The notes under the pieces were generated by a model, which did not search any database, was not told where the DNA came from, and worked only from the letters and a program-made list of their open reading frames with translations. The position numbers were made by a program, and so were the translations under genes. DNA of 64,000 bases, taken from contig NZ_JAOTBD010000002.1 of assembly GCF_026162625.1 (NCBI RefSeq), forward strand, positions 124,001-188,000, in the 5' to 3' direction. How positions within the stretch are numbered: position 1 is the stretch's first letter; every line of letters begins with the position of its first letter. Below, one piece after another: positions 1 to 64,000 of this stretch. The DNA comes from Paracoccus beibuensis (lineage in GTDB: Bacteria; Pseudomonadota; Alphaproteobacteria; Rhodobacterales; Rhodobacteraceae).

Positions 1-1
1 C

Positions 2-550
2 CTGTCGAAGATGCCCGAGGGGCTGGCCCATCACAGCGTCCTCTTCGGGCCGCGCTACAAGGAACTGGTAAACGAGATCTTCAAGGGGCCCAGGCTGGCC
101 GACGACTTCTCGCTCTACCTTCATTCGCCCTGCGTGACCGACCCCAGCCTGGCGCCGCCGGGCGGGTCCACGCATTACGTGCTGGCCCCGGTGCCGCATC
201 TGGGCCGGGCCGACATCGACTGGGACCGCATCGGGCCGGCCTACGCCGACAAGATCCTGGCCAGCCTCGAGGAGCGCATGATCCCCGACCTGCGCAAGAA
301 CCTGACGGTCCGGCGCATCTTTTCCCCTGCCGACTTCAAATCGGAACTGTCGGCACATCACGGAAGCGCCTTTTCGGTCGAACCGATCCTGGCGCAGTCG
401 GCTTGGTTCAGGCCGCACAACCGCGACCGCAGCATCCGCAACTTCTACATCGTCGGCGCAGGCACTCATCCGGGCGCTGGCATTCCCGGCGTCGTCGGCA
501 GCGCGAAGGCGACGGCTCAGGTCATGCTGGCAGACGCGGCCGTCGCATGA
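2..550 (+). CDS. crtI: Phytoene desaturase CrtI, C-terminal part (start outside window)
   Basis: Reading is open from the window edge, so only about the last 180 residues are seen. CrtI is an FAD-dependent membrane-associated enzyme that desaturates phytoene to lycopene. The C-terminal segment has the family's FAD-contact motif GAGTHPGAGIPG followed by a short hydrophobic helix, about 30 residues from the end. Its stop codon overlaps the crtB start (ATGA), indicating translational coupling. The order crtI-crtB with crtE facing them matches carotenoid clusters of astaxanthin-producing Paracoccus strains (established knowledge). Confidence 0.93.
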   Translation: MSKMPEGLAHHSVLFGPRYKELVNEIFKGPRLADDFSLYLHSPCVTDPSLAPPGGSTHYVLAPVPHLGRADIDWDRIGPAYADKILASLEERMIPDLRKNLTVRRIFSPADFKSELSAHHGSAFSVEPILAQSAWFRPHNRDRSIRNFYIVGAGTHPGAGIPGVVGSAKATAQVMLADAAVA

Positions 551-1461
551 GCGAGCTGGTCCAGACCTCGCACGAAGCCATCGCCAAGGGGTCGCAAAGC
601 TTTGCCGCCGCTGCGAAGCTGATGCCGCCGGGCATCCGCGAGGATACTGTGATGCTCTATGCCTGGTGCCGGTATGCGGATGACGTCATCGACGGGCAGG
701 TTCTGGGTGACCGTCCCGAACTGATCGACGACCCGCAGGCGCGGCTCGAGGATCTGCGCCGCCAGACCCTCGAGGCGCTTCACGACGAGGCCGAGGTGAC
801 GCCGCCCTTCGCCGCCCTGCGCGCGGTGGCACGACGGCACGACTTTCCGGACCGCTGGCCGCTGGACCTGATCGACGGCTTTGCGATGGACGTCCAGGCG
901 CGCGACTATCGGACGCTGGACGATGTCCTGGACTATTCCTACCACGTCGCCGGCGTGGTGGGGGTGATGATGGCGCGGGTGATGGGCGTCAGGGACAGCG
1001 CCGTACTGGATCGCGCCTGCGACCTGGGGCTGGCCTTCCAGCTGACAAACATCGCGCGCGACGTCATTGATGACGCTGCCATCGGCCGCTGCTACCTGCC
1101 GTCGGACTGGCTGGACCAGGCGCAGGCGCGGGTCGACGGCCCCATCCCCTCGCCCGCGCTTTACGGGGTCATCATCCGACTTCTGGACGCGGCCGAGCCC
1201 TACTACGCCTCGTCCCGGCTGGGACTAGCCGCCCTGCCGCCGCGCTGCGCGTGGTCCATTGCCGCGGCCTTGCGGATCTATCACGCGATCGGCATGCGCA
1301 TCCGACGCGGCGGCCCCGCGGCCTATCGCCAAAGGATCAGCACGTCGAAGGCCGCGAAGATCAGGCTGGTGGCGCGTGGCGGCTTTGATACCGCATCATC
1401 GCGCCTGATCCGGCACGGGGCGCCGCGTGCCGGTCTGTGGACGCGACCGCACGGGCGGTGA
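547..1461 (+). CDS. crtB: Phytoene synthase CrtB
   Basis: A 304-residue squalene/phytoene synthase that condenses two GGPP molecules to phytoene. The two Mg-binding Asp-rich motifs are visible: DDVID at residues 45-49 and NIARDVIDD near 168-176. The start at 547 overlaps the crtI stop by 4 nt. An ATG further upstream in the same frame (403) would lie inside crtI and is rejected. The length is normal for bacterial CrtB. It ends 4 nt before the convergent crtE stop, with no room for a separate terminator. Confidence 0.95.
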   Translation: MSELVQTSHEAIAKGSQSFAAAAKLMPPGIREDTVMLYAWCRYADDVIDGQVLGDRPELIDDPQARLEDLRRQTLEALHDEAEVTPPFAALRAVARRHDFPDRWPLDLIDGFAMDVQARDYRTLDDVLDYSYHVAGVVGVMMARVMGVRDSAVLDRACDLGLAFQLTNIARDVIDDAAIGRCYLPSDWLDQAQARVDGPIPSPALYGVIIRLLDAAEPYYASSRLGLAALPPRCAWSIAAALRIYHAIGMRIRRGGPAAYRQRISTSKAAKIRLVARGGFDTASSRLIRHGAPRAGLWTRPHGR

Positions 1462-1465
1462 TCCG

Positions 1466-2353
1466 TCAGGCGCTGTTGCGCACCGCGTAGGGCAGCACCC
1501 GTTCCAGCAGCGCCGCGATTTCCGGCGCGCGCAGGCGGCGATGGTTCAGCATCGCGTCCAGCTGCGCGCGGCTCGCCTCGTAATGCCTTGAGACGTGCTG
1601 CATGTCCCCGACCGCCAGCAGCCCCCGCGCCGGACCGTTCGCGGGACGGTCGCGACCGGTGCTCTTGCCGATGGCGTCGGGCGTGCCGATGACGTCCAGA
1701 AGGTCGTCATAGGACTGGAACACGCGACCCAGCTGCCGGCCGAAGGCCACGACCTGCGCCCGCTCTTCCTCGTCAAAGTCCTGGATCACGGCCAGCATCT
1801 CCAGGCCCGCCACAAACAGCACGCCCGTCTTCAGGTCCTGCTCCAGCTCGATCCCGGGCCGGTCCTTGTCGCCGTGAAGGTCAAGATCCTGTCCCGCGCA
1901 CAGGCCCGCAGGTCCAAGCGCGTCGCTGAGGATCCGCACCAGCGTCGCGCGCACCGGCGCCGAGGCGCCCCGTGCCGCGGCCAGCACCGACATTGCCTCG
2001 GTGATCAGCGCGATGCCTGCCAGCAGCGCCCGGCTTTCCCCATGCGCCACGTGCGTCGCCGGTTGTCCACGGCGCAGGGTGGCATTGTCCATGCAGGGCA
2101 TGTCGTCGAAGATCAGCGAGGCGGCATGCACCATCTCGACCGCGGCGGCCGCGTCGACCAGCGCATCGCTGACATTGCCCGAGGCATCCGCAGCCAGCAG
2201 CAGCAGCATGCCGCGGAATCGCTTGCCAGGCGACAGTGCCGCATGCTGCATGGCCGTGCCGAGGGGGGTCGACACCGTGCCGAAACGCTCGGCGATCTGT
2301 TGCAGGCGCGTGTGGATCAGGTTCTGTAGTAACGGGTTGACGTCTCGTCTCAT
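1466..2353 (-). CDS. crtE: Geranylgeranyl diphosphate synthase CrtE
   Basis: A 295-residue polyprenyl synthase making GGPP, the C20 precursor for CrtB. The first Asp-rich motif DDMPCMD is at residues 83-89 and the second, DDLLD, at 216-220. The start MRRDVNP was chosen because known Paracoccus CrtE proteins begin this way. An in-frame ATG 72 nt upstream would add an arginine-rich, unconserved tail. It is convergent with crtB. Confidence 0.94.
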   Translation of the reverse strand: MRRDVNPLLQNLIHTRLQQIAERFGTVSTPLGTAMQHAALSPGKRFRGMLLLLAADASGNVSDALVDAAAAVEMVHAASLIFDDMPCMDNATLRRGQPATHVAHGESRALLAGIALITEAMSVLAAARGASAPVRATLVRILSDALGPAGLCAGQDLDLHGDKDRPGIELEQDLKTGVLFVAGLEMLAVIQDFDEEERAQVVAFGRQLGRVFQSYDDLLDVIGTPDAIGKSTGRDRPANGPARGLLAVGDMQHVSRHYEASRAQLDAMLNHRRLRAPEIAALLERVLPYAVRNSA

Positions 2354-2751
2354 CCGGGCCTTCGCGCTTGGGTTCCTGTCGTGATCTCTTGCCAAACCGC
2401 CAGGCCCCCGCCCTGTCGTCCGCAATCGTTCCCTCTGCAGTCATGGTGGAGTGGTTCACCGCCGATTGCGAGGATTTTCAATCGCGACCCTGGGTCGCGC
2501 GGCAATATGTCCGGTCCGGGCCGCATCTGGCCATCATGCCGCGACCCTGCCCGGGGCTGCAAGGGTCCGCGCCGAACCTTGTCGGGACGCGATGATGAAG
2601 CCTGTACAAAACGACAGGGCCAAATCGGATCTTTTTCGGCGCATCATGGTGAAGGGCCACGCAAGCGGCCCGCCTGTTTCAATGACGTGGCCCGGCCAGC
2701 GAACGCGGCGTTGCAGCCAAGCCCGCCGGTCGAGCGAAAAGGAATTACCCA
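2354..2751. other. Intergenic region between crtE and the small lipoprotein gene
   Basis: About 400 bp without a convincing gene. Open frames here lack codon bias and domain similarity. The crtE promoter should lie near 2360-2460 but no canonical pair of boxes stands out. Confidence 0.5.
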
Positions 2752-2874
2752 GTGACCCGGTACCTTGTTATTCTCACCATCCTCGCGACCGCCGCCTGCG
2801 CACCGAAGCCCACACCCCACGTGGAATGTTCATCCTTCGGCTGCACGAGCAGCTTTGTCGAATACACGCCCTGA
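2752..2874 (+). CDS. Small putative lipoprotein (40 aa)
   Basis: A GTG start follows a Shine-Dalgarno-like AAAAGGAATT. The 40-residue product has an N-terminal hydrophobic stretch (residues 4-15) ending in Cys16, preceded by TAA. This resembles a lipobox, although the -3 residue is Thr rather than Leu. The mature part is short and Cys-rich (Cys26, Cys31). It would be anchored in the outer or inner membrane. It is too short to assign to a family. It sits just outside the prophage left end, beyond the displaced guaB tail. Confidence 0.5.
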   Translation: MTRYLVILTILATAACAPKPTPHVECSSFGCTSSFVEYTP

Positions 2875-2892
2875 CGTGGCGCGGTCGATCCG

Positions 2893-2943
2893 TCAGCCCA
2901 GCCTGTAGTTCGGCGATTCGCGCGTGATCTGCACGTCGTGGAC
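2893..2943 (-). pseudogene. guaB': Displaced original 3' end of guaB (last 16 codons plus stop)
   Basis: Read leftward this encodes the same C-terminus as the intact gene at 52531-53979 ([16 protein letters not shown], stop). It is the host's own guaB tail, cut off from the gene by prophage insertion. Compared with the copy now completing guaB it differs in 11 of 16 codons and in the stop codon, all without changing an amino acid. Confidence 0.93.
2933..2943. repeat. Left attachment core
   Basis: ACGTCGTGGAC, identical to 52571-52581. Left of it lies the host guaB tail; right of it phage DNA begins (next base G here, A at the other copy). Confidence 0.85.
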
Positions 2944-2958
2944 GTGGTCATCTTTTTG

Positions 2959-3004
2959 CTGATGCACATTGTATTTTTTCATATTTTTTACTCCGCTGCA
3001 TCAG
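2959..3004. promoter_or_regulatory. Left-end TGCATCAG elements (possible integrase arm sites)
   Basis: The octamer TGCATCAG occurs inverted at 2959-2966 and direct at 2997-3004, within 75 bp of the attachment core; a partial copy follows near 3007. The same octamer clusters at the integrase/excisionase junction and at the other prophage end. Confidence 0.5.
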
Positions 3005-4295
3005 CTCGCATCAGTCGCGCTGCGTCTGAACGCAGGTCTACGCTCGTGAACGGCTGGATGGAAGGCCACCATTCGCGCTCCAGGACGTCGGCAACCTCGA
3101 GCACGGGACCGAGCTTCATTCGCTTGTATAGATCGGTCGTCGGACTGCCCTCTTCGAAGAGCCGGCGCCTTGTTCGGTTCGTGATCTCAAAGTGGCCCAT
3201 GACCGCACTGATGGCCGCATCACTGACCCGCTCATCCAGCCAGTCCGGAAACGTCCGTCGTATCGAATACCAGTTGACGTTGCCTTCTGGCGTCGGTTCG
3301 AGAAGCTTCCGCTTAACTTGATCTGGCGTCCGATTCTTGATGCCCCTTGCGACGACCCTCTGAATGATCTGCGTCCAGTTTCTTGAGCCCTCCGCCAACG
3401 GCTCCTTTCCCGCATAGATTAGGAAGTCGTTGCCATGCTGCGCTATCAACCGGACGAGAATCCTGTGCATTGGTCCGGTGATGGGGACGATTGGTGTGAG
3501 CTTTCGTCGATTGGTGTCGACAAAACCCTCTCCCAGCAGGTCGATGATGCCGAGGTCCAGGCTGACCTTCTTCCCCTTCATGTCGGCCACCGCGCCAACG
3601 CGGCCACCACAGCCCAGATCCAGAAGCAGCAGATCGAGGATGTGAGGACGGCGGCACGCATCAATCAGGAGACCGATCTCCTCGAAGCTGACGTAGCGCC
3701 CCTTCGGATCGCGATCCTCGGGCGCCGTGAGTCCGACGATGAATGGGATCTTCGGCGGGTTGTGGATCGTCAGGCCATCGCTCTTTGCCAAAGCACATGC
3801 TTCCGCAGCGCTCCCGACGATGTCCGCAATTGTGTTGGGATGCAGGCGCGGCTTGCCATCCGAGGTCAGGGTCTTGAGTTTAGACTTCGTGTTCTCGGGA
3901 CGTATCCGGCCCTCCTCCATGCCCAACACCAAGGCGCGCAAGGCTGGCCCCATTTTTGACATTCTGACGGACCAAAGATGGGGTTTGTAGTAGAGTTCCC
4001 GCCGGTTCTCGAGAAGCCGAAACCGCTCGCTGGCGAGCCGCTTTCGCTTATCTTGCTCATAACCAAGCCAGATTTCGCCAAAGGTTGGATCGTCACCACT
4101 ACCGGGGCGGATCGCTTCGGTGCGATCCATGTGAAGCTTCGCGCGCTCACGTGCAAGCTTTCTGGCCTGCTCGACCTCAGTTGCTTGCAACCGCTCGGAC
4201 TGAGTCTTTTTGGTGTGTGGGTTCCACCACCGCAGATAAAACGCCCCTCGGTTTATGGCGATGGTGAACCGACCAAATTTTTCCACCTTTTCCAT
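2988..4295 (-). CDS. int: Phage integrase, tyrosine recombinase
   Basis: A 435-residue tyrosine recombinase next to the left attachment core, predicted to insert and excise the prophage at guaB. The C-terminal catalytic residues can be placed: Arg232 (GGRVGAVADM), a candidate Lys265, Arg346, His368 and nucleophile Tyr390 (DLYKRM). At the first position of the usual HxxR box there is Tyr343 instead of His, a substitution known in some family members. The N-terminal 60 residues look like an arm-binding domain. The excisionase-like gene lies 42 nt upstream in the same direction, and TGCATCAG elements flank both ends of the gene. Confidence 0.93.
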   Translation of the reverse strand: MEKVEKFGRFTIAINRGAFYLRWWNPHTKKTQSERLQATEVEQARKLARERAKLHMDRTEAIRPGSGDDPTFGEIWLGYEQDKRKRLASERFRLLENRRELYYKPHLWSVRMSKMGPALRALVLGMEEGRIRPENTKSKLKTLTSDGKPRLHPNTIADIVGSAAEACALAKSDGLTIHNPPKIPFIVGLTAPEDRDPKGRYVSFEEIGLLIDACRRPHILDLLLLDLGCGGRVGAVADMKGKKVSLDLGIIDLLGEGFVDTNRRKLTPIVPITGPMHRILVRLIAQHGNDFLIYAGKEPLAEGSRNWTQIIQRVVARGIKNRTPDQVKRKLLEPTPEGNVNWYSIRRTFPDWLDERVSDAAISAVMGHFEITNRTRRRLFEEGSPTTDLYKRMKLGPVLEVADVLEREWWPSIQPFTSVDLRSDAARLMRADAAE

Positions 4296-4341
4296 GCATC
4301 AGTGTTCCCGTGAATTTCCTTTGGGATAGCAGATGCATCAG
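4295..4341. promoter_or_regulatory. TGCATCAG pair at the int/xis junction
   Basis: Copies at 4295-4302 and 4334-4341, overlapping the integrase start and the end of the excisionase-like gene. They could let Int or Xis control its own expression. Confidence 0.4.
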
Positions 4342-4592
4342 CCGTAGAGCAAGTCGACGACGTCGTAAGCAGGGGTCCTCGTCACACGATACTTATGCGC
4401 CTTCGTTGGCGGCGGAGGAGCTACTGCTGCGGTGCGGCGAGCTTGGAGGTAGGTATCGAGGTCGGAACGCAGGTAAAGTATTCGGCCATCCCGGATGAAC
4501 GCGATCTGACCGTCGCGACGACGACGCTTCAACGTCTTCGTGCTGCACCGCAGATACTCAGCGGCCTCTGGCTCTGTCATGACCTCGTTCAT
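4338..4592 (-). CDS. xis: Excisionase-like MerR/HTH_17 DNA-binding protein
   Basis: An 84-residue protein whose first 55 residues form a winged-helix of the MerR/excisionase type (EAAEYLRCSTKTLKRRRRDG then a wing, ending DLDTYLQ). Proteins of this size directly upstream of an integrase usually act as recombination directionality factors. The start at 4592 is one of two close ATGs (4598 also possible). The C-terminal tail is proline-rich (AVAPPPPTK) and unstructured. The Xis role is inferred from position. Confidence 0.75.
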   Translation of the reverse strand: MNEVMTEPEAAEYLRCSTKTLKRRRRDGQIAFIRDGRILYLRSDLDTYLQARRTAAVAPPPPTKAHKYRVTRTPAYDVVDLLYG

Positions 4593-4612
4593 GGCCATGA
4601 CATCCGACCGAT

Positions 4613-4634
4613 GAAAAAATCCGAGAGCCGGATT
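4613..4634 (-). terminator. Terminator of the late operon
   Basis: Read leftward: AATCCG, 5-nt loop, CGGATT, then a T run. It separates the lysis genes from xis/int. Confidence 0.65.
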
Positions 4635-4699
4635 GGATCACAGTTTCGTGAGGTTGTTTCCGGCGGTGTTGGTTGTGCCGACGCGTGCGGAGGAAGACC

Positions 4700-4975
4700 T
4701 CATTGAGCGCCTTGCTTGAGCGTGTCTGCAATGTATCCGCGCACGGCATCCAGCTTGCTGCGGCAATCCTCGCCGGCCTCTGAGAGATCGAGAACATACG
4801 CCGCAACATCGGCTTGGGTTATCGCCCCTGAGGGCGGCACAGGAGCGCCATGGCAACGCAGGAGAGCCGCCGGCGGGCTGACGGGCGTCGGAATGCGAAC
4901 AACGCGCTCCTGGTTCTCCACCCTGGCGCATGCGGCAAGGGATGCCGCAATGAGGAGCAGGACTGCTCGGATCAT
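4700..4975 (-). CDS. Outer-membrane spanin lipoprotein (Rz1-like)
   Basis: A 91-residue lipoprotein with a 15-residue signal sequence ending in lipobox SLAAC (Cys16) and a proline-containing early mature region (IPTPVSPPAALL). It follows the Rz-like gene with a 4-nt ATGA overlap. This fits a two-component spanin, in which this subunit sits in the outer membrane and the partner in the inner membrane, and together they disrupt the outer membrane at lysis. It is the last gene before the operon terminator. Function is inferred from architecture and position. Confidence 0.75.
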   Translation of the reverse strand: MIRAVLLLIAASLAACARVENQERVVRIPTPVSPPAALLRCHGAPVPPSGAITQADVAAYVLDLSEAGEDCRSKLDAVRGYIADTLKQGAQ

Positions 4976-5316
4976 CTCAGGGCCTCCAGTGCGGCACCCA
5001 GAACGGGCGCGACCTCTCCATCATCAAGACCGGCCAGGCTCTCTCTGGCGTCTCGATACCGGACCTGCATCTCTGTCTGTCTTTCGAGTTCGGCTTCGAC
5101 GGCGGCGATGGCCTGGACCTGCCGCTCGATTGCGGCGTCGGCTTCATCTTTCACCGTCTGGATCTGGGCGGCGGCGTTGGTCAGCTCCTGTTCGAGGCGG
5201 ACAAGCTCACGATCCTGGCTTCGGAGATCCGACCGCATATCGAGAAACAGCCAGGCGACCCCGGCCAGGGCGAGCCAGGGGGTGAGTTTCAGGACGCGGA
5301 GTGCGGTGGTGATCAT
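4972..5316 (-). CDS. Inner-membrane spanin (Rz-like)
   Basis: A 114-residue protein with one N-terminal membrane segment (about residues 10-27) followed by a long charged coiled coil (30-85), the layout of Rz-type i-spanins. The start MITTALRVLK was chosen because the longer frame adds 42 basic residues without membrane character. The start overlaps the preceding holin-like gene by 4 nt. Its interior contains one copy of the dispersed repeat CTGTCTGTCTTTC (5073-5085). Confidence 0.75.
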   Translation of the reverse strand: MITTALRVLKLTPWLALAGVAWLFLDMRSDLRSQDRELVRLEQELTNAAAQIQTVKDEADAAIERQVQAIAAVEAELERQTEMQVRYRDARESLAGLDDGEVAPVLGAALEALR

Positions 5317-5594
5317 GTCAGGGTGCCTTTCGATGCGGAGGCGATAGCGCGGTTTTCGACGGCGGCCCCGAACAGATAGGACATGAGGGTCGGGACATAG
5401 ACGGCAGTGTTTGCCGTCAGAGTTGCCGCAACGCCGTCCCAAGCCGCTTGATCGGGATCACAGAGCCCCACAAAGGCCGCTGCGGTGAGCAGTAGGGCGG
5501 CACCATAGATCCAGCGACAAAATGCCAATGTCAGGGCGACCTGGCGGCGACGATTTTCCCAGGAGAAGCCTTGGATCTCACCGCTCGCTGGCAT
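5313..5594 (-). CDS. Holin-like membrane protein (two TM segments)
   Basis: A 93-residue protein with two predicted transmembrane helices (about 20-42 and 54-76) and a short charged C-terminus, located between another membrane protein and the spanin genes. Size, topology and position fit a holin or accessory holin. The start at 5594 overlaps the upstream gene by 17 nt and is preceded by GAAGG. No sequence family was recognised, so the role is inferred from the lysis cassette. Confidence 0.6.
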   Translation of the reverse strand: MPASGEIQGFSWENRRRQVALTLAFCRWIYGAALLLTAAAFVGLCDPDQAAWDGVAATLTANTAVYVPTLMSYLFGAAVENRAIASASKGTLT

Positions 5595-5925
5595 CGAGTT
5601 TGGCCTTCATCGAAGCGACGAGGCGGTGGATCTCGTGGATCATCGTGCCCTGCCCGTCGATTTTGGTTTCCAAGTTCGAGACCACGCGGTTGAACTCTTC
5701 GCGCTGAACGTAGCTGCGAGAGCTGGCCAGCTCATGCTCGTGCTGCTTAGCTGCGAGTGCGTCCAATTTGGCATCCAAGTCCTTCAGACCACCAGTGCAC
5801 CGGCTCTCATTGCCGTCGATCCGCCGCCAGAGCAGCGCGAGCCCGCCCCCTATGACGGCCATAGCGACCGGCACCAGAACCTTGAAAACATCCCACAGGT
5901 CTGGCGACGCAGCCGCATCCGACAT
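5578..5925 (-). CDS. Membrane-anchored coiled-coil protein of the lysis cassette
   Basis: 115 residues. One membrane helix (about 13-33) is followed by a charged helical region (45-112). Phage proteins with this layout are often annotated as XhlA-like haemolysins or holin partners. It is first in the lysis cassette proper and is preceded by promoter-like element A1, which overlaps the end of the sigma-factor gene. The exact role is not known. Confidence 0.6.
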   Translation of the reverse strand: MSDAAASPDLWDVFKVLVPVAMAVIGGGLALLWRRIDGNESRCTGGLKDLDAKLDALAAKQHEHELASSRSYVQREEFNRVVSNLETKIDGQGTMIHEIHRLVASMKAKLDASER

Positions 5926-5948
5926 GATCTAACCCCTCACACCCTTTA

Positions 5949-6467
5949 TCAGGATGTAGGGTCTTGAATGATTTTTCTTGCACGTTGGAGCCAGCGACAT
6001 ACGGTCGAGGAATCTACTCCCGCCAGGGCGGCGATCTCGGGGCTGGTCATGCCTTGAAGGCGACTGATGAGTGCCTCACGGTGCCGAGAGTCCTTGATCC
6101 GGTCCAGCCAGCCTTGCAGGGCGCGGTCCGCGTCGGCCTGTTCGATCAGGTCGGGGCCGTGGGCGGTGTCGATGTCGTCGTAGGGGTGCTCCTCCACGAA
6201 GTCGCGATATGCCTTCCGACGTGCCCGCTCCGTGCGAGCATAATCCCGCATCCGGCCCTTCATCCTGGCCCCGGCATAGGTCGCGAAGCTCAGGCCGCGC
6301 TGCGGGTCGAACAAGTCGATCGTGAGCCAATAGGCTTCCATGGCGCGGGATTCCACTTCATGGGCATCGAGATCCGGGTGGCGCCGGACGAAAGCCCGCA
6401 CTGTCTTCTCCGCGAACGGGAGAAAATCACGCAGCAGCTTGTTGCTGTCTCGGGTGGAGAGCGTCAT
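5949..6467 (-). CDS. Phage-encoded sigma-70-like factor
   Basis: A 172-residue protein with sigma region 2 at about 15-80 (R..HPDLDAHEVESRA..AY then SFATYAGARMKGRMRDYAR) and a region 4 helix-turn-helix at 120-166 (SPEIAALAGVDSSTVCRWLQRARK). There is no region 1 or long region 3, as in ECF-type or phage middle/late sigma factors. It should bind host RNA polymerase and redirect it. The start overlaps the phosphoesterase stop by 4 nt. It is a candidate to read the repeated promoter-like elements of this prophage; that link is inference. Confidence 0.85.
   Translation of the reverse strand: MTLSTRDSNKLLRDFLPFAEKTVRAFVRRHPDLDAHEVESRAMEAYWLTIDLFDPQRGLSFATYAGARMKGRMRDYARTERARRKAYRDFVEEHPYDDIDTAHGPDLIEQADADRALQGWLDRIKDSRHREALISRLQGMTSPEIAALAGVDSSTVCRWLQRARKIIQDPTS
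5951..5983 (-). promoter_or_regulatory. Promoter-like element A1
   Basis: Leftward: TGCAAG, then AAA..CATTCA in the spacer, then CCTACATCC, 22 nt from box to box. It stands upstream of the membrane-protein gene 5578-5925 and overlaps the sigma-factor 3' end. Confidence 0.6.
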
Positions 6468-7408
6468 TCGAAGGCCCTCTCGGCGTCATAGCGGAGTTGG
6501 GCGCCCGCGGCACGTGCCTGGCGGAGCTGCTGGGCATAGCCGCCCTCACCCCACCCTTCCATGATCTGATCGTAGGAAAACTGCTGGATGAGCGCGTTGC
6601 CGTCCGCCACCTCGGTCAGAAGCGACAAGCCCGACCACTCGAAGGGCCCGCAACGATGCGGAGGCATGAAGCAACCGGCCATGTAGGCCATCATGGCCCC
6701 GTCCTTGCCGACCGGCTTGCGATCGTAGCCCACCGTGTGGGTGTGGGCGAAGACAAGGCTCTTGCCCCACTTGTTGAGCGCTTGCGCGATCCCGACCGGC
6801 TGCCGCGAGTTCCCTGTCGGAAAGTTGTGAGAGAAGTCGATCCCGCCGATGGTGACAACCTCGCGGAAGTCGTAGCATTCCAGCCCATTGTCTTCGCTGA
6901 TCTCGTGAAGCAGGAACGTCCCGATCAAGCCATCGAGTTCGGGGATGTTCTCAGGCACCCGGTCGAGCCATCCGCAGTGGTTGCCAAGGAGCTGGATACC
7001 CCGAGGCGTGTAGACGCGCTCGCGATGCCTACTCCGATTGATGTGGCGCTCGTTCGCTCGATGGATCGGAGCCCACATCGCCCGCTGCATCTCCCGGAAG
7101 CAGGCCAAGTCCTCGCGGATGCGCTTGCGCTCGTGAGATCGGCTGCCGCCAGCACCGCCCACGGATTTCGCGCCAGCCCATTTGCTGACGGACTGCATGT
7201 CGACCAGGTCGCCCATGTGGATGATCACGTCCGGACGCTTGTCGAGCGCGAACCGCCCGACAGCGCCGGCGCGGTCCGTGTCATCGAAGCTTTCGTTAGG
7301 CCGGAAGTGAGTGTCCGGCACGACGAGGATCGATAGGGATTGCGCCCCGCTTCGAAACTGCTCCGCTCGCCTGTTCTGCTTCATGGCCCGACCTGCATGT
7401 TTTTTCAT
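6464..7408 (-). CDS. Calcineurin-like metallophosphoesterase
   Basis: A 314-residue protein with the ordered metal-binding motifs of the family: DTH (residues 32-34), GDLVD (66-70), GNH near 143, an isolated His in SHNF, and AHTHT replacing the usual GHxH. It would hydrolyse phosphomonoesters or phosphodiesters in the cytoplasm; the substrate is unknown. Two starts are possible: ATG at 7408, which sits almost directly on a promoter-like -10 box and would give a near-leaderless message, or ATG at 7384 behind a weak AGG. It is coupled to the sigma-factor gene. Confidence 0.85.
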   Translation of the reverse strand: MKKHAGRAMKQNRRAEQFRSGAQSLSILVVPDTHFRPNESFDDTDRAGAVGRFALDKRPDVIIHMGDLVDMQSVSKWAGAKSVGGAGGSRSHERKRIREDLACFREMQRAMWAPIHRANERHINRSRHRERVYTPRGIQLLGNHCGWLDRVPENIPELDGLIGTFLLHEISEDNGLECYDFREVVTIGGIDFSHNFPTGNSRQPVGIAQALNKWGKSLVFAHTHTVGYDRKPVGKDGAMMAYMAGCFMPPHRCGPFEWSGLSLLTEVADGNALIQQFSYDQIMEGWGEGGYAQQLRQARAAGAQLRYDAERAFE

Positions 7409-7418
7409 TCATACAGGG

Positions 7419-7448
7419 AAGATAGGACCCGGAAAGCCTACCCAAAAA
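7419..7448 (-). promoter_or_regulatory. Promoter-like element B1
   Basis: Leftward TTTTTGGG, then 22 nt from the start of that box, CCTATCTTCCC. It lies immediately before the phosphoesterase gene. Confidence 0.55.
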
Positions 7449-7451
7449 CAA

Positions 7452-9680
7452 TCAGCCCGGAGAACTGATTTCCGCGTCGATGATCGGGTCCGGGAACTGC
7501 CCGGATACCTCCCAGGCCGTCGCGCCAGCATCCAGGAAAGACAGGCTCTTCCAGCCAGCCTTGTAGACAAAGAGTCGCCCCGACGGGGCCGCCATCAGGC
7601 TCAGCCCCTCATGCGTCTTTTCCGGAGTCTCGAAGGCGGGAAGCTTCGGCATCTCGCGCCAAGTTTCGAGGTCGTCGCTCGCATGCACCATGCCGGACGG
7701 ACTGACCTTGCAGTAGCTCGACAGCGGCTTCGACCAGACCAGCGCAGAGCCCGCTTCAACGACCGAGAGAACTCGGAATGTCAGGTCGTCGCCATCGATC
7801 TCGATCACAGCGCCATTTACACAGACCGCAAGCAAGCGATCTGTCCCGCCGATCAAGCGATCGACAACAAGGCCATCGAGCCCGACAAGCTGACCGCTCG
7901 GGGTATGGGCGCCCAAGGCCGAGGCTGCGAACCGTTCCCCCTTATCTGTGTGAGCGACATGCGTCGCCGCGATGCCGTAGTCCGCCACCTGAGAGACGAC
8001 GCCCGCCTTGACGCGGAGAGCCCGGTCCCGATCAAGGATCGAGGTCGAGCCATCCGGGACGTTGCGCTCAATGGCGGCGATGTCCATGCTCGTCGCATCG
8101 AGGATTTCGAACAGCCGCACATTGTCGATGTAGACGTTGGCTGGCGTGCCCTCGCCGCGGATATAGACTTCAACCTCGTCGAGCGCGGCGGCCAGATCGG
8201 CCAGGACTTCGAGGTCCATCCACTGGACGTCTCCGGTCGCAGATGCTGAGACATCGATCCAGCGGGTGCCGCCTTGATGCTCAAAGAGCGGGGTCGGCAG
8301 GAGTCTCACCTCATTCCAGGGCGTGTCGGTGGTCGCGAAAATAATCCGCACCTGACTGACGTCGGTTAGGAGGACCGAGCAGGCTCCATTCACAACATTG
8401 GAGCGCGCGTCAGTGTAGGCACGGCCCTCATAGTTGCGAGTTCCCATTTTCAGCTCAGTCCCCTCAGCCGGACGGATCTCGACGCCAGCGACCTTCTCGA
8501 TGTAGGCACCGCGACCAGAGTCCATGTTATTAAGGGAAAAGCCGCCACTCACGGGAGCAGGCTCTTTCGTGTCGTTGAACCGGAAGTTCAGCCTCATGAC
8601 CATATCCCAGTAGCGAGACCGAATGCCTCCTGCGGGGCCGCGCGCGCCGGTCGGGTCAGCGTTCATTGAATGCACACCCGAAATGTAGCTCTCCAGCAGC
8701 CAAGCCGCCTCAACCTCGCGGCCGTTGATTTGCGTCACATTGCGGACGACGCTCGGATATTTGTGCGTGCTGTAGCCGACGCCGACATTACCATCCCAGA
8801 GCAGAGCATCGAAGCCCGGCACCTCGGGCGCTTCGATCTCGCCGCGCAGGCCGATGGTCGCCGTCGCGCCGATTTCCGTGTAGGCTGCGCCGGTCAGCTT
8901 CAATTTCCGGGCACCCTCGGACAGCAACACCCGCTGCGAGATCTCGAAATTTCCAGAGTTGTCGCCCGTAACCCAGTCCCGTGTCAGGTAGCTCGTCGAG
9001 CCAAGACGCTGCGCCGGCTGTGTCGTCGAGCGGGTCCGGGGACTGTCGCCAGAGACGTAGTCCCAGCCGTTGGTATAGTCCTCGAAGTCGCCGTTCAGGA
9101 TGGGAATCTCGACCTCGCTGACACCCAGTTCGCTGATGTCGAGCCAGGACGCCAGGTCGATGGAGCGGTAGACGGCGTTGGCAGTCGCAACGATGACCGG
9201 CGCCCCATTGGGTGCGGACAAGCCAAGCGGGGACGCCGGAGCGCCGCTGATATGCTTCCAGCCGTCGCCGCCATCCTCGGACAAGGAGACTGAGCCGTCA
9301 TGCAAGACGACAAGCCGCTCGCCGGCGACCGGCGGCATATCTACGGGCGGTGTCTCCGGGAACTCCGGCGAGGGCACCAGCGGTAGATCGACTTCCGGGA
9401 CATCTGGTGGCGTGATGTCCGGGTCGGCCAGGCCGTCGAGGTAGGACTGGATATCGTCGTAGTCGTAGATGTCGTCCCAGGCCTCCATGGGGATCTGAGG
9501 ATACATCGGCGCCAGGCTGCGGGCGCCGTCGCGGATCGCGCGCCGCTCCAAAGCGGGAGACCCCTGCGAGGCCGTCTTGTCATATCGACCAGGGGCGCTC
9601 TCCCGATCAGATTTCGGGGCCTGATAAAGCGTGCGCGGATCGCGCTCGTGTGCCCGGATCAGGGCTGCCATCGTGCTCAT
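7452..9680 (-). CDS. Tail tip / receptor-binding protein with carbohydrate-binding-like domain
   Basis: 742 residues, the last and largest protein of the tail module. The N-terminal 100 residues include an acidic, proline-rich linker (DPDITPPDVPEVDLP). Residues about 120-180 look like a propeller-type repeat (VLHDGSVSLSEDGGDGWKHI) that recurs in the last 150 residues (DRLLAVCVNGAVIEIDGDD). The middle part begins ILNGDFEDYTNGWDY, typical of jelly-roll carbohydrate-binding modules. These features fit a cell-surface-binding tail protein. No catalytic motif was seen. Confidence 0.6.
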   Translation of the reverse strand: MSTMAALIRAHERDPRTLYQAPKSDRESAPGRYDKTASQGSPALERRAIRDGARSLAPMYPQIPMEAWDDIYDYDDIQSYLDGLADPDITPPDVPEVDLPLVPSPEFPETPPVDMPPVAGERLVVLHDGSVSLSEDGGDGWKHISGAPASPLGLSAPNGAPVIVATANAVYRSIDLASWLDISELGVSEVEIPILNGDFEDYTNGWDYVSGDSPRTRSTTQPAQRLGSTSYLTRDWVTGDNSGNFEISQRVLLSEGARKLKLTGAAYTEIGATATIGLRGEIEAPEVPGFDALLWDGNVGVGYSTHKYPSVVRNVTQINGREVEAAWLLESYISGVHSMNADPTGARGPAGGIRSRYWDMVMRLNFRFNDTKEPAPVSGGFSLNNMDSGRGAYIEKVAGVEIRPAEGTELKMGTRNYEGRAYTDARSNVVNGACSVLLTDVSQVRIIFATTDTPWNEVRLLPTPLFEHQGGTRWIDVSASATGDVQWMDLEVLADLAAALDEVEVYIRGEGTPANVYIDNVRLFEILDATSMDIAAIERNVPDGSTSILDRDRALRVKAGVVSQVADYGIAATHVAHTDKGERFAASALGAHTPSGQLVGLDGLVVDRLIGGTDRLLAVCVNGAVIEIDGDDLTFRVLSVVEAGSALVWSKPLSSYCKVSPSGMVHASDDLETWREMPKLPAFETPEKTHEGLSLMAAPSGRLFVYKAGWKSLSFLDAGATAWEVSGQFPDPIIDAEISSPG

Positions 9681-11323
9681 TCGACGTCGACTCCATTTTC
9701 GATGGAAATAGTCCCGGCCTCGAACCGCACCGAATGCCCCAACCGCGAAGCGGTCGGCACAGGAGGCGCGTCAATCTCGACCCGGATCGAGATGTCATAG
9801 ACATCCGGGGCCTGCTCGAGGGCGGCGAACTGAGCGTCGGCGAGGGGCGACACCCGGCCGGTCGCGGGATATTCCGCAGGGCCAAGCACCGGCGGCACGA
9901 TGGCGGGCATGACGGGTTCGACCCACTCTGGACCACCTCGGCCGACCGCGCAGGCGATTTCGATATGCGCGACCGAATGGCCGTCTGCGATCTCGAATGC
10001 GTAATCGACGACCTTCCCTGCCGCGGGGGCGAAGCGCGGATCGGACATGGACACAGCGTCGTCGATCTGGAGGCCCAGAACATCTTCAAGTGGCACGGAA
10101 AAGCGCACCCGGACAGCTCGGGCGGCGTATTTGAGGCGCGCCTTGGCCCGCTCGATAGCATGACGCAAAGCGGCCTGCCCGCGCGCGGTCGCAAAGAAGC
10201 TTTCCGCGATCCGACCCTGAACAGGATCGAGCTTCTGCCACTGTGCCTCGATGAAGACATAGCCGCCAGTGTGCTCTTCGAGAGCTTGCCAGAGGTCGCC
10301 AGCATAGAAGACAATCTCGCCCACCTGGTAGCTCGCCGTCGGCTGCCAAGGGTCGATCTCGTCGCCCTCTCCGATGAGATCGCGCAGGTAAATCGTCTGC
10401 ACCTCTTCGCCGGCCTCGGTGAGGTCCTGAATGTCCGCTTCGACCCGGACCGTCACTCGCTCTTCGCGGGCCTGCTTGCGCGGGTTGCGGAGGATGACGC
10501 GAGCAGTCGATGCAGGATGGATCAGCACGTCGCCGGAGTAGAGGGCGCTGTCATACTGGGCGGGGATGTTCTTCAGCCTCCGCCGCGACGGAGAGCCAAG
10601 ACGCAGCACGGCCTCATCAACGAGCCAACCGCCACCGATCTCCTCTCCGACAGCCGGCCAGGCTTCTTGGATCGCCTCGTCAGCGACGACGGACATCTGC
10701 GCTCCATGCTCCCACGCAACCTCGGAGTAGACGCTCGCATCCTGATGCCACGACGCGCCGACCTCGATCTCGACGGCTTTGAGGGGCGGGGCCTCCGTCG
10801 ACGGCACAACGGACCTGTGGTGGACCCGGCCGGCTTGAATCGTCCGCGGCGCGTCGATCAGGTCATTGAGACGCGGAAGGCCGGTCACGCGGTCCCAGGC
10901 GATAGTCGCGCCGCGCCCGGTCAGCACCGCGCCCTGGTCCCGCGCCTGGCCCGGTTGAGCGAAAAGCTCGTCGAAGTAGGGGGCGACAGCCAGGCTCTCG
11001 ACAAGCACGTCCCGTGCGGCCTGCCAGCCGGGGTTGCGGCACACGATATCGATGTCGGCATACTCCCCATCAAGGCCGATCGGTGCGGCTGTGATCGTGC
11101 CGACGATCAGCGGATGGACCTGCCCCAGGTGCTCGACCGAGATGGCCACCCGGCGGCCGAGACGAATGTAGCCATCGGGTTTTGCCGGGATTGTCACGGT
11201 CGCGCCTGCCAAATCGCCCTCGGAGTGCGAAAGGGAAAACCGGACCGGCCGTTCATCCAGGCGAGCATGGGTGGCAGCATCGAAGCTCTCGCCGGGCGCG
11301 AGGTATGCAAAGAACAGGCGCAT
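9677..11323 (-). CDS. Tail hub/tail tip protein with embedded chitin-binding-like module
   Basis: 548 residues. The start overlaps the previous gene's stop and the stop overlaps the next gene, so it is part of a tightly coupled tail operon. A segment near residue 335-380 (WQPTASYQVGEIVFYAGDLW) matches the aromatic pattern of CBM5/12 chitin-binding-like domains, often found in virion tips. The rest resembles baseplate-hub proteins of siphoviruses in size and place (after the tape measure), but no family was firmly recognised. Confidence 0.55.
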   Translation of the reverse strand: MRLFFAYLAPGESFDAATHARLDERPVRFSLSHSEGDLAGATVTIPAKPDGYIRLGRRVAISVEHLGQVHPLIVGTITAAPIGLDGEYADIDIVCRNPGWQAARDVLVESLAVAPYFDELFAQPGQARDQGAVLTGRGATIAWDRVTGLPRLNDLIDAPRTIQAGRVHHRSVVPSTEAPPLKAVEIEVGASWHQDASVYSEVAWEHGAQMSVVADEAIQEAWPAVGEEIGGGWLVDEAVLRLGSPSRRRLKNIPAQYDSALYSGDVLIHPASTARVILRNPRKQAREERVTVRVEADIQDLTEAGEEVQTIYLRDLIGEGDEIDPWQPTASYQVGEIVFYAGDLWQALEEHTGGYVFIEAQWQKLDPVQGRIAESFFATARGQAALRHAIERAKARLKYAARAVRVRFSVPLEDVLGLQIDDAVSMSDPRFAPAAGKVVDYAFEIADGHSVAHIEIACAVGRGGPEWVEPVMPAIVPPVLGPAEYPATGRVSPLADAQFAALEQAPDVYDISIRVEIDAPPVPTASRLGHSVRFEAGTISIENGVDVE

Positions 11324-11853
11324 CAGAGCTCTTTCAGGGTCAGTGACCAGGACGACTGCCCGCCGTCCTCGTCGAAGTTGCCGGGTGCCTCTGCGAGCGC
11401 GCCGTTGAGGATCGGGCGATAGTGGACGACGGCAGAGCCAGGGGCCGTGACGGTGCGGCCGTCCAACTCAAGCGCTGCCGTAATGCTGGCGCCGGACGCC
11501 GTGCGCGCGTCAATCGAGCCGGGCACCGGTGAGCGGTCGAGGTAGACCGTGCCGTCCGCTCGGGTTGTGTGCGTGAGCTGCTGGATAGACCAAACCTGTA
11601 TGAGCGTGCCGCGCCACAACCCGCCAAGGGCCGGAGCCGCCATGTTCCGAGCCGAAATCGAGATTTCGTATTTCCGGAAAAGCGGGTTCTCGACGATGAT
11701 CAACTCTCCGTTGACGTCATACCGCATGTCCACGTCGCCGCCGATCGGATCGAGCGATTGCGTGATGCCGTAGTCGCCGCCAGCCGAAATGGCGATCTCG
11801 GCGCCTCGGGTGCGATCCGCATTGAGCCGGAAAATGCGAAGATCAGTGAACAT
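11323..11853 (-). CDS. Distal tail-like protein, uncharacterised
   Basis: A 176-residue protein directly following the tape measure gene (1-nt overlap) and preceding the hub gene. It is rich in beta-strand-forming residues, with no cysteines or membrane segments. The position matches distal tail proteins that link tail tube and tip; that assignment is by gene order only. Confidence 0.55.
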   Translation of the reverse strand: MFTDLRIFRLNADRTRGAEIAISAGGDYGITQSLDPIGGDVDMRYDVNGELIIVENPLFRKYEISISARNMAAPALGGLWRGTLIQVWSIQQLTHTTRADGTVYLDRSPVPGSIDARTASGASITAALELDGRTVTAPGSAVVHYRPILNGALAEAPGNFDEDGGQSSWSLTLKEL

Positions 11854-13712
11854 CAGGCACCTACAAAGCCAGGGGTGGAGCCGGAGCGACGAGCCGCCTT
11901 TTTGCGAGCGTGCTCGAGGAAGCGAGCCGCGACATCGTCTTCGGCGCGCATCGAATAGGATTCCCCATCGAGGTGGACATTCACCGGCGTGCCGCTCGAT
12001 GCCGGCCGAGATACAGCCTGAGAGCCGCTGAGACGCGCCCCGACCGTCGGCGGCATGAGTCCGCGGTTCAGGGCCTCGAAGAAGCCGCGGCCGAACTTGC
12101 GCACCATCGGCGCGCGGACCACGAATTCCTGACCGTGCACGACCCCTGCCTCTTCATCCTCGGCCACGTCGCCCGTGTAGCCGCCCGACCGGAATCCCGG
12201 CACCGGGACCTCGCGGCCGCCGCGCTGGCGCTGGACCCAGTTGAATGCCTTGATGACGCCCCGGATCGGCGCGAGCAGCGTGTTCACGACCGCCCTGGCC
12301 ATGTTGAGTAGCATCTTGTGCCAGTTGTCCTGGACCCACCGCATCCCGTCGCCGAATAGGTTGGTGATCGCGTTCCAGTTCTTGGCGACGGCGTAGACGA
12401 TGGCAGCCACCGCACCGGCGACCGCAAGGAAGGCCGCCCCAATGCCGACGGCGGCGATGGAGACACCACCCAGGGCCGTCATCATGAAGCCGATGGCGAC
12501 AAGGATCGGACCGACCGCCAGGGCGATCATGCCCAGGATGGCGACGAACTTCAGGACGCCAGGGCTGACATTGTTGGCCAGGAAGGTGATGAAGCTGGCC
12601 ACGGCCTGAACGATGGTGATGATCGCGTCGTGAACCCCGGCCTCCATCAAGGCGATGCCGAGGGCCTGGAATGAGCTTGCGAGTTGTGCGTTGGCAGCCT
12701 GGAGCTCGCGAGCCTTCTTCACATCCTCCTCATCGAAGAAGGCGCCGCGAGCCTCGGCGGCGTCGGCCAGCTCCTTCAGGGCCTTTCCGTTGTCCTTGAG
12801 GAGGGGCAGGAGCTTCGTCGAGTCGCCAGCGATAGCCTCCATGAAGAACCGGAAATCGTGCTGAGAGAGATTGGCCTTATCCAACCCGCTGACATAAAGC
12901 TGGAGTGCTTCAGTTGAGCTGAGGTTTCCGAAGAGGCGCTTCGTCTCGGCCGAGATAGCGGCGGTGTCGCCGACAATACTCTTGGACACGAGGCCGATCT
13001 TCGGAGCAACGCGCTCCATCCAGTCCACCAGTGGGCCGGATTCTGCCTGCGCGAGGTCGCCAATTCGGTCCCCCATGTCCTTGAGCATCGAGGAAATATC
13101 CTCGAACTCCAGGCCGACATTTGCACCGGCTGCCGTCCACCTCTGGAACTCGCGCATACTCACGCCTGCGACATCTGCCGCATTCTTCACGTCGATGATT
13201 TTCTGGTTGAGGTTCTGCATCGCCATCACACCGCCGGTCGCCGCAGCGGTGATGCCCGCCGTGACGCCTGCGGTGATCCTTGTGCCGACGGATTTCAGCT
13301 TGCCGGAGATGTTGCTGACCATTCGGTCGAACTTGGTTTCGGTATCGCGGACCAGCCGCTCATTGACCTTCTCGATGCCCTTTTCCATCGAGATGTAGGC
13401 GCGCTTGACCTCGTCGGCGGAGCGCTCGCCCCTGCGCCCGGCTTCTGCGATAGCCTCATAGGCCTCGCGGTATTTACGCTTGGTCTGCTCGGCGGTCTCT
13501 TCGGAGACGACATAGAGATCGCGGAATGCCGTCTCGACCTTCCGGGCTGCCGCCGCGCCGTCGTCGCCGATCTCGCCGAGTTCCCGGTCGGCCTGCTGAG
13601 CGGCGGTGCCGACAGCCTCGACGGCCTGGTCGAGCTCCTTCAGGTCAGCCAGCGCGTCCTGCACATCCGCAAGAAACGGGATACGGACCGGCTTGGAGCT
13701 ACGCGTCGCCAT
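11853..13712 (-). CDS. Tail tape measure protein
   Basis: 619 residues. An N-terminal coiled coil (about 15-130) is followed by hydrophobic segments (145-170, 350-450) and a C-terminal region with conserved GGYTG and EFVV motifs seen in many tape measure proteins. It sets siphovirus tail length; at the usual roughly 1.5 angstrom per residue the tail would be short to medium. It starts 14 nt before the stop of the frameshift extension of the tail chaperone, the canonical gene arrangement. Confidence 0.85.
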   Translation of the reverse strand: MATRSSKPVRIPFLADVQDALADLKELDQAVEAVGTAAQQADRELGEIGDDGAAAARKVETAFRDLYVVSEETAEQTKRKYREAYEAIAEAGRRGERSADEVKRAYISMEKGIEKVNERLVRDTETKFDRMVSNISGKLKSVGTRITAGVTAGITAAATGGVMAMQNLNQKIIDVKNAADVAGVSMREFQRWTAAGANVGLEFEDISSMLKDMGDRIGDLAQAESGPLVDWMERVAPKIGLVSKSIVGDTAAISAETKRLFGNLSSTEALQLYVSGLDKANLSQHDFRFFMEAIAGDSTKLLPLLKDNGKALKELADAAEARGAFFDEEDVKKARELQAANAQLASSFQALGIALMEAGVHDAIITIVQAVASFITFLANNVSPGVLKFVAILGMIALAVGPILVAIGFMMTALGGVSIAAVGIGAAFLAVAGAVAAIVYAVAKNWNAITNLFGDGMRWVQDNWHKMLLNMARAVVNTLLAPIRGVIKAFNWVQRQRGGREVPVPGFRSGGYTGDVAEDEEAGVVHGQEFVVRAPMVRKFGRGFFEALNRGLMPPTVGARLSGSQAVSRPASSGTPVNVHLDGESYSMRAEDDVAARFLEHARKKAARRSGSTPGFVGA

Positions 13713-13986
13713 TGAGCAGTTTCCTCATCAGGTCATCAGCATCCTCGCCGCCGTGGAACGCGATCCGCATGGCGAGGTAGTTGTTCCAGGCTTCCCGCTT
13801 CTCCCGTTCGAGGGCGAGTTCGGCATAGGCGACGGCCTGGCGGGGGGAGTAAGATCCCGGGTCCGAATGTCCGGCTGCGATCAGGTATTCTTTGAGTTCC
13901 GCCCAGCCTTGGCCGGGGTCTCTGCGAACAGGTCCGACATGCCGAGGCCCGCGACCGTTTGAAGAACCTCGGCCACGAGCTTTTTT
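13699..13986 (-). CDS. Tail chaperone frameshift extension (gpT-like part)
   Basis: An open frame without its own start codon upstream of the coding-like segment beginning GWAELKEYLIAAGHSD. It is in the -1 frame relative to gene 13881-14309. A classic slippery heptamer A-AAA-AAG (read leftward, 13980-13986) lies in the right phase. Shifting there yields a fusion ending in this segment just after the tape measure start, as in lambda gpG/gpGT. The stretch just after the slip reads as low-complexity residues, so the exact slip point is not certain. Confidence 0.6.
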   Translation of the reverse strand, partial: KKARGRGSSNGRGPRHVGPVRRDPGQGWAELKEYLIAAGHSDPGSYSPRQAVAYAELALEREKREAWNNYLAMRIAFHGGEDADDLMRKLLNGDA

Positions 13987-14309
13987 CTTTCGACCTCAGG
14001 GACAGAGACGGCAGCGATCGCGTTCAGGAGGCGCAGCTGATAGACGCCGGCCAGGCCGAACTTCTCCAGCCTCTTCTCGTCTTCCCGCAGGCCCGCTGCC
14101 AGGATTTTCGTGATCGCCTTTGCACCGGCGGCGGCGACAGCGGCGGCCAGCGCGGCGGCGCGGTTGTCGGAGCGCACGATGTGCGCGACGGCGGCCTGGC
14201 TCCCGATCGCCTCGATCAGCGTGTCGATGCCGACTGCCGTGACCTGGATGTCCTTGCCGTCAATCTCAACAGTCGTCGAGAGAGGAGCGGTGTCGAAGAT
14301 GGATGCCAT
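13881..14309 (-). CDS. Tail assembly chaperone (gpG-like)
   Basis: A 142-residue, largely helical, alanine-rich protein between the major tail region and the tape measure. It is expected to bind tape measure protein during tail assembly and be absent from virions. It carries the slippery sequence about 33 codons before its stop, for production of a longer gpGT-like form. Promoter-like element A2 precedes it. Confidence 0.7.
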   Translation of the reverse strand: MASIFDTAPLSTTVEIDGKDIQVTAVGIDTLIEAIGSQAAVAHIVRSDNRAAALAAAVAAAGAKAITKILAAGLREDEKRLEKFGLAGVYQLRLLNAIAAVSVPEVERKKLVAEVLQTVAGLGMSDLFAETPAKAGRNSKNT

Positions 14310-14330
14310 TCGCGGTCCCTATTCCTTTTG

Positions 14331-14363
14331 CAGGATATAGGGCGGTGAATGCTTTAACTTGCA
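14331..14363 (-). promoter_or_regulatory. Promoter-like element A2
   Basis: Leftward TGCAAG, conserved spacer with GCATTCA, and CCTATATCC at the fixed 22-nt distance. It sits upstream of the tail chaperone gene. Confidence 0.6.
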
Positions 14364-14370
14364 CCTTGGA

Positions 14371-14652
14371 TCAGAGGGGAAGCCGTAGGCGCCGGATCTT
14401 GGCGACCTTCAGCCCCAATCTCTCCTCGCTCGCGACAATGGCCTGGAGCTCGATCTTCGCGGCTTCGTAAGCGACCAGGCAGCCACGAATATGTGCGAGG
14501 ATAGGCTCCGCTTCTTCTGCGGTGAGAAGACCGAGCCCGATGTTGCGCTGCTTTTCCTCAGGGGCTTTTGAGAGGATGCGGACGCGACAAAGACGCTTGA
14601 GTTCAAGTCGCCGCTTTTCGGCTTCAAAATTGGGATCGAGCACGGACATCAT
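14371..14652 (-). CDS. Small uncharacterised tail-module protein
   Basis: 93 residues, strongly charged and helical (FEAEKRRLELKRL, EEAEPILAHIRGCLVAYEAAK). It overlaps the previous gene by 4 nt and precedes the A2 element. No family recognised. Its place between a virion-surface protein and the tail chaperone suggests an assembly role. Confidence 0.6.
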   Translation of the reverse strand: MMSVLDPNFEAEKRRLELKRLCRVRILSKAPEEKQRNIGLGLLTAEEAEPILAHIRGCLVAYEAAKIELQAIVASEERLGLKVAKIRRLRLPL

Positions 14653-15662
14653 TCACCTTCACGCAACGCAGTGACAACCTCGGCGATCTCCTCCGAGGAC
14701 AGAGCACGATCGAAGACCACGAGGTGTCGGATCACGTGACCGACATCCTCAGAAGCACCGATCGCAACGCCGAAGAGATCCGCCGCAGCCAGCGGCATAA
14801 GATCCTCGCGATAGAGGAGGTGTGCCGATCCAGTCTCCGCGACTTCATAGCCAGAGACAGACGCCGCCCAACCGGAACTGATGCCAGTAAAAACAAACGC
14901 GCGCGCATCCGATGTCATGAAACCGCGGATTGGATACTCATTGAAATCTTGCCAGACGCTGAGGTTGTCCCTCCGAGACAGCTTGAGTTCGGCGTTGCCT
15001 TCGAACCGGAAGTAATCGACCGGAGAGTAGCGAGTGTCATCAGACACGATGATAAAAGTCCGATCGCCGCGGCCGATAAGGTCGAGAGACGACATAACGC
15101 GGACGACAACCTCGACCGCATGATCGGGGGCGGTGGCGCCGCCCATCCAAACCTCGATCTCGCCGTAGGCTTCAAGGTATTCCGTGTTGATATCAGTCGT
15201 CGCCATCACCGAGACGCCGTCGAGACGGACATCGACAATTTCCAGCCCGGCAAAGGGCAGCCCGCTGTCGATAACCTGGTAAGTCCCCATGACCAAAAGC
15301 TGGATCTGACCACCTGAATTCATCAGGTAAAAGCCAGGATCTGCGGCGGGCGACAGCAGGAAGTGGATGGACTCAAGAAACGACTCGCTGCCAGCAGCAC
15401 TGGATGGGCCAGCGAGCACTCCGTCCAAACCGAAGACGAGGCCGTCAGGCAGCTTGTGTGGCCGCATAAACTCGTCCTCTTGGCCGAACGCAAAGCCACT
15501 CAGACGATCCGACCACTCGCTAACGCGTCTATTGGCATCGAGAGTTACACCCGACTTGTGATCGAGCCAAGCGATGCAGCCGGCGATCTGATCGGGAAAG
15601 CGCGGACCAGCGGGCGCAAGTGCAGCGCCAGAAAGGCCAACTCCAGACATACCGAACGACAT
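14649..15662 (-). CDS. Concanavalin/LamG-like virion surface protein
   Basis: A 337-residue product beginning MSFGMSG; the start at 15662 couples to the stop of the preceding gene (TGATG). An internal pattern (IAGCIAWLDHKSGVTL, then VSEWSDR) and a C-terminal VVFDRALSSEEI are typical of LamG/concanavalin-like beta-sandwich domains, which end in a FNRALSxxEI motif. Such proteins decorate virions or bind sugars. It is encoded between the tail tube and tail chaperone, an unusual place for an adhesin. Confidence 0.55.
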   Translation of the reverse strand: MSFGMSGVGLSGAALAPAGPRFPDQIAGCIAWLDHKSGVTLDANRRVSEWSDRLSGFAFGQEDEFMRPHKLPDGLVFGLDGVLAGPSSAAGSESFLESIHFLLSPAADPGFYLMNSGGQIQLLVMGTYQVIDSGLPFAGLEIVDVRLDGVSVMATTDINTEYLEAYGEIEVWMGGATAPDHAVEVVVRVMSSLDLIGRGDRTFIIVSDDTRYSPVDYFRFEGNAELKLSRRDNLSVWQDFNEYPIRGFMTSDARAFVFTGISSGWAASVSGYEVAETGSAHLLYREDLMPLAAADLFGVAIGASEDVGHVIRHLVVFDRALSSEEIAEVVTALREGE

Positions 15663-15982
15663 CAGTAAACCTCCGCCGGGACGATCCACAGGGTCCCCAC
15701 CCCGGCCGGCGTCACAACCAGGTCAGCAGACTCGCCGAGCGAAACTCCGAGCCAGACATTGGCATCATGCGGAACAGCCACGAAGCCCGCTACCTCGGCC
15801 GCACGGCCGTGCTTGTAGGCAAACGCCGCATCCGACCGGATCTCGTAATGCCCCGCCGGCAACGAGACGACGACGTCAACGCCAGACGCGAGGGCAGTCT
15901 CAGTCGCGCGAGAAAAGTCTCGGATCGGAAACTGCGCGGGGGCCTCGTCGGTCCCGATGGAAAGCGTGCGGAGTGCGATCAT
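15662..15982 (-). CDS. Uncharacterised small virion protein
   Basis: 106 residues, mostly predicted beta strands, with no cysteine or membrane segment. It precedes the LamG-like gene with a one-base overlap and may form part of the same surface structure. No family recognised. Confidence 0.55.
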   Translation of the reverse strand: MIALRTLSIGTDEAPAQFPIRDFSRATETALASGVDVVVSLPAGHYEIRSDAAFAYKHGRAAEVAGFVAVPHDANVWLGVSLGESADLVVTPAGVGTLWIVPAEVY

Positions 15983-16035
15983 GTCCGTTCCTATTCAGTG
16001 AAAAGGAGGCGGGGTCTGCGCCCTGCCTGCCTGGA

Positions 16036-16797
16036 TCAGTTGGTCCGGGTAAGGGTGCCGAACTCGTCGAGCGGGCGGCCCGGGTTCGCAATCGCTTTGC
16101 CGGTCAGTTCGACGCTCTGGAAATCGCCGTCGTCGGAGATCAGCGCGAGTTCGGACTGCGGGTTGAGCTCGATGCGCAGGCCTTCGAGCAGATACTGCGG
16201 GCCCTCGGGGTTGGTGCCGATGACGGTCAGTTCACCCTTAATGCCGGAGGCGGCGGACAGGAGCGAAATCTGCTCGCGGCCGTCGGCTTCGGTGATCTCG
16301 GGAAGATCGCAGGTCACATCGAACTGCGCGAACTCCTTGATCGGCTCGACCTTGCCGGCCTTGGCCCAGAGAATGTAGTCGACGCCCTCGACCAGAGTGT
16401 TGGTGCCGTCGGAGGCGATGACGTTCGTCGCATCCTTGCCCGGCAGCTCAACCAGGACGCCAGGATAGACAGTGGTCGCATTCACGACGACACCGGTCTG
16501 AGCGGCCTGGATAAAGGACTTGACCCGGCCAGCGACGGCCATGGCGACGTTGCGCGCCGTCAGTTCACCCAGCGTCAGCGAGACATCGGCCGAGATCTGC
16601 GTGATCCGGGTCTTGATCGTCTTCAGCGTCCCGCTGTTGCCGTTGCGCTTTTCGGCGGTCTCGACAGACGGCGTGATCGAAAGCTTGTCGATGGTTGCCA
16701 GGTTGATCGGGCGCTCGTCACCATCCAGCTTGAGGTAGCCGCGGGCGTTGAGAAGTGTGCAGTTGTCGCCGTTGGCGAGGTAGGACTTGAGGGACAT
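16036..16797 (-). CDS. Major tail tube protein
   Basis: 253 residues. Position after the tail terminator-like gene and before the chaperone, size, and a C-terminal immunoglobulin-like segment (LTVIGTNPEGPQYLLEGLRI, ending with KAIANP) all fit the siphovirus tail tube subunit. It has its own promoter-like element (A3), consistent with a need for high expression. Confidence 0.75.
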   Translation of the reverse strand: MSLKSYLANGDNCTLLNARGYLKLDGDERPINLATIDKLSITPSVETAEKRNGNSGTLKTIKTRITQISADVSLTLGELTARNVAMAVAGRVKSFIQAAQTGVVVNATTVYPGVLVELPGKDATNVIASDGTNTLVEGVDYILWAKAGKVEPIKEFAQFDVTCDLPEITEADGREQISLLSAASGIKGELTVIGTNPEGPQYLLEGLRIELNPQSELALISDDGDFQSVELTGKAIANPGRPLDEFGTLTRTN

Positions 16798-16820
16798 GAG
16801 CGGTTCCTTCTGGGCTTTCC

Positions 16821-16853
16821 GGGATATAGGGGGGTGAATGTTTTCGCTTGCAC
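16821..16853 (-). promoter_or_regulatory. Promoter-like element A3
   Basis: Leftward TGCAAG, AAAACATTCA, CCTATATCCC at the fixed spacing, before the tail tube gene. Confidence 0.65.
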
Positions 16854-16856
16854 GGA

Positions 16857-17309
16857 TTACCGGTCAAACGGGATGCCGAGGCTGATCTGGATCAGGCCGC
16901 AGTCATGCGCCTCGCCGGGCTGGTGATAGGTGCACTCGATCTCGGGGACATACCCGACCGGGATAATCGCAGGCTCGGTGTGCGTGCCGGCGACGATCCG
17001 CGAGGCCTGAAAACCGTCAAGGAAGGCCAGCCAGATGCCGCTGTATTCGCCCCGGAGCTTGGTCGGGTCGTTGCTGTGGAGGTAGACACGGATCTCGGCC
17101 TTGGCGAGCCAGCGGCGCAGCTTGGCCTTTGCCGGCTTTGTCGAAGCACCTTCGGGCGGCAGGAACTGCTCGCCTTCGGACCGGATGTCGATGAATGTCG
17201 CGTCCCCGGCCTTGACCGTGAAGCGGTGGTCGCGGGCGACGGTCTTCGCGCCAAGCGTTCCGCAAATCTTCACGAGTTCGAGAAGGATCTGTTCGGCCTT
17301 ATCAGTCAT
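16857..17309 (-). CDS. Tail terminator-like protein
   Basis: 150 residues, upstream of the tail tube gene. Size, order (head-tail joiner, gp10-like, this, tube) and mixed alpha/beta character suggest a gpU-like tail terminator. It overlaps the preceding gene by one base. Assignment rests on synteny. Confidence 0.55.
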   Translation of the reverse strand: MTDKAEQILLELVKICGTLGAKTVARDHRFTVKAGDATFIDIRSEGEQFLPPEGASTKPAKAKLRRWLAKAEIRVYLHSNDPTKLRGEYSGIWLAFLDGFQASRIVAGTHTEPAIIPVGYVPEIECTYHQPGEAHDCGLIQISLGIPFDR

Positions 17310-17854
17310 CAGCGCAAGTCCTTGTAAAGATTGCGGTCAATCTCCGCGTAGTATTCCGGCAGAAACCGATCGACGATTGCCTCGAAGCGAGCCGATGCGG
17401 GGTGTGGCTTGATATAGACGGAGGATTTCAGGACACCGATGAGTCGGGGCCTCTTGTTGGCATTGTTCCAGGACAGCTTCGTGCCGTCCGCCGCGTTTTT
17501 GATCCACGGCTTGACCGCCATGACGTAGCCTTCCTTGGTCACGAAGGTCTTGTCCCCAGGCTGAGCTCGTCGGCGTCGGTCCTGGATGAAGAGCGGGCCA
17601 CCCTTTCCGGAGATCGTGCCCCCGGTCTCCTGGATGCGGGCAAGGGGCGCGTGATCAAGCAGGATCAGCATGCCGTCGCGGGTGACGATCTTCCGGACAG
17701 CCTTCTTCCGACGCGGAGAGACAGCCCCCAGGGCCTGCTGCCGGGCCTTTACAGCCTTGCCGCCGATGGCCTGACCGGCCTTACGACGGGCTTTCTGCAC
17801 GGCCTTCTTGAAGCTCTTGGCAAAGGGGTCGTAGCCGATCACGCCCTTGGACAT
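17309..17854 (-). CDS. Head-tail connector / minor tail protein
   Basis: 181 residues with a very basic N-terminal half (KKAVQKARRKAGQAIGGKAVKAR). The gene lies between the joining protein and the terminator-like protein, where lambda encodes gpZ and HK97 encodes gp10. The family was not identified with certainty. It is coupled on both sides by one-base overlaps. Confidence 0.55.
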   Translation of the reverse strand: MSKGVIGYDPFAKSFKKAVQKARRKAGQAIGGKAVKARQQALGAVSPRRKKAVRKIVTRDGMLILLDHAPLARIQETGGTISGKGGPLFIQDRRRRAQPGDKTFVTKEGYVMAVKPWIKNAADGTKLSWNNANKRPRLIGVLKSSVYIKPHPASARFEAIVDRFLPEYYAEIDRNLYKDLR

Positions 17855-18444
17855 CAGATCACCACCTTCACGATACCGCCCTCGTCGCGCATCAGCGAGG
17901 CAATCGGGCGCTCGACACCGTCAAGGCGCGCCATGGTTCCCTCATCGAGGTGGGCGGCGTCGGCTTCGGCGATTGCGATGACTTGCAGAATCTCCGTGAA
18001 CTCGCCCATTTCGTCAGGCTGCACGACCTGCCGACGGACATGGCCCCGGATCTCCACCCATTCTCCGTCGATAAGAAAGGGGACAGGTTCGGCGCGGTAG
18101 CCAGCCAGGGCGGCACGGCTCATGTCGTGAATGACCTGCGCTCGGCCCTCGATCCTGGTCAGGATCAGATCAACCAGGCCGGGGACGCTCGACGGCTGCC
18201 AGTCTTCGATAAGATAGCGCGAGTCGCCTTGCTCGATGATGCCACCGTTCGTGACGCCCAGATCGGCTGACACACAGCCCAGAACCTGGGCGGCGGCCAT
18301 TTCAGCGGTCTTATTGAGGCGGACTCGGGCGTCTGCTTCCCGGATCTTGACGCGGCACGGCACGGCAAAGCCGCCTGGCGCGGTATATTCCGCGGGGCGG
18401 CCCTGAGCCCTAAGAATGGCCTGTGCAATATTGGGACGCGCCAT
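17854..18444 (-). CDS. Head-tail joining protein
   Basis: 196 residues, immediately downstream of the major capsid gene. The sequence has the feel of gpFII/GTA head-tail adaptor proteins: a basic N-terminus followed by beta-rich segments (YLIEDWQPSSVPGLVDL). The function is inferred from position in the head-tail module. Confidence 0.55.
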   Translation of the reverse strand: MARPNIAQAILRAQGRPAEYTAPGGFAVPCRVKIREADARVRLNKTAEMAAAQVLGCVSADLGVTNGGIIEQGDSRYLIEDWQPSSVPGLVDLILTRIEGRAQVIHDMSRAALAGYRAEPVPFLIDGEWVEIRGHVRRQVVQPDEMGEFTEILQVIAIAEADAAHLDEGTMARLDGVERPIASLMRDEGGIVKVVI

Positions 18445-18485
18445 CGGAGGTGGACAGGGACGCCGAGGCGCCCCCTACCCTATTC

Positions 18486-19535
18486 TCAGGCGGCCACGCC
18501 AACCTGCGGGGCCTCGACGGTGCCGGCGACGGCGCGCACGACAGCCTCGGGGCGCAGGTTGTAATGGACAGGGAACGAGGCAACCTCGGCTTCCCAGCCC
18601 TTACCGAAGTCCAGCGTGCCGCTGTCACCGCGGGCGGGCATCACAACGCGCTGGATGCCTTCCTCGTTGACCAGCTCGATGTGGTCAGCGGGGGTGAAGA
18701 CGGTCTTCAGCATGCCGGGAACGCCGAGCGGGATGAAGACCATCTCGCCAGCATCAAGACCGATGCCGGTATACTCGAAGAACTCGACGCCGCCGAACAC
18801 GACCGGGCGGGTGCCGTCGGCCCAGAGGTAGGAGCCGTCCTCAGCGCGTTGGAACGCATCGCGCAGTTCCTTGGTCTCGCGCAGAGCGTCGAACGCGGAG
18901 GTCTCGCAGGCAACGACGATCTTCGAGGCCTTCACGCCAGCGCCCAGACCAGCCTTGATCGCGCGGATGGCCTCGGTGACCTTCTGACGGACCGCACCGG
19001 CCTTCGGGGAAGCGGCGCCCAGGTTCATCTCGAGAACCGCGGGACGGGCGATACCGTAAAGCGTGAAGAAGTCGACCAGCGGTGCGCCGGCGACGTCGTC
19101 GAGGTTGGGGATGAAGCCCTTGACCGCCGAGATGCGCAGGAACTCTTGCGTCATGTCGATATTGCCGAACTTCTCGACCAGGCGCTTGTCGAGCACAGAC
19201 TGGAAGTCTTCCAGGCTCAGCTCGCCGGTCTTGCGCAGGTTGCGGAAGTCGGAGGCGGTGATGACAACCTTGTCGCCGATCTTCTGGCTGTTGATCGGAT
19301 AGGTGCCGCGCTTGCGCGAGGAGGTGGTCGCAGCGGCGACAACATCGCGAGCGGTCGAACCAAGGAGCTGGTGTCCGTAAGATTCCCGATCGACCTGGAC
19401 GGTCTCGGTGGCGGCGAAATCCACCGCAAACCAAGGAGCCGCTTGGAGGTCCAGGTAGGGGACGTGAGTGCCTTCGCTCGCGCGGCTTGTCAGCGTGCGC
19501 GCGTCAAACGAAGAGAGATCAAAAATGAGAGACAT
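18486..19535 (-). CDS. Major capsid protein, lambda gpE family
   Basis: 349 residues. The ordering after a ClpP-type protease and the pattern FWAVDFxxTETVQVDRESYG with a later KIVVACETSAFDAL segment match the phage capsid E family, the lambda-like HK97-fold shell protein. No separate decoration protein gene follows. Expected in the virion in about 415 copies for T=7. Confidence 0.85.
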   Translation of the reverse strand: MSLIFDLSSFDARTLTSRASEGTHVPYLDLQAAPWFAVDFAATETVQVDRESYGHQLLGSTARDVVAAATTSSRKRGTYPINSQKIGDKVVITASDFRNLRKTGELSLEDFQSVLDKRLVEKFGNIDMTQEFLRISAVKGFIPNLDDVAGAPLVDFFTLYGIARPAVLEMNLGAASPKAGAVRQKVTEAIRAIKAGLGAGVKASKIVVACETSAFDALRETKELRDAFQRAEDGSYLWADGTRPVVFGGVEFFEYTGIGLDAGEMVFIPLGVPGMLKTVFTPADHIELVNEEGIQRVVMPARGDSGTLDFGKGWEAEVASFPVHYNLRPEAVVRAVAGTVEAPQVGVAA

Positions 19536-19560
19536 AGGCGCTCTTTCTTTGCTTCAGGTT

Positions 19561-20661
19561 TCAGCGCTGGCCGCGCATGGCTTTCACACCCGCGTTGCGG
19601 GCATGGTTCAGGGAGCGCGAGGCCGCGATCTCTGCATCGTCCGGTGCAGCCGGAGCGATCTTAGTATTGACCTCGAGCGCCTCATCGGCGGCGACGAGAG
19701 CTTTCCGCGCGGCCCTCTTCAGCTCGGCGCGGATGGTTTCGAGGTCGGTGCGGGCCTGGATGTATCCAGGCGCACGGTCGGACATGTCAAAGGCCGCGCA
19801 GGTGGCTTCGATCGCGGCGACTTCGGCGTCCGTGATCTCCGCTTCCTCTTCGGGAGCGTCATCCTGGGCGGCAGTGTCGGCTTCGACCTCAGCCGGCGCG
19901 TCAGCGGCGACGTCAGCACCATCCTCCTCATCGGATGAAGCAGGAGCAGCCGGCTCATCCTCGACCTCTACGGCCATGACGAACTGAGCGACAGCGGCGG
20001 CATTGACGAACTTTGCGGCTACATCCGGACGGATGCAGGCGGCGATGGCGACGGCCTCAACCACCTCGTCAGCCAGGCCCAGTGCCAGGCAGTCCTCAGC
20101 GGTCAGGTAGCTTTCAGCCGCGACCAGGGCGGCAAAGCTTTCGACGCCCTCTGTCCGGGCCTCACCCAGCGTGCGGGCGGCGCGGTCCTCATAGGCGGCG
20201 ACGATCTGGCCTTCGATCTTGTCGAGGGCGGCGATGGTCCGGCGATGCTCGGCGGCGTTGCCCATGGTTTCCGTCCAGGGCGCGTGGATCATCATCATCG
20301 AGTTCTTCGGCATCACGACCCGATCAGCCGAGATCGCGATGATGGACGCGATGGAAGCGGCGATGCCGTCGATATGGGCGACGGTTTCGGCCTTCATGCG
20401 AGAGATGGCGTTGCCGATTGCGTAGCCGCCGAACACATCCCCGCCAGGCGAGTTGATGTGAAGACGGACGGTCTTTCCCTCGCCGTCGATCGCTTGCAGA
20501 TCGCGGATGAGCGACGCAGGATCAACACCCCAGAAGCCAATCCCGTCGTAAATGGAAACCTCGACCGCATCCTCCTTCGTCTCCAGGCTATACCAGGAGC
20601 GACCGCTCACAGCAGCGCGGAAGGGCAGGACTTTGCCAGTCTGTTCGGTCTGTTCAGCCAT
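19561..20661 (-). CDS. Head maturation protease (ClpP/S49 type) with fused scaffold
   Basis: 366 residues from MAEQTEQ. The ClpP fold occupies about residues 30-200, with the oxyanion motif NSPGGD (70-75), nucleophile Ser103 in DGIAASIAS and His126 in IHAPW. Residues 230-300 are very acidic and low in complexity, followed by a helical basic tail, as in protease-scaffold fusions that fill the prohead and are then degraded. A longer start at 20676 is possible. It lies directly before the capsid gene and after element A4. Confidence 0.88.
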   Translation of the reverse strand: MAEQTEQTGKVLPFRAAVSGRSWYSLETKEDAVEVSIYDGIGFWGVDPASLIRDLQAIDGEGKTVRLHINSPGGDVFGGYAIGNAISRMKAETVAHIDGIAASIASIIAISADRVVMPKNSMMMIHAPWTETMGNAAEHRRTIAALDKIEGQIVAAYEDRAARTLGEARTEGVESFAALVAAESYLTAEDCLALGLADEVVEAVAIAACIRPDVAAKFVNAAAVAQFVMAVEVEDEPAAPASSDEEDGADVAADAPAEVEADTAAQDDAPEEEAEITDAEVAAIEATCAAFDMSDRAPGYIQARTDLETIRAELKRAARKALVAADEALEVNTKIAPAAPDDAEIAASRSLNHARNAGVKAMRGQR

Positions 20662-20680
20662 CGTGCTTCCCGTCATTTTT

Positions 20681-20713
20681 GGGATATGGGGGGGTGAATG
20701 TTTTCGCTTGCAT
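20681..20713 (-). promoter_or_regulatory. Promoter-like element A4
   Basis: Leftward TGCAAG overlapping the endolysin stop region, AAAACATTCA, CCCATATCCC at the fixed distance. It serves the protease-capsid genes. Confidence 0.6.
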
Positions 20714-21402
20714 CAGCCGCGTGAAAATCCTGCACGGTCGGCGAGTTCATGGATGGCCTCGAAGATCCCGGAATGACAATCGCGGGGGATCACGAATGGT
20801 GTGTCTTTTATCCCCTGCCACTTCTTGAAGGCCGCCGCGAGCTTGGTGTGATAGCCGTGCGCGGCATAGCCCGCGCCGTTGTAGCCCCGCGCGAAGCCGG
20901 ACCAGTCGTGGCGGCGCAACTCGTCGTCCAGCCCCTCACTGATCAGGAACTCGACCATCGCTTCGAGGTGCCTCTCCTCGTCATCGAGAAAATCCCGGAC
21001 CATCGCCGCAGCGGAGCCGTAGCCGGCGGGCCGGCAGTTGAAGCCCATGATCTGCCCCAGCCCCCAGGAGGCGGAACGCAGAGCGGCATTCTCGTCGATC
21101 CGCATCGCGGCAATGAGGCGCGGGTAGCTGTCGCGGGGATACTTAATTTCGCCCCATTTCCGGCAAGCCAGACCCTCACGAGCGGCGCGATCGCGCTTAG
21201 CCCCTGCCCCCAGCTCACGCCAGAAGATATGCGGCTCGAACAGCATCTTCGGGCGGCCTTGGCTGTCAAAGCCGCCGCCGCGGGTCTCGACCTCGAGCAC
21301 CGCGTGCAGCTCGTCCTCGCCCACCCCGATGCGGGACGCGATGCGGGGCAGATCGATGTCATCCAGCCGCTTCGCGCGCCCCTTGAAGAGCCACTCACTC
21401 AT
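20713..21402 (-). CDS. N-acetylmuramidase-type endolysin
   Basis: 229 residues from MSEWLFKG; a start 69 nt further up lies inside the portal gene and is rejected. The sequence matches the N-acetylmuramidase (DUF3380) family: catalytic Glu39 in EVETRGGGF, then RPKMLFEPHIFW and an ASWGLGQIMG motif near residue 125. It would cleave peptidoglycan. It has no signal peptide or membrane segment. Unusually it is encoded within the head module, between portal and protease, overlapping the portal stop by 8 nt, and not in the lysis cassette 15 kb away. Confidence 0.85.
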   Translation of the reverse strand: MSEWLFKGRAKRLDDIDLPRIASRIGVGEDELHAVLEVETRGGGFDSQGRPKMLFEPHIFWRELGAGAKRDRAAREGLACRKWGEIKYPRDSYPRLIAAMRIDENAALRSASWGLGQIMGFNCRPAGYGSAAAMVRDFLDDEERHLEAMVEFLISEGLDDELRRHDWSGFARGYNGAGYAAHGYHTKLAAAFKKWQGIKDTPFVIPRDCHSGIFEAIHELADRAGFSRG

Positions 21403-22948
21403 CGTCGGCCTCCTCCTGCTTCTGCTTTTGGTCGTCCTGCTCGGAAGTCGACATGGCAGCGAGGGCAGCATTCACATCAGCCTGCGTCAGGCCGTGTTCG
21501 GCGAGCTTGGCTCGCCAGGCGGCGATGTCGGCCAGGACCTGATCGGGATCGCCGCCGCGCTCGCGGATGACCTTCTGCGGCGAGACGATCATGGCATCCA
21601 TTGCGAGGATATCAGCCTCGATCTCCTGCTTCGGGTGCAGGTGCCCCATCGGCTCGCCGATCCATTCGACGTTGTAATAGTCCTCAAGCGTGGTGCCGGC
21701 AGGGGGCGTCCAGACGCCCACCTCGACAGCTTCGTTGAGGAAGCGCATCCAGATCGGACGCGCCACCTTGGCAATGAGCATCCGGCGCCAGCGGCGAACC
21801 GTGCGACGGAACTCCATGAGATTGAAACGGAGCACCCGGTCATTCAGTCCGGTGCTATCGCCGGAGGCGATCTCATAGGGAACGCCCAGCGACTTGCAGA
21901 CGCGGCGGAGCTGCACTTTGACAAACGGATCGAAGCCGCCCGAAATTGCAGCCGGGGTGGAGGGGTTGAGCTTATAGCCAGGCGGCAGCGGAACCACTGC
22001 GCCCGGCTTGAACTCAGGTAGGAGTTCGATCGGATCGGCAGGCTCCCAAGCGGTGCCGTCTTCATTGATCGGGTTGCCCTCGGCATCATAGTCGTCTGGC
22101 GCGTCCTGAAGCTCATCGCGCATCGGCGTCTCGACCGAGAACACATGCATCGCCGTCAGCTTGTGGCGAACCAGTTCTGCGTCCAAAAATGCATCGAGAT
22201 CGCTGAGCCCAATCAGGCCGCGAACAAGCCAGGGCTCACCCCGAACCTGACCGACATAGCGCGGCAGGAAGGCATGGATCACGCTGTCCATCGGGACGAT
22301 GCTGAAGTCATTCATCCCCACCGACCTGAGGTCGATGCGTTCATCGGGACGGTGCTTGAAGAACTTCACGCCCGCCTTGCGGCCCGGCCCCGAGAAAACG
22401 ATTCCGGCAATGCTCTCACCTGATGCGTCGTAGGTCGGGACCTGCTCGCCGGGGATCATCTCGACTTGATAAGGAACCAAGAGATGCGGGTCCCGGTCAG
22501 GGTCGCGGGGCCGATGGCGCGCGAAAGTCTCACCGGCGGAGACGATCTCGAACATGGCCTGCTCGAGCAGGCCAGCGAAGTCGGTGTTACAATGTGCGTC
22601 GCACTCGCGCTCGAAGCGGCGCCAAGCCTTCAGGAGTGCGGGGTCCTTGGCGTTAGGCGTCAGTCCGGCGACGGTGTGCGAAACGATCGCGTCGATGGCC
22701 GGGACAATCGAGGGGTTGTTCCTGAACTCGTGCCGGGACCGGTTGCGGAGTGTGTCGAGCGACTGGATCGCCGCCGTGGCAGGGCCGATTGCGGTCGAGC
22801 CCATTGCGGCTGAACGCTTGCCGGACTTCGCGGCCTCATAGGCCTGCGCCCGGAAGCCCCCGACGGCGGAGCCCTGCGCAATGACGCGGGTCCACTGGCT
22901 GCTGGCTTTCACGCGAACACGCGGCTTCACAACATTCACATCGCTCAT
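21395..22948 (-). CDS. Portal protein, lambda gpB family
   Basis: 517 residues. It is the dodecameric DNA gate of the capsid. Family features include an N-terminal NRSRHEFRNNP segment, then GETFARHRPR and, near residue 360, LGVPYEIASGDSTGLN. The C-terminus is rich in Gln, Asp and Lys. It overlaps the gpW-like gene by 4 nt and the endolysin gene by 8 nt. Confidence 0.9.
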   Translation of the reverse strand: MSDVNVVKPRVRVKASSQWTRVIAQGSAVGGFRAQAYEAAKSGKRSAAMGSTAIGPATAAIQSLDTLRNRSRHEFRNNPSIVPAIDAIVSHTVAGLTPNAKDPALLKAWRRFERECDAHCNTDFAGLLEQAMFEIVSAGETFARHRPRDPDRDPHLLVPYQVEMIPGEQVPTYDASGESIAGIVFSGPGRKAGVKFFKHRPDERIDLRSVGMNDFSIVPMDSVIHAFLPRYVGQVRGEPWLVRGLIGLSDLDAFLDAELVRHKLTAMHVFSVETPMRDELQDAPDDYDAEGNPINEDGTAWEPADPIELLPEFKPGAVVPLPPGYKLNPSTPAAISGGFDPFVKVQLRRVCKSLGVPYEIASGDSTGLNDRVLRFNLMEFRRTVRRWRRMLIAKVARPIWMRFLNEAVEVGVWTPPAGTTLEDYYNVEWIGEPMGHLHPKQEIEADILAMDAMIVSPQKVIRERGGDPDQVLADIAAWRAKLAEHGLTQADVNAALAAMSTSEQDDQKQKQEEADDE

Positions 22949-23208
22949 GCGTCAAATCCCTTACCCGGCATCTGCGGGTATTGCGGCTGAAGGGGCGAGC
23001 GTCGCGCCTTTGCGGCCCGGCGGGCCCAGCGGCGCGCCAGTTCCTTTTCGACGCCGGAGATCGCCGCCTCGATATTCGCGGGCGAGGAGAACACGGTGGT
23101 CTCGCCGTTATAGGAGACGGACGCGACTCCGCTGTGCTGCTGCTCGACAAGCTGCTCCAGCCAAGCGTGCAGCTTGGCATCGTCGAATGCGCTGTAACGG
23201 ATTGCCAT
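22945..23208 (-). CDS. gpW-like head completion protein
   Basis: An 87-residue basic protein between terminase and portal, the place of lambda gpW. The predicted helix - beta hairpin (VASVSYNGETTVFSS) - helix order matches the gpW fold. It stabilises packaged DNA and forms part of the connector. Element A5 precedes it. Confidence 0.75.
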   Translation of the reverse strand: MAIRYSAFDDAKLHAWLEQLVEQQHSGVASVSYNGETTVFSSPANIEAAISGVEKELARRWARRAAKARRSPLQPQYPQMPGKGFDA

Positions 23209-23227
23209 TCACTACCCCGGACTTTCC

Positions 23228-23260
23228 GGGATATAGGGAAGTGAATGTTTTTCCTTGCAG
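23228..23260 (-). promoter_or_regulatory. Promoter-like element A5
   Basis: Leftward TGCAAG, AAAACATTCA, CCTATATCCC; upstream of the gpW-portal genes. Confidence 0.65.
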
Positions 23261-23279
23261 ACGAAAGACAGGCAGGCAG

Positions 23280-25328
23280 TCAGAAGCTCGCGATGATCGA
23301 CCTTGGCCGGCGCTTGTGCCTGAGGGCCTTCTTCGGCTTGGTCGCATCCGGTGCCGCGACCTCGGGGGCCGGGGCCTCTACCGCCGCCGGTGCAGCATCA
23401 GGCCGCTTCGGCGGAGCTGTCCGGGTCTTCGGCTGCGACATCATGACCGTGTAAATCTTGCCGTTCGCCATCTGCCTAAGCGCGTGCGTCGAAGCATAAG
23501 CATAGACGAAGCAGTCCCAGGGCTCGTTGCCGAACCGCCCTTTCCGTGCCCCATCCTTCTTCCACATGATCCGCCCATTGGCGTTGTGCGGGTGCTCGGA
23601 GGCGATGCGCTCGAAGAAGGTGGTGTCGATAGGGTAGCCGTCTTCCGGCCACTCGATCGGGAACTGAAGCTCGCCTGGGTATCCCGGCTCGTCGTGGAGG
23701 CGGCGATAGAGAACATGCTTGGCGGCAGAGACGTCGATCGAATAGACCATGCCGCCTTTGCCGCGGCTCGGGGCTTTCGGCCAAATCTGGTCCTTCGGGG
23801 TGCTGGCCCCCTTGATCGCGAACCAGTTCCGCATGCTGTTCCTGGCTGCGAAGTCATAGACTTCCTGCCGGTAGGTATCGTCGCCAGAGTCGATCGCCGC
23901 CGCCTTGACCTGATACTCGCGCCCGTTTTCCGCCGAGAACCGCCGCGACAGCAGCTCAGTCAGATGCTCCCAGGCCATCGGGCTCGAGGGATCGTGTGTG
24001 TCGAGAACCCAGTGCCCGATTAGCGCGCCGCGCTCTCCCGCACCCCAGCCCCAGATGGAGCATTCAATGTAGCCGTTCTCGCCATCCTTGCCGCGCTGCA
24101 CATCGACGCCAGCCGTCAGGAAGCGGACATAGTCAGGAACGCGGAAGCCCTGGTAGCTGATGGTCTTCGAAATCTCCAAGTCGTGCGGGTCCTTCCGGCG
24201 CCCCACGCCGGTCCGGTCTTCCCAGGTCTCGCCCATCCACAGGTTCGCGAAGTTCTTCAGTTCGCCCGGTTTCTCGTGCCGCACCGCGTTGGCGTTCAAA
24301 AAGAAGCGCACGCATTTTTCCCAGGCCGCGCCCGGCATCGGGGAGTAGAGGGCCGAGATGTGGAAGGACACATAACCCGGCTCTGAGGGCGTGGCGGTCG
24401 CCCGCCATTCGCCGTTGCGATCCATCCAGCCCTTGTGCTTCTCCTCGATCTTTTTTCCGCAATGCTTGCAGACGTAGTGCGCCGTCTCGGGCTGGTTCTT
24501 CTTCCACTTGATACCATATGCGACATCGGGCCCACCCCATTCGAGGTGCTGAAAGCCATCGAGCTCACTCCCGTTAGCTTCGGTGCAATGCGGGCACGGC
24601 ACGAAGTAGCGGCGCTGGTCTCCCTTCAGGAACTCGGCCTCGCATCGGCTCTCACCCTTGATGCCCGGCGTTCCCGTGATGACCAGGATCGCGTTGTGGT
24701 AGGACTTGCCGCGCTCCGAAGCCGCGGTGATCTTGTCCTCTTTCGTGTTCCCGGTTGGGTTGTAAGCGTCGTCGTCGATCTCGTCGAGGAACACAGCCCG
24801 GGCCCGGATGCGGCGGAAGTTCTTCGCGTCAAAGGCCGAACGAAAACGGACCACAGACCCCTTCAAGGTGCGGCGGGTGTGCCAGTTGTCGCCGGCCGGT
24901 GAGAGGATCTTCCGGATCGCGGGGACATCCCGCGCCATCTCTGTGAAGTCGTCCTTGTAGAAGTCCTGAACGTCTTCCTTGGTGGGCAGATAGAAGAGGA
25001 CCGAGGACGGGTCGTGCTCGAGGTAGTAGCCCAACCCGAACAGAACCATCTGCGTCGCGCCCACCTGAGCCGACTTGAGGAGCGACAAGCGCCGGGTCTT
25101 CGGGTCCGACATGGCCTGCAAGATGCCGCGCTGGTAGCCCGTGGGCTTGAACCGCTGGCCCGCCTTTGCTGCCGTCTGTGCAAGGACGCCGTGCTGCTCC
25201 GACCACTCGCAAAGATCGAGCTTCGGCGACGGCACAAAGGCCGCACCCCTTCGGCTCATCAAGGCTTCGGTCAGGGCGTCGCGCGAAAACGCATAAGGGT
25301 CCAGGGTGAGGTTGGAGGTATCGAGCAT
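23280..25328 (-). CDS. Terminase large subunit, lambda GpA family
   Basis: 682 residues. The ATPase motor has Walker A KSAQVGAT (85-92) and Walker B VFLDEID (179-185). The nuclease half follows, including AGVDVQRG and DSGDDT. A CPHC...CKHC four-cysteine pair in the middle matches GpA relatives. The C-terminal 60 residues are Ala/Pro/Lys-rich. GpA-type enzymes cut at cos sites, so the phage probably has cohesive ends. It overlaps the small subunit gene by one base. Confidence 0.93.
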   Translation of the reverse strand: MLDTSNLTLDPYAFSRDALTEALMSRRGAAFVPSPKLDLCEWSEQHGVLAQTAAKAGQRFKPTGYQRGILQAMSDPKTRRLSLLKSAQVGATQMVLFGLGYYLEHDPSSVLFYLPTKEDVQDFYKDDFTEMARDVPAIRKILSPAGDNWHTRRTLKGSVVRFRSAFDAKNFRRIRARAVFLDEIDDDAYNPTGNTKEDKITAASERGKSYHNAILVITGTPGIKGESRCEAEFLKGDQRRYFVPCPHCTEANGSELDGFQHLEWGGPDVAYGIKWKKNQPETAHYVCKHCGKKIEEKHKGWMDRNGEWRATATPSEPGYVSFHISALYSPMPGAAWEKCVRFFLNANAVRHEKPGELKNFANLWMGETWEDRTGVGRRKDPHDLEISKTISYQGFRVPDYVRFLTAGVDVQRGKDGENGYIECSIWGWGAGERGALIGHWVLDTHDPSSPMAWEHLTELLSRRFSAENGREYQVKAAAIDSGDDTYRQEVYDFAARNSMRNWFAIKGASTPKDQIWPKAPSRGKGGMVYSIDVSAAKHVLYRRLHDEPGYPGELQFPIEWPEDGYPIDTTFFERIASEHPHNANGRIMWKKDGARKGRFGNEPWDCFVYAYASTHALRQMANGKIYTVMMSQPKTRTAPPKRPDAAPAAVEAPAPEVAAPDATKPKKALRHKRRPRSIIASF

Positions 25329-25918
25329 TACTCCTCCTCGCCCTCGTCGCCGTCCTCTATCTCATCCGGGTCAGCAGCAGAGATCCCCTTCGTATCGGCC
25401 TGCATCCGCTCCATGCACTCGTCGACGGCGCGCCGGATAATGTCGGCGATCACGGCGGGGTCAGTCTCATGCACCAGATCAGAGGCCAGGCCGGGCCCGA
25501 GATTGAAGAGCGCGGTGCGGACAGCACCATATTCGCGGCTGACGATCTCCAGCACATCCTCGATCGGAACAACCTGCTTGGCGACCTTAGCCAGTTCGAT
25601 CTCACGGATGATCGCGTCGGCCACCGCCTTGCGCCGCTTGGCCTCATCAATGTCCATCCGGCCAGGATTTGTCAGGTCGTCCAGGTCGCCGGTCGGGCTG
25701 AACTTCTTCACGGCCTCTGCAACTGCCCGGGAGCTTTCCCAGTCAACGAGCCAGCGGGCGAAGTCCGGGACCGAGATCAGCCACTCCTTGCCAGCAGCGC
25801 GATCGGCCCGCTGAACGCAGGGGGCGCCGTGGGTCTCGATGTATTTGACGATGGTCTGCCGGGTCAGCGGCAGCCACTTCGCCGCTTCGCTTGCCGAGCA
25901 AGCTTTCGGGTCTGCCAT
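25328..25918 (-). CDS. Terminase small subunit, Nu1-like
   Basis: 196 residues with an N-terminal winged helix (SASEAAKWLPLTRQTIVKYI) as in lambda Nu1 and a helical middle region, ending in a very acidic tail. It should bind the cos region, expected just upstream of this gene, and load the large subunit. First gene of the late operon; element A6 is 27 nt upstream. Confidence 0.82.
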   Translation of the reverse strand: MADPKACSASEAAKWLPLTRQTIVKYIETHGAPCVQRADRAAGKEWLISVPDFARWLVDWESSRAVAEAVKKFSPTGDLDDLTNPGRMDIDEAKRRKAVADAIIREIELAKVAKQVVPIEDVLEIVSREYGAVRTALFNLGPGLASDLVHETDPAVIADIIRRAVDECMERMQADTKGISAADPDEIEDGDEGEEE

Positions 25919-25944
25919 TTCGCGCCCCTGGAGGTGTCCTTGTT

Positions 25945-25977
25945 AAGATGTAGGGGTGTGAATGTTTTAACTTGCAA
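25945..25977 (-). promoter_or_regulatory. Promoter-like element A6
   Basis: Leftward TTGCAAG, TTAAAACATTCA, CCTACATC at the fixed spacing, before the terminase genes: the likely main late promoter. Confidence 0.65.
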
Positions 25978-26001
25978 CAACGGCGGCGAGGCCCTATCTC
26001 C
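25972..26001 (+). promoter_or_regulatory. Possible rightward promoter
   Basis: TTGCAA, 17-nt spacer, TATCTC inside a CCTATCTCC box, followed by GAAAAACAGGCAG. No rightward gene follows, so its purpose is unclear. Confidence 0.3.
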
Positions 26002-26186
26002 TGAATACCCCAGGAAAAACAGGCAGATCGCAGATCGCTCGAGGCTTGGTTGTTGTTAAGGGGGTTTTTCAAATTTTGAAAACATGAAAGCGCCGCACTC
26101 GCCCGCTACCCCACAATAGGTGGGCCGGGGGCTGGGGCCCCCGCCGGTTGTGCGTCAAAAAAAATCGCGACACTATATGTTGTGTC

Positions 26187-26387
26187 TTATTCCGGTCCGT
26201 CGCCTCTATCAAGCAGTATGACGCTGCCCGCGGGTCGCTCAGCAGGACGCCACTCATAGCCCTGCCAGTCGGGTCGAGCGGGCACGAGCATCACGCCTTC
26301 GGGCGTTGCGCGCAACTCAACATTGTGCGTGCGGCAGACATGCTCAAGTGCGCCGACTGCGAGGGTCCATGCGTCGGGGTCAGTCAT
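26187..26387 (-). CDS. Small accessory protein, LxHxxRxHxVEL family
   Basis: 66 residues from MTDPDAWTL, overlapping the stop of the previous gene by 8 nt. The pattern ALEHVCRTHNVELRATPEGVMLVPA resembles segments of the proteins encoded at 27379-27660 and 28555-29148, suggesting a paralogous family within this operon. Last gene of the operon. No function known. Confidence 0.6.
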   Translation of the reverse strand: MTDPDAWTLAVGALEHVCRTHNVELRATPEGVMLVPARPDWQGYEWRPAERPAGSVILLDRGDGPE

Positions 26388-26616
26388 CGCCATCTCCGTC
26401 AATCGCTGCCAATATCGACATCCGCGCGTGTGACGAGGCTGCTGACCATCTGTATTCAAGCAGACTTGTCGCCGCCGCGATCGAGCGCTTCCGTTCCGAC
26501 GCAGAGTCGGGGTCATCAAACATCTGCGTCATGACCGGCATGTTGCCGTAGCAGACAAGGCGCGCGTGAGGATCGTCGCCGGTCACGAATTGAAACCGGT
26601 TGGGATCAACCTTCAT
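26380..26616 (-). CDS. Small accessory protein with SSHARM motif
   Basis: 78 residues. The C-terminal part contains ASSHARMSIL, one of the recurring S-x-H-x-R-M motifs of this prophage, preceded by a basic helix (ASERKRSIAAATSLLEYR). It is coupled to the downstream gene by an 8-nt overlap. No known family. Confidence 0.6.
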   Translation of the reverse strand: MKVDPNRFQFVTGDDPHARLVCYGNMPVMTQMFDDPDSASERKRSIAAATSLLEYRWSAASSHARMSILAAIDGDGDD

Positions 26617-26686
26617 CAGCCCCGCCCTCCCTCACCATCAACTGACAGATCAACGGCAGGGCGTGGGTATGTCCGCTCAGTCAATC

Positions 26687-27013
26687 TCAACCTGCCCAGT
26701 TCCCAAGCCAATTTTCATGCACCCACCCCTTTCGCCGCGGCTCATCGTAGTAGATTCCCCACCACTCGCCGCGAGGTTCGCAGGTCCGGACCTCGTCTCC
26801 GTTATGTAGCTCATCGATCTTTCGGTAGTTCGCGCCCGGCCCAGACCGAACCGCCAAAAAACCGTCGCCGTTTGGATCTAAACCGACCACTGAAGCACCG
26901 CTGCATCCGGCTATTTGGGTATCCTCAGTGATCTGGAAGTCAACGTCGAGTTGTTGCGCGACGGCAGCGCCTGACGATACTGCAAGCGCTGCTACGAATA
27001 CTGTCAGTTTCAC
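26687..27013 (-). CDS. Exported SH3-domain protein
   Basis: 108 residues from a GTG preceded by GGAG; longer TTG/GTG starts lack this. Residues 1-20 form a signal peptide (VKLTVFVAALAVSSGAAVAQ). The mature part has a bacterial SH3 pattern (LAVRSGPGANYRKIDELHNGDEVRTC ends split by W and GWVHENWLG). Periplasmic or cell-wall-associated. As an accessory gene in a prophage it could modify the lysogen's envelope. Confidence 0.75.
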   Translation of the reverse strand: MKLTVFVAALAVSSGAAVAQQLDVDFQITEDTQIAGCSGASVVGLDPNGDGFLAVRSGPGANYRKIDELHNGDEVRTCEPRGEWWGIYYDEPRRKGWVHENWLGNWAG

Positions 27014-27169
27014 GATCCATCTCCACACCAAAAAACATGGAAGAAGAATATCACGCTGAGCCGGTTTTTTGAAACTTTGTTACCCTGCTCCACTTCTTTG
27101 CGCCGTTCCCAGCCCTTTCAAAAGCGGGGCTGCGGAGGGTGCGGCGCCAGGAAGAAAGTCAAGCGCGCA

Positions 27170-27379
27170 TCAGTCCTGCCCTCCCATGCTCCGGGCTTCT
27201 CTCAAAGCCTCATCAAACAGCCTCTCGACCTCGGCACGATCAGCCTTCTTATAGACCTTCAGCGTGCGGCCAGGACCGCCGAGAGTGCCATCAACACCGA
27301 GGCGAGACACCCGCGACGCAACCTCGAAGCTGTCGACGCCGCGTGGCACCTCGAAGACGTGGCAGTCTGGATGGTCCAT
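27170..27379 (-). CDS. Small accessory protein, unknown
   Basis: 69 residues from the ATG overlapping the upstream stop (TGATG). A basic middle segment (GGPGRTLKVYKKADRAEVERL) and helical C-terminus ending SMGGQD. No recognised domain. It belongs to the leftward accessory operon. Confidence 0.6.
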   Translation of the reverse strand: MDHPDCHVFEVPRGVDSFEVASRVSRLGVDGTLGGPGRTLKVYKKADRAEVERLFDEALREARSMGGQD

Positions 27380-27660
27380 CACCCCTGCCCTCCCATGATC
27401 GCCAGCCGCTGGTGGTTGCTGAGCTTGGTGAGGTCGATGCTGGAGACATAGTCACCACCGCTGACCACGCAGGTCATCATCGGCCAACCATCGGTCACAC
27501 CATCTGCAACGCGAACAGAGTAGCCCTCGAAGTCGGTAGTGATACGATCGAGATATAGACGCCCCTCATCCTCGGATATTTCGAACCCATGCCGCATCGA
27601 AATCCGCGCCAGATCGTCGATGAATGCCTTGATCTTCGCTGGGGTGGGTTTGTCAGTCAT
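27379..27660 (-). CDS. Accessory protein with DLAR domain and SNHQRL motif
   Basis: 93 residues. The first half (DDLARISMRHGFEISEDEGR followed by LYL) aligns by eye with a segment of the 28555-29148 protein (SDLARLGVRYGIELQSD). The C-terminus carries LSNHQRLAIM, one of the recurring S-x-H-x-R-L motifs. It overlaps the neighbouring small gene by 8 nt. Function unknown. Confidence 0.65.
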   Translation of the reverse strand: MTDKPTPAKIKAFIDDLARISMRHGFEISEDEGRLYLDRITTDFEGYSVRVADGVTDGWPMMTCVVSGGDYVSSIDLTKLSNHQRLAIMGGQG

Positions 27661-27853
27661 CGCCCATCCTCCACTCGCACTGGTTCAGCGGGACGATCGC
27701 GTATCGGTCTTCATTGTCCGCAGGGATGGTCGTCATGACGTGATCAGCCGCACGGGACACGAACTCGGCAGGCGTCACGCCGTGCCAGGCCGCAAAGCCT
27801 CGGATCGCATCAGCGCCGAGAATGATCGGGCTGTGGGTGGGTTGGTCAGTCAT
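27653..27853 (-). CDS. Small accessory protein, unknown
   Basis: 66 residues starting MTDQPTHSPI, overlapping the previous gene's stop by 4 nt; a longer upstream frame lies within the preceding gene. It has a helix-like segment (ADAIRGFAAWHGVTPAEFVSRAADHV) then strands. It could be a compact DNA- or protein-binding module, but no family was recognised. Confidence 0.6.
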   Translation of the reverse strand: MTDQPTHSPIILGADAIRGFAAWHGVTPAEFVSRAADHVMTTIPADNEDRYAIVPLNQCEWRMGDD

Positions 27854-28311
27854 GCCGCACCTCCCTTCGGCGTGCGATGTGCCACAGCCGAGAACATCGC
27901 CATCCGCTGGTGTGACGAAAGCATCGACCACGCCATTTGAGGAATGCTCTGATCATCGGAAGAAGAAACGGACATGGAGACGGTGCTCCGACCGAGATCC
28001 ACACCTGCGCCTTCATACAAATCGCTGAGCTGAAAACACCTGACGCGAAGTGTTGCCGAGGCTGCGCCCTTGCAGACCGGCGCGATGAGGACTCGCTTCC
28101 GGAAGCCTCGGTGCTTGAAGACCACTTCCTCGATCGGAACGGCGCCGCTGCGGATCACGCGGGTTCGGAAGTCCTGCTCAGCATGTGAGCGCTCGAACCT
28201 GAAGGGGCTCTGCCGCCAAAACAGGGCACCCGATGATATCTCAGCGACGAAGCGTTCGATTGCCTCGTGAATTTGTGGAAGCTGTTCGGCTTGGTATGGA
28301 TGGAGGGTCAT
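27850..28311 (-). CDS. Accessory protein ending in SSHQRM motif
   Basis: 153 residues from MTLHPYQAEQ; the ATGA overlap with the preceding membrane-protein gene decides the start. A basic, beta-rich middle part is followed by a serine-rich stretch and a C-terminal helix MLSSHQRMAMF. That motif recurs in seven other small proteins of this prophage. No known domain. Confidence 0.62.
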   Translation of the reverse strand: MTLHPYQAEQLPQIHEAIERFVAEISSGALFWRQSPFRFERSHAEQDFRTRVIRSGAVPIEEVVFKHRGFRKRVLIAPVCKGAASATLRVRCFQLSDLYEGAGVDLGRSTVSMSVSSSDDQSIPQMAWSMLSSHQRMAMFSAVAHRTPKGGAA

Positions 28312-28499
28312 GCCGCACCTCCCTTCTGCCCGAACAGCCGAACCCACTCCACACGCACGCCAGCAAGCCAAGCGCCGCCCAGAACGGCAGATGCGAGCGA
28401 AATACCGACATCACCCAGATGCCCCGCCAGTAGCGCGCCAGCACCAATAGCGACGCTGGCATAGACGGAGACGAAAAACGCGAAAGACAGATACTTCAT
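28308..28499 (-). CDS. Small two-TM membrane protein
   Basis: 63 residues with two hydrophobic segments (about 4-26 and 32-50). It is the first gene after promoter-like element B2, from which the operon 28499 to 26187 could be read. No family recognised; inner membrane location expected. The early codons contain the dispersed GAAAGACAG repeat (on the opposite strand). Confidence 0.6.
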   Translation of the reverse strand: MKYLSFAFFVSVYASVAIGAGALLAGHLGDVGISLASAVLGGAWLAGVRVEWVRLFGQKGGAA

Positions 28500-28522
28500 G
28501 GAAATCTCCCTGTTGCTTTCCA

Positions 28523-28554
28523 GGGAAATAGGCCCAGCGCGGCCGAACCAAAAA
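28523..28554 (-). promoter_or_regulatory. Promoter-like element B2
   Basis: Leftward TTTTTGGTTC, then CCTATTTCCC 22 nt from the first T; 24 nt before the membrane-protein start. Confidence 0.6.
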
Positions 28555-29148
28555 TCAGTCGTCGTCGAGTGATTGTCGCGATTTGTGCAGCGGCATCAGT
28601 TCGCGCTGGTTGTGCTCCTCGATCGCCTCGGCATTGTCCTCGCGCCACCTACGGGCGCGCTCAGCTCGTGCGTCGGGATGCATGTCGTCGCCTACTACGC
28701 CATCTGTCGGATCGTCCCACGCCATTCCGCTGCCGTATGATGCAAGCACGCGAGGGCCGTCATCGACGCGCTCGGCATAATAGCCGCCTTGCTCCGGAGT
28801 GAGAGGCACCAGGCGCATACAGCCGGTTTCGAGGTCGGATTGGAGTTCGATGCCATATCGGACACCCAGGCGCGCGAGATCGGAGAGGTAGCGCTGTAGC
28901 GTCTGGGCCGGGACCAGTTCGAGCTCGTCGAGATATTCACGTGCATCGCGCGTCATATCCCCCGGACCCGCGACTATCTCCCAGTTCATACCCATCTCCG
29001 CGCGTTTCCGAGCAATCATCTCCAGCGTTCGTTTCTCTCCCTCCTGGATGGATACGAACGGCCCGGCCTGACGCTGTTCGAGCAGCTCGCGCAGCAGGCG
29101 CACCTCCTCTGCGAGTTCGTCGCGGGACATGTCGGCGGGATCTTTCAT
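28555..29148 (-). CDS. Accessory protein with coiled coil and DLAR domain
   Basis: 197 residues. An N-terminal coiled coil (5-60) is followed by a domain at about 95-145 whose start, YLSDLARLGVRYGIELQSD, resembles the 27379-27660 protein. The C-terminus is highly charged. Its stop adjoins element B2. Function unknown; it is the largest of the paralogous group. Confidence 0.65.
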   Translation of the reverse strand: MKDPADMSRDELAEEVRLLRELLEQRQAGPFVSIQEGEKRTLEMIARKRAEMGMNWEIVAGPGDMTRDAREYLDELELVPAQTLQRYLSDLARLGVRYGIELQSDLETGCMRLVPLTPEQGGYYAERVDDGPRVLASYGSGMAWDDPTDGVVGDDMHPDARAERARRWREDNAEAIEEHNQRELMPLHKSRQSLDDD

Positions 29149-29179
29149 GCCGCCAGCTTACTGCGCCGGGGGCGCTATG

Positions 29180-29461
29180 TCACCGCGCCCGACCCCAGCT
29201 GATGCGCTTTTCCTGGTCGAGGTCAGGAACGGGATCGGCCGTTACCGACGGGCGGGAGAACAGCCACTCAACCTCGGCGCGGATATGCGCCCAGGTGCGC
29301 CGGACGGCCTCCGGGTCCGGTGCCGAATGCTCCCACGCGCGCCGTCGCTGCATGGAGAGATACCACTCCGCCAGCAGGGAGAGCGGCACTGCGGAGATCG
29401 CGATATACCACGCGAGCAGCATCGCCGCTTCGACGGCCGCGGGCGTCAGCACTGCGGCCAC
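29180..29461 (-). CDS. Membrane-anchored accessory protein
   Basis: 93 residues from a GTG with GGGAG in front, overlapping the previous gene by 16 nt. One hydrophobic helix (about 8-34) precedes a cytoplasmic charged tail with two tryptophans (TWAHIRAEVEWLF). No family recognised. Confidence 0.55.
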   Translation of the reverse strand: MAAVLTPAAVEAAMLLAWYIAISAVPLSLLAEWYLSMQRRRAWEHSAPDPEAVRRTWAHIRAEVEWLFSRPSVTADPVPDLDQEKRISWGRAR

Positions 29462-29661
29462 GGAAGGATCTCCCCCGTGCGCTCGAAATGCTCAAAACGG
29501 CACAACACCGTCTGCTTATAGCGCTCCTGCGTCGTAAGCCCGCCAGTCAGCTCTTCACGCACGATTGGCGCGCTGGTTGCGTTCGAGACGCCAGCTGCGG
29601 GAATGCCCGCGAGAAACCCGAAGCCGATGATGAATGCCCACATGGCTTGTCCGTCACTCAT
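29446..29661 (-). CDS. Small exported or membrane protein
   Basis: 71 residues from MSDGQAMWAF, preceded by a strong GGGAGG. The N-terminal 30 residues contain a hydrophobic segment (AFIIGFGFLAGIPAAGV). The C-terminal part has two cysteines. It follows promoter-like element B3 and a GAAAGACAGACAG repeat in the leader. No known function. Confidence 0.6.
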   Translation of the reverse strand: MSDGQAMWAFIIGFGFLAGIPAAGVSNATSAPIVREELTGGLTTQERYKQTVLCRFEHFERTGEILPWPQC

Positions 29662-29697
29662 ATTCCATCCTCCCTGACTTTCTGTCTGTCTTTCACA

Positions 29698-29729
29698 GGA
29701 GATAGGACGGAGACGAGATGGCTCAAAAA
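29698..29729 (-). promoter_or_regulatory. Promoter-like element B3
   Basis: Leftward TTTTTGAGCC then CCTATCTCC, 23 nt from box start to box start, followed by the GAAAGACAGACAG leader repeat. Confidence 0.55.
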
Positions 29730-29811
29730 CCGTATCGCGACGGCGGATCAGTAGTATGCTGCGCGTGAGAGGAGCCAAAGATGACGGATGATCAGAGAGC
29801 ACTGCGGGCGC

Positions 29812-30195
29812 TCATCGCTCGTCGTCCGGCTTGACCGTCAGTGCAGCGGGTAAGTCCCAAGTGCTGCGGTCGTCGCCCTCCCAGCCTGCCAGTTCCTCCT
29901 CGGTGAGCGCCGCAAAGAACTCGCCTGGAGGTGGCACCACCGCGCCCTTCAGGATGCCGAAACGGAAGCCACTACCCTGCGGATGCGTGCGGGCATACCT
30001 TATGGCCGCCTCAAATGCCGCACGCGGGATGCTGTCATACTCAGCACACAGATCGTCGATCGTGTCCCCGTCTTCGATCCTACCCAAGACTGAGCGACAG
30101 GTTATGCGCGTGCCCTTGATGACCGGCTCGCCGCCAAGGATGTCGGCGCGCGACTCAAGATAGTTGCCGAGATCTATGCGGCCGGGGTCTGTCAT
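29812..30195 (-). CDS. DUF433 domain protein
   Basis: 127 residues. Residues 15-70 match DUF433 (LGGEPVIKGTRITCRSVLGR, then GDTIDDLCAEYDSIPRAAFEAAIRYA). These small winged-helix proteins are often antitoxins of PIN-like toxins; here no DUF5615-like toxin gene is adjacent. The start at MTDPGRID was chosen because upstream codons are arginine-rich and unconserved. It is divergent to the early region and could be a regulator of it. Confidence 0.75.
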   Translation of the reverse strand: MTDPGRIDLGNYLESRADILGGEPVIKGTRITCRSVLGRIEDGDTIDDLCAEYDSIPRAAFEAAIRYARTHPQGSGFRFGILKGAVVPPPGEFFAALTEEELAGWEGDDRSTWDLPAALTVKPDDER

Positions 30196-30408
30196 ACCGG
30201 CAGCATAGCATGGACGCGTTCCCAGATCACCGAAAGACAGACAGAGGTGAGGAGGAGCGGGGCGAAGATGCGGATGGCGTGTTTCATTGCCATCATGTTG
30301 CGTCTTCCTGATCAGTGGCAAAATCAGCCCGGCGCCAACCCTGACCAGGACAATCACTTTTCGAATTCCTACTGCTTTTCCAGTGATTTACCGCGAACCG
30401 GCAGGAAC

Positions 30409-30437
30409 AACAGGACAGTTGTTCAGGACCCCTTATA
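30409..30437 (+). repeat. Left arm of 29-bp inverted repeat
   Basis: Matches the reverse complement of 30540-30568 at 28 of 29 positions; the arms flank 102 bp. It contains GGACAGTTGTTCAGGACC, whose GGAC units repeat at 13-nt spacing. Confidence 0.85.
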
Positions 30438-30539
30438 GCATAGGGCCATTTTTAACTTTGAAGGCAGTATAATATACCCCCCACACGCGCATGGGGGAAC
30501 TCTATCTTATAGTCCTGAAAGTTAACTTTGACCCCACAC

Positions 30540-30568
30540 TATAGGGGGTCCTGAACAACTGTCCTGTT
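30540..30568 (-). repeat. Right arm of 29-bp inverted repeat
   Basis: See left arm at 30409-30437; a single mismatch lies near the inner end of the arm. Confidence 0.85.
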
Positions 30569-30690
30569 AGTCCTGGGAAGACAGAAAAACACAAGCCAAA
30601 TCAGCGGCTTGTAAGATTTCTTAAAAATCTTCAACCGGTCGGCACACCAGGGAACCATCTCCCCTTCATCAAGAAGAACGGAGACGGAAC

Positions 30691-30978
30691 ATGAAGACCC
30701 TATCGAAACCCCAATACCTCGGCACGACCAGCCAGGCAAGCGAAATCGTCGCCCTGGCAAAGACCTCCGGGTCCTATGCCCAGCGCCACGCCGCAGCCCG
30801 CATCGCAGTCGGCAAATCCCTCATCGGTTCCCGCGTCGGTCTCGTCAAGCTCGGCAAGAGTGAGTTCCTCGTCGCCGATGCCGACCTGCCCTCCCTGCCC
30901 TCCGACATCCGCCCTTATGCCTTCGCTGTTGTCGCCCAGTGCAACGACCGCGGCGCGGTCTTTCTGACCCGCGCATGA
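30691..30978 (+). CDS. Early phage protein, unknown
   Basis: 95 residues, first rightward gene after the control region, preceded by GGAGACGGA. Basic N-terminal half, beta-rich C-terminal half. No domain recognised. Being first in the replication operon, it could be a regulatory or origin-binding protein, but nothing in the sequence proves it. Confidence 0.65.
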   Translation: MKTLSKPQYLGTTSQASEIVALAKTSGSYAQRHAAARIAVGKSLIGSRVGLVKLGKSEFLVADADLPSLPSDIRPYAFAVVAQCNDRGAVFLTRA

Positions 30979-30980
30979 TC

Positions 30981-31013
30981 TTTTTTGGATCGGCTCCGAT
31001 GGGTCTATCTCCC
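30981..31013 (+). promoter_or_regulatory. Promoter-like element B4
   Basis: TTTTTGG (from 30982), then TCTATCTCCC 22 nt later, between the early gene and the primase-helicase gene. Confidence 0.55.
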
Positions 31014-31085
31014 TCAAGCCGCTCTCAGCGCCCCCAATAACAACAACCGCGGCAACGACCGCACTTCATACAGGATCGAAGAACA

Positions 31086-33368
31086 ATGCACGCATACATC
31101 AGAAAACTCCGCGCCTCCGTCGCCCAGTTCGAGGAAGTCGCCCAGGGCATCCGCGAAGCCGCTCTGGCTGCCCGTGAGCAGACCGAGACCGCCGCTGTCG
31201 AAGCCGCCATCGCTGACGACAACCTGACCACCATCTCGGGCGTTGGCCCGGCCGTCGCCGCCAAGCTGATCGAAGCTGGCATCCGCACCTACTCTATGCT
31301 GGCCCGCGCCACCGATGAAGAGCTGGACGCCGTCTGCAAGGGTTACGCCAAGAAAGCCGCCTCGAAGGACTGGCGCGGTCAGGCTGTCGTCGCCGCCGAT
31401 CTCATGGGTCAGGGTGCCGGCGATGAGGCCGAGGACGAGATCGACAACGAGACCCCCGACAAGCTGACCGAGATCGGCGGCATCGGCCCCTCAATCGCGA
31501 AAGCGTTCGCCAACGCTGGCATCCGCACCTTCCACGCTCTTGCCGATCTGTCGAAGGATGAGCTGGAGGATGTGACCGAGGGCTTCTCCGAGAAGGCTGG
31601 CAAGGGTCGCTGGCAGCAGCAGGCCATGGTCCTTGCCGCTCGTAAGGATGCCCGCACCGCCGCCATCGAAGCCCGCATGACCGGCGTCGTCGCAGAGGGT
31701 GAAGATGACGAGGATGCCCCGAAAGGCTCCTCCTCTGCCGAGCGCATCACCGCCGCCGACATCTGGTGCCTGCTGAACGCAGACCGCACAGACCTGGGCA
31801 ACACCGACCGGATGCTGGTTCATTACGGCCACCGCATCCTTGACGTAGTCGGCCTGGGCGTCATGGCCTGGACCGGGACCCGGTGGGTTGCCGACGGCAA
31901 AGAGGGCGCCCTGGAGCGCACCGCTCACGAGGCCGCACGCAGCATCAGCCGCGACATCCAGACCGCCCGCGTCCTGAACGAATACCGCCCGGACATCGTG
32001 AAGTATCTGCCCCTCAGCAAGACCGAGGCGAAGATCATGCGCGAAGGCGACAAGGACGGCGCTGGCATGGTCGATGACCCCCAGAATGTCCTCTTCTCGC
32101 TCGAAGACCTCTCGAAGTGGGCCAATCAGTCCCAGTCGCAGAAGTCGGTCTCGGCAATGGTGAAGCAGTCCCGCGCCTATATGCAGGTCGACGCGACCCT
32201 GATGGACGCTCAGCCGCACATCCTCGGCGTCAAGAACGGCATGGTCGATCTCCGCTCCGGCACGCTCCTGCCGGCCGATCCTGCCGCCCTCATCTCGAAG
32301 CAAGCAGCAGCCAAGTTCGATGCCGCCGCCCAGTGCCCGAACTGGATCAAGTTCCTCAAGGATGTCTTCAACGGCAACCGGAAGCTCATCGCCTACGTCA
32401 AGCGGTGGATCGGCTACATCCTCACCGGCGAGACCCGCGAGCAGAAGTTCCTGTTCCTCACCGGGCAGGGCTCGAACGGGAAAGGCGTCATCACCTATGT
32501 CATCGAGCGTCTCCTGAATGACTACGCGAAGACGCTGCCGAAGGACTACCTGATGAAGCAGCGCGGACCTCGCTCGAAGTCCAGCGGCACCGACGACCTG
32601 TTGGCCGGCATCCGTGGCGCTCGCTACATCCATGCCTCGGAAGGCGACGCCGATGACGCACTCGATGAAGGCAAGATGAAGGGTCTCTCGGGCGAAGGCA
32701 CCCAGATCGCGTCATTCAAGTTCGAACGCGCCTTCGAATTTCAACCGGTTGGCAAGCTGGTCTTTGACACCAACTTCCGCCCGCGCATCCACAGCCAGGA
32801 CAAGGCCATCTGGCGCCGGGTCGTGAACATCGTCTTCTCGAACCACTATGAGAGCCCGGATCACGAGGACTTCGTGAAGGGCGTATCCAAGCCGAAAGAC
32901 CCGATGCTGCGCTCTGCCCTCATCAACGAGATGCCCGGCATCCTGGCATGGGCTGTCGAGGGTGCGGTCGAGTGGTATGCTGACGGTCTGGGTGAGGAGC
33001 CTGATTGCGTCCGTGAGGCTCGCTCCGAGTATCGTGTGGAGACCGATGCGACCGGCGACTTCTTCGCTCAGTGCGTGACTGTCCGCAAAGGGGCAGTGGT
33101 TCAGGCCGGGCGTGTCTATAAGGCATACAAGGAGTGGGTCGAGCATAACGCCGTCGGCTTCGCCATCTCCGCTCGTGCCTTCGGCGATTTGCTGAAAGAG
33201 AAGGGCCACAAGGGTGAGAAGAGGGGCGGTGTCGTCGTCCGTCATGGGCTGATGCTGAGCTCCATCGGCGACGACTACGCCGATGGCATCTACACCGGCA
33301 GCGACATCAAGGCAGGGTCTGACGGACGTCTCCGCGAGCGTCAGCCGAGCTTGGTCGCTATCAACTGA
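31086..33368 (+). CDS. D5-type primase-helicase with two helix-hairpin-helix domains
   Basis: 760 residues. Two N-terminal HhH domains (about 47-95 and 118-165) share the pattern ISGVGPAVAAKLIEAGI / IGGIGPSIAKAFANAGI. A D5_N-like segment follows, then a superfamily-3 helicase with Walker A GQGSNGKG (about 460-467) and a Walker B region around TDDLLAGIRGARYIHASEGD. The C-terminus resembles the D5 winged-helix. It is the replicative helicase and probable primase of the phage. The HhH pair, usually DNA-backbone-binding, is an uncommon addition. Confidence 0.9.
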   Translation: MHAYIRKLRASVAQFEEVAQGIREAALAAREQTETAAVEAAIADDNLTTISGVGPAVAAKLIEAGIRTYSMLARATDEELDAVCKGYAKKAASKDWRGQAVVAADLMGQGAGDEAEDEIDNETPDKLTEIGGIGPSIAKAFANAGIRTFHALADLSKDELEDVTEGFSEKAGKGRWQQQAMVLAARKDARTAAIEARMTGVVAEGEDDEDAPKGSSSAERITAADIWCLLNADRTDLGNTDRMLVHYGHRILDVVGLGVMAWTGTRWVADGKEGALERTAHEAARSISRDIQTARVLNEYRPDIVKYLPLSKTEAKIMREGDKDGAGMVDDPQNVLFSLEDLSKWANQSQSQKSVSAMVKQSRAYMQVDATLMDAQPHILGVKNGMVDLRSGTLLPADPAALISKQAAAKFDAAAQCPNWIKFLKDVFNGNRKLIAYVKRWIGYILTGETREQKFLFLTGQGSNGKGVITYVIERLLNDYAKTLPKDYLMKQRGPRSKSSGTDDLLAGIRGARYIHASEGDADDALDEGKMKGLSGEGTQIASFKFERAFEFQPVGKLVFDTNFRPRIHSQDKAIWRRVVNIVFSNHYESPDHEDFVKGVSKPKDPMLRSALINEMPGILAWAVEGAVEWYADGLGEEPDCVREARSEYRVETDATGDFFAQCVTVRKGAVVQAGRVYKAYKEWVEHNAVGFAISARAFGDLLKEKGHKGEKRGGVVVRHGLMLSSIGDDYADGIYTGSDIKAGSDGRLRERQPSLVAIN

Positions 33369-33403
33369 TAACCCAGAGGGGCTCGATCCCCCCTCTGAAC
33401 TTG

Positions 33404-33432
33404 CCCCCGGTCCTCGGATCGGGGGTTTTTTA
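33404..33432 (+). terminator. Terminator after primase-helicase
   Basis: CCCCCG, 10-nt loop, CGGGGG, then six T. Confidence 0.8.
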
Positions 33433-34017
33433 TTATGACCGACCGATCTTGCTCAGAGATGCCAGCCCGAAGGGTCGATTGCCGCGAAGCCGCATGCGCT
33501 TCTCGAACTCCGGCTCCTTCTCAGCCAGGATGTCCTCGGCCGTGTAGATACGTCGCGTTTTTCTCGACGCATTCCGCCTGTCTGCATGTTCTTGAGCTTC
33601 TTCTCGGGTCATCCCTTTCCGAGGCGCATTCCAGTCTTCCCAGTGCTGATTGACCCTTCGCTCTGCCTCGGCTTCATCGGCGAACCCGTATCCACCTTTC
33701 ACCTTGACGATCTCCAGATCGCCGAGGGCCTTCAGGCATTCCTCAATCCTGAAAACCGTATCGCCTTTGTCGCCCTGTCTTTCAAAGCCGTTCTGGAAAT
33801 CGGGGAACAAGATCCGCCAGCCGAGGAACTTGCGACGTGCTCCATCTGCGTGGATGAACCCGGCGAACCATCCCGAATATCCATTGTTCGCGTGTCTGCC
33901 TGCAACAGCGGCGCGCCCGGCGCTGTCGAGCTTCGATTGCAGCCAGACGTCGCCTTCCTCGGCTTCATGACCTTCGTCCTGATAGATGTCCCAAACCCGC
34001 CCGGTAAGCGTGACCAT
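33433..34017 (-). CDS. Unknown protein, leftward, next to the modification genes
   Basis: 194 residues. The N-terminal half looks like a beta-rich domain (RVWDIYQDEGHEAEEGD, then GWRILFPDFQNGF). The second half is helical and very charged, with a KGMTREEAQEHADRRNASRK region. It is the only leftward gene between 30.7 and 36.2 kb, divergent to 34256-35056, with a perfect 9-bp dyad in the shared upstream region. It could be a regulator or part of the restriction-modification island; no family recognised. Confidence 0.6.
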   Translation of the reverse strand: MVTLTGRVWDIYQDEGHEAEEGDVWLQSKLDSAGRAAVAGRHANNGYSGWFAGFIHADGARRKFLGWRILFPDFQNGFERQGDKGDTVFRIEECLKALGDLEIVKVKGGYGFADEAEAERRVNQHWEDWNAPRKGMTREEAQEHADRRNASRKTRRIYTAEDILAEKEPEFEKRMRLRGNRPFGLASLSKIGRS

Positions 34018-34136
34018 TCAACCTCTCCGTGTAGATGGGAACTGGATAGCGAGAGATTTGTGCTCTGGGAAGGCGGGCAACTAACTCTCGACAACAGAAA
34101 AGGTCTTCAGGCCTGATAAAAATCTCAATTTCATGA

Positions 34137-34163
34137 CGCAATATGCTTGACCAACATATTGCG
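34137..34163. promoter_or_regulatory. Perfect 9-bp dyad, possible operator
   Basis: CGCAATATG, 9-nt gap, CATATTGCG, in an AT-rich region between two divergent genes. Confidence 0.5.
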
Positions 34164-34255
34164 GTTCAATCTACCCTTTGCCACAAGAGAACAAAACAGA
34201 TACTCTGCATCATGGGAGGATTGTCATCATCATCGTTGGGGGATTGGAGAGATGC

Positions 34256-35056
34256 ATGGGAAAGCCTTTTTCAAGCGAGGATAGTTTCCTCGTTCGAGAT
34301 CCGCTCGGCCAGCTCGGCGTCGTTCAGGAAGTCGAGCCAGGCGTTCGGCCGGTAGATCTGCTGCCGACTGGTTACTACGCTGACAACATGGTCCGGTGCT
34401 GTTTCTGTGCCCAGCGCCAGACTCACCGCCGAGGGTATTTTGCGGTGCTGCCAGATGGGTCACTGGCTCTCTGCGGCAACTGCTGCGCAATCAAGATCGC
34501 AGGAAAGGAAACAGTCGCGGCGATCGACAGGAGGCGTGAGAGAGCAGCTTCCGGATTGAAACGGAAGGAGATTGCGGAGCGAGTGACCGGCGGCCTGGTC
34601 GAGTTGATGCAGGAGTTGGAAGATGGACCACTTCAGGCTGAGGCGGCTATTCGGCAGGCGCTGGGAATGCTTCGAGATGTGTTCGACTACTCAGGGCACA
34701 TTCCTGATGCCACAATTTCACTCGGTGCAGGTGGCATCAAATCCATCCTGAGAGCTGCCGCGATTGATAATCTTTCAGAAAAGGACGTGCCTGGGCTGAT
34801 GCAGAAGCGAGCCAAGGCCATCCCCATCATCAAGGCAGGCGTCGAAATGCTTCCTGAGCGCCGCCGGCTGATTTCCTTCGATGCGGTCTGGGAGATCCTC
34901 AAGACAGCCAACGCCAAGAAGGGTTGGGGCGTGGAATGGGACGGGAGGGTCATCGAGTATCGGAAAACGGAACTTGATTTCGTTCCTTACAGCCTCTGCA
35001 TCGAGCCCATTCATATCGATCTTCGGCAGGTGAAAGCAGTGTTGGCGAGCATGTGA
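34256..35056 (+). CDS. Unknown protein with CxxC...CxxC zinc-ribbon-like motif
   Basis: 266 residues from MGKPFSSED, chosen for GGAG six nt upstream. Residues about 45-80 contain VRCCFCAQRQ and LALCGNCC, a probable zinc-binding knuckle pair. The remainder is mostly helical, with a repeated ERRR/KRKE pattern and a C-terminal beta-rich part. It lies 128 nt before the methyltransferase start used here. No family recognised. Confidence 0.6.
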   Translation: MGKPFSSEDSFLVRDPLGQLGVVQEVEPGVRPVDLLPTGYYADNMVRCCFCAQRQTHRRGYFAVLPDGSLALCGNCCAIKIAGKETVAAIDRRRERAASGLKRKEIAERVTGGLVELMQELEDGPLQAEAAIRQALGMLRDVFDYSGHIPDATISLGAGGIKSILRAAAIDNLSEKDVPGLMQKRAKAIPIIKAGVEMLPERRRLISFDAVWEILKTANAKKGWGVEWDGRVIEYRKTELDFVPYSLCIEPIHIDLRQVKAVLASM

Positions 35057-35159
35057 CCTCCGCATGGGAAATGGGCAAGCGACGCAGATTCCGTATCGCT
35101 TTCGTTCCCGGACTCTGTCAGTAGTTGCCCATGACTGAATCGCTCGATCCCAAACCCGC

Positions 35160-35175
35160 CTCCTCGCGCGAGGAG
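35160..35175 (+). promoter_or_regulatory. Palindrome covering the methyltransferase ribosome binding site
   Basis: A perfect 16-bp palindrome, CTCCTCGCGCGAGGAG, whose right half is the GAGGAG ribosome binding site 9 nt before ATG 35185. Folding in RNA would hide it. Confidence 0.45.
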
Positions 35176-35184
35176 AAACCCAGC

Positions 35185-36240
35185 ATGCGCAGCACCCCTA
35201 CCTCGACCGTCGGTAGAGGAAAGGCGATCAAGCGTGTCGATCTGCCCGAAGCGGACCATTGGTCAGACGGCCAAACCACGGTTATGTTCGGGAACAGCCT
35301 TGATCGCTACGCATCTTGGGACGCGCCCGACTGCATCGTCTCAGACGGCGCCTACGGCGTCCTCGGCTTCGAAGGCGACACGTCCGATCACACTGGCATG
35401 CCTGAGTGGTATGAGCCGCACATTGCCGCCTGGTCCGCTCGAGCGAAGGGCAGCACCATGCTCTGGTTCTGGAACAGCGAGATCGGCTGGGCGGCAGTTC
35501 ATCCCATCCTGGAGAAGCACGGCTGGCGCTATGTGAACGCGAATATCTGGGACAAGGGCATTGGCCATATCGCCGGGAACGTGAACACGAAGAAGATCCG
35601 GCGCTTCCCAGTCGTCTCCGAAGTCTGCGTGCAATATGTCCGCGAGCCTCGGATGAACGGCAAGCACATCAAGTTCTGGTTGCTTGAAGAATGGAAGCGC
35701 TCAGGTCTTCCGGTCCGTGAGGCGAACAGGGCCTGCGGCGTCGCGGATGCAGCGGTTAGAAAGTATCTCGACCAGGGACATCTCTGGTATTGGATGCCGT
35801 CAGGCAAGTTCCAGATGCTCGTCGATTACGCGAATGAGCATGGAAAACCGGCCGGCCGTCCCTACTTCTCGCAGGACGGCGAGCGCCCGATGACGGCCGC
35901 CGACTGGGAAGAGACCCGCTCCCACTTCGAGTGCCCCCACGGCATGACGAACGTGTGGAGCCGCCCTGCCCTGCGTGGCGCTGAGCGGATCAAGACGCAC
36001 GGCACATCAGGTAAAGCGGTGCACCTGAACCAGAAGCCGCTCGACCTCATGACCAGGACGATTGAAGCTACCACTCGTCCTGGCGAAGTTGTCTGGGAGC
36101 CTTTCGGTGGCCTGTTCTCTGCGTCAGTAGCTGCTCGGAGGCTCGGGCGGAGGTCGTTCGCTGCTGAGATCGACCCCACTTATTTCCACTATGGGCTGGA
36201 GCGGATCATTCAAGAAGCTGATCAGCATCCGCTTCTTTGA
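35185..36240 (+). CDS. DNA methyltransferase (N4/N6-type, DGAY variant)
   Basis: 351 residues from the ATG behind GAGGAG (an ATG at 35131 is also possible). The catalytic loop is SDGAYG at about 53-58, a variant of (S/N/D)PP(Y/F) also seen in other phage enzymes. The AdoMet-binding motif is near the C-terminus (EPFGGLFSASVAARRLGR), so the motif order is IV then I, as in beta-class N4/N6 enzymes. HLNQKP before it matches the usual H.TQKP box. It would methylate a specific DNA site. Its stop overlaps the convergent nuclease gene. Confidence 0.85.
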   Translation: MRSTPTSTVGRGKAIKRVDLPEADHWSDGQTTVMFGNSLDRYASWDAPDCIVSDGAYGVLGFEGDTSDHTGMPEWYEPHIAAWSARAKGSTMLWFWNSEIGWAAVHPILEKHGWRYVNANIWDKGIGHIAGNVNTKKIRRFPVVSEVCVQYVREPRMNGKHIKFWLLEEWKRSGLPVREANRACGVADAAVRKYLDQGHLWYWMPSGKFQMLVDYANEHGKPAGRPYFSQDGERPMTAADWEETRSHFECPHGMTNVWSRPALRGAERIKTHGTSGKAVHLNQKPLDLMTRTIEATTRPGEVVWEPFGGLFSASVAARRLGRRSFAAEIDPTYFHYGLERIIQEADQHPLL

Positions 36241-37255
36241 TGTTCAGGCGTTCCTCGAGGATTCTCGCGACATGCTCATCGGCGTGTCGCACTTCCTCCT
36301 CTGCGGCATGGATCTGACGAAGCGCTGCCTCAAGAGCGTTTTCGTCCTGCTTCTCTTCGGCGGTCTCCTGAGCCTTGATCGCCTTGCGAAGCTTGGCTTC
36401 TGCCCTCGCGCTGGCACGGAAAAGGTTTGCCCACTGTGAGATCGTCATCCCCTCGGTTTCGATACCGAGGACGCGGGCTTTGAATGCCTCAAGGCCCGGA
36501 TGAACAATCCGGTCCATCTTCGCGTAATTCGTATCCAACCGATAGTTGCAGATGTTCATCAGTTCCCGCAGTTGGGCCTGATACTCCGGCGTTGGTTTGT
36601 AGATGTGACCATCATTCCCCCATGACGCGATCAGTCTCTCTGCTGCTCGCAGCTGTTCTTCAGTCGGATCTTGGATGCGGTAGCCATTCGTGTTCGTCTG
36701 CTGAAGATTGCTGGTCCGGTTCTCTGTGTTCTCAGGCTCTTGGACGATGTAGTGGGGCGGATTGTGATAGTGGTTGTCCCTCGCCTCAGCGACTGACTTG
36801 CCGGACACGATTACCACGTCGATGATCTGGGGCTTGCCGTAAAGGATCTTTTCCGGCAGCCAAGCCAGCATGCACACATTCGTATTTTCGTCAGTGAAAT
36901 GGTTCTGACTGTCCTTGAACCGTGCAGTGATCTCGGTTGAGAGCGGAAACCACGCCTTGATCTCGAAGCCGGGCTGCGGAACTACGCCATCGAAGACCGC
37001 ATCTGGGAAGCCAGGGTCTTGGCGGCGCCATGTCCCTTGTCCAGCGAACTCATCCTGATCGTCGAGATACTCGACCACGTTGAACTCGATCAGGTTGCCG
37101 AGGATGGGAGAGAGCTTCGAAACGATCTTCGACAGGTTCACAGCTGCTTCTGGCGACACCGGCGGCTCTACCGTCAAGACGTCGAACTTGTGACCGGACA
37201 ACTCCTGCAAATGGTCGCCGGCAATTCTCAAAACTTCTTCGGTGTTCAAAGGCAT
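36206..37255 (-). CDS. PD-(D/E)XK nuclease, probable restriction enzyme
   Basis: 349 residues from MPLNTEEVLR; a GTG 39 nt upstream is the alternative. The nuclease core reads DPGFPDAVFDG ... GFEIKAW: Asp85, then Glu98-Ile-Lys100, the spacing of PD-(D/E)XK restriction enzymes. The C-terminal 100 residues are a long charged helix. It is convergent with, and overlaps by 35 nt, the methyltransferase gene, the layout of a type II restriction-modification pair. Specificity unknown. Confidence 0.75.
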   Translation of the reverse strand: MPLNTEEVLRIAGDHLQELSGHKFDVLTVEPPVSPEAAVNLSKIVSKLSPILGNLIEFNVVEYLDDQDEFAGQGTWRRQDPGFPDAVFDGVVPQPGFEIKAWFPLSTEITARFKDSQNHFTDENTNVCMLAWLPEKILYGKPQIIDVVIVSGKSVAEARDNHYHNPPHYIVQEPENTENRTSNLQQTNTNGYRIQDPTEEQLRAAERLIASWGNDGHIYKPTPEYQAQLRELMNICNYRLDTNYAKMDRIVHPGLEAFKARVLGIETEGMTISQWANLFRASARAEAKLRKAIKAQETAEEKQDENALEAALRQIHAAEEEVRHADEHVARILEERLNIKEADADQLLE

Positions 37256-37329
37256 AATCACTGTCCAAGGTTGTTTTTCGGGCACCGTATACACCGGAGG
37301 TAACCAGGTCGAGTCATAGACGCCTCAGA

Positions 37330-37360
37330 TTTTTGGTTCATCGCTCCCAGGCCTATCTCC
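37330..37360 (+). promoter_or_regulatory. Promoter-like element B5
   Basis: TTTTTGGTTC then CCTATCTCC at 22 nt, followed by a GAAAAACAGGCAGGAGG leader ending in a strong ribosome binding site. Confidence 0.6.
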
Positions 37361-37394
37361 TCCATAGCTCAAGAAAAACAGGCAGGAGGCAAGA

Positions 37395-37430
37395 ATGGTG
37401 ATCCCGACATCAACCTTGCGCCCAAGCTGA
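37395..37430 (+). CDS. Eleven-residue open frame behind a strong ribosome binding site
   Basis: MVIPTSTLRPS and stop, 7 nt after AGGAGG and 35 nt after element B5. It ends in a run of eight A. It may be a leader peptide for the tRNA-RNA ligase cassette or a remnant of a displaced gene start. Confidence 0.3.
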   Translation: MVIPTSTLRPS

Positions 37431-37494
37431 AAAAAAACTCGCATGTTGTGTGCGACGGTGATGATCCGGCCCTATTTCCTCTGTGAGGCATGCG

Positions 37495-37518
37495 GGTCCC
37501 GGCAATATGGCCGGGACC
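37495..37518 (+). terminator. GGTCCCGG/CCGGGACC hairpin before the tRNA
   Basis: Eight perfect pairs around an 8-nt loop, 9 nt upstream of the tRNA; no T run, so it may be a processing or protective structure rather than a terminator. Confidence 0.5.
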
Positions 37519-37527
37519 TCCAAGCAT

Positions 37528-37604
37528 CCGGACGTAGCTCAACTGGATAGAGCGCCGGCCTACGAAGCCGGAGGTTGCAGGTTCGAATCCTGCCGTCCGG
37601 GCCA
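37528..37604 (+). tRNA. tRNA-Arg(ACG), phage-encoded, CCA included
   Basis: All four stems pair: acceptor CCGGACG/CGTCCGG, D stem GCTC/GAGC, anticodon stem CCGGC/GCCGG with loop CTACGAA (anticodon ACG), T stem GCAGG/CCTGC with loop TTCGAAT. The discriminator is G and CCA is encoded. With A34 edited to inosine it reads CGU, CGC and CGA, the common arginine codons of this GC-rich host. It stands alone in the prophage, directly before an RNA ligase gene. Confidence 0.93.
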
Positions 37605-37627
37605 ATCCGCACCCCAAGAAACATTCG

Positions 37628-37659
37628 TTTTTGTGCAGATCCCGCTGGACCTAATTCCC
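37628..37659 (+). promoter_or_regulatory. Promoter-like element B6
   Basis: TTTTTGTG then CCTAATTCCC at 22 nt, 33 nt before the RNA ligase start. Confidence 0.55.
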
Positions 37660-37691
37660 TTTCAGATACCAGAACAGGGAGTGAACATCCG

Positions 37692-38636
37692 ATGGCCGCC
37701 TTCACGAAGTTTCCGAGCATCGACAGCTTTTCGCATGTCTATCGCCGGCAGTTCAAATCTTTCAATCCGCAGATCTGCCGCTACGGGGCGAAGATCAAGC
37801 TTCATGGCACCAATGCCGGCATCCGGGTCTCGACCAACGGCACCGTCGTCGCCCAATCCCGCAACCGCGACCTCAGTGTCGACGCGGACAACTTCGACTT
37901 CGCGGCATGGCTTGACGGCGTCCGCGATCTCTTCGCCGGCTGCGTCCAACCTCAGGACGCCGTGTTTTTCGGTGAGTGGGCGGGCCCCGGAGTTCAGCCG
38001 ACCGACGCTGTCTCCAAGACTGACCGTCGTCGGTTCTTCGTCTTCGCGATCCAGGTCGGCGAGATCATGCATTACGACCCGGAGTTCATCCGGGCGCTGA
38101 CGCCGTCGCACCCCGACATCGAGGTCCTGCCCGTCGAGTTTGAGATCCTAATTGATTACTCCGGACCCACCGCAGAGCTTGTGGAGCGCGTCAATGGCGC
38201 TGTCGATGCCATCGCCCAAGAGGACCCATACATCGCTCGCATGTTCGGCGTCAGCGACGCTGGTGAGGGCCTTGTGCTCGCCCCTCTCGCACCGATGACC
38301 ATCTATGAGTGGCCGGCCCTGACATTCAAGTCTAAGGCCGAGGCGCATCGGGTCAAGAAGGAAGGCAAGGCGGTCTCCGAGAAGCTCTCGATCCCGACTG
38401 GCGCTCAGGATTTCGTCTCGGCCTTCGTAACCGAGGCGCGCTGCCGTCAGGGTCTGGCCGAGGCGTGTGGCGGTGTCGCTGACCCTCGCACGATCCCCGA
38501 CTTCCTGAAATGGATCGGCGGCGACGTGAAGAAAGAAAGCCAGGCAGAGATCGAGGAGATGGGTCTGGAATGGTCTGCGGTCGCGAAGTTCGTCAACCAG
38601 GCCGCAGTGCGGTGGTTCAAGGCGCAGGGGGTGTGA
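37692..38636 (+). CDS. RNA ligase (Rnl2-like nucleotidyltransferase)
   Basis: 314 residues. The ligase motifs occur in order: motif I KLHGTN with nucleophile Lys36, motif III around FFGEWAG (Glu95), motif IIIa FFVFAI, motif IV EGLVLAP near 195, and motif V FKSKAEAH near 212. This is the ATP-dependent RNA ligase/capping superfamily, closest in pattern to Rnl2-type RNA ligases. It would seal RNA nicks in the cytoplasm. The start follows GGGAGTG; a longer frame runs through the tRNA and is rejected. The neighbouring tRNA suggests a role in tRNA repair. Confidence 0.85.
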   Translation: MAAFTKFPSIDSFSHVYRRQFKSFNPQICRYGAKIKLHGTNAGIRVSTNGTVVAQSRNRDLSVDADNFDFAAWLDGVRDLFAGCVQPQDAVFFGEWAGPGVQPTDAVSKTDRRRFFVFAIQVGEIMHYDPEFIRALTPSHPDIEVLPVEFEILIDYSGPTAELVERVNGAVDAIAQEDPYIARMFGVSDAGEGLVLAPLAPMTIYEWPALTFKSKAEAHRVKKEGKAVSEKLSIPTGAQDFVSAFVTEARCRQGLAEACGGVADPRTIPDFLKWIGGDVKKESQAEIEEMGLEWSAVAKFVNQAAVRWFKAQGV

Positions 38637-38643
38637 AGGATAT

Positions 38644-38672
38644 GGGCGGGAGTTCTCCCGCCCTTCTTTTTT
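38644..38672 (+). terminator. Terminator after RNA ligase gene
   Basis: GGGCGGGA, GTTC loop, TCCCGCCC, then TTCTTTTTT. Its T run also forms the first box of element B7. Confidence 0.8.
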
Positions 38673-38700
38673 GGTTCAGGCGATTTGTCCCTATTTCCCC
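38667..38700 (+). promoter_or_regulatory. Promoter-like element B7
   Basis: TTTTTGGTTC (from 38668) and CCTATTTCCCC at 22 nt, then GAAAAACAGACTGACAGGAGG before the next gene. Confidence 0.6.
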
Positions 38701-38735
38701 ACCAGCTCGGAAAAACAGACTGACAGGAGGCAGGA

Positions 38736-39350
38736 ATGAGCAAGACGATTACGCTGAAGCGGGATGACCTGGAGGAGGTGGTTAGGACGGCATTGCGGCT
38801 TGGTTCGCAGTCCGGCGGCGTGAAGCACAAGCGGCTGGTTCAAGGCATCATGGAAGAGGCGGAGGAGAAGGCGGTCGCGCCCGAGATCCGGCAGCCAATT
38901 AAGTTCACGCTGAGCGAAGACCTGATCAAGAAGCTTAAGGCTCCCCTTGATCCGGTGAAAGTTATTAGCGCTGGCGACCTTGAGGACTTCGACCCCTTCG
39001 ACGTGCCGCCGATGACGCGCCGGGCTGGCACCTTCCGCGATTTTACCAAGCATGCGACCCTCGGCGAAGAGATCCTCCAGCATGTCGAACGGGGTGTGCC
39101 GGTATGGAATCTGCTTCAGCGCGTGACTGGGAAGCCGATCAAGGAGCTCCAACAGATCGTCGCTGCCGGCGGCGCTGAGGACACCAGAGCCGCGGTGATC
39201 GAGGCGCTTCGGAAGCGTGCGATCTCATACACGTCGCCGGGAATCCCTGCGACCGTCGATGCGACCCGTCGGATGTCGGCGGTGCAGGCGGCCTTCATTC
39301 TCTTCATGAACGACATCCCCCGCAAACCGAGCGAAGAAAGGAGGTCGTGA
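38736..39350 (+). CDS. Unknown phage protein
   Basis: 204 residues, preceded by a strong AGGAGG and element B7. The N-terminus resembles a small DNA-binding repeat (KTITLKRDDLEEVVRTALRL); the middle contains DPFDVPP and helices ending IEALRKRAISYTSPGI. No domain recognised. It is followed without gap by a 10-codon frame. Confidence 0.65.
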   Translation: MSKTITLKRDDLEEVVRTALRLGSQSGGVKHKRLVQGIMEEAEEKAVAPEIRQPIKFTLSEDLIKKLKAPLDPVKVISAGDLEDFDPFDVPPMTRRAGTFRDFTKHATLGEEILQHVERGVPVWNLLQRVTGKPIKELQQIVAAGGAEDTRAAVIEALRKRAISYTSPGIPATVDATRRMSAVQAAFILFMNDIPRKPSEERRS

Positions 39351-39382
39351 TGTCGAAGGTCGTCAAGAACGTCAAAGGCTAA
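39350..39382 (+). CDS. Ten-residue basic open frame MSKVVKNVKG
   Basis: The start overlaps the previous stop (GTGATG) and is preceded by AAAGGAGGT, a near-perfect ribosome binding site. A terminator follows 15 nt after the stop. Translation is likely; function of the lysine-rich decapeptide is unknown. Confidence 0.4.
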   Translation: MSKVVKNVKG

Positions 39383-39396
39383 TCAGCCACCCCCAA

Positions 39397-39421
39397 CCCC
39401 GGCCTCACCGCCGGGGTTTTT
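39397..39421 (+). terminator. Terminator
   Basis: CCCCGGC, 6-nt loop, GCCGGGG, TTTTT. The same hairpin, with the same loop CTCACC, recurs at 46956. Confidence 0.8.
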
Positions 39422-39571
39422 CTTTGTCTGCCAGCATCATGAAAGAAAAACAGACCGGCAGACACTTTTTTTCTGTTTTTTTCCTTCCGAGTGCCGATGA
39501 GAGGCCTATTTCCTGATTGTAGCGGGTGAACAAACAGAAAACGCCCCGACCGCTACAGGGGCAACAGAGCC

Positions 39572-40003
39572 ATGAGCAAGACAATCGAAAACAGCACCCT
39601 CAGCCTGGACGGCCTGCGCGACCTCTTTTCGGCAGAAAAGCCCTCCGCAGCCAAAACCTCTGCCAAGCCGCAGCGCGTCCGGCAGGTCCGCAAGTTCTGT
39701 CGGAGCATCCAAGATGGCATCCTGACATTTGATGACTACGAGCACGAGGACGCCATCCTGATCTGCGACGTCGAAGGCTATCCGCTCGCATCATTCGCGC
39801 GCATCCAGTTCCGGCTTGGGGCTGACGGCCTGCTTTACCGTCATATCTTTGGTGACTGGTATTTCGACTTCGATGCGCCCGAAGCCGTCGCCTCTCTTAA
39901 TGACGCTGCATGGTCGCCCGTCTCTACAGCTTTCCCCGAATACCAGGCCCTGGTTGCATCTCTCTCGAATCACGACCGCATGCAGATGTCGTCCTGCGCC
40001 TGA
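39572..40003 (+). CDS. Accessory protein ending in SNHDRM motif
   Basis: 143 residues. A basic N-terminal region (KPQRVRQVRKFCR) precedes a beta-rich domain with several aromatic residues (HIFGDWYFDFD). The C-terminus is SLSNHDRMQMSSC, another of the recurring S-x-H-x-R-M motifs. A CCTATTTCC box lies 59 nt upstream but lacks the TTTTTG box at the standard distance. Function unknown. Confidence 0.62.
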   Translation: MSKTIENSTLSLDGLRDLFSAEKPSAAKTSAKPQRVRQVRKFCRSIQDGILTFDDYEHEDAILICDVEGYPLASFARIQFRLGADGLLYRHIFGDWYFDFDAPEAVASLNDAAWSPVSTAFPEYQALVASLSNHDRMQMSSCA

Positions 40004-40059
40004 CCCCACCGCCGGGGCCACACGCCCCGGCCACCCCCACGAACAGGAAAGACAGACAG

Positions 40060-40254
40060 ATGACCTACACCCCCGAAGAGGCCCTCGCCGCCGCCCAAGA
40101 GCAGCTCGACAGCCTCCACCTCACCTGCGCTTCGATCGTGCGCGAGTATGATATGCACCCAGACGACGCCGATGAGATCTACCGGCTGGCTGAGCTGGAA
40201 GCCGACAAACTGCGTGCGGAGATCGCCGAGCTGCGTGGGAGGGTCTCGGCATGA
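40060..40254 (+). CDS. Small coiled-coil protein
   Basis: 64 residues, almost entirely helical and charged (EEALAAAQEQLDSL, DEIYRLAELEADKLRAEIAELRG). The start lies directly after a GAAAGACAGACAG repeat, which replaces a normal ribosome binding site. It overlaps the next gene by 4 nt (ATGA). Confidence 0.6.
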   Translation: MTYTPEEALAAAQEQLDSLHLTCASIVREYDMHPDDADEIYRLAELEADKLRAEIAELRGRVSA

Positions 40255-40496
40255 CTATCCCGGAGAACCAGCGCCAGGCACTCATCGCCCGGCTCAATTC
40301 ATACAGCATTGGAGGGCTCCTGAGGCTCTCCAACCTCGCCTTCCGCGAAGAAGTGGCTCTCGATCGCGAATGGGCGGCGCTACGTATGACAGACGCCCAG
40401 CGCGCGCGATGGCAGCATGTTCGCTCCGTCCGTGACATTGTCGATGCAGAAGCGGATCGCCGTCTGTCTGAACCGATCAGGAGGACGGCGTCATGA
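40251..40496 (+). CDS. Small helical protein
   Basis: 81 residues, charged and helical. Coupled on both sides by ATGA overlaps, so it belongs to a four-to-five-gene accessory operon (40060-41657). No domain recognised. Confidence 0.58.
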   Translation: MTIPENQRQALIARLNSYSIGGLLRLSNLAFREEVALDREWAALRMTDAQRARWQHVRSVRDIVDAEADRRLSEPIRRTAS

Positions 40497-41044
40497 TCCG
40501 CCTCCCTCGATACGGGAAGAACATCCGCCGGTATGCCGATGCGGCTTTCGACGCCGCCTGGCGGGAGACGATGGCGCTCACCGTCGAGGAACTGCGCGGA
40601 TACCATGACGAAGGCAATCCAGACTGCGCAGTGCCATTCGACCTGAGCCTGAAGTTCGGAAAATCTGGACTCTTCGGCGCAACTGTGACGCGTATGCCCC
40701 CCGTGCCAGACGGCGGATTTCGCGTCACCGGATCGCTCATCCATCCGTTTGCTCCGATCGACTGGCAGCGGCAGCGGTGGCATGCAGAAATCTATCGCGC
40801 GGTCGCAATGCGCTATGCCATTGAGCGCTACCATCCGGCGACCGGCAGGCGGCCGCTGTATCTGCTGCCGGATGCGCAGGTCGAAGTCATGGCGCAACTC
40901 CCGACCACTTTTGATGGCGATCTTGTCCAGGGGGTAGAGCAGCGCTGCCGGCACATGATCGCCCAATGGGAACTCGACCACCGCGCCAACGAAAGCAACC
41001 ACGCTAAGCTCGAGCGCCTGTCTACATCGAGGAACTCAGCATGA
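40493..41044 (+). CDS. Accessory protein with SNHAKL motif
   Basis: 183 residues. Aromatic-rich middle part (APIDWQRQRWHAEIYRAVAMR). The C-terminus contains ESNHAKLERLS, matching the S-x-H-x-(R/K)-(L/M) motif found in other small proteins here. Overlaps both neighbours by 4 nt. No known domain. Confidence 0.6.
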   Translation: MIRLPRYGKNIRRYADAAFDAAWRETMALTVEELRGYHDEGNPDCAVPFDLSLKFGKSGLFGATVTRMPPVPDGGFRVTGSLIHPFAPIDWQRQRWHAEIYRAVAMRYAIERYHPATGRRPLYLLPDAQVEVMAQLPTTFDGDLVQGVEQRCRHMIAQWELDHRANESNHAKLERLSTSRNSA

Positions 41045-41355
41045 CCTTCTCCGCGCACCGGAAACTGGAACTCCACAGCGCTTACAGCGACAAGGAGCCT
41101 GACCACATCACTGTGTTCTGGGGTAGCGTCGTCATGAGTTACGGTGAGGAGCGTGTCGTCGTTCGCCGGCATGACTGGATAGCGTATCTGCCCTCGAATG
41201 AAGAAGAGGCCAGGTTTATCGACGCTTACAATGTTGGCCCCCGCGCCCGACTTGCCGTCGAACGACGCGAGGGGGAGTGGATTCGGCGACCGGGCCCGGA
41301 GATGAAGATGGCGAACGAGGCCTTCGATCTTCTCATGCAAGCGAGCCTCGGATGA
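41041..41355 (+). CDS. Accessory protein with N-terminal SAHRKL motif
   Basis: 104 residues. It opens MTFSAHRKLELHS, so the recurring motif is here at the N-terminus. The rest is mixed alpha/beta. ATGA overlaps on both ends. Function unknown. Confidence 0.6.
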   Translation: MTFSAHRKLELHSAYSDKEPDHITVFWGSVVMSYGEERVVVRRHDWIAYLPSNEEEARFIDAYNVGPRARLAVERREGEWIRRPGPEMKMANEAFDLLMQASLG

Positions 41356-41657
41356 GGTTCGATCCGACCTTTATCGAGCCGAACCGCAGCACGGCCGACG
41401 GGATCTACGTCAGCTATCTGAGCGAGGAGATATTCGTCGGCCCCGCCTGGATCATCGTCGACGACTACCGTTACTGGTGCTTGGAGAACTTCAACCACCA
41501 TCCGGACGAAGTCTTCCAGTGGGTGCGCGAAGCCATCGAGGAAGAGGTGCGGGAACATATCAGCCGGCTGTCCGCGCACCGTCGGCTGGAGCTTCACGCG
41601 GAGGCGATGGTGCGGACGGCAGACAGAGCATCCTCCACCGACCGGGCGATGATGTAA
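41352..41657 (+). CDS. Accessory protein with SAHRRL motif
   Basis: 101 residues from MRFDPTFIEP. The C-terminal helix contains LSAHRRLELHAEAM, nearly the same as the N-terminus of the preceding protein. The gene overlaps the 3' end of the convergent VRR-NUC gene by 64 nt. Function unknown. Confidence 0.6.
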   Translation: MRFDPTFIEPNRSTADGIYVSYLSEEIFVGPAWIIVDDYRYWCLENFNHHPDEVFQWVREAIEEEVREHISRLSAHRRLELHAEAMVRTADRASSTDRAMM

Positions 41658-41920
41658 ACGCCCCCTGCCCGCTCGAACGCCTTCTGGAACTTTGCCTGAG
41701 CCTCTCGCTGCTTACCGCTTTCGGTCTTTACCTCGATCCCGATGAACCGCCCGCCCAGGCAGCCCAGGATGTCCGGGCTGCCCTTCAGCCCGAAGGAGAT
41801 GGTTCTCTTGCCGTCCATGGATTTCGCGACGCCGGTGTCGTTGGTCCACCAGATCGACCGGCCGGCATACTCCTTGGAGAGAGCAATCAGGATCTTGTTC
41901 TGGATCGTGCGCTCTTTCAC
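41594..41920 (-). CDS. VRR-NUC nuclease
   Basis: 108 residues from a GTG whose GTGA overlaps the helicase stop, which decides the start. The VRR-NUC core is complete: Glu3 and Asn8 region, GSPDILG with Asp50, then IGIEVKTESGK with Glu63 and Lys65. Such phage nucleases act on Holliday junctions or flaps. Translation is coupled to the helicase gene, so the two probably act together in branched-DNA processing. Confidence 0.88.
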   Translation of the reverse strand: MKERTIQNKILIALSKEYAGRSIWWTNDTGVAKSMDGKRTISFGLKGSPDILGCLGGRFIGIEVKTESGKQREAQAKFQKAFERAGGVYIIARSVEDALSAVRTIASA

Positions 41921-43413
41921 GCCGCCTTCCTCCGACCTTGCCGGAGCTTGTGCCGCTGATAGGCCCAACCGGGCTTGTAGCCCCTCTCGCGCGCGATCTG
42001 GAGCCAGTCCTCGAGCGTCTTCTGCCCGGCCTCCTCCTGACGCCGCTTTGTCTGTCTTTCTTTCTGAAGGCGTTCGAGTTCGGCTTTCTCGATCTCGCGC
42101 AGTTCCTCCGCCCGCGCTTTCGGGATGCGGCTCTCGACCGGATGCTCATGATCGCAGATCGGACAGACCGGCGCCGAGGGATGAACGGCATAGCATTCAA
42201 GACACTGACGCACTGCCAGGGTCTCGCCGTCTTCGGTTTTGGATGCGGCGCGGGTCTTCTTGTCCTGAGCCTCAAGGCTCCATTCGTGATCCAGCTCCGG
42301 TATGCCGTGTCGAAGCGTGTTAGAGCAGCAGTCGATGATCGTGGCATGGGTCTTGCTGCTCGCCAGGATCGCCGACAGGCGGCCTTCACGGGTTTCGAGA
42401 TCATACCCTGGCGCAAACACCGGGCGGATGGCGCGGGCCATCTGTTGCAGGACCAGCGTGAGGCTGGCGCTGGGCCTCATGAGCGTGGCGCAATCGAGCT
42501 CAGGTAAGTCAAAGCCTTCTGATGCGCAGTCAATCACAACCAGCTGACGCGTCTCTTGACTTACGAGACGCTCGATGATGGCCTCACGCTCGAGCTCGGG
42601 AGTTTCGCCAGTCAGGATCTCGGCTGGCACGCCTGCGGCAATGTAGGCTTTAGCAACCTGCCGAGCATGGGCGACCGAGCAGGTGAAGGTGATCCCCCTG
42701 CCCCGCTCCGGAAACCGATCCCGGAACATCTCGACCGCGTCTCCGCAGACCTCTGACTTGGAAAGTATCTGCTCGGCGCGTTCGAGATCGAAATCGCCGC
42801 CGTTCGTCGGAGAAACCATAGCCAGCTTGCGTCGAGATCCGAAGACGCGGCTCGGCAACAGGAAGCCTTGCTCGATCATCCAGGAGGGCTTTGGGCCCGT
42901 CTCCATCACCTCGAAGACTTCATCCAGCCCGCGGCCATCCAGTAGCCAGGGCGTGCCTGTGAGACCGATGACGCGGGCCTCCGGGAACGCCTCGAACAGC
43001 TTTAGGTAGGACGGGCTGAGTGCGTGATGCGTCTCGTCGATGAAGATCAGATCCGGCGCTTGAACCCTGCCGAACCGCGATTGGAGCGACTGGATCGACG
43101 CGACCTGGATCAGTATCTCGCGCTGGTATTTGTGGCCGGCCTTGATGACCCCGACATTGAGACCTGCGCCCCGGAAACGACGGGCGGCTTGTGTGATGAG
43201 ATTGTCCCGGTGAGCCACGAACCATGCGACCGATCCGCGGGCCTCGGCGTCGCGCAGAATGTCTTCGGCGAGGTTGGTCTTTCCGCCGCCGGTGACGAGC
43301 TGAACCAGCACACGGCGCACGCCTTCGAGAAACCGATTGCGCGCTCGGATCTTGAGATCGCTCTGGTATCCTCGAAGCCTTGACCCACCCGATATGCATG
43401 TTAAAACATTCAT
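41917..43413 (-). CDS. SF2 DEAD/H-type helicase with C-terminal zinc ribbon
   Basis: 498 residues. Walker A TGGGKT (41-46), DETH box (126-129), GLTGTPW (motif III), and a C-terminal helicase half with QMARAIRP (motif VI). A CLEC...CPIC zinc ribbon (about 398-415) and a charged coiled coil follow. It resembles phage/restriction-type SF2 helicases that remodel DNA. The ATG lies about 5 nt past a TATATC box, so the message may be leaderless. It is divergent to the XRE gene. Confidence 0.85.
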   Translation of the reverse strand: MNVLTCISGGSRLRGYQSDLKIRARNRFLEGVRRVLVQLVTGGGKTNLAEDILRDAEARGSVAWFVAHRDNLITQAARRFRGAGLNVGVIKAGHKYQREILIQVASIQSLQSRFGRVQAPDLIFIDETHHALSPSYLKLFEAFPEARVIGLTGTPWLLDGRGLDEVFEVMETGPKPSWMIEQGFLLPSRVFGSRRKLAMVSPTNGGDFDLERAEQILSKSEVCGDAVEMFRDRFPERGRGITFTCSVAHARQVAKAYIAAGVPAEILTGETPELEREAIIERLVSQETRQLVVIDCASEGFDLPELDCATLMRPSASLTLVLQQMARAIRPVFAPGYDLETREGRLSAILASSKTHATIIDCCSNTLRHGIPELDHEWSLEAQDKKTRAASKTEDGETLAVRQCLECYAVHPSAPVCPICDHEHPVESRIPKARAEELREIEKAELERLQKERQTKRRQEEAGQKTLEDWLQIARERGYKPGWAYQRHKLRQGRRKAA

Positions 43414-43419
43414 GCGTAG
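43387..43419 (+). promoter_or_regulatory. Element A7, before the XRE regulator gene
   Basis: TGCATG, TTAAAACATTCA, then GATATAGG where family A has TATATCC; the only family A copy facing right. It overlaps the divergent helicase start. Confidence 0.55.
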
Positions 43420-43434
43420 ATATAGGGGGTGACG

Positions 43435-43638
43435 ATGGATCGACTGCGCGCTGCGCTACAGCATCACCTCGACACACACGCTACGGAGACCATGCGATCG
43501 CTGTCGCTTCGGGCGGGATTGAACGCGAACTTCGTGCAGCACGTCATGAACAAGCGCGTCGAAAATCCGCGCATCGACAGCATCCGGGCCTTAGCGCGTG
43601 TGATGCGCGTCCGGCCCGGAAAACTGATCGACGATTGA
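43435..43638 (+). CDS. XRE-family transcription regulator
   Basis: 67 residues, a single lambda-repressor-type helix-turn-helix (MRSLSLRAGLNANFVQHVMN, then NPRIDSIRALARVMRV). A strong AGGGGGTG precedes the ATG. There is no peptidase or dimerisation domain, so it is Cro-like in size. Its promoter region carries element A7, the same element found before six late operons, making it a good candidate for the protein that binds those sites. That link is inference. Confidence 0.8.
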   Translation: MDRLRAALQHHLDTHATETMRSLSLRAGLNANFVQHVMNKRVENPRIDSIRALARVMRVRPGKLIDD

Positions 43639-43666
43639 CGTATTGTTCCGGCCGGAACAGGTGTCC

Positions 43667-45307
43667 TCAGTCGTCGATTTCGAAGCCCCTGGGCTTGCCC
43701 ATCTTCTCGACCTCGGCGACGTTCTTCAGGCCCGCGGAGACAACGGGATCTTTGAGAAGTTCGACCCGCCTGGCGGCGGCGGTGATGTCGGCAGCATAGC
43801 TCAGGAGAGTGTCGCGCCAGGCGCCGAGTTCACGAGCCAGTTTCTTCAGTGCCGTCTCTTTCTCGGCGAGCTTTTCAGCCCTCTTGTCGAGTTCTGCGTC
43901 GCGGTCATCCAGCTCTTTCTGCTTCACTTCCCTTGCCGCCTTCGCCGCCTCATCTGCCGCCTTGCGACGCGCCTCAGCCTCGCGATCGAGACGCGCCCTC
44001 TCCGCCGCCGCCTGTCTGTCTTCCTCAGCTCTGCGGAGTGCTGCGGCTTCATTCTGACGGGCGCGCTCGATGGCCGCCTCTGCCGCGAGTTTGGCAATAA
44101 CGGCATCGGGATCTGCGACCATGTCTTTCGCCGAACCGAACCGCTCCTCGAAGGGTTTCAGGAGCGCGTTCATCTCGCCGCGGGTCCTCGCTCCGTCCCT
44201 CGTTTCGTGCGTGACGACGCCGAGAGTGAGTAGTATGTCGAGCGCGATCTGGGATGCCTGATGCGTGCGGATTTTACTTGCATCGCCGCCCTTCGCCGCC
44301 GCCTCTTCCTCGATCCTTTTGCGCAATGCGAACATCATCTGAGCCCGCGGCGAGCCCGGCGGAATGATGCTGTCGGCGCCGTCGAGAAACTCGTCACCCT
44401 GGACTTCGATGAGCGCCTTGTCGGCATACTTCTTGGCCTCCCGAAGAGCGGCCGCCCGAGGCTCAGCGCGCACAATATTCATGTGCTGATGCTCCGGCGA
44501 TTGGAACCAGGCGCCGACCGCATCTTGCGCAATTTCGTAGCCCTTCTTGCGCCAAGTGACCGGGTTTCCATCCTTGTCCACCTTGCCCTCGATCGGGATC
44601 TCTTCGCCGCCGATGAGGGGGTGATGCGCCGACCGGAAAAGCTTCCGTCCGTCAGCATAACGATCCGACGCCGGCTCCTCGATGATGTCGTAGATCAACC
44701 CCTGAAGGTGGATGCTTTGCTCGTCGAAATCGACGCGGCAATACTTCAGCATCGAGCCGAACTCATTCTGCATGAAGCCCAGCCCGGCCTGCGTGAACTC
44801 CTCGCACTTCCGCTTGTCAAATCGCGCAAGCCGACCCTCGTCGTCGAGAAACTCAAGGACATGCTCCGCCGGACAATCGTCAGCCGCCCGGAACTTGTCG
44901 CGATGAACCGTGAGGACAAATTCACGAAGTGGAGGACCCGATTTCGCGTTCTCGGTCCAGGGGTTCTGCGGACCTGCATTCATCACCGCTGCGGCAGCTT
45001 TCTTTCCGCGCTTTTTCTTCGTCCCTTTGATGTTAGAGAGGTGGTTCGCGTTCTTCATCCGCAGCTCTTCGAGCCGCACAATGTCCGCGATGGAGTTGTC
45101 GCCGACGAGGACGCGGTTGAGATGTTTTCGGCTTGGATCGCAGTGAGAAACATCCCCGATCCGCCGCTCCGCATGAGCGATCATCCCGGCGACATCTTTG
45201 GGTGAAAGGCTGGCGAAGCGAAGCACTGCCGGGAACTTTCCGTCGAGCCTGACGCGCTCCGCATATGTGAGTTCCCGCAGGCGCTCCGCGTAGGTTTTCT
45301 GTGCCAT
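43667..45307 (-). CDS. MobV/Pre-like relaxase homologue
   Basis: 546 residues. The N-terminal 220 residues follow the Mob_Pre layout: a segment with HAERR...DPSRKHLNR, then VLTVHRDKF, then NEFGSMLKYCRVDFDEQSIHLQGLI. The canonical HxDExxxHxH reads VDFDEQSIHLQG (192-203), so one or two metal-binding histidines are missing. A long coiled coil (about 395-520) and a short C-terminal tail follow. MobV proteins nick plasmids at oriT; a prophage copy is unexpected. It may be inactive as a relaxase or serve in phage DNA processing. Confidence 0.6.
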   Translation of the reverse strand: MAQKTYAERLRELTYAERVRLDGKFPAVLRFASLSPKDVAGMIAHAERRIGDVSHCDPSRKHLNRVLVGDNSIADIVRLEELRMKNANHLSNIKGTKKKRGKKAAAAVMNAGPQNPWTENAKSGPPLREFVLTVHRDKFRAADDCPAEHVLEFLDDEGRLARFDKRKCEEFTQAGLGFMQNEFGSMLKYCRVDFDEQSIHLQGLIYDIIEEPASDRYADGRKLFRSAHHPLIGGEEIPIEGKVDKDGNPVTWRKKGYEIAQDAVGAWFQSPEHQHMNIVRAEPRAAALREAKKYADKALIEVQGDEFLDGADSIIPPGSPRAQMMFALRKRIEEEAAAKGGDASKIRTHQASQIALDILLTLGVVTHETRDGARTRGEMNALLKPFEERFGSAKDMVADPDAVIAKLAAEAAIERARQNEAAALRRAEEDRQAAAERARLDREAEARRKAADEAAKAAREVKQKELDDRDAELDKRAEKLAEKETALKKLARELGAWRDTLLSYAADITAAARRVELLKDPVVSAGLKNVAEVEKMGKPRGFEIDD

Positions 45308-45842
45308 TTCTGGTCTCCTCCCTTTTGAAAGGGAGATCGCGCCCGGATTAAGTTTTCGCTCCTTCTCAGGCCTGGCTTTTTGTCAGTTTTCGCGGGTTCA
45401 TACTTACTAAGAGACTGCGAAACCCCTGCGGGCTTCCTCTGCCTCTTGTTCGGGAGGGTTTGGGGCTCCGCCCCATCCCTTCCATCCCAAAACCCCTCCG
45501 CCCCTGCGGTGCGCAATGGACCCGCTCGCCGCTCATCCCTTGACCCTTCCGGCGTCTCCCGACAGGCAAGGTGGGAGCCTTCGATCTCCCCCTTTGAACC
45601 CCCATGACGCAGGCGGGAAAGCGCTCGCCGCTCTTCCCCCTGGACCCCCTTCCGGCGTCTCCGACGGGGCCGCCTGCCGGTTCATGGGGCGCGCCGCCGC
45701 TCCCCTGAAAACCCCTGCCGCCAGGGTGGAGGGGCGCCCGCGCTGCCCCTCCCCTGGACCCCTCCCAGGCGCCCTGCCGGGGGCGTTCCCGATCAGTCCT
45801 GCGATCGTTCGTGACGCAAAGTTCCAGCCGGGACAGGCCGCG
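45308..45842. other. Gene-free GC-rich region next to the relaxase-like gene
   Basis: About 535 bp. It holds a near-exact direct repeat with the shared segments CGCTCGCCGCTC and CTTCCGGCGTCTC (about 45527-45565 and 45617-45660), runs such as GGGGCTCCGCCCC, and an inverted pair TTTTCGC/GCGAAA around 45387-45424. No credible reading frame. The place upstream of a relaxase gene is where an oriT would lie. Confidence 0.45.
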
Positions 45843-46013
45843 CTATTCCCTCGCGTGCCTGTCCTTCGCCGCCGCAATCGCCTCTTCGAACATCGCCTCG
45901 AACTCGTCCACGCTCATTGGCTCGGACAGCCTAAGCTGCCCCTCCGCGAGCAGCTTTAGCTTGCGCTCGATGAAGGCTGCGGCGGTCTCGTTGATGTCGT
46001 CGGGGTCGGTCAT
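45843..46013 (-). CDS. Small acidic protein
   Basis: 56 residues from MTDPDDINET, preceded by AAGGAGAG. Helical, acidic, with SEPMSVDEFEAMFEEAI. Longer in-frame starts lie within the divergent gene region and are rejected. No family recognised. Confidence 0.55.
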   Translation of the reverse strand: MTDPDDINETAAAFIERKLKLLAEGQLRLSEPMSVDEFEAMFEEAIAAAKDRHARE

Positions 46014-46119
46014 GCGCGGCTCTCCTTGGCGGTCAGTGTAGCACGGATGAAAGAGGTTCCCCGATCTCGTTTCCGCCCCTGAGCCAGCGAACCCAGATCC
46101 CTTCCGAAAGGATCTCGCC

Positions 46120-46947
46120 ATGCTGTCACTGCCCATCTCATTCCCTACCAAGAGCCCGTCGGCAATCACCCTCCAGGACAAGCGTGAGCTGATGGAATAC
46201 GGCGTCCAAGAGGGTCTTTCCATCAAGGGCCTCAGCAATGTTTCTGGTGTCAACGAGATGACCATTGGAATCTGGCGGGAGGACATTGCGCGCGCGATCC
46301 GGATGGGTGCGACATTCGAAAAAACTGCACCGGCGAAGGCGGCGCCCGCCTCAAAAATCAAGCCCTTGATCGTGCCCTCAGCTCCTGCAAAGCCTGCGCC
46401 GGCAAAGAAGGTCGCGCCCATCGAAAGACAGGCAGAGGAGCGCTCTGAAGGCTCGCCGAACAAGGGACGTAGATGCCGCCCGAGTGGCTTGACCAACGAT
46501 CAGAAACGCGCCCTTCTCGAACGTCAAACCGCCGAGAGATTGACTAATGCTCAGGTGGCGGCAGAGGTCGGAGTTCTGCCAGACACTATCAGCGTCTGGC
46601 GCAAAGATCTCGGCCTCGTCGGCACGAGCGGCCAGGGCGGGAGATATACAAAAGAGGAGCGCGACGAGGTTGTTTCAGCGGTCCTCAATGGCGGCCTGAC
46701 TGTGTCGGGAGCGTCGAAGAAATACGGCATCGCTTGGACTACCATCAGCCGCTGGATCGAGAAGTCCGGCTGCGCAAATCCCGCATCAAAGACAGAGAAG
46801 GAACCGACAATGAAGAAGCATCAGAAGGCGGCGCCGACGGAGGCCCGTGATGCCCTCCGAAGCATTACAATCACCCGCCCGGACGGCACACGCATTGAGC
46901 TCGCACTGACGTCGGCCGAGATCTCCTCCATGATCGGGATTTCCTGA
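46120..46947 (+). CDS. Protein with three helix-turn-helix repeats
   Basis: 275 residues. Three segments look like transposase-type HTH motifs: LSIKGLSNVSGVNEMTIGIW (about 32-51), LTNAQVAAEVGVLPDTISVW (about 139-158) and LTVSGASKKYGIAWTTISRW (about 188-207). They are separated by lysine/alanine/proline-rich linkers. This suggests a multi-site DNA-binding protein, perhaps a phage regulator. The C-terminal 50 residues carry a DGTRIELALTS segment. The gene ends at a strong terminator. Confidence 0.65.
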   Translation: MLSLPISFPTKSPSAITLQDKRELMEYGVQEGLSIKGLSNVSGVNEMTIGIWREDIARAIRMGATFEKTAPAKAAPASKIKPLIVPSAPAKPAPAKKVAPIERQAEERSEGSPNKGRRCRPSGLTNDQKRALLERQTAERLTNAQVAAEVGVLPDTISVWRKDLGLVGTSGQGGRYTKEERDEVVSAVLNGGLTVSGASKKYGIAWTTISRWIEKSGCANPASKTEKEPTMKKHQKAAPTEARDALRSITITRPDGTRIELALTSAEISSMIGIS

Positions 46948-46955
46948 CCTCACCG

Positions 46956-46987
46956 CCCCGGCCTCACCGCCGGGGCAACTTTTTTCC
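46956..46987 (+). terminator. Terminator
   Basis: CCCCGGC, loop CTCACC, GCCGGGG, then CAACTTTTTT; same hairpin as at 39397. Confidence 0.75.
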
Positions 46988-46994
46988 ACCCGTA

Positions 46995-47027
46995 TTTTTG
47001 CGTCCCAATCCCCGGACCTATTTCCCC
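46995..47027 (+). promoter_or_regulatory. Promoter-like element B8
   Basis: TTTTTGCG and CCTATTTCCCC at 22 nt; upstream of the recombination operon. Confidence 0.6.
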
Positions 47028-47057
47028 CTCAGCAAAACAATAACGAGGGAGGCGGCA

Positions 47058-47369
47058 GTGCCGACGACGAGACTAACAACCCTGAAGGACGCGATGCTGC
47101 TGCTCGCGGACGCGCCCGGCAATGCGGATTACTTGGCCCTGTTTGACGCGGCCGCGGCGGTCGCAAATGCCCGGTCGGAGCGCGAAATCAGCGACGCAGA
47201 ATACCGCGAGACGATCGACCGGATCATCGCGCGTATGCGCAACACGACGCTCGTTTCCGGTCTCGAACTTGCCGCCGCATGTGACCGTCTCGCGGCCGCT
47301 GATGAGGATGTCGTCCGCGCGGAAACGGCGCAGTGGCTGACCGAGATCTGCACGGGACTGGGAGCATGA
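47058..47369 (+). CDS. Small protein leading the recombination operon
   Basis: 103 residues from a GTG with GAGGGAGG in front. Helical and alanine-rich. It overlaps the exonuclease gene by 4 nt, so it is probably made with it. No family recognised; a RecE partner or inhibitor is possible. Confidence 0.6.
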   Translation: MPTTRLTTLKDAMLLLADAPGNADYLALFDAAAAVANARSEREISDAEYRETIDRIIARMRNTTLVSGLELAAACDRLAAADEDVVRAETAQWLTEICTGLGA

Positions 47370-48343
47370 CGATGGAGCGCAAAGCTGGTGTTTATGCTGG
47401 CCTCTCGAACGCTGAATATCACTCGGGGCCGGAGAAGTCGAAATCCTCAACCGACCTGATCCGTAAAAGTCCTGCACACTACCTTCACTCCCGGATAGCG
47501 GAGCGGAAAGAGACCGCGGCGTTCCTGAAGGGGACAATGACGCACGACCGAGTGCTCGAGCCCGAGGAGTTCTGGAGTCGGTATGCGGAGCCGTTCGTGG
47601 CTCCTGAGGGTGCGCTCGATACGATGCCCGAAATGAAGGCTTACCTGAAGGCCCTCGGTCTCCCTGTCAGCGGCAACAAGCCCGATCTTGCTGACCGTAT
47701 CCGGGAGGCTGATCCATCCGCCATCCTGCTTGATGATGCCCGTGCTGAATACGCCGCATCTGTCGGCGACAAGCAGATCATCACCGCCGCGGATCTGGCT
47801 GAAGTCGAAGCCATGCATGGCCAGATCATGCGCCACCCGAAGGCTGGGAAGCTTCTCGCTCCTGGTTCTGGAGTGCCAGAGCTGAGCTGCTACTGGACCG
47901 ACGAGGAGACCGGCGTCCGGTGCCGTTGCCGGCCCGACTTCTGGCGCCACGACGGGGTCGTCGTTGATCTCAAGACGTGCCTTGATGCGTCGTATGACGG
48001 CTTCCAGAAGTCTGTGTGGAAGTGGCGCTACCATGTCCAGGCCGCCTTCTATCTCGACGGGATTGAGGCCGCGTTGAAGCAGGGGCCGGGCACGACCACC
48101 ATGTCCGCGCCGAAGGCCTTCCTGTTCGTGGCCGTGGAAAAAACAGCCCCCTATGGCGTCGGCGTATACCACCTTGACGCACAGAACATCGCGATCGGCC
48201 GCCGGGAATATCGCGAAGACCTCGCTCGCTTTGCTGAGTGCCAGCGCACCGGCGAGTGGCCAGCCTACAGCCCTAACATCGAGGCGATGAGCCTGCCCGA
48301 GTGGGTGCTGCGGCGTGAAGAATACGAAAACGAAGACGCCTGA
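47366..48343 (+). CDS. RecE-like exonuclease (PD-(D/E)XK, DUF3799) with SAP-like insert
   Basis: 325 residues. N-terminal LSNAEYHSGPEKSKSS and DLIRKSPAHYL match the DUF3799/exodeoxyribonuclease VIII family; the catalytic core is CRCRPDFW ... GVVVDLKT near 187-205 (Asp, Asp, Lys) with HVQAAFYLDG afterwards. Residues about 80-112 (MKAYLKALGLPVSGNKPDLA) look like a SAP DNA-binding motif, an uncommon insertion. It would degrade one strand at double-strand ends. Followed by an unknown conserved gene and SSB. Confidence 0.82.
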   Translation: MTMERKAGVYAGLSNAEYHSGPEKSKSSTDLIRKSPAHYLHSRIAERKETAAFLKGTMTHDRVLEPEEFWSRYAEPFVAPEGALDTMPEMKAYLKALGLPVSGNKPDLADRIREADPSAILLDDARAEYAASVGDKQIITAADLAEVEAMHGQIMRHPKAGKLLAPGSGVPELSCYWTDEETGVRCRCRPDFWRHDGVVVDLKTCLDASYDGFQKSVWKWRYHVQAAFYLDGIEAALKQGPGTTTMSAPKAFLFVAVEKTAPYGVGVYHLDAQNIAIGRREYREDLARFAECQRTGEWPAYSPNIEAMSLPEWVLRREEYENEDA

Positions 48344-48357
48344 GAGGAGAAAACATC

Positions 48358-48984
48358 ATGGCAAAAATCGACATCCGCCGCGCAATCGCGCCGAAATCCG
48401 ACCAACTCAACGCCGACGACCTGCTCGCCGGACCCCACACCATCCGCATCAACGGGGTCCGGGAGGGCAGCGCAGAGCAGCCCGTCCATGTGTTCTTCGA
48501 CGGCGACAATGGCCGTCCCTGGAAGCCGTCGAAAACGGCTCTCCGCTGCTTGGTTGCGATTTGGGGCGATGATCCCGACCGCTGGGTTGGCATGTCGCTG
48601 ACGATCTACACCGATCCCAACGTCCGCTTCGGCAAAGATGTCGTCGGCGGCATCCGCGTGTCGGCGATGGAAGGCCTCTCTCAGCCCCGCACACTGAGCC
48701 TGACGACTACCCGCGGCAAGCGCGCCCCGACCACGATCCAGCCGCTGAAGGTGGAGGCTAAGAAGGGTCCTGCCGATCAGTGGAAGGAGCGTCTGTTCGG
48801 CGTCGCTGAGGGTGGCAAGGGGATCAGCGTGGCGGACGCCTGGGCAAAGGTTCCGGATACGATCCGCGACGAACTCGGCGCCGGCATCTATGACCAGCTG
48901 ATCGCCCTCGAGGCGGCCGCCAAGGATTACCGGGAAAACGATCCGAATGCCGCGGTCGATGCCTTGAATGAAAGTTTGGGCTGA
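48358..48984 (+). CDS. Conserved phage protein of the recombination module
   Basis: 208 residues, 14 nt after the exonuclease gene. N-terminal 120 residues are beta-rich (VHVFFDGDNGRPWKPSK, WVGMSLTIYTDPN) and could be an OB-like fold; the C-terminus is helical and acidic. Position suggests a strand-annealing or DNA-end-binding partner of the exonuclease, but it is not a recognised RecT, Erf or Sak. Confidence 0.55.
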   Translation: MAKIDIRRAIAPKSDQLNADDLLAGPHTIRINGVREGSAEQPVHVFFDGDNGRPWKPSKTALRCLVAIWGDDPDRWVGMSLTIYTDPNVRFGKDVVGGIRVSAMEGLSQPRTLSLTTTRGKRAPTTIQPLKVEAKKGPADQWKERLFGVAEGGKGISVADAWAKVPDTIRDELGAGIYDQLIALEAAAKDYRENDPNAAVDALNESLG

Positions 48985-48994
48985 TCGTGAAAAA

Positions 48995-49025
48995 CCCCCG
49001 CTTTGTTTTGGGCGGGGGTTTTTCG
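48995..49025 (+). terminator. Terminator
   Basis: CCCCCGC, 10-nt loop, GCGGGGG, TTTTT. A TCCTAATTCC box follows within 10 nt. Confidence 0.8.
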
Positions 49026-49074
49026 GTCCTAATTCCTGATCAGAGCATAGCAAAAAGCATGAAAGGCGGGCGCA

Positions 49075-49266
49075 GTGCACATTCTTCAGTTCTTCAAGTG
49101 GGATCATCTCCCGCCACATCTCCAGGCTGTATCTCGACCTTTCGGAGAGATGGCTGAGGGCATCGTCAGCACGATCCCGAACAATCCCGAGCGCACCATC
49201 GCACTCCGCAAACTCCTCGAATCCAAGGACGCCGCCGTTCGCGCCGTCGTAGCGAAAGACATCTGA
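49075..49266 (+). CDS. Small helical phage protein, possible Acb2-like family
   Basis: 63 residues from a GTG after AAGGCGGG. The pattern [13 protein letters not shown] then [21 protein letters not shown] is one I associate with a widespread family of small tailed-phage proteins, some of which are annotated as Acb2/Tad1-type hairpin proteins (cyclic-nucleotide sponges that block CBASS or Thoeris defence). The anti-defence link is a memory-based inference. Two nt before the SSB gene. Confidence 0.55.
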
Positions 49267-49268
49267 TC

Positions 49269-49709
49269 ATGGCAGGCAGCGTCAACAAAGTCATCCTCAT
49301 CGGCAACCTGGGCGCCGATCCCGAAGTCAAAGAGTTCAGCAACGGCGGCAAGGTCTGCAACCTGCGCATCGCCACCTCGGAAACCTGGAAGGACCGCAAC
49401 TCGGGTGAGCGCAAGGAGCGCACCGAATGGCACTCGGTCGCGATCTTCGCCGAAGGTCTGGCAAAGATCGCTGAGCAGTATCTGAAGAAGGGCAGCAAGG
49501 TCTATATCGAGGGCCAGCTGGAGACCCGCAAATGGCAGGATCAGTCCGGCGCCGACCGCTATTCGACCGAGGTCGTGCTGCGCCCCTATCGCGGCGAACT
49601 GACGCTGCTGGATGGCCGTCAGGGTGGCGGTAGCGATCATGGCGCATCCGCTGAGCGCTCTTCGCCTCGTCCCGCCGCCGCCGACCACGACGACGAGATC
49701 CCCTTCTAA
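49269..49709 (+). CDS. ssb: Single-stranded DNA-binding protein
   Basis: 146 residues. The OB fold runs from [17 protein letters not shown] to about residue 110, and the C-terminus is DDEIPF, the acidic tip that recruits replication and repair proteins. Shorter than host SSBs because the linker is reduced. It would protect ssDNA in phage replication and recombination. Confidence 0.93.
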
Positions 49710-50243
49710 ACCCTTTCGAAGGGCGGACTATCTCCCGGTCAGGCTACTCTCCAGACCGTAAATCAGCCCGTTGATGCCGTCGCGTCCGCCGCCCTCAGGT
49801 CTGGGTCATTGAGCGACAAATCCGGGAACGAGCGAGCGCCGCACGAGACGCGGCAAAGGCCTCGGCGAAAGCCGGGGCCTTCTAAGTCTAAAATAGTGAG
49901 TTAGATTTAGTTAGACGAGGTTAGTCTGACTCCTGTCAGATGCAAACGCCGCAGAAATCGCCGGACATGTCATCAGAACCCTCCGGAGCCGCAGTCTAAC
50001 TCCCACCGCGCGAAAGGCGTCACCGAAAGCCGGGGCCTTGTCATGTCCAAACGCCGGTATAGCGACCGACATACCAACCCATACCGAAAAAAATATTCCC
50101 CCGCATTTCCTGTCTGTTTTTCCGAACCCTGAGAAAATCGTTCGAAATCAATTTGATGGCGTGCAGGCTGGATTCCTAACTCCCATTCAGAGCGGGAGAA
50201 CAACAACATGCCGGACTCGCTCCCGGCGATAGGGAGAATAGAG
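49710..50243. other. Gene-free region with a tetraloop hairpin and a repeat
   Basis: About 530 bp. It contains an 11-pair hairpin closed by a GAAA tetraloop (49856-49881; AAGGCC...GGCCTT), a second imperfect copy of its right half (CGAAAGCCGGGGCCTT at 50024-50039), a TTAG-rich stretch near 49905-49935, and a CTGTCTGTTTTTC repeat near 50108. It could encode a small RNA or hold the packaging or replication signal. Confidence 0.45.
49856..49881 (+). ncRNA. GAAA-tetraloop hairpin, possible small RNA or terminator
   Basis: Eleven consecutive pairs (one G-T) around GAAA. No T run follows, which argues against a simple terminator. Confidence 0.35.
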
Positions 50244-50837
50244 ATGAGCATTGATCCGGATCGCGAAGTTGAAGAATTCGTCGACAAGATGATCGCAATC
50301 GGCGCCGGCGCATGGCACAAGATGGAGACACATGCGCAGAAGCGCAAAGCACTGAAGCCGGCCCGAACATTCCAAGAAATGTATGGCGGCCGCGCTGTTC
50401 TTGCCGCGGACATCGCAAGAGATCGCAGCACCTCCCCAGATCCGACGGCCCGAGACCTCGTTGCATGGGAAGCATTCGCCGTCAGTGAGTCCAGGTGGGT
50501 ATCGTTCGCGCCGGGTGCCGCCGAGCTGTCCGGTGCTCCGACACGGAAAAAGGCCTTGGCTCGCGCAAACGGCTTCCGCCTCCTCCGCCGCGCATACGAA
50601 GCGGAAACTGGCTTCAGCGCTCTCAACGGCTCCAAGCTGACTGCCGGCCAGCGCGCAACGCGGGTGAACGGTCTGCGGCCCGAGTGGATCGAGGAAGCCC
50701 GGTTGCTCCGCGACAACTACGTCGACAGCAAAGCTGGCCAGAACATCCGCAAGCTGATCGAAATCACTCGGGAAACCTCTGAACGCCGTCTCGCATCGCG
50801 CGTCATCCGCAAGACACCGGCGCAGATGTGCCTTTGA
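50244..50837 (+). CDS. Unknown phage protein
   Basis: 197 residues from MSIDPDREVE, chosen because GGGAGA precedes it; an ATG at 50208 lacks a ribosome binding site. Basic and helical. It overlaps nothing and is followed after 20 nt by the next gene. No domain recognised; the RATRVNGLRPEW segment is notable but unassigned. Confidence 0.55.
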   Translation: MSIDPDREVEEFVDKMIAIGAGAWHKMETHAQKRKALKPARTFQEMYGGRAVLAADIARDRSTSPDPTARDLVAWEAFAVSESRWVSFAPGAAELSGAPTRKKALARANGFRLLRRAYEAETGFSALNGSKLTAGQRATRVNGLRPEWIEEARLLRDNYVDSKAGQNIRKLIEITRETSERRLASRVIRKTPAQMCL

Positions 50838-50857
50838 TCAACGAGGAGGAAATAGAC

Positions 50858-51448
50858 ATGGACCACAATTTCGATTTTTCCGCACTGCCCGAAAACGATC
50901 CCACCGGACGCACGTTCGGCGCCGCTTTCGGCCCCCAAATCAACGCCGAGGTCGATCGCGCCCAGGAAGTCGTCGCTGATAACCTCGCCGCCGCCGGTCG
51001 CAGCTTCGAGGGCGCAGGTCGTGACTGGGCAGCCCTCATGCCCGCTCTCGTCTATCGCAGCGCGTTGATGAAAGCTCAGGGGCCGACTGCTCGTAATCTC
51101 TCCAGAGAGCCCGACATCGAGCAACTGATCGACAAGCGCTCGGCCGCCGAGGAACTGTTCGCCGCTTACGAGCTCGATCAAAATCGGGACGCCGCGACCG
51201 GCCAGGTCCTCTCAAATCACGACAGGATGGCGCGAACCGTTCGACTGCACGCTGTCGAGAAACATTATCCTGGATCGCGCGCTAAGCTTAACGAAGAAGT
51301 CGCGGCGCTCAATGAGACCCCCATCGGGTTTGTCGCGATCGTCAGCGAGGCCCACATCGACCGCGATATGTGGATGCGGGATCACCTTGCAGGCTCCATC
51401 TCAAATAACAGGAGACGGAAAGCCAAGAGTCTCGAACTCACCGACTGA
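50858..51448 (+). CDS. Accessory protein with SNHDRM motif
   Basis: 196 residues from MDHNFDFSAL after GAGGAGG. Contains VLSNHDRMARTV at about 125-136, the recurring S-x-H-x-R-M motif, here in the middle of the protein. Largely helical, acidic N-terminus, basic C-terminus (NNRRRKAKS). Function unknown. Confidence 0.6.
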   Translation: MDHNFDFSALPENDPTGRTFGAAFGPQINAEVDRAQEVVADNLAAAGRSFEGAGRDWAALMPALVYRSALMKAQGPTARNLSREPDIEQLIDKRSAAEELFAAYELDQNRDAATGQVLSNHDRMARTVRLHAVEKHYPGSRAKLNEEVAALNETPIGFVAIVSEAHIDRDMWMRDHLAGSISNNRRRKAKSLELTD

Positions 51449-51507
51449 CCCCCTCCCCCGCCGTCATCTCAACGCCCGACCGCCCAAACCTTGAAGAGGA
51501 AGACATC

Positions 51508-51969
51508 ATGAAGACCATCATTTCTACCGTCGTCATCGCCCTCGCTCTCACGGCGGGTGTCATCGCAACCCCGGCCCCAGCAATGACGCTGGAGGATGCT
51601 ATCGAAGCCCGGTGCGACGGCAACCCCAGCCGCCCTGCTGCACGCTCTACTCTTGGAGGTCGGCTCAAGGGTGTGACATGCAGAGAGGCCGTCGAGATGG
51701 ACCGCGCGGCCGTAAAGCTGATGGAGCTCGGTCACATGCACGGCGAAGCGGCTATCGACGGCCACCCAATCGGAGAAGATCTGAGTTTCAACCGGTGCAT
51801 CGCACTACTCCGCAGCCAGGCCTATTATATCGCGGCAGACGAGCTTCGGAGTGGAAATCGCAACCCGATGTCTGTCTATAATTCGCTCGTCACTCAAGGC
51901 TACAACCACACTCTCAGTGAGCGTCGAAAAGGCAATCCGCATTATTGTCGGTTCAGCAACTCGATGTGA
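51508..51969 (+). CDS. Secreted or periplasmic protein, unknown
   Basis: 153 residues with a clear signal peptide (about 1-25, TVVIALALTAGVIATPAPA). The mature part has four cysteines (two could pair), and an NPMSVYNSLVTQGY segment. RBS GAGGA. It is the last large gene before the right end of the prophage and could be expressed in the lysogen as an envelope-modifying factor. No family recognised. Confidence 0.6.
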   Translation: MKTIISTVVIALALTAGVIATPAPAMTLEDAIEARCDGNPSRPAARSTLGGRLKGVTCREAVEMDRAAVKLMELGHMHGEAAIDGHPIGEDLSFNRCIALLRSQAYYIAADELRSGNRNPMSVYNSLVTQGYNHTLSERRKGNPHYCRFSNSM

Positions 51970-51976
51970 ACAGAGA

Positions 51977-52001
51977 CCCCGGCCACCGCGCCGGGGTTTT
52001 T
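51977..52001 (+). terminator. Terminator
   Basis: CCCCGGC, 6-nt loop, GCCGGGG, TTTTT; related to those at 39397 and 46956 but with a different loop. Confidence 0.8.
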
Positions 52002-52032
52002 CATTTCGCCCTCCGGAAATCCAGCCAATTAT

Positions 52033-52380
52033 ATGACCATGATAGATCCCAACGACTGGCCGATTGCGCCGCTGCAAATCCTCGACGTGGATTTCACGCA
52101 GCTTCCAATGTATGACCCCGAGAGCGACGGGCCGATCCGCCCGCCCTGGGTCATTCGGGTCGTTGAGTGCTGGGGGTGGGGGATGGTCCCCATCGCCTCG
52201 AACTGGCACCGCGTTCATCATCCAGACAGATACTGGTCAGCGTTTGAAATCGACGGCATCGAATGGCTCTGGCGCGATGACGGCGCCGGGGTCTGGACGC
52301 TCGTGCAGCTCGCTGACGTCGATGCTGAGTGCGATGAGCTTCCCGACGGCGACCCGAGAGGCCGGGTCCGGGATTGGTGA
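52033..52380 (+). CDS. Uncharacterised tryptophan-rich protein
   Basis: 115 residues, with tryptophans at about ten positions, several in W-x-W pairs (GWGMV, WLWRDD). No signal or membrane segment. The last prophage gene before the attachment region. Function unknown. Confidence 0.5.
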   Translation: MTMIDPNDWPIAPLQILDVDFTQLPMYDPESDGPIRPPWVIRVVECWGWGMVPIASNWHRVHHPDRYWSAFEIDGIEWLWRDDGAGVWTLVQLADVDAECDELPDGDPRGRVRDW

Positions 52381-52391
52381 GCCTCCCCATC

Positions 52392-52447
52392 TGCATCAGT
52401 TGGACGGGGAGACTATCCTTTTTTGCATCAGTTCCGGAACTGATGCA
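52392..52447. promoter_or_regulatory. Right-end TGCATCAG cluster with 24-bp palindrome
   Basis: Three copies: 52392-52399, 52424-52431 and inverted 52440-52447. The last two form a perfect 24-bp palindrome centred on TTCCGGAA. Confidence 0.6.
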
Positions 52448-52530
52448 GTGTCCCGTGCTGGGTATGTGCTGTCTCTGTTCTACTAATGTTCCAGCGTCAA
52501 AAATCCAGCAATATCAGGCTAACTCACTGT

Positions 52531-54105
<1,575 letters not shown>

Positions 54106-54122
54106 TCAATCGTCCACGCTAA

Positions 54123-54150
54123 TTGACCCGTAACGGTTGTGCGATACGGT
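54123..54150 (+). promoter_or_regulatory. Candidate promoter of the FadL-like gene
   Basis: TTGACC, 16-nt spacer, TACGGT; 42 nt before the start. Confidence 0.35.
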
Positions 54151-54191
54151 GGCGAAAAGTGGGCACATATGCCCGACCTGGGAGGAAGAAC

Positions 54192-55343
54192 ATGAAGATC
54201 GCATTGACCGGCGTGGCGGCGCTGATGCTGGGGGCCGCGCCGCTCATGGCCGGCGGGATCGAGCGGGCACCGCAGTCGCTTGGCCCGCTGTTCGAGGACG
54301 GAAACTACGTCGAGCTGAGCTTCGGCGGTGTCGATCCCACGGTGGAAGGAACCGACGTCGCTGGCTTCCAGCTGGGCGACGTGGCGCAGGGCTATGGCTT
54401 CGCGGGGCTGGCCTACAAGCACCAGTTCACGCCGAACTTCTCGGGCGCGATCATCATAGAGCAGCCGTTCGGCGCGGACATTCGCTATCCTTCCCTGGTC
54501 GATGGCGGTTCGCTTATGCTGGGCGGGACTCTGGCGCGCGTCGATTCGACCACCTTCACGGCATTGGGACGCTACAAGTTCCAGAACAACTTCTCGGTCC
54601 ATGGCGGCATTCGCGGATCACGCGCCGACGGAGAGGTGCGGCTCAACGGCCTCGCCTATGGCCCCCTCGCCGGCTACGATGTCGAGCTGGATGCTGATAC
54701 CGGTATCGGCTACGTCGCCGGCGTGGCTTGGGAACGTCCCGACATCGCCGCCCGCGTCTCGCTGACCTACAACTCCGAGGTCGAACACGAGTTCGATACC
54801 ACCGAATCTGGCCCGCTTGTCGATCCCGATGGTCCCGGACCCATCCCGGCGCTTCCCCTGCTGAACGCGGACTCCACAACCACGGTCTCGACCCCCGAAA
54901 GCTGGAACCTGGAATTCCAGACCGGCGTCGCCGCTGACACGCTGGTCTTCGGCTCGATCCGCTGGGTAGAGTGGAGCGCGTTCCGCGTCGACCCGCAGCA
55001 ACTCGTGGATGTCACGGGCAGTGGCCTCGTGGAACTCGAGAACACCACGACATACACGCTTGGCGTCGGCCGGGCCTTCACCGATGCCTGGTCCGGCTCC
55101 GCATCGTTCTCGTTCGAAAAAGAAGGCGACGACCTCGTGTCGCCCCTGGCCCCCACGAACGGGCGCAAGGGCATTACACTGGCCGCGATCTACAGCCAGG
55201 GGCCGATCAAGATCACGACCGGGATAAACTATACCAAGCTGGGCGATGCGAGCCCAGAGACGGGAACCCCCGACGTGCAGCGCGCCAGCACCGAAGACAG
55301 CGATGCCTGGGGCGTCGGCGTCCGGATCGGCTACCGCTTCTGA
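54192..55343 (+). CDS. FadL/OmpP1-type outer-membrane transporter
   Basis: 383 residues with a 20-residue signal peptide and alternating beta-strand pattern ending in aromatic Phe, as expected for an outer-membrane barrel. The N-terminal GGIERAPQS and internal EQPFGADI match the FadL family, which imports long-chain fatty acids or other hydrophobic compounds. RBS GGGAGGAAG. Divergent to guaB across 212 bp. Confidence 0.85.
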   Translation: MKIALTGVAALMLGAAPLMAGGIERAPQSLGPLFEDGNYVELSFGGVDPTVEGTDVAGFQLGDVAQGYGFAGLAYKHQFTPNFSGAIIIEQPFGADIRYPSLVDGGSLMLGGTLARVDSTTFTALGRYKFQNNFSVHGGIRGSRADGEVRLNGLAYGPLAGYDVELDADTGIGYVAGVAWERPDIAARVSLTYNSEVEHEFDTTESGPLVDPDGPGPIPALPLLNADSTTTVSTPESWNLEFQTGVAADTLVFGSIRWVEWSAFRVDPQQLVDVTGSGLVELENTTTYTLGVGRAFTDAWSGSASFSFEKEGDDLVSPLAPTNGRKGITLAAIYSQGPIKITTGINYTKLGDASPETGTPDVQRASTEDSDAWGVGVRIGYRF

Positions 55344-55361
55344 TACCACGCTTGCCAGAAG

Positions 55362-55391
55362 AACGGCTCTGCCCCTGCAGCAGGGCCGTTT
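55362..55391 (+). terminator. Possible terminator after the FadL-like gene
   Basis: AACGG...CCGTT stem with an inner CCC/GGG; weak T run. Confidence 0.35.
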
Positions 55392-55587
55392 GCCGTTTCA
55401 GCAGCCGCTTATCCGGAATCATCGAAGCCGGCCCGCGGGGACCATCGGCGGCACGATCCTGCAGAGGGGGGTCCGGGGGGCCGGCCCCCCGGCGGTCGCG
55501 GGACGCAACAGGGGGTTCGCGCACCGGCCCCTTTCCTTGTCCAGCCGCTGCCATTAGCTAGGGGCGACCTGGCGAAAGGAACGGCGG

Positions 55588-56451
55588 ATGATCTATCGCA
55601 GCGCGGCAGAGTGGCAGGCGGCAACGGCCCGGCGGATCGTGCTGTTCGGCATGTCGGGCCTTGGCAAGACCTTCCTTGCCTCGATGCTGCGCGGCACCGG
55701 GGACTGGTTTCACTACTCCGTCGACTACCGCATCGGCACGCGCTACATGGGCGAATACATCGCCGACAACTTCAAGCGCGAGGCGATGAAGGTCCCGTTC
55801 CTGCGCGACCTGCTGATGTCCGACAGCGTCTATATCGCCAGCAACATCACCTTCGACAACCTCGCGCCGCTGTCCACCTATCTGGGCAAGCCGGGCAGCC
55901 CCAGCCGGGGCGGACTGCCCTTCGGCGAATACTGCCTGCGCCAGAACCAGCACCGGCGGGCCGAGATCGCGTCGTTGCTGGACACGCGGCACTTCATGGA
56001 CCGCGCGCGCGACATCTATGGCCTGGCGAACTTCGTTTGCGACAGCGGCGGCTCGATCTGCGAGGTCGTCGATCCCGAAGACCCGCAGGACCCCGTGTTG
56101 AAAGCCCTCTCACACGACCTGCTGATGGTCTGGATCAAGGGCAGCGATGCGCATACGGCGGAACTCGTGCGCCGCTTCGACAAGGCGCCGAAGCCCATGT
56201 ACTATCAGCCGCAGTTCCTGGAACAGGCCTGGATCGCCTATCGCGTTGAAAAGGGGCTGGAGGAAGCGCAGGTTAATCCCGACGACTTCATCCGCTGGAC
56301 CTACGCGCGCGCCCTGGCCCACCGACAGCCCCGCTATCAGGCGATGGCCCGGCGCGGCGTCACCATCCTGGCCGAGGAGGTGGCGCAGATCCGCACCCCC
56401 GACGACTTCAACGACCTGATCGCCCGCGCAATCGCGCGCAAGGAAGATTGA
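55588..56451 (+). CDS. P-loop ATPase next to metA
   Basis: 287 residues with Walker A GMSGLGKT (about 20-27). No known catalytic partner motif. Homologous ATPases sit beside metA in Rhodobacterales (recollection). It ends 1 nt before the metA start codon context, so the two are probably co-transcribed. The role is not known; it may be a kinase-like or regulatory NTPase. Confidence 0.75.
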
Positions 56452-56452
56452 T

Positions 56453-57379
56453 ATGCCGATCACCCTGAACGAGAACCTGCCCGCCTACCGCATCCTCTCG
56501 GACGAGGGGGTGATGGTGATGTCGCCGGGCCGTGCGGCGACCCAGGACATTCGCCCCTTGCGCATCGGCCTGCTGAACCTGATGCCCAAGAAGATCCAGA
56601 CCGAGAACCAGTTCGCGCGCCTGATCGGCGCCACGCCCCTGCAGATCGACTTTCAGCTGATCCGCATGTCCGACCACGAAAGCCGCAACACCGCCGCCGA
56701 CCACCTCGAAAGCTTTTACCGCCCCTTCCGGGAGATCGAGGCCAGCGGCGAGAAGTTCGACGGCCTCGTCATCACCGGCGCACCCATCGAGCATCTGCCT
56801 TTCGACCAGGTCACCTACTGGGAAGAGCTGACCCGCGTCTTCGCCTGGACACAGACCCATGTGCATTCCACCTTTGGCGTCTGCTGGGGCGGCATGGCGA
56901 TGGCGTGGCATTTTCACGGCCTGCCCAAGCACATGCTGCCGTCGAAGGCCTTCGGCTGCTTCCGGCACCGCAACCTGTCCCCCGCCTCGCCTTACCTGCG
57001 CGGATTTTCCGACGACGTCCTGGTTCCGGTCAGCCGCTGGACCGAGGTGCGCCAGGACGATGTCGATGCCCGCCCCGCGCTGACGACGCTGCTGGCCAGC
57101 AGCGATGTCGGCCCCTGCCTTCTGGCCGATCCGGGGCACCGCGCGCTCTATGTATTCAACCACTTCGAATACGACAGCACGACGCTGAAAGAGGAACACG
57201 ACCGCGATCTTGCCGCCGGGAAGCCCGTCGCCGTTCCCGCGAACTACTATCCCGACGACGACATCACGCAGGCGCCCACGAACCGCTGGCGCAGCCATGC
57301 GCATCTGCTCTACGGTAACTGGATCAACGAGATCTATCAGACGACGTATTACGACATGTCGCGCATCGGCGAGGGATGA
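56453..57379 (+). CDS. metA: Homoserine O-acyltransferase MetA
   Basis: 308 residues. It transfers an acyl group (acetyl or succinyl) from acyl-CoA to homoserine, the first step of methionine synthesis. The catalytic Cys is in FGVCWGG near 142 and the His-Glu pair in FNHFEYD near 235. Whether it uses acetyl-CoA or succinyl-CoA cannot be decided by eye. Follows the ATPase gene and precedes ppk2. Confidence 0.9.
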
Positions 57380-57382
57380 CGA

Positions 57383-58273
57383 ATGGCTGACCCCAAACGC
57401 ATCGAGGCGTTGCCGCTGGTCGGCAGGATCACCGACTACCTCAAGACCGGCGCGCCGGTCGACATCCGCAAGATCGTGACGAACGCCGGTCGCAAGGACA
57501 TCCTGGACCCCGACTTTGCCTACCGCGAGGAGATGGGCAAGGGCATCTACGAGACGCAGATGGCGCAGCTGCAGCTGCAACTGGTGCGGTTGATGCACGA
57601 CGTCGTTACGACCGGCAAGCGGATTGTCGTCCTCTTCGAGGGACGAGACGCCGCGGGAAAGGGCGGCACAATCGAGCGCGTGCGCGAGAACCTGAACCCG
57701 CGGTCCGCTTACATCGTGGCGCTGCCCAAGCCGACCGAGCGCGAGGCCGCCCAGTGGTATTTTCAGCGCTATGTCGACTGGCTGCCCGCCGCGGGAGAGA
57801 TCGCGCTGTTCGACCGCAGCTGGTACAACCGCGGCGTCGTGGAGCGCGTCTTCGGCTTTACGACCGAACCCCAGCGCAACGCGTTCTTTCGCCAGCTTCC
57901 GGGGTTCGAACAGACGCTGGTTGACGACGGCGTGATCCTGGTCAAGCTGTGGCTGAACGTCGGCCGCGCCGAGCAGTTGCGGCGGTTCCTTGACCGAGAG
58001 CAGGACCCCCTGAAGCAGTGGAAGCTCAGCCCCATCGACGTCGAAGGGCTGGCCAAGTGGGACGACTATTCGCGCGCAATTCGCGACACGCTGAACCTGT
58101 CCCATTCCCCCATCGCGCCCTGGACCGTGGTACGGTCCGACGACAAGCGCCGGGCGCGGATCGCCGCGATCCAGACGATCCTGCGCGCCTGCGACTTTGC
58201 CGGACGCGACGATGCGGCGATCGGCCAGATCGACCCGCTGATCGCCGGAAGCCCGGAACTGCTGCGCGACTGA
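57383..58273 (+). CDS. ppk2: Polyphosphate kinase 2
   Basis: 296 residues. PPK2 family: Walker [11 protein letters not shown] (about 79-88), DRSWYNR lid/Walker B (about 137-143) and a conserved KLWLNV. It phosphorylates nucleotides from polyphosphate or the reverse. It starts 3 nt after metA, so it could be in one transcript with it. Confidence 0.93.
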
Positions 58274-58335
58274 AGCAGCCTTGGCGCTGCCGCCCGACCA
58301 TGCCAGAACCTTCCCAGAGGAACTGGGAGGGGAAC

Positions 58336-59079
58336 ATGGATCTTTCGACATGCCGCGCCATCGTCACCGGTGGCGCATCGGGCCTTGGTGCCGCGACGGC
58401 TGCGCATTTCCGCAAGCGCGGCGCACAGGTGGTGGTGCTGGATCTGGCTGACACCGGGGCCGAGGCTGCTGCGGCCATTGATGCCGGTTATGCCCGAACC
58501 GATGTGACAGATGAACGAAGCGTGGCCGATGCCATCTCGCTGGCCGTCGGGACGATGGGCGGCATCGACGTCTGCGTGAACTGCGCGGGCATCGCCACGG
58601 GCGAGAAGACCCTTGGCCGCGACGGGCCGCACCGGCTGGAAAGCTTTCGCCGCACGGTCGAGATCAACTTGATCGGCAGCTTCAACGTGCTGCGGCTGGC
58701 GGCCGAACGGATGGCGCTCAACGGGCGGAGCGACAACGGCGTGATCGTGAACACGGCATCCATTGCAGCCTTCGACGGGCAGAAGGGCCAGGCGGCCTAT
58801 GCGGCGTCCAAGGCAGGCATCGCGGGAATGACCCTGCCGCTGGCGCGCGACCTGGCGGGTCAGGGCATCCGCGTCTGCGCCATCGCCCCCGGCATCTTCG
58901 GCACGCCGATGCTGACGAGCCTTCCGACCGAGGTTCAGGAGAGCCTCGCGGCCGAGGTGACCTTTCCGAAGCGGCTCGGCGATCCGGCGGAATACGCCCG
59001 CATGCCCGCATTCATCGTCGAGAACGACTATCTGAATGGCGAGACCATCCGCATCGACGGCGCGCTGCGGATGCGCTGA
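58336..59079 (+). CDS. Short-chain dehydrogenase, 3-hydroxyacyl-CoA type
   Basis: 247 residues from MDLSTCRAIV with GGGAGGGGAAC in front; longer frames come from the ppk2 gene. NAD-binding TGGASGLG (11-18), NCAG, catalytic Ser in NTASIAAFDGQKG and YAASKAG (Tyr/Lys about 155/159). Similar to 17-beta-HSD10-type 3-hydroxyacyl-CoA dehydrogenases that act in fatty-acid or branched-chain degradation. Confidence 0.8.
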   Translation: MDLSTCRAIVTGGASGLGAATAAHFRKRGAQVVVLDLADTGAEAAAAIDAGYARTDVTDERSVADAISLAVGTMGGIDVCVNCAGIATGEKTLGRDGPHRLESFRRTVEINLIGSFNVLRLAAERMALNGRSDNGVIVNTASIAAFDGQKGQAAYAASKAGIAGMTLPLARDLAGQGIRVCAIAPGIFGTPMLTSLPTEVQESLAAEVTFPKRLGDPAEYARMPAFIVENDYLNGETIRIDGALRMR

Positions 59080-59172
59080 GCAGCCGTTCATCACGGCCGC
59101 GCGAAACCCTTGCGCGGTCGGCACGCGCCGCTTAGCGTTGCAGGCAATTCATCGACCGAAAGGCCCGCTTTC

Positions 59173-60210
59173 ATGCGCTTGCTGACAACCACCCTGCTGG
59201 CTGCCGCCGCCCTGCCCGCCTATGCCGCCGATCCCGAACTGACGGTCTTCGATTGGGCCGGGTTCGAGGAACCCTCGATCTTCCAGGGCTATATCGACAA
59301 GCACGGCGACAGCCCGACCTTTGCGTTCTATGGCGACGATGACGAGGCCTTCCAGAAGGTCGCCTCGGGTTTCCGCGCCGACGTGATCCACCCGTGCAGC
59401 CAGATGGTCGGCAAATATCGCGACGCCGGCCTGATCGAGCCGTGGGACACGTCGCGCATCCCGAACTTCGACAAGATCGATGAACGCTTCCTGGACAGCG
59501 AGGTGTTCAGCGACGACCAGGGCGTGTGGTACATCCCGACCGACTGGGGCGCGACCGCCATCGCCTACAACACCGAGACGGTGCCTGCCGAGGACGTCGC
59601 CAGCCTCGACGTGTTCCTCGACCCGAAATATCAGGGCCGCACCTCGCTGCCCGACAGCTCGGACGATGTCTGGGCGCTGGCCTACCTCGCCACCGGTACC
59701 ACCGACTGGACCAATGTGACGGACGAACAGTTCCAGGCCGCTGCCGAGTGGCTGCGCCAGGCGCATCAGAACGTCGCAGCCTATTGGGCGGACCCGTCCG
59801 AACAGGCGCAGCTGATGGCCTCGGGCGCGGTGGACGTGGCCTGGTCGTGGAACGACGGCGTCGTCTACCTGCAGGAAGACAATTATCCCGTGGGCTTCCA
59901 GCGCGAGGCCGAGGAGGGATCGTCGACGTTCTTCTGCGGCTTCGTAAACGTCAAGGACAGTCCGGGCAGCGAAGACAAGGCGTATGATTTCATCAACGCC
60001 TGGCTGGAGCCGTCGGCCGGCAAGGCGCTGCTGGACACGATCGGCTATGGCCACACCTCGACCGAAGCGATGGCCACCATCGCCGACGAACCCGCCGTCG
60101 CGGAAGGCCTGTCCGAGATCGACGTGCCGGTGCTGGCGCAGACGCCCAACGACCCCGAGCAGCGCCAGCGCCAGCTGGCCGAGTTCGAAAAGATCAAGGC
60201 CGGGTTCTGA
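59173..60210 (+). CDS. Extracellular solute-binding protein, PotD-like
   Basis: 345 residues with a 19-residue signal peptide (AALPAYA cleavage). The body matches spermidine/putrescine-binding proteins (ELTVFDWAGFEEP, then WYIPTDWGATAIAYNTE). No permease or ATPase gene follows, so the transporter partner must lie elsewhere. Ligand unknown. Confidence 0.85.
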   Translation: MRLLTTTLLAAAALPAYAADPELTVFDWAGFEEPSIFQGYIDKHGDSPTFAFYGDDDEAFQKVASGFRADVIHPCSQMVGKYRDAGLIEPWDTSRIPNFDKIDERFLDSEVFSDDQGVWYIPTDWGATAIAYNTETVPAEDVASLDVFLDPKYQGRTSLPDSSDDVWALAYLATGTTDWTNVTDEQFQAAAEWLRQAHQNVAAYWADPSEQAQLMASGAVDVAWSWNDGVVYLQEDNYPVGFQREAEEGSSTFFCGFVNVKDSPGSEDKAYDFINAWLEPSAGKALLDTIGYGHTSTEAMATIADEPAVAEGLSEIDVPVLAQTPNDPEQRQRQLAEFEKIKAGF

Positions 60211-60243
60211 TCCCGCACCGCCCGATCGACTTGTGGCGAGACC

Positions 60244-60597
60244 TCAGGGGGCGATCACGATGTGGTCGCCCTCTTGCACTACCGGAACCGGGTCGAGGCC
60301 GCAGTCGGCGCCTGCGATGACGTCACCGGTCGCCTTGTCGAAGCTGGCACCGTGCGCGGTGCAAAGAAGCTTCGTCCCATCCGCCGACAGCAGCGTCGTG
60401 CCGCGATAGTCCAGCGGCAGGTACTGGTGCGGGCAGGCGTTCACGAAGGCGCAGATGACGTCGCGGTCGCGCACCAGGATCAGGGGGAACTCGCCGCGCT
60501 CGGTCTGGACGGTCATCGGGTGAACGCCGGTCACCTCGGCGGCGCGGCAGATGCGCGTCCCGAGGGCGGGCGCGCTGCTGTAGTCGGTCCAGGCCAT
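60244..60597 (-). CDS. Rieske [2Fe-2S] ferredoxin-like protein
   Basis: 117 residues with the cluster motifs NACPHQYLP (Cys55, His57) and LLCTAHGASFD (Cys79, His82). Small soluble Rieske proteins donate electrons to oxygenases; here it follows hppD in the same direction and may be linked to aromatic amino-acid degradation. Confidence 0.88.
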   Translation of the reverse strand: MAWTDYSSAPALGTRICRAAEVTGVHPMTVQTERGEFPLILVRDRDVICAFVNACPHQYLPLDYRGTTLLSADGTKLLCTAHGASFDKATGDVIAGADCGLDPVPVVQEGDHIVIAP

Positions 60598-60619
60598 GAT
60601 GATCGGCGCGGCGGCCTCC

Positions 60620-61732
<1,113 letters not shown>

Positions 61733-61860
61733 GGTCTCTCCTCCTGTTCGCTGCGTTGATTGTCCGCCTATTGCGCCGCAATGAGGTTGCAAAAACTGTC
61801 GCCGGGCCGTCATGATCGCAACGACGCCGCAGCTTGTGTGGTTTTATGCACGGAACACGC

Positions 61861-62313
61861 ATGGATCGCTTCGATACCGCCATCCTGAGCGCATTGCAGC
61901 GCGACGGCGCCCAGACCAACGCCGCGCTGGCAGAGGTCGTGGGCCTTTCCGCCTCGCAGATCTCGCGTCGGCGGGCCGCGCTGGAGGATGCGAGCATCAT
62001 CGAGGGCTATTCGGCGCATCTGTCACCCACCAGGCTGGGCTATGGCTTCCGCGCGATCATCCGCGTGAACCTGCGCGACCACGGCCAGGGGCGCGAGGAG
62101 GACTTCGCCCGCTTCGTCGCAAGCCAGCCGATGATCCGGTCCGCATTCTCGGTGTCGGGTGACGCCGACTACGTGCTGGACATCCGCGCACGCGACCTGG
62201 AGGGCTTTGCAGATTTCGTGCACCGCCACCTGCTGCCGCATCCGCAGGTGGCGCAGGTGCGTTCGGAAATCGTCCTGAAGACGCTGAAGGACGAACGCGG
62301 CGTTCCGCTCTGA
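61861..62313 (+). CDS. Lrp/AsnC-family regulator
   Basis: 150 residues. An N-terminal HTH (about 8-55) is followed by the RAM ligand-binding domain (about 70-140). The start is the ATG after a CACGGAACACGC leader. Divergent to hppD, it is likely to regulate it in response to an amino acid such as tyrosine or phenylalanine (inference). Confidence 0.88.
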   Translation: MDRFDTAILSALQRDGAQTNAALAEVVGLSASQISRRRAALEDASIIEGYSAHLSPTRLGYGFRAIIRVNLRDHGQGREEDFARFVASQPMIRSAFSVSGDADYVLDIRARDLEGFADFVHRHLLPHPQVAQVRSEIVLKTLKDERGVPL

Positions 62314-62407
62314 ACTTGTGCGGGATTCATGATCTTGTCCCGAACTATGAATTTGCTGCCAAGGGCCGGGGCGTCTATATCACGGGCTTCAACGGAAAGG
62401 CCTGCCC

Positions 62408-63437
62408 ATGCCCCTGCCCCCCTCTGCCGCCTTCGCGGCGCTGAACGACGCCGCCGCCGAACGCATCCTGATCCTGGACGGGGCGATGGGCACGCAGATC
62501 CAGCAGCTGGGCCTGGGTGAGGACGACTACACCGGTCACGGTTCGGGCCATGTCTGCCGTCACCATTCCGACCATCCGCAGACGGGCAACAACGACCTGC
62601 TGATCCTGACCCAACCCGAAGCGGTCGAGGAAATCCATTACCGCTATGCCATCGCCGGGGCCGACATCGTCGAGACGAACACGTTTTCGGCCACGACCAT
62701 CGCGCAGGCGGATTACGGGATGCAGCAGGCCGTCCACGACCTGAACTTCGAGGGTGCCCGCGTCGTGCGCCGCGCGCTGGACCGCGCCACTGCGCAAGAC
62801 GGCCGCCCCCGTTTCGTCGCGGGCGCGATCGGCCCGACGAACCGCACGGCCTCCATGAGCCCGGACGTGAACGACCCCGGCTATCGCGCCGTGACCTTCG
62901 AGGATCTGCGCGCCGCCTATCACCAGCAGGCGCGGGGCCTGATCGAAGGCGGGGCCGACATTCTGCTGATCGAGACGATCTTCGACACGCTGAACGCCAA
63001 GGCCGCGATCTTTGCCTGCATCCAGGCAATGGAGGATCATGGCCAGCGCCTGCCGATGATGATCTCGGGGACGATCACGGATGCCTCGGGACGCACGCTC
63101 TCAGGGCAGACGCCCACGGCCTTCTGGCACTCGGTCCGCCATGCGAACCCTTGGACCATCGGGCTGAACTGCGCGCTTGGCGCGGCGGCGATGCGCCCGC
63201 ACCTGGCCGAGCTGTCGTCGGTCGCGGACACGCTGGTCTGCGCCTATCCCAATGCGGGCCTGCCCAACGCCTTCGGGCAGTATGACGAAGGCCCGAACGA
63301 CACCGCCCCCCAGGTCGCCGATTTCGCGCGCGAGGGGCTGGTGAATGTCGTCGGCGGCTGTTGCGGCACGACGCCCGACCATATCCGCGCAATCGCCGAT
63401 GCCGTCAAAGGTTTCGCCCCCAGAAAGGTGCCCGCCT

Positions 63438-63445
<8 letters not shown>
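62408..63445 (+). CDS. Methionine synthase, homocysteine-binding module (split MetH)
   Basis: 345 residues. It holds only the N-terminal homocysteine methyltransferase barrel of Met[11 protein letters not shown], then ETNTF, and the zinc-ligand motif [11 protein letters not shown] near the end. In this bacterial group MetH is split, and the next gene continues it. Its stop overlaps the next start by 8 nt. Confidence 0.88.

Positions 63446-64000
<555 letters not shown>

Follow-up and report, generated by a model that had tools for sequence, protein, structure and literature searches.

An arginine tRNA gene beside an Rnl2-type RNA ligase gene in a temperate prophage of Paracoccus beibuensis

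A temperate prophage of about 49.6 kb in Paracoccus beibuensis carries a tRNA-Arg(ACG) gene and, as its neighbor on the same strand, a gene whose product is an RNA ligase of the T4 Rnl2 type by family and fold. We regard both as belonging to known kinds of genes that protect translation; they possibly cooperate, and each is partly controlled by signals of its own. The reading that we prefer, with about even confidence, is that they are two accessory genes lying side by side, probably gathered separately and each able to work alone. Positions refer to the window, that is, the whole stretch of 64,000 nucleotides that was analyzed, and the features are collected in Table 1.

The prophage, its tRNA gene and its ligase gene

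The first-pass annotation had taken the region for a prophage, which is borne out by the integrase, by the att copies in guaB and by phage genes named from PHROG matches. On the minus strand these encode the tape measure, major tail protein, head protease, portal and large terminase; other PHROG-named genes are those for the small terminase, primase/helicase, exonuclease and single-strand binding protein. All 10 differences between the 51-bp att copies fall at every-third positions, indicating that the recoded 3' end restored the guaB coding sequence. A clean empty site was not shown by same-genus flanks, because in relatives the two flanks are found on separate contigs or at a large distance from each other. 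The tRNA/ligase pair is situated in the early-type right arm, with the tRNA about 15 kb inside the prophage; since the att copies lie in the guaB 3' end, the tRNA was rejected as the attachment site. On the same grounds we rejected tRNA-dependent lysogeny (PMC10865867), in which integration disrupts a host tRNA and the tRNA of the phage takes its place. A temperate phage with a single tRNA would suit such a scheme, but integration leaves guaB with its coding sequence restored, no fragment of a host tRNA was present at either prophage end among the matches listed, and the host tRNA-Arg(ACG) is intact, so that the scheme has next to no chance of applying here. A 546-aa prophage protein (43667-45307) showed a weak match to MobV relaxases (36.1 bits, cut-off 100) and is conserved in viral contig L097.

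A lone, complete tRNA-Arg(ACG) gene with an encoded CCA had been described, and ARAGORN gives it as the sole tRNA of the 64-kb window; Rfam RF00005 confirms the gene. Its RF00005 score of 71.5 bits (gathering score 29) ranks 8th among the 40 matches in the genome (3.94 Mb, 99 contigs). The tRNA has an acceptor stem of 7 bp, the anticodon loop CTACGAA and the discriminator G73. A different Rfam element at this site, such as a ribozyme, was rejected, as two further matches were both below their gathering scores. Besides the prophage copy, the host has tRNA-Arg genes with the anticodons ACG (contig C11), CCG, CCT and TCT, to which the prophage tRNA is identical at 53, 59, 52 and 53 of 77 nt, respectively. 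The best DNA match listed from 125 same-genus genomes reached only 87% over 63 nt, and the same-genus loci matching the tRNA were tRNA-Arg(CCG) genes in all seven cases checked; therefore, a recent copy of a genus tRNA was rejected. A search of viral contigs with the exact tRNA pattern gave 0 matches.

Codon use in prophage and host gave no sign that the tRNA serves codons commoner in the phage, and we rejected this very improbable explanation. When 29 prophage ORFs were compared with 72 mechanically chosen host ORFs, CGC made up 45.4% of the arginine codons in the prophage and 42.4% in the host sample, but CGT, CGC and CGA together made up 64.2% and 67.5%, respectively. Moreover, arginine accounted for 7.5% of prophage codons versus 10.5% of host codons, and an ACG tRNA is already encoded by the host.

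The ligase ORF starts 87 nt past the tRNA end. The claim of a 314-residue RNA ligase with nucleotidyltransferase motifs held up: the product matched Pfam RNA_ligase with 36.4 bits (cut-off 27) and PHROG_548 ('RNA ligase') with 146.8 bits over residues 4-304, and the alignments contain K36-L-H-G-T-N, FGEWAG, FFVFAIQ, EGLVL and FKSK, which we take to be motifs I, III, IIIa, IV and V. K36 is nearly invariant in 22 aligned sequences. Both the sequence profile and the fold identified Rnl2 enzymes as the closest solved relatives, with T4 Rnl2 (gp24.1; PDB 2hvq, 2hvr, 1s68) as the best match. The two proteins are about 20% identical, and the likeness covers the nucleotidyltransferase domain together with some of the C-terminal region: the profile alignment extends to residue 301 of the 335 of T4 Rnl2, and 2hvr_A aligned with residues 2-314 of the ligase model but at 12 A rmsd. 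Past residue 225 the likeness is tentative. The prophage enzyme comes from a 50-kb temperate phage, whereas T4 is a large lytic phage. A single-sequence search against PDB gave no match at 0.001, a search of plasmids gave none, and the host genome yielded no RtcB and no other PF09414 ligase. In the related ligase of contig L090 (IMG/VR 3300028388_004315), motif I reads KIELHGTN, with E in place of the presumed catalytic lysine of the other aligned ligases; this glutamate marks either an inactive copy or a sequence error.

A promoter-like element, TTTTTG-N17-CTAT[T/C]TCC, occurs at nine distinct prophage sites with at most one mismatch per half, against 0.35 expected from 20 shuffles, an expectation that flatters the element because the motif was picked from the same sites. 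It is probably a second, early-type signal of the prophage. A generic sigma-70 scan showed no promoter before the tRNA or the ligase. The ligase looks like a self-contained unit, given its own element at 37628, the hairpin behind it and the element belonging to the gene that follows. Between the tRNA and the ligase the scan showed no terminator, and the two may be partly co-transcribed. Thus, the description of each gene as having its own leader signals fits the ligase, and the tRNA only in part (the half site at 37472 and the element at 37330). The stretch 37394-37429, after the 37330 element, has a strong ribosome-binding site and an ATG whose frame is closed after 11 codons. This leader resembles that of the 38736 gene and is perhaps a gene remnant or a leader displaced by the tRNA. 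Elsewhere in the prophage, a 41-nt repeat is present in six copies (5942-5982, 14323-14363, 16812-16852, 20672-20712, 23219-23259 and 25936-25976), at or just upstream of the starts of minus-strand genes, mostly structural ones. Gene 5949-6467 resembles RNA polymerase sigma factors, and the six repeats are perhaps late promoters read by a phage sigma factor.

Table 1. Positions of prophage features within the window
Feature	Position	Strand	Evidence or remark
Left att copy, 51 bp of guaB 3' end	2897..2947	.	41/51 identical to right copy
Phage integrase, adjoining left att copy	2988..4295	-	PHROG_1, 65.7 bits; no Pfam match at 0.001
Metallo-phosphoesterase-like gene	6464..7408	-	PHROG_221, 91 bits; promoter-like element at 7448
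Promoter-like element sites	7448, 28554, 29729	-	Motif scan
Promoter-like element sites	30982, 37330, 37628, 38668, 46995, 49006	+	Motif scan
Promoter-like element TTTTTG-N17-CTATCTCC, exact	37330..37360	+	Starts 198 nt before tRNA
Half site CTATTTCC	37472..37479	+	48 nt before tRNA; only element part directly preceding it
tRNA-Arg(ACG) with encoded CCA	37528..37604	+	ARAGORN; Rfam RF00005
Promoter-like element of ligase, one mismatch	37628..37658	+	Starts 64 nt before ligase ATG
Rnl2-type RNA ligase, 314 aa	37692..38636	+	Pfam, PHROG, sequence profile, fold; ATG 37692, stop 38636
Terminator-like hairpin with T-rich tail	38644..38663	+	Directly 3' of ligase
Promoter-like element of next gene (38736-39350)	38668..38698	+	Motif scan
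guaB (IMP dehydrogenase)	52531-54024	-	TIGR01302, 586.6 bits
Right att copy, 3' end of guaB ORF	52535..52585	.	Repeat alignment

Gene order around related ligases

The closest relatives of the ligase lack the tRNA neighbor. The nearest one found, 79% identical, lies in viral contig L037 (45.8 kb), in which no tRNA was found anywhere; there, a partial homologue of the prophage's 38736-39350 gene comes next after the ligase, and the search confirmed no other relatives of this gene in viral contigs. In L037, a sigma-70-like gene (7125-7919) is directly upstream of the ligase. Contig L097 comes from a similar prophage with a similar gene order, but its ligase is placed elsewhere, before an exonuclease homologue, and its one tRNA is at the very end of the contig. 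The methyltransferase gene and gene 36206-37294, which form a pair upstream of the tRNA in our prophage, recur together in L126 and L127, where the examined stretch has no tRNA. Altogether, 27 loci (25 distinct records, some with short stretches; 14 short, distant loci, L074-L087, were set aside) showed no tRNA closer to the ligase than 2.5 kb; in one of them, L073, a tRNA-Ser lies at a distance of 2.5 kb, and the ligase there is truncated. Among named phages, the closest ligases (41-48% identical along almost the whole length) are those of the Roseobacter-group phages DSS3P8, RcXuper, MD18 and DSS3_VP1, which are large and carry up to about 30 tRNAs elsewhere, although the 5-6 kb around the ligase contain none.

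By ARAGORN, 3 of 19 further phage-record ligase loci (3-kb flanks, cut at record ends) had tRNAs, and in all three a tRNA was at most 300 nt from the ligase: Acidovorax phage ACP17 (275 and 7 nt), Proteus phage RP7 (79 and 4 nt) and Providencia phage PSTCR5 (296 nt). Because the RP7 and PSTCR5 ligases are 91% identical, these cases amount to two lineages, both lytic, rather than three. They are listed as large phages (103-156 kb) in which other tRNA species adjoin the ligase; RP7 and PSTCR5 have tRNA clusters, unlike the single tRNA of the prophage. Klebsiella phage K18PH07C1 (L128, OY978784.1) was not counted, because ARAGORN finds no tRNA where the record lists tRNAs over the ligase; the tRNA features of this record seem displaced, and many are absent by ARAGORN. 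Conversely, the two ligase-flanking tRNAs that ARAGORN finds in ACP17 (L131, KY979132.2; 276-351 and 1666-1753) are missing from the feature table of that record.

As a control, we compared Rnl2 genes with the other ORFs of the same loci for distance to a tRNA, using the best 80 of at least 504 confirmed IMG/VR loci, reduced to 67 by removal of near-duplicates, with stretches of up to 10 kb on each side. Any tRNA was present in 21 of these 67 loci. A tRNA lay within 500 nt of the ligase in six loci versus 4.3 expected from the neighboring ORFs, and within 200 nt in two versus 2.9; one of the six, L148, has the ligase of PSTCR5, which was part of the query. A preference of Rnl2 genes for tRNA neighbors is thus not clearly apparent, and together with the 27 loci this tells against the cassette that the first-pass annotation had seen in the two genes.

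These results are what would be expected if the genes were chance neighbors in a mosaic phage, the tRNA being a freely exchanged passenger and the ligase serving some other RNA task with no interaction between them. This is possible, if doubtful: a single prophage tRNA would fall beside the ligase by chance in a few per cent of cases (a rough, uncomputed and post hoc figure), and the adjacency recurs in ACP17 and in the T5-like Proteus and Providencia phages.

Repair chemistry and possible targets

It had been claimed that the ligase repairs cuts by PrrC and colicin D. ATP-grasp phage ligases require 5'-phosphate and 3'-OH ends (PMC7824862). Cuts by PrrC and colicin D are not known to leave such ends, so that an Rnl2-class enzyme alone could not seal these cuts. 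Against PrrC, T4 uses Pnk and RNA ligase 1 (PMC3014915), whereas the prophage ligase belongs to the Rnl2 type. A comparison of 46 prophage ORFs with PHROGs (many without a match; several short ORFs were left out) revealed no recognizable kinase, and the proposed repair of PrrC and colicin D cuts is not supported. Nor did the proposed search for an anticodon nuclease in the host yield a candidate, as the genome has no match to AAA_13 (PrrC/RloC-type), the only nuclease-type profile sought.

It was correctly observed that no kinase or phosphatase is adjacent to the ligase. The phosphoesterase gene at 6464-7408, which had been suggested to process ends for it, is 30 kb away and directly precedes the sigma-factor-like gene, which makes another role at least as likely. 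This gene scored 20.4 bits against Pfam, below the cut-off of 21.5, and has relatives in 529 phage records. A phosphoesterase as end-processing partner is not an absurd idea in itself. Phages often add kinases and phosphoesterases (PMC7824862), and 7 of 24 phage-record ligase loci (DSS3_VP1, ABPH49, Kashira, SSBI34, Cr30, FENT2 and J2-1, the last four counted partly or wholly by record annotation) had a phosphatase, a phosphoesterase or an annotated kinase/phosphatase within a few genes, in DSS3_VP1 a phosphoesterase directly upstream of the ligase. Such neighbors fit healed rather than ready-made ends.

Other nucleases leave ends of the required kind. AriB of the PARIS system cuts between nucleotides 40 and 41 and leaves 3'-OH and 5'-PO4 ends (PMC12409363), which an Rnl2-type enzyme could seal unaided. 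Under our preferred reading of two independently useful genes, the ligase would adenylate itself on K36 and seal RNA nicks bearing 3'-OH and 5'-phosphate; its most likely substrates would be tRNAs, or other structured RNAs, in which metal-dependent host ribonucleases make nicks with these ends in the course of an infection, while the extra tRNA-Arg(ACG) would top up the arginine tRNA pool. The activity, end specificity, target and defense role of the ligase are inferred. To our knowledge, T4 Rnl2 and Rnl2-type ligases have no settled in vivo role, and a tRNA substrate is accordingly a guess.

A link between phage tRNAs or RNA ligases and the countering of tRNases, as assumed by the first-pass annotation, is in print (PMC10264068, PMC7824862, PMC11555353 and PMC5511906); for instance, tRNA supply defeats retron-Eco7 and PrrC170 (PMC11555353). 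The idea that the phage supplies an "uncut" tRNA-Arg fares less well, because the anticodon loop CTACGAA is common to the prophage tRNA and the host tRNA-Arg(ACG), although the anticodon stems differ. Loop mutations are the form of evasion that PMC10264068 describes for targeted phage tRNAs, and with identical loops this type is not seen here. In the same paper, an unaltered target site in a phage tRNA is explained by a phage ligase, which fits the unaltered loop of the prophage tRNA and would favor a true two-part counter-defense cassette, with a replacement tRNA-Arg and a ligase directed at one arginine-tRNA nuclease. The combination of RNA ligase and tRNA-Arg in temperate phages, with counter-defense proposed, is likewise already in print: PMC5511906 covers Mycobacterium phage CrystalP and temperate cluster E phages and describes a temperate mycobacteriophage with an RNA ligase, a kinase, tRNA-Arg and tRNA-Gly. 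CrystalP resembles the prophage in being temperate and in having the ligase and tRNA-Arg, but it also has a polynucleotide kinase, and its ligase (gene 90) and tRNAs (genes 107 and 108) are not adjacent. Among the papers listed in our literature search, we found none on a temperate prophage whose tRNA immediately adjoins an Rnl2-type ligase. Although the two genes adjoin with no terminator found in between, the linkage is not conserved, the ligase has a separate promoter-like element and a kinase was not recognized; we consider the two-part cassette unlikely.

Implications

A further reading, which we hold to be quite improbable, is that of an anti-tRNase unit in which the tRNA with its unaltered loop is tolerated because the adjoining ligase reseals clean 3'-OH/5'-phosphate nicks without a healing partner; candidate nucleases would be metal-dependent ones such as AriB- or VapC-like enzymes. 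Were this true, Rnl2 enzymes would have a role in vivo that is separate from the Pnk/Rnl1 pathway. The neighbor-gene control warns against reading adjacency as function, as the adjacency of Rnl2 genes to tRNAs was about what neighboring genes show. With one tRNA and one Rnl2-type ligase in a small temperate phage, the prophage offers a simple setting for the question of whether ready-to-seal tRNA nicks are repaired by such enzymes.
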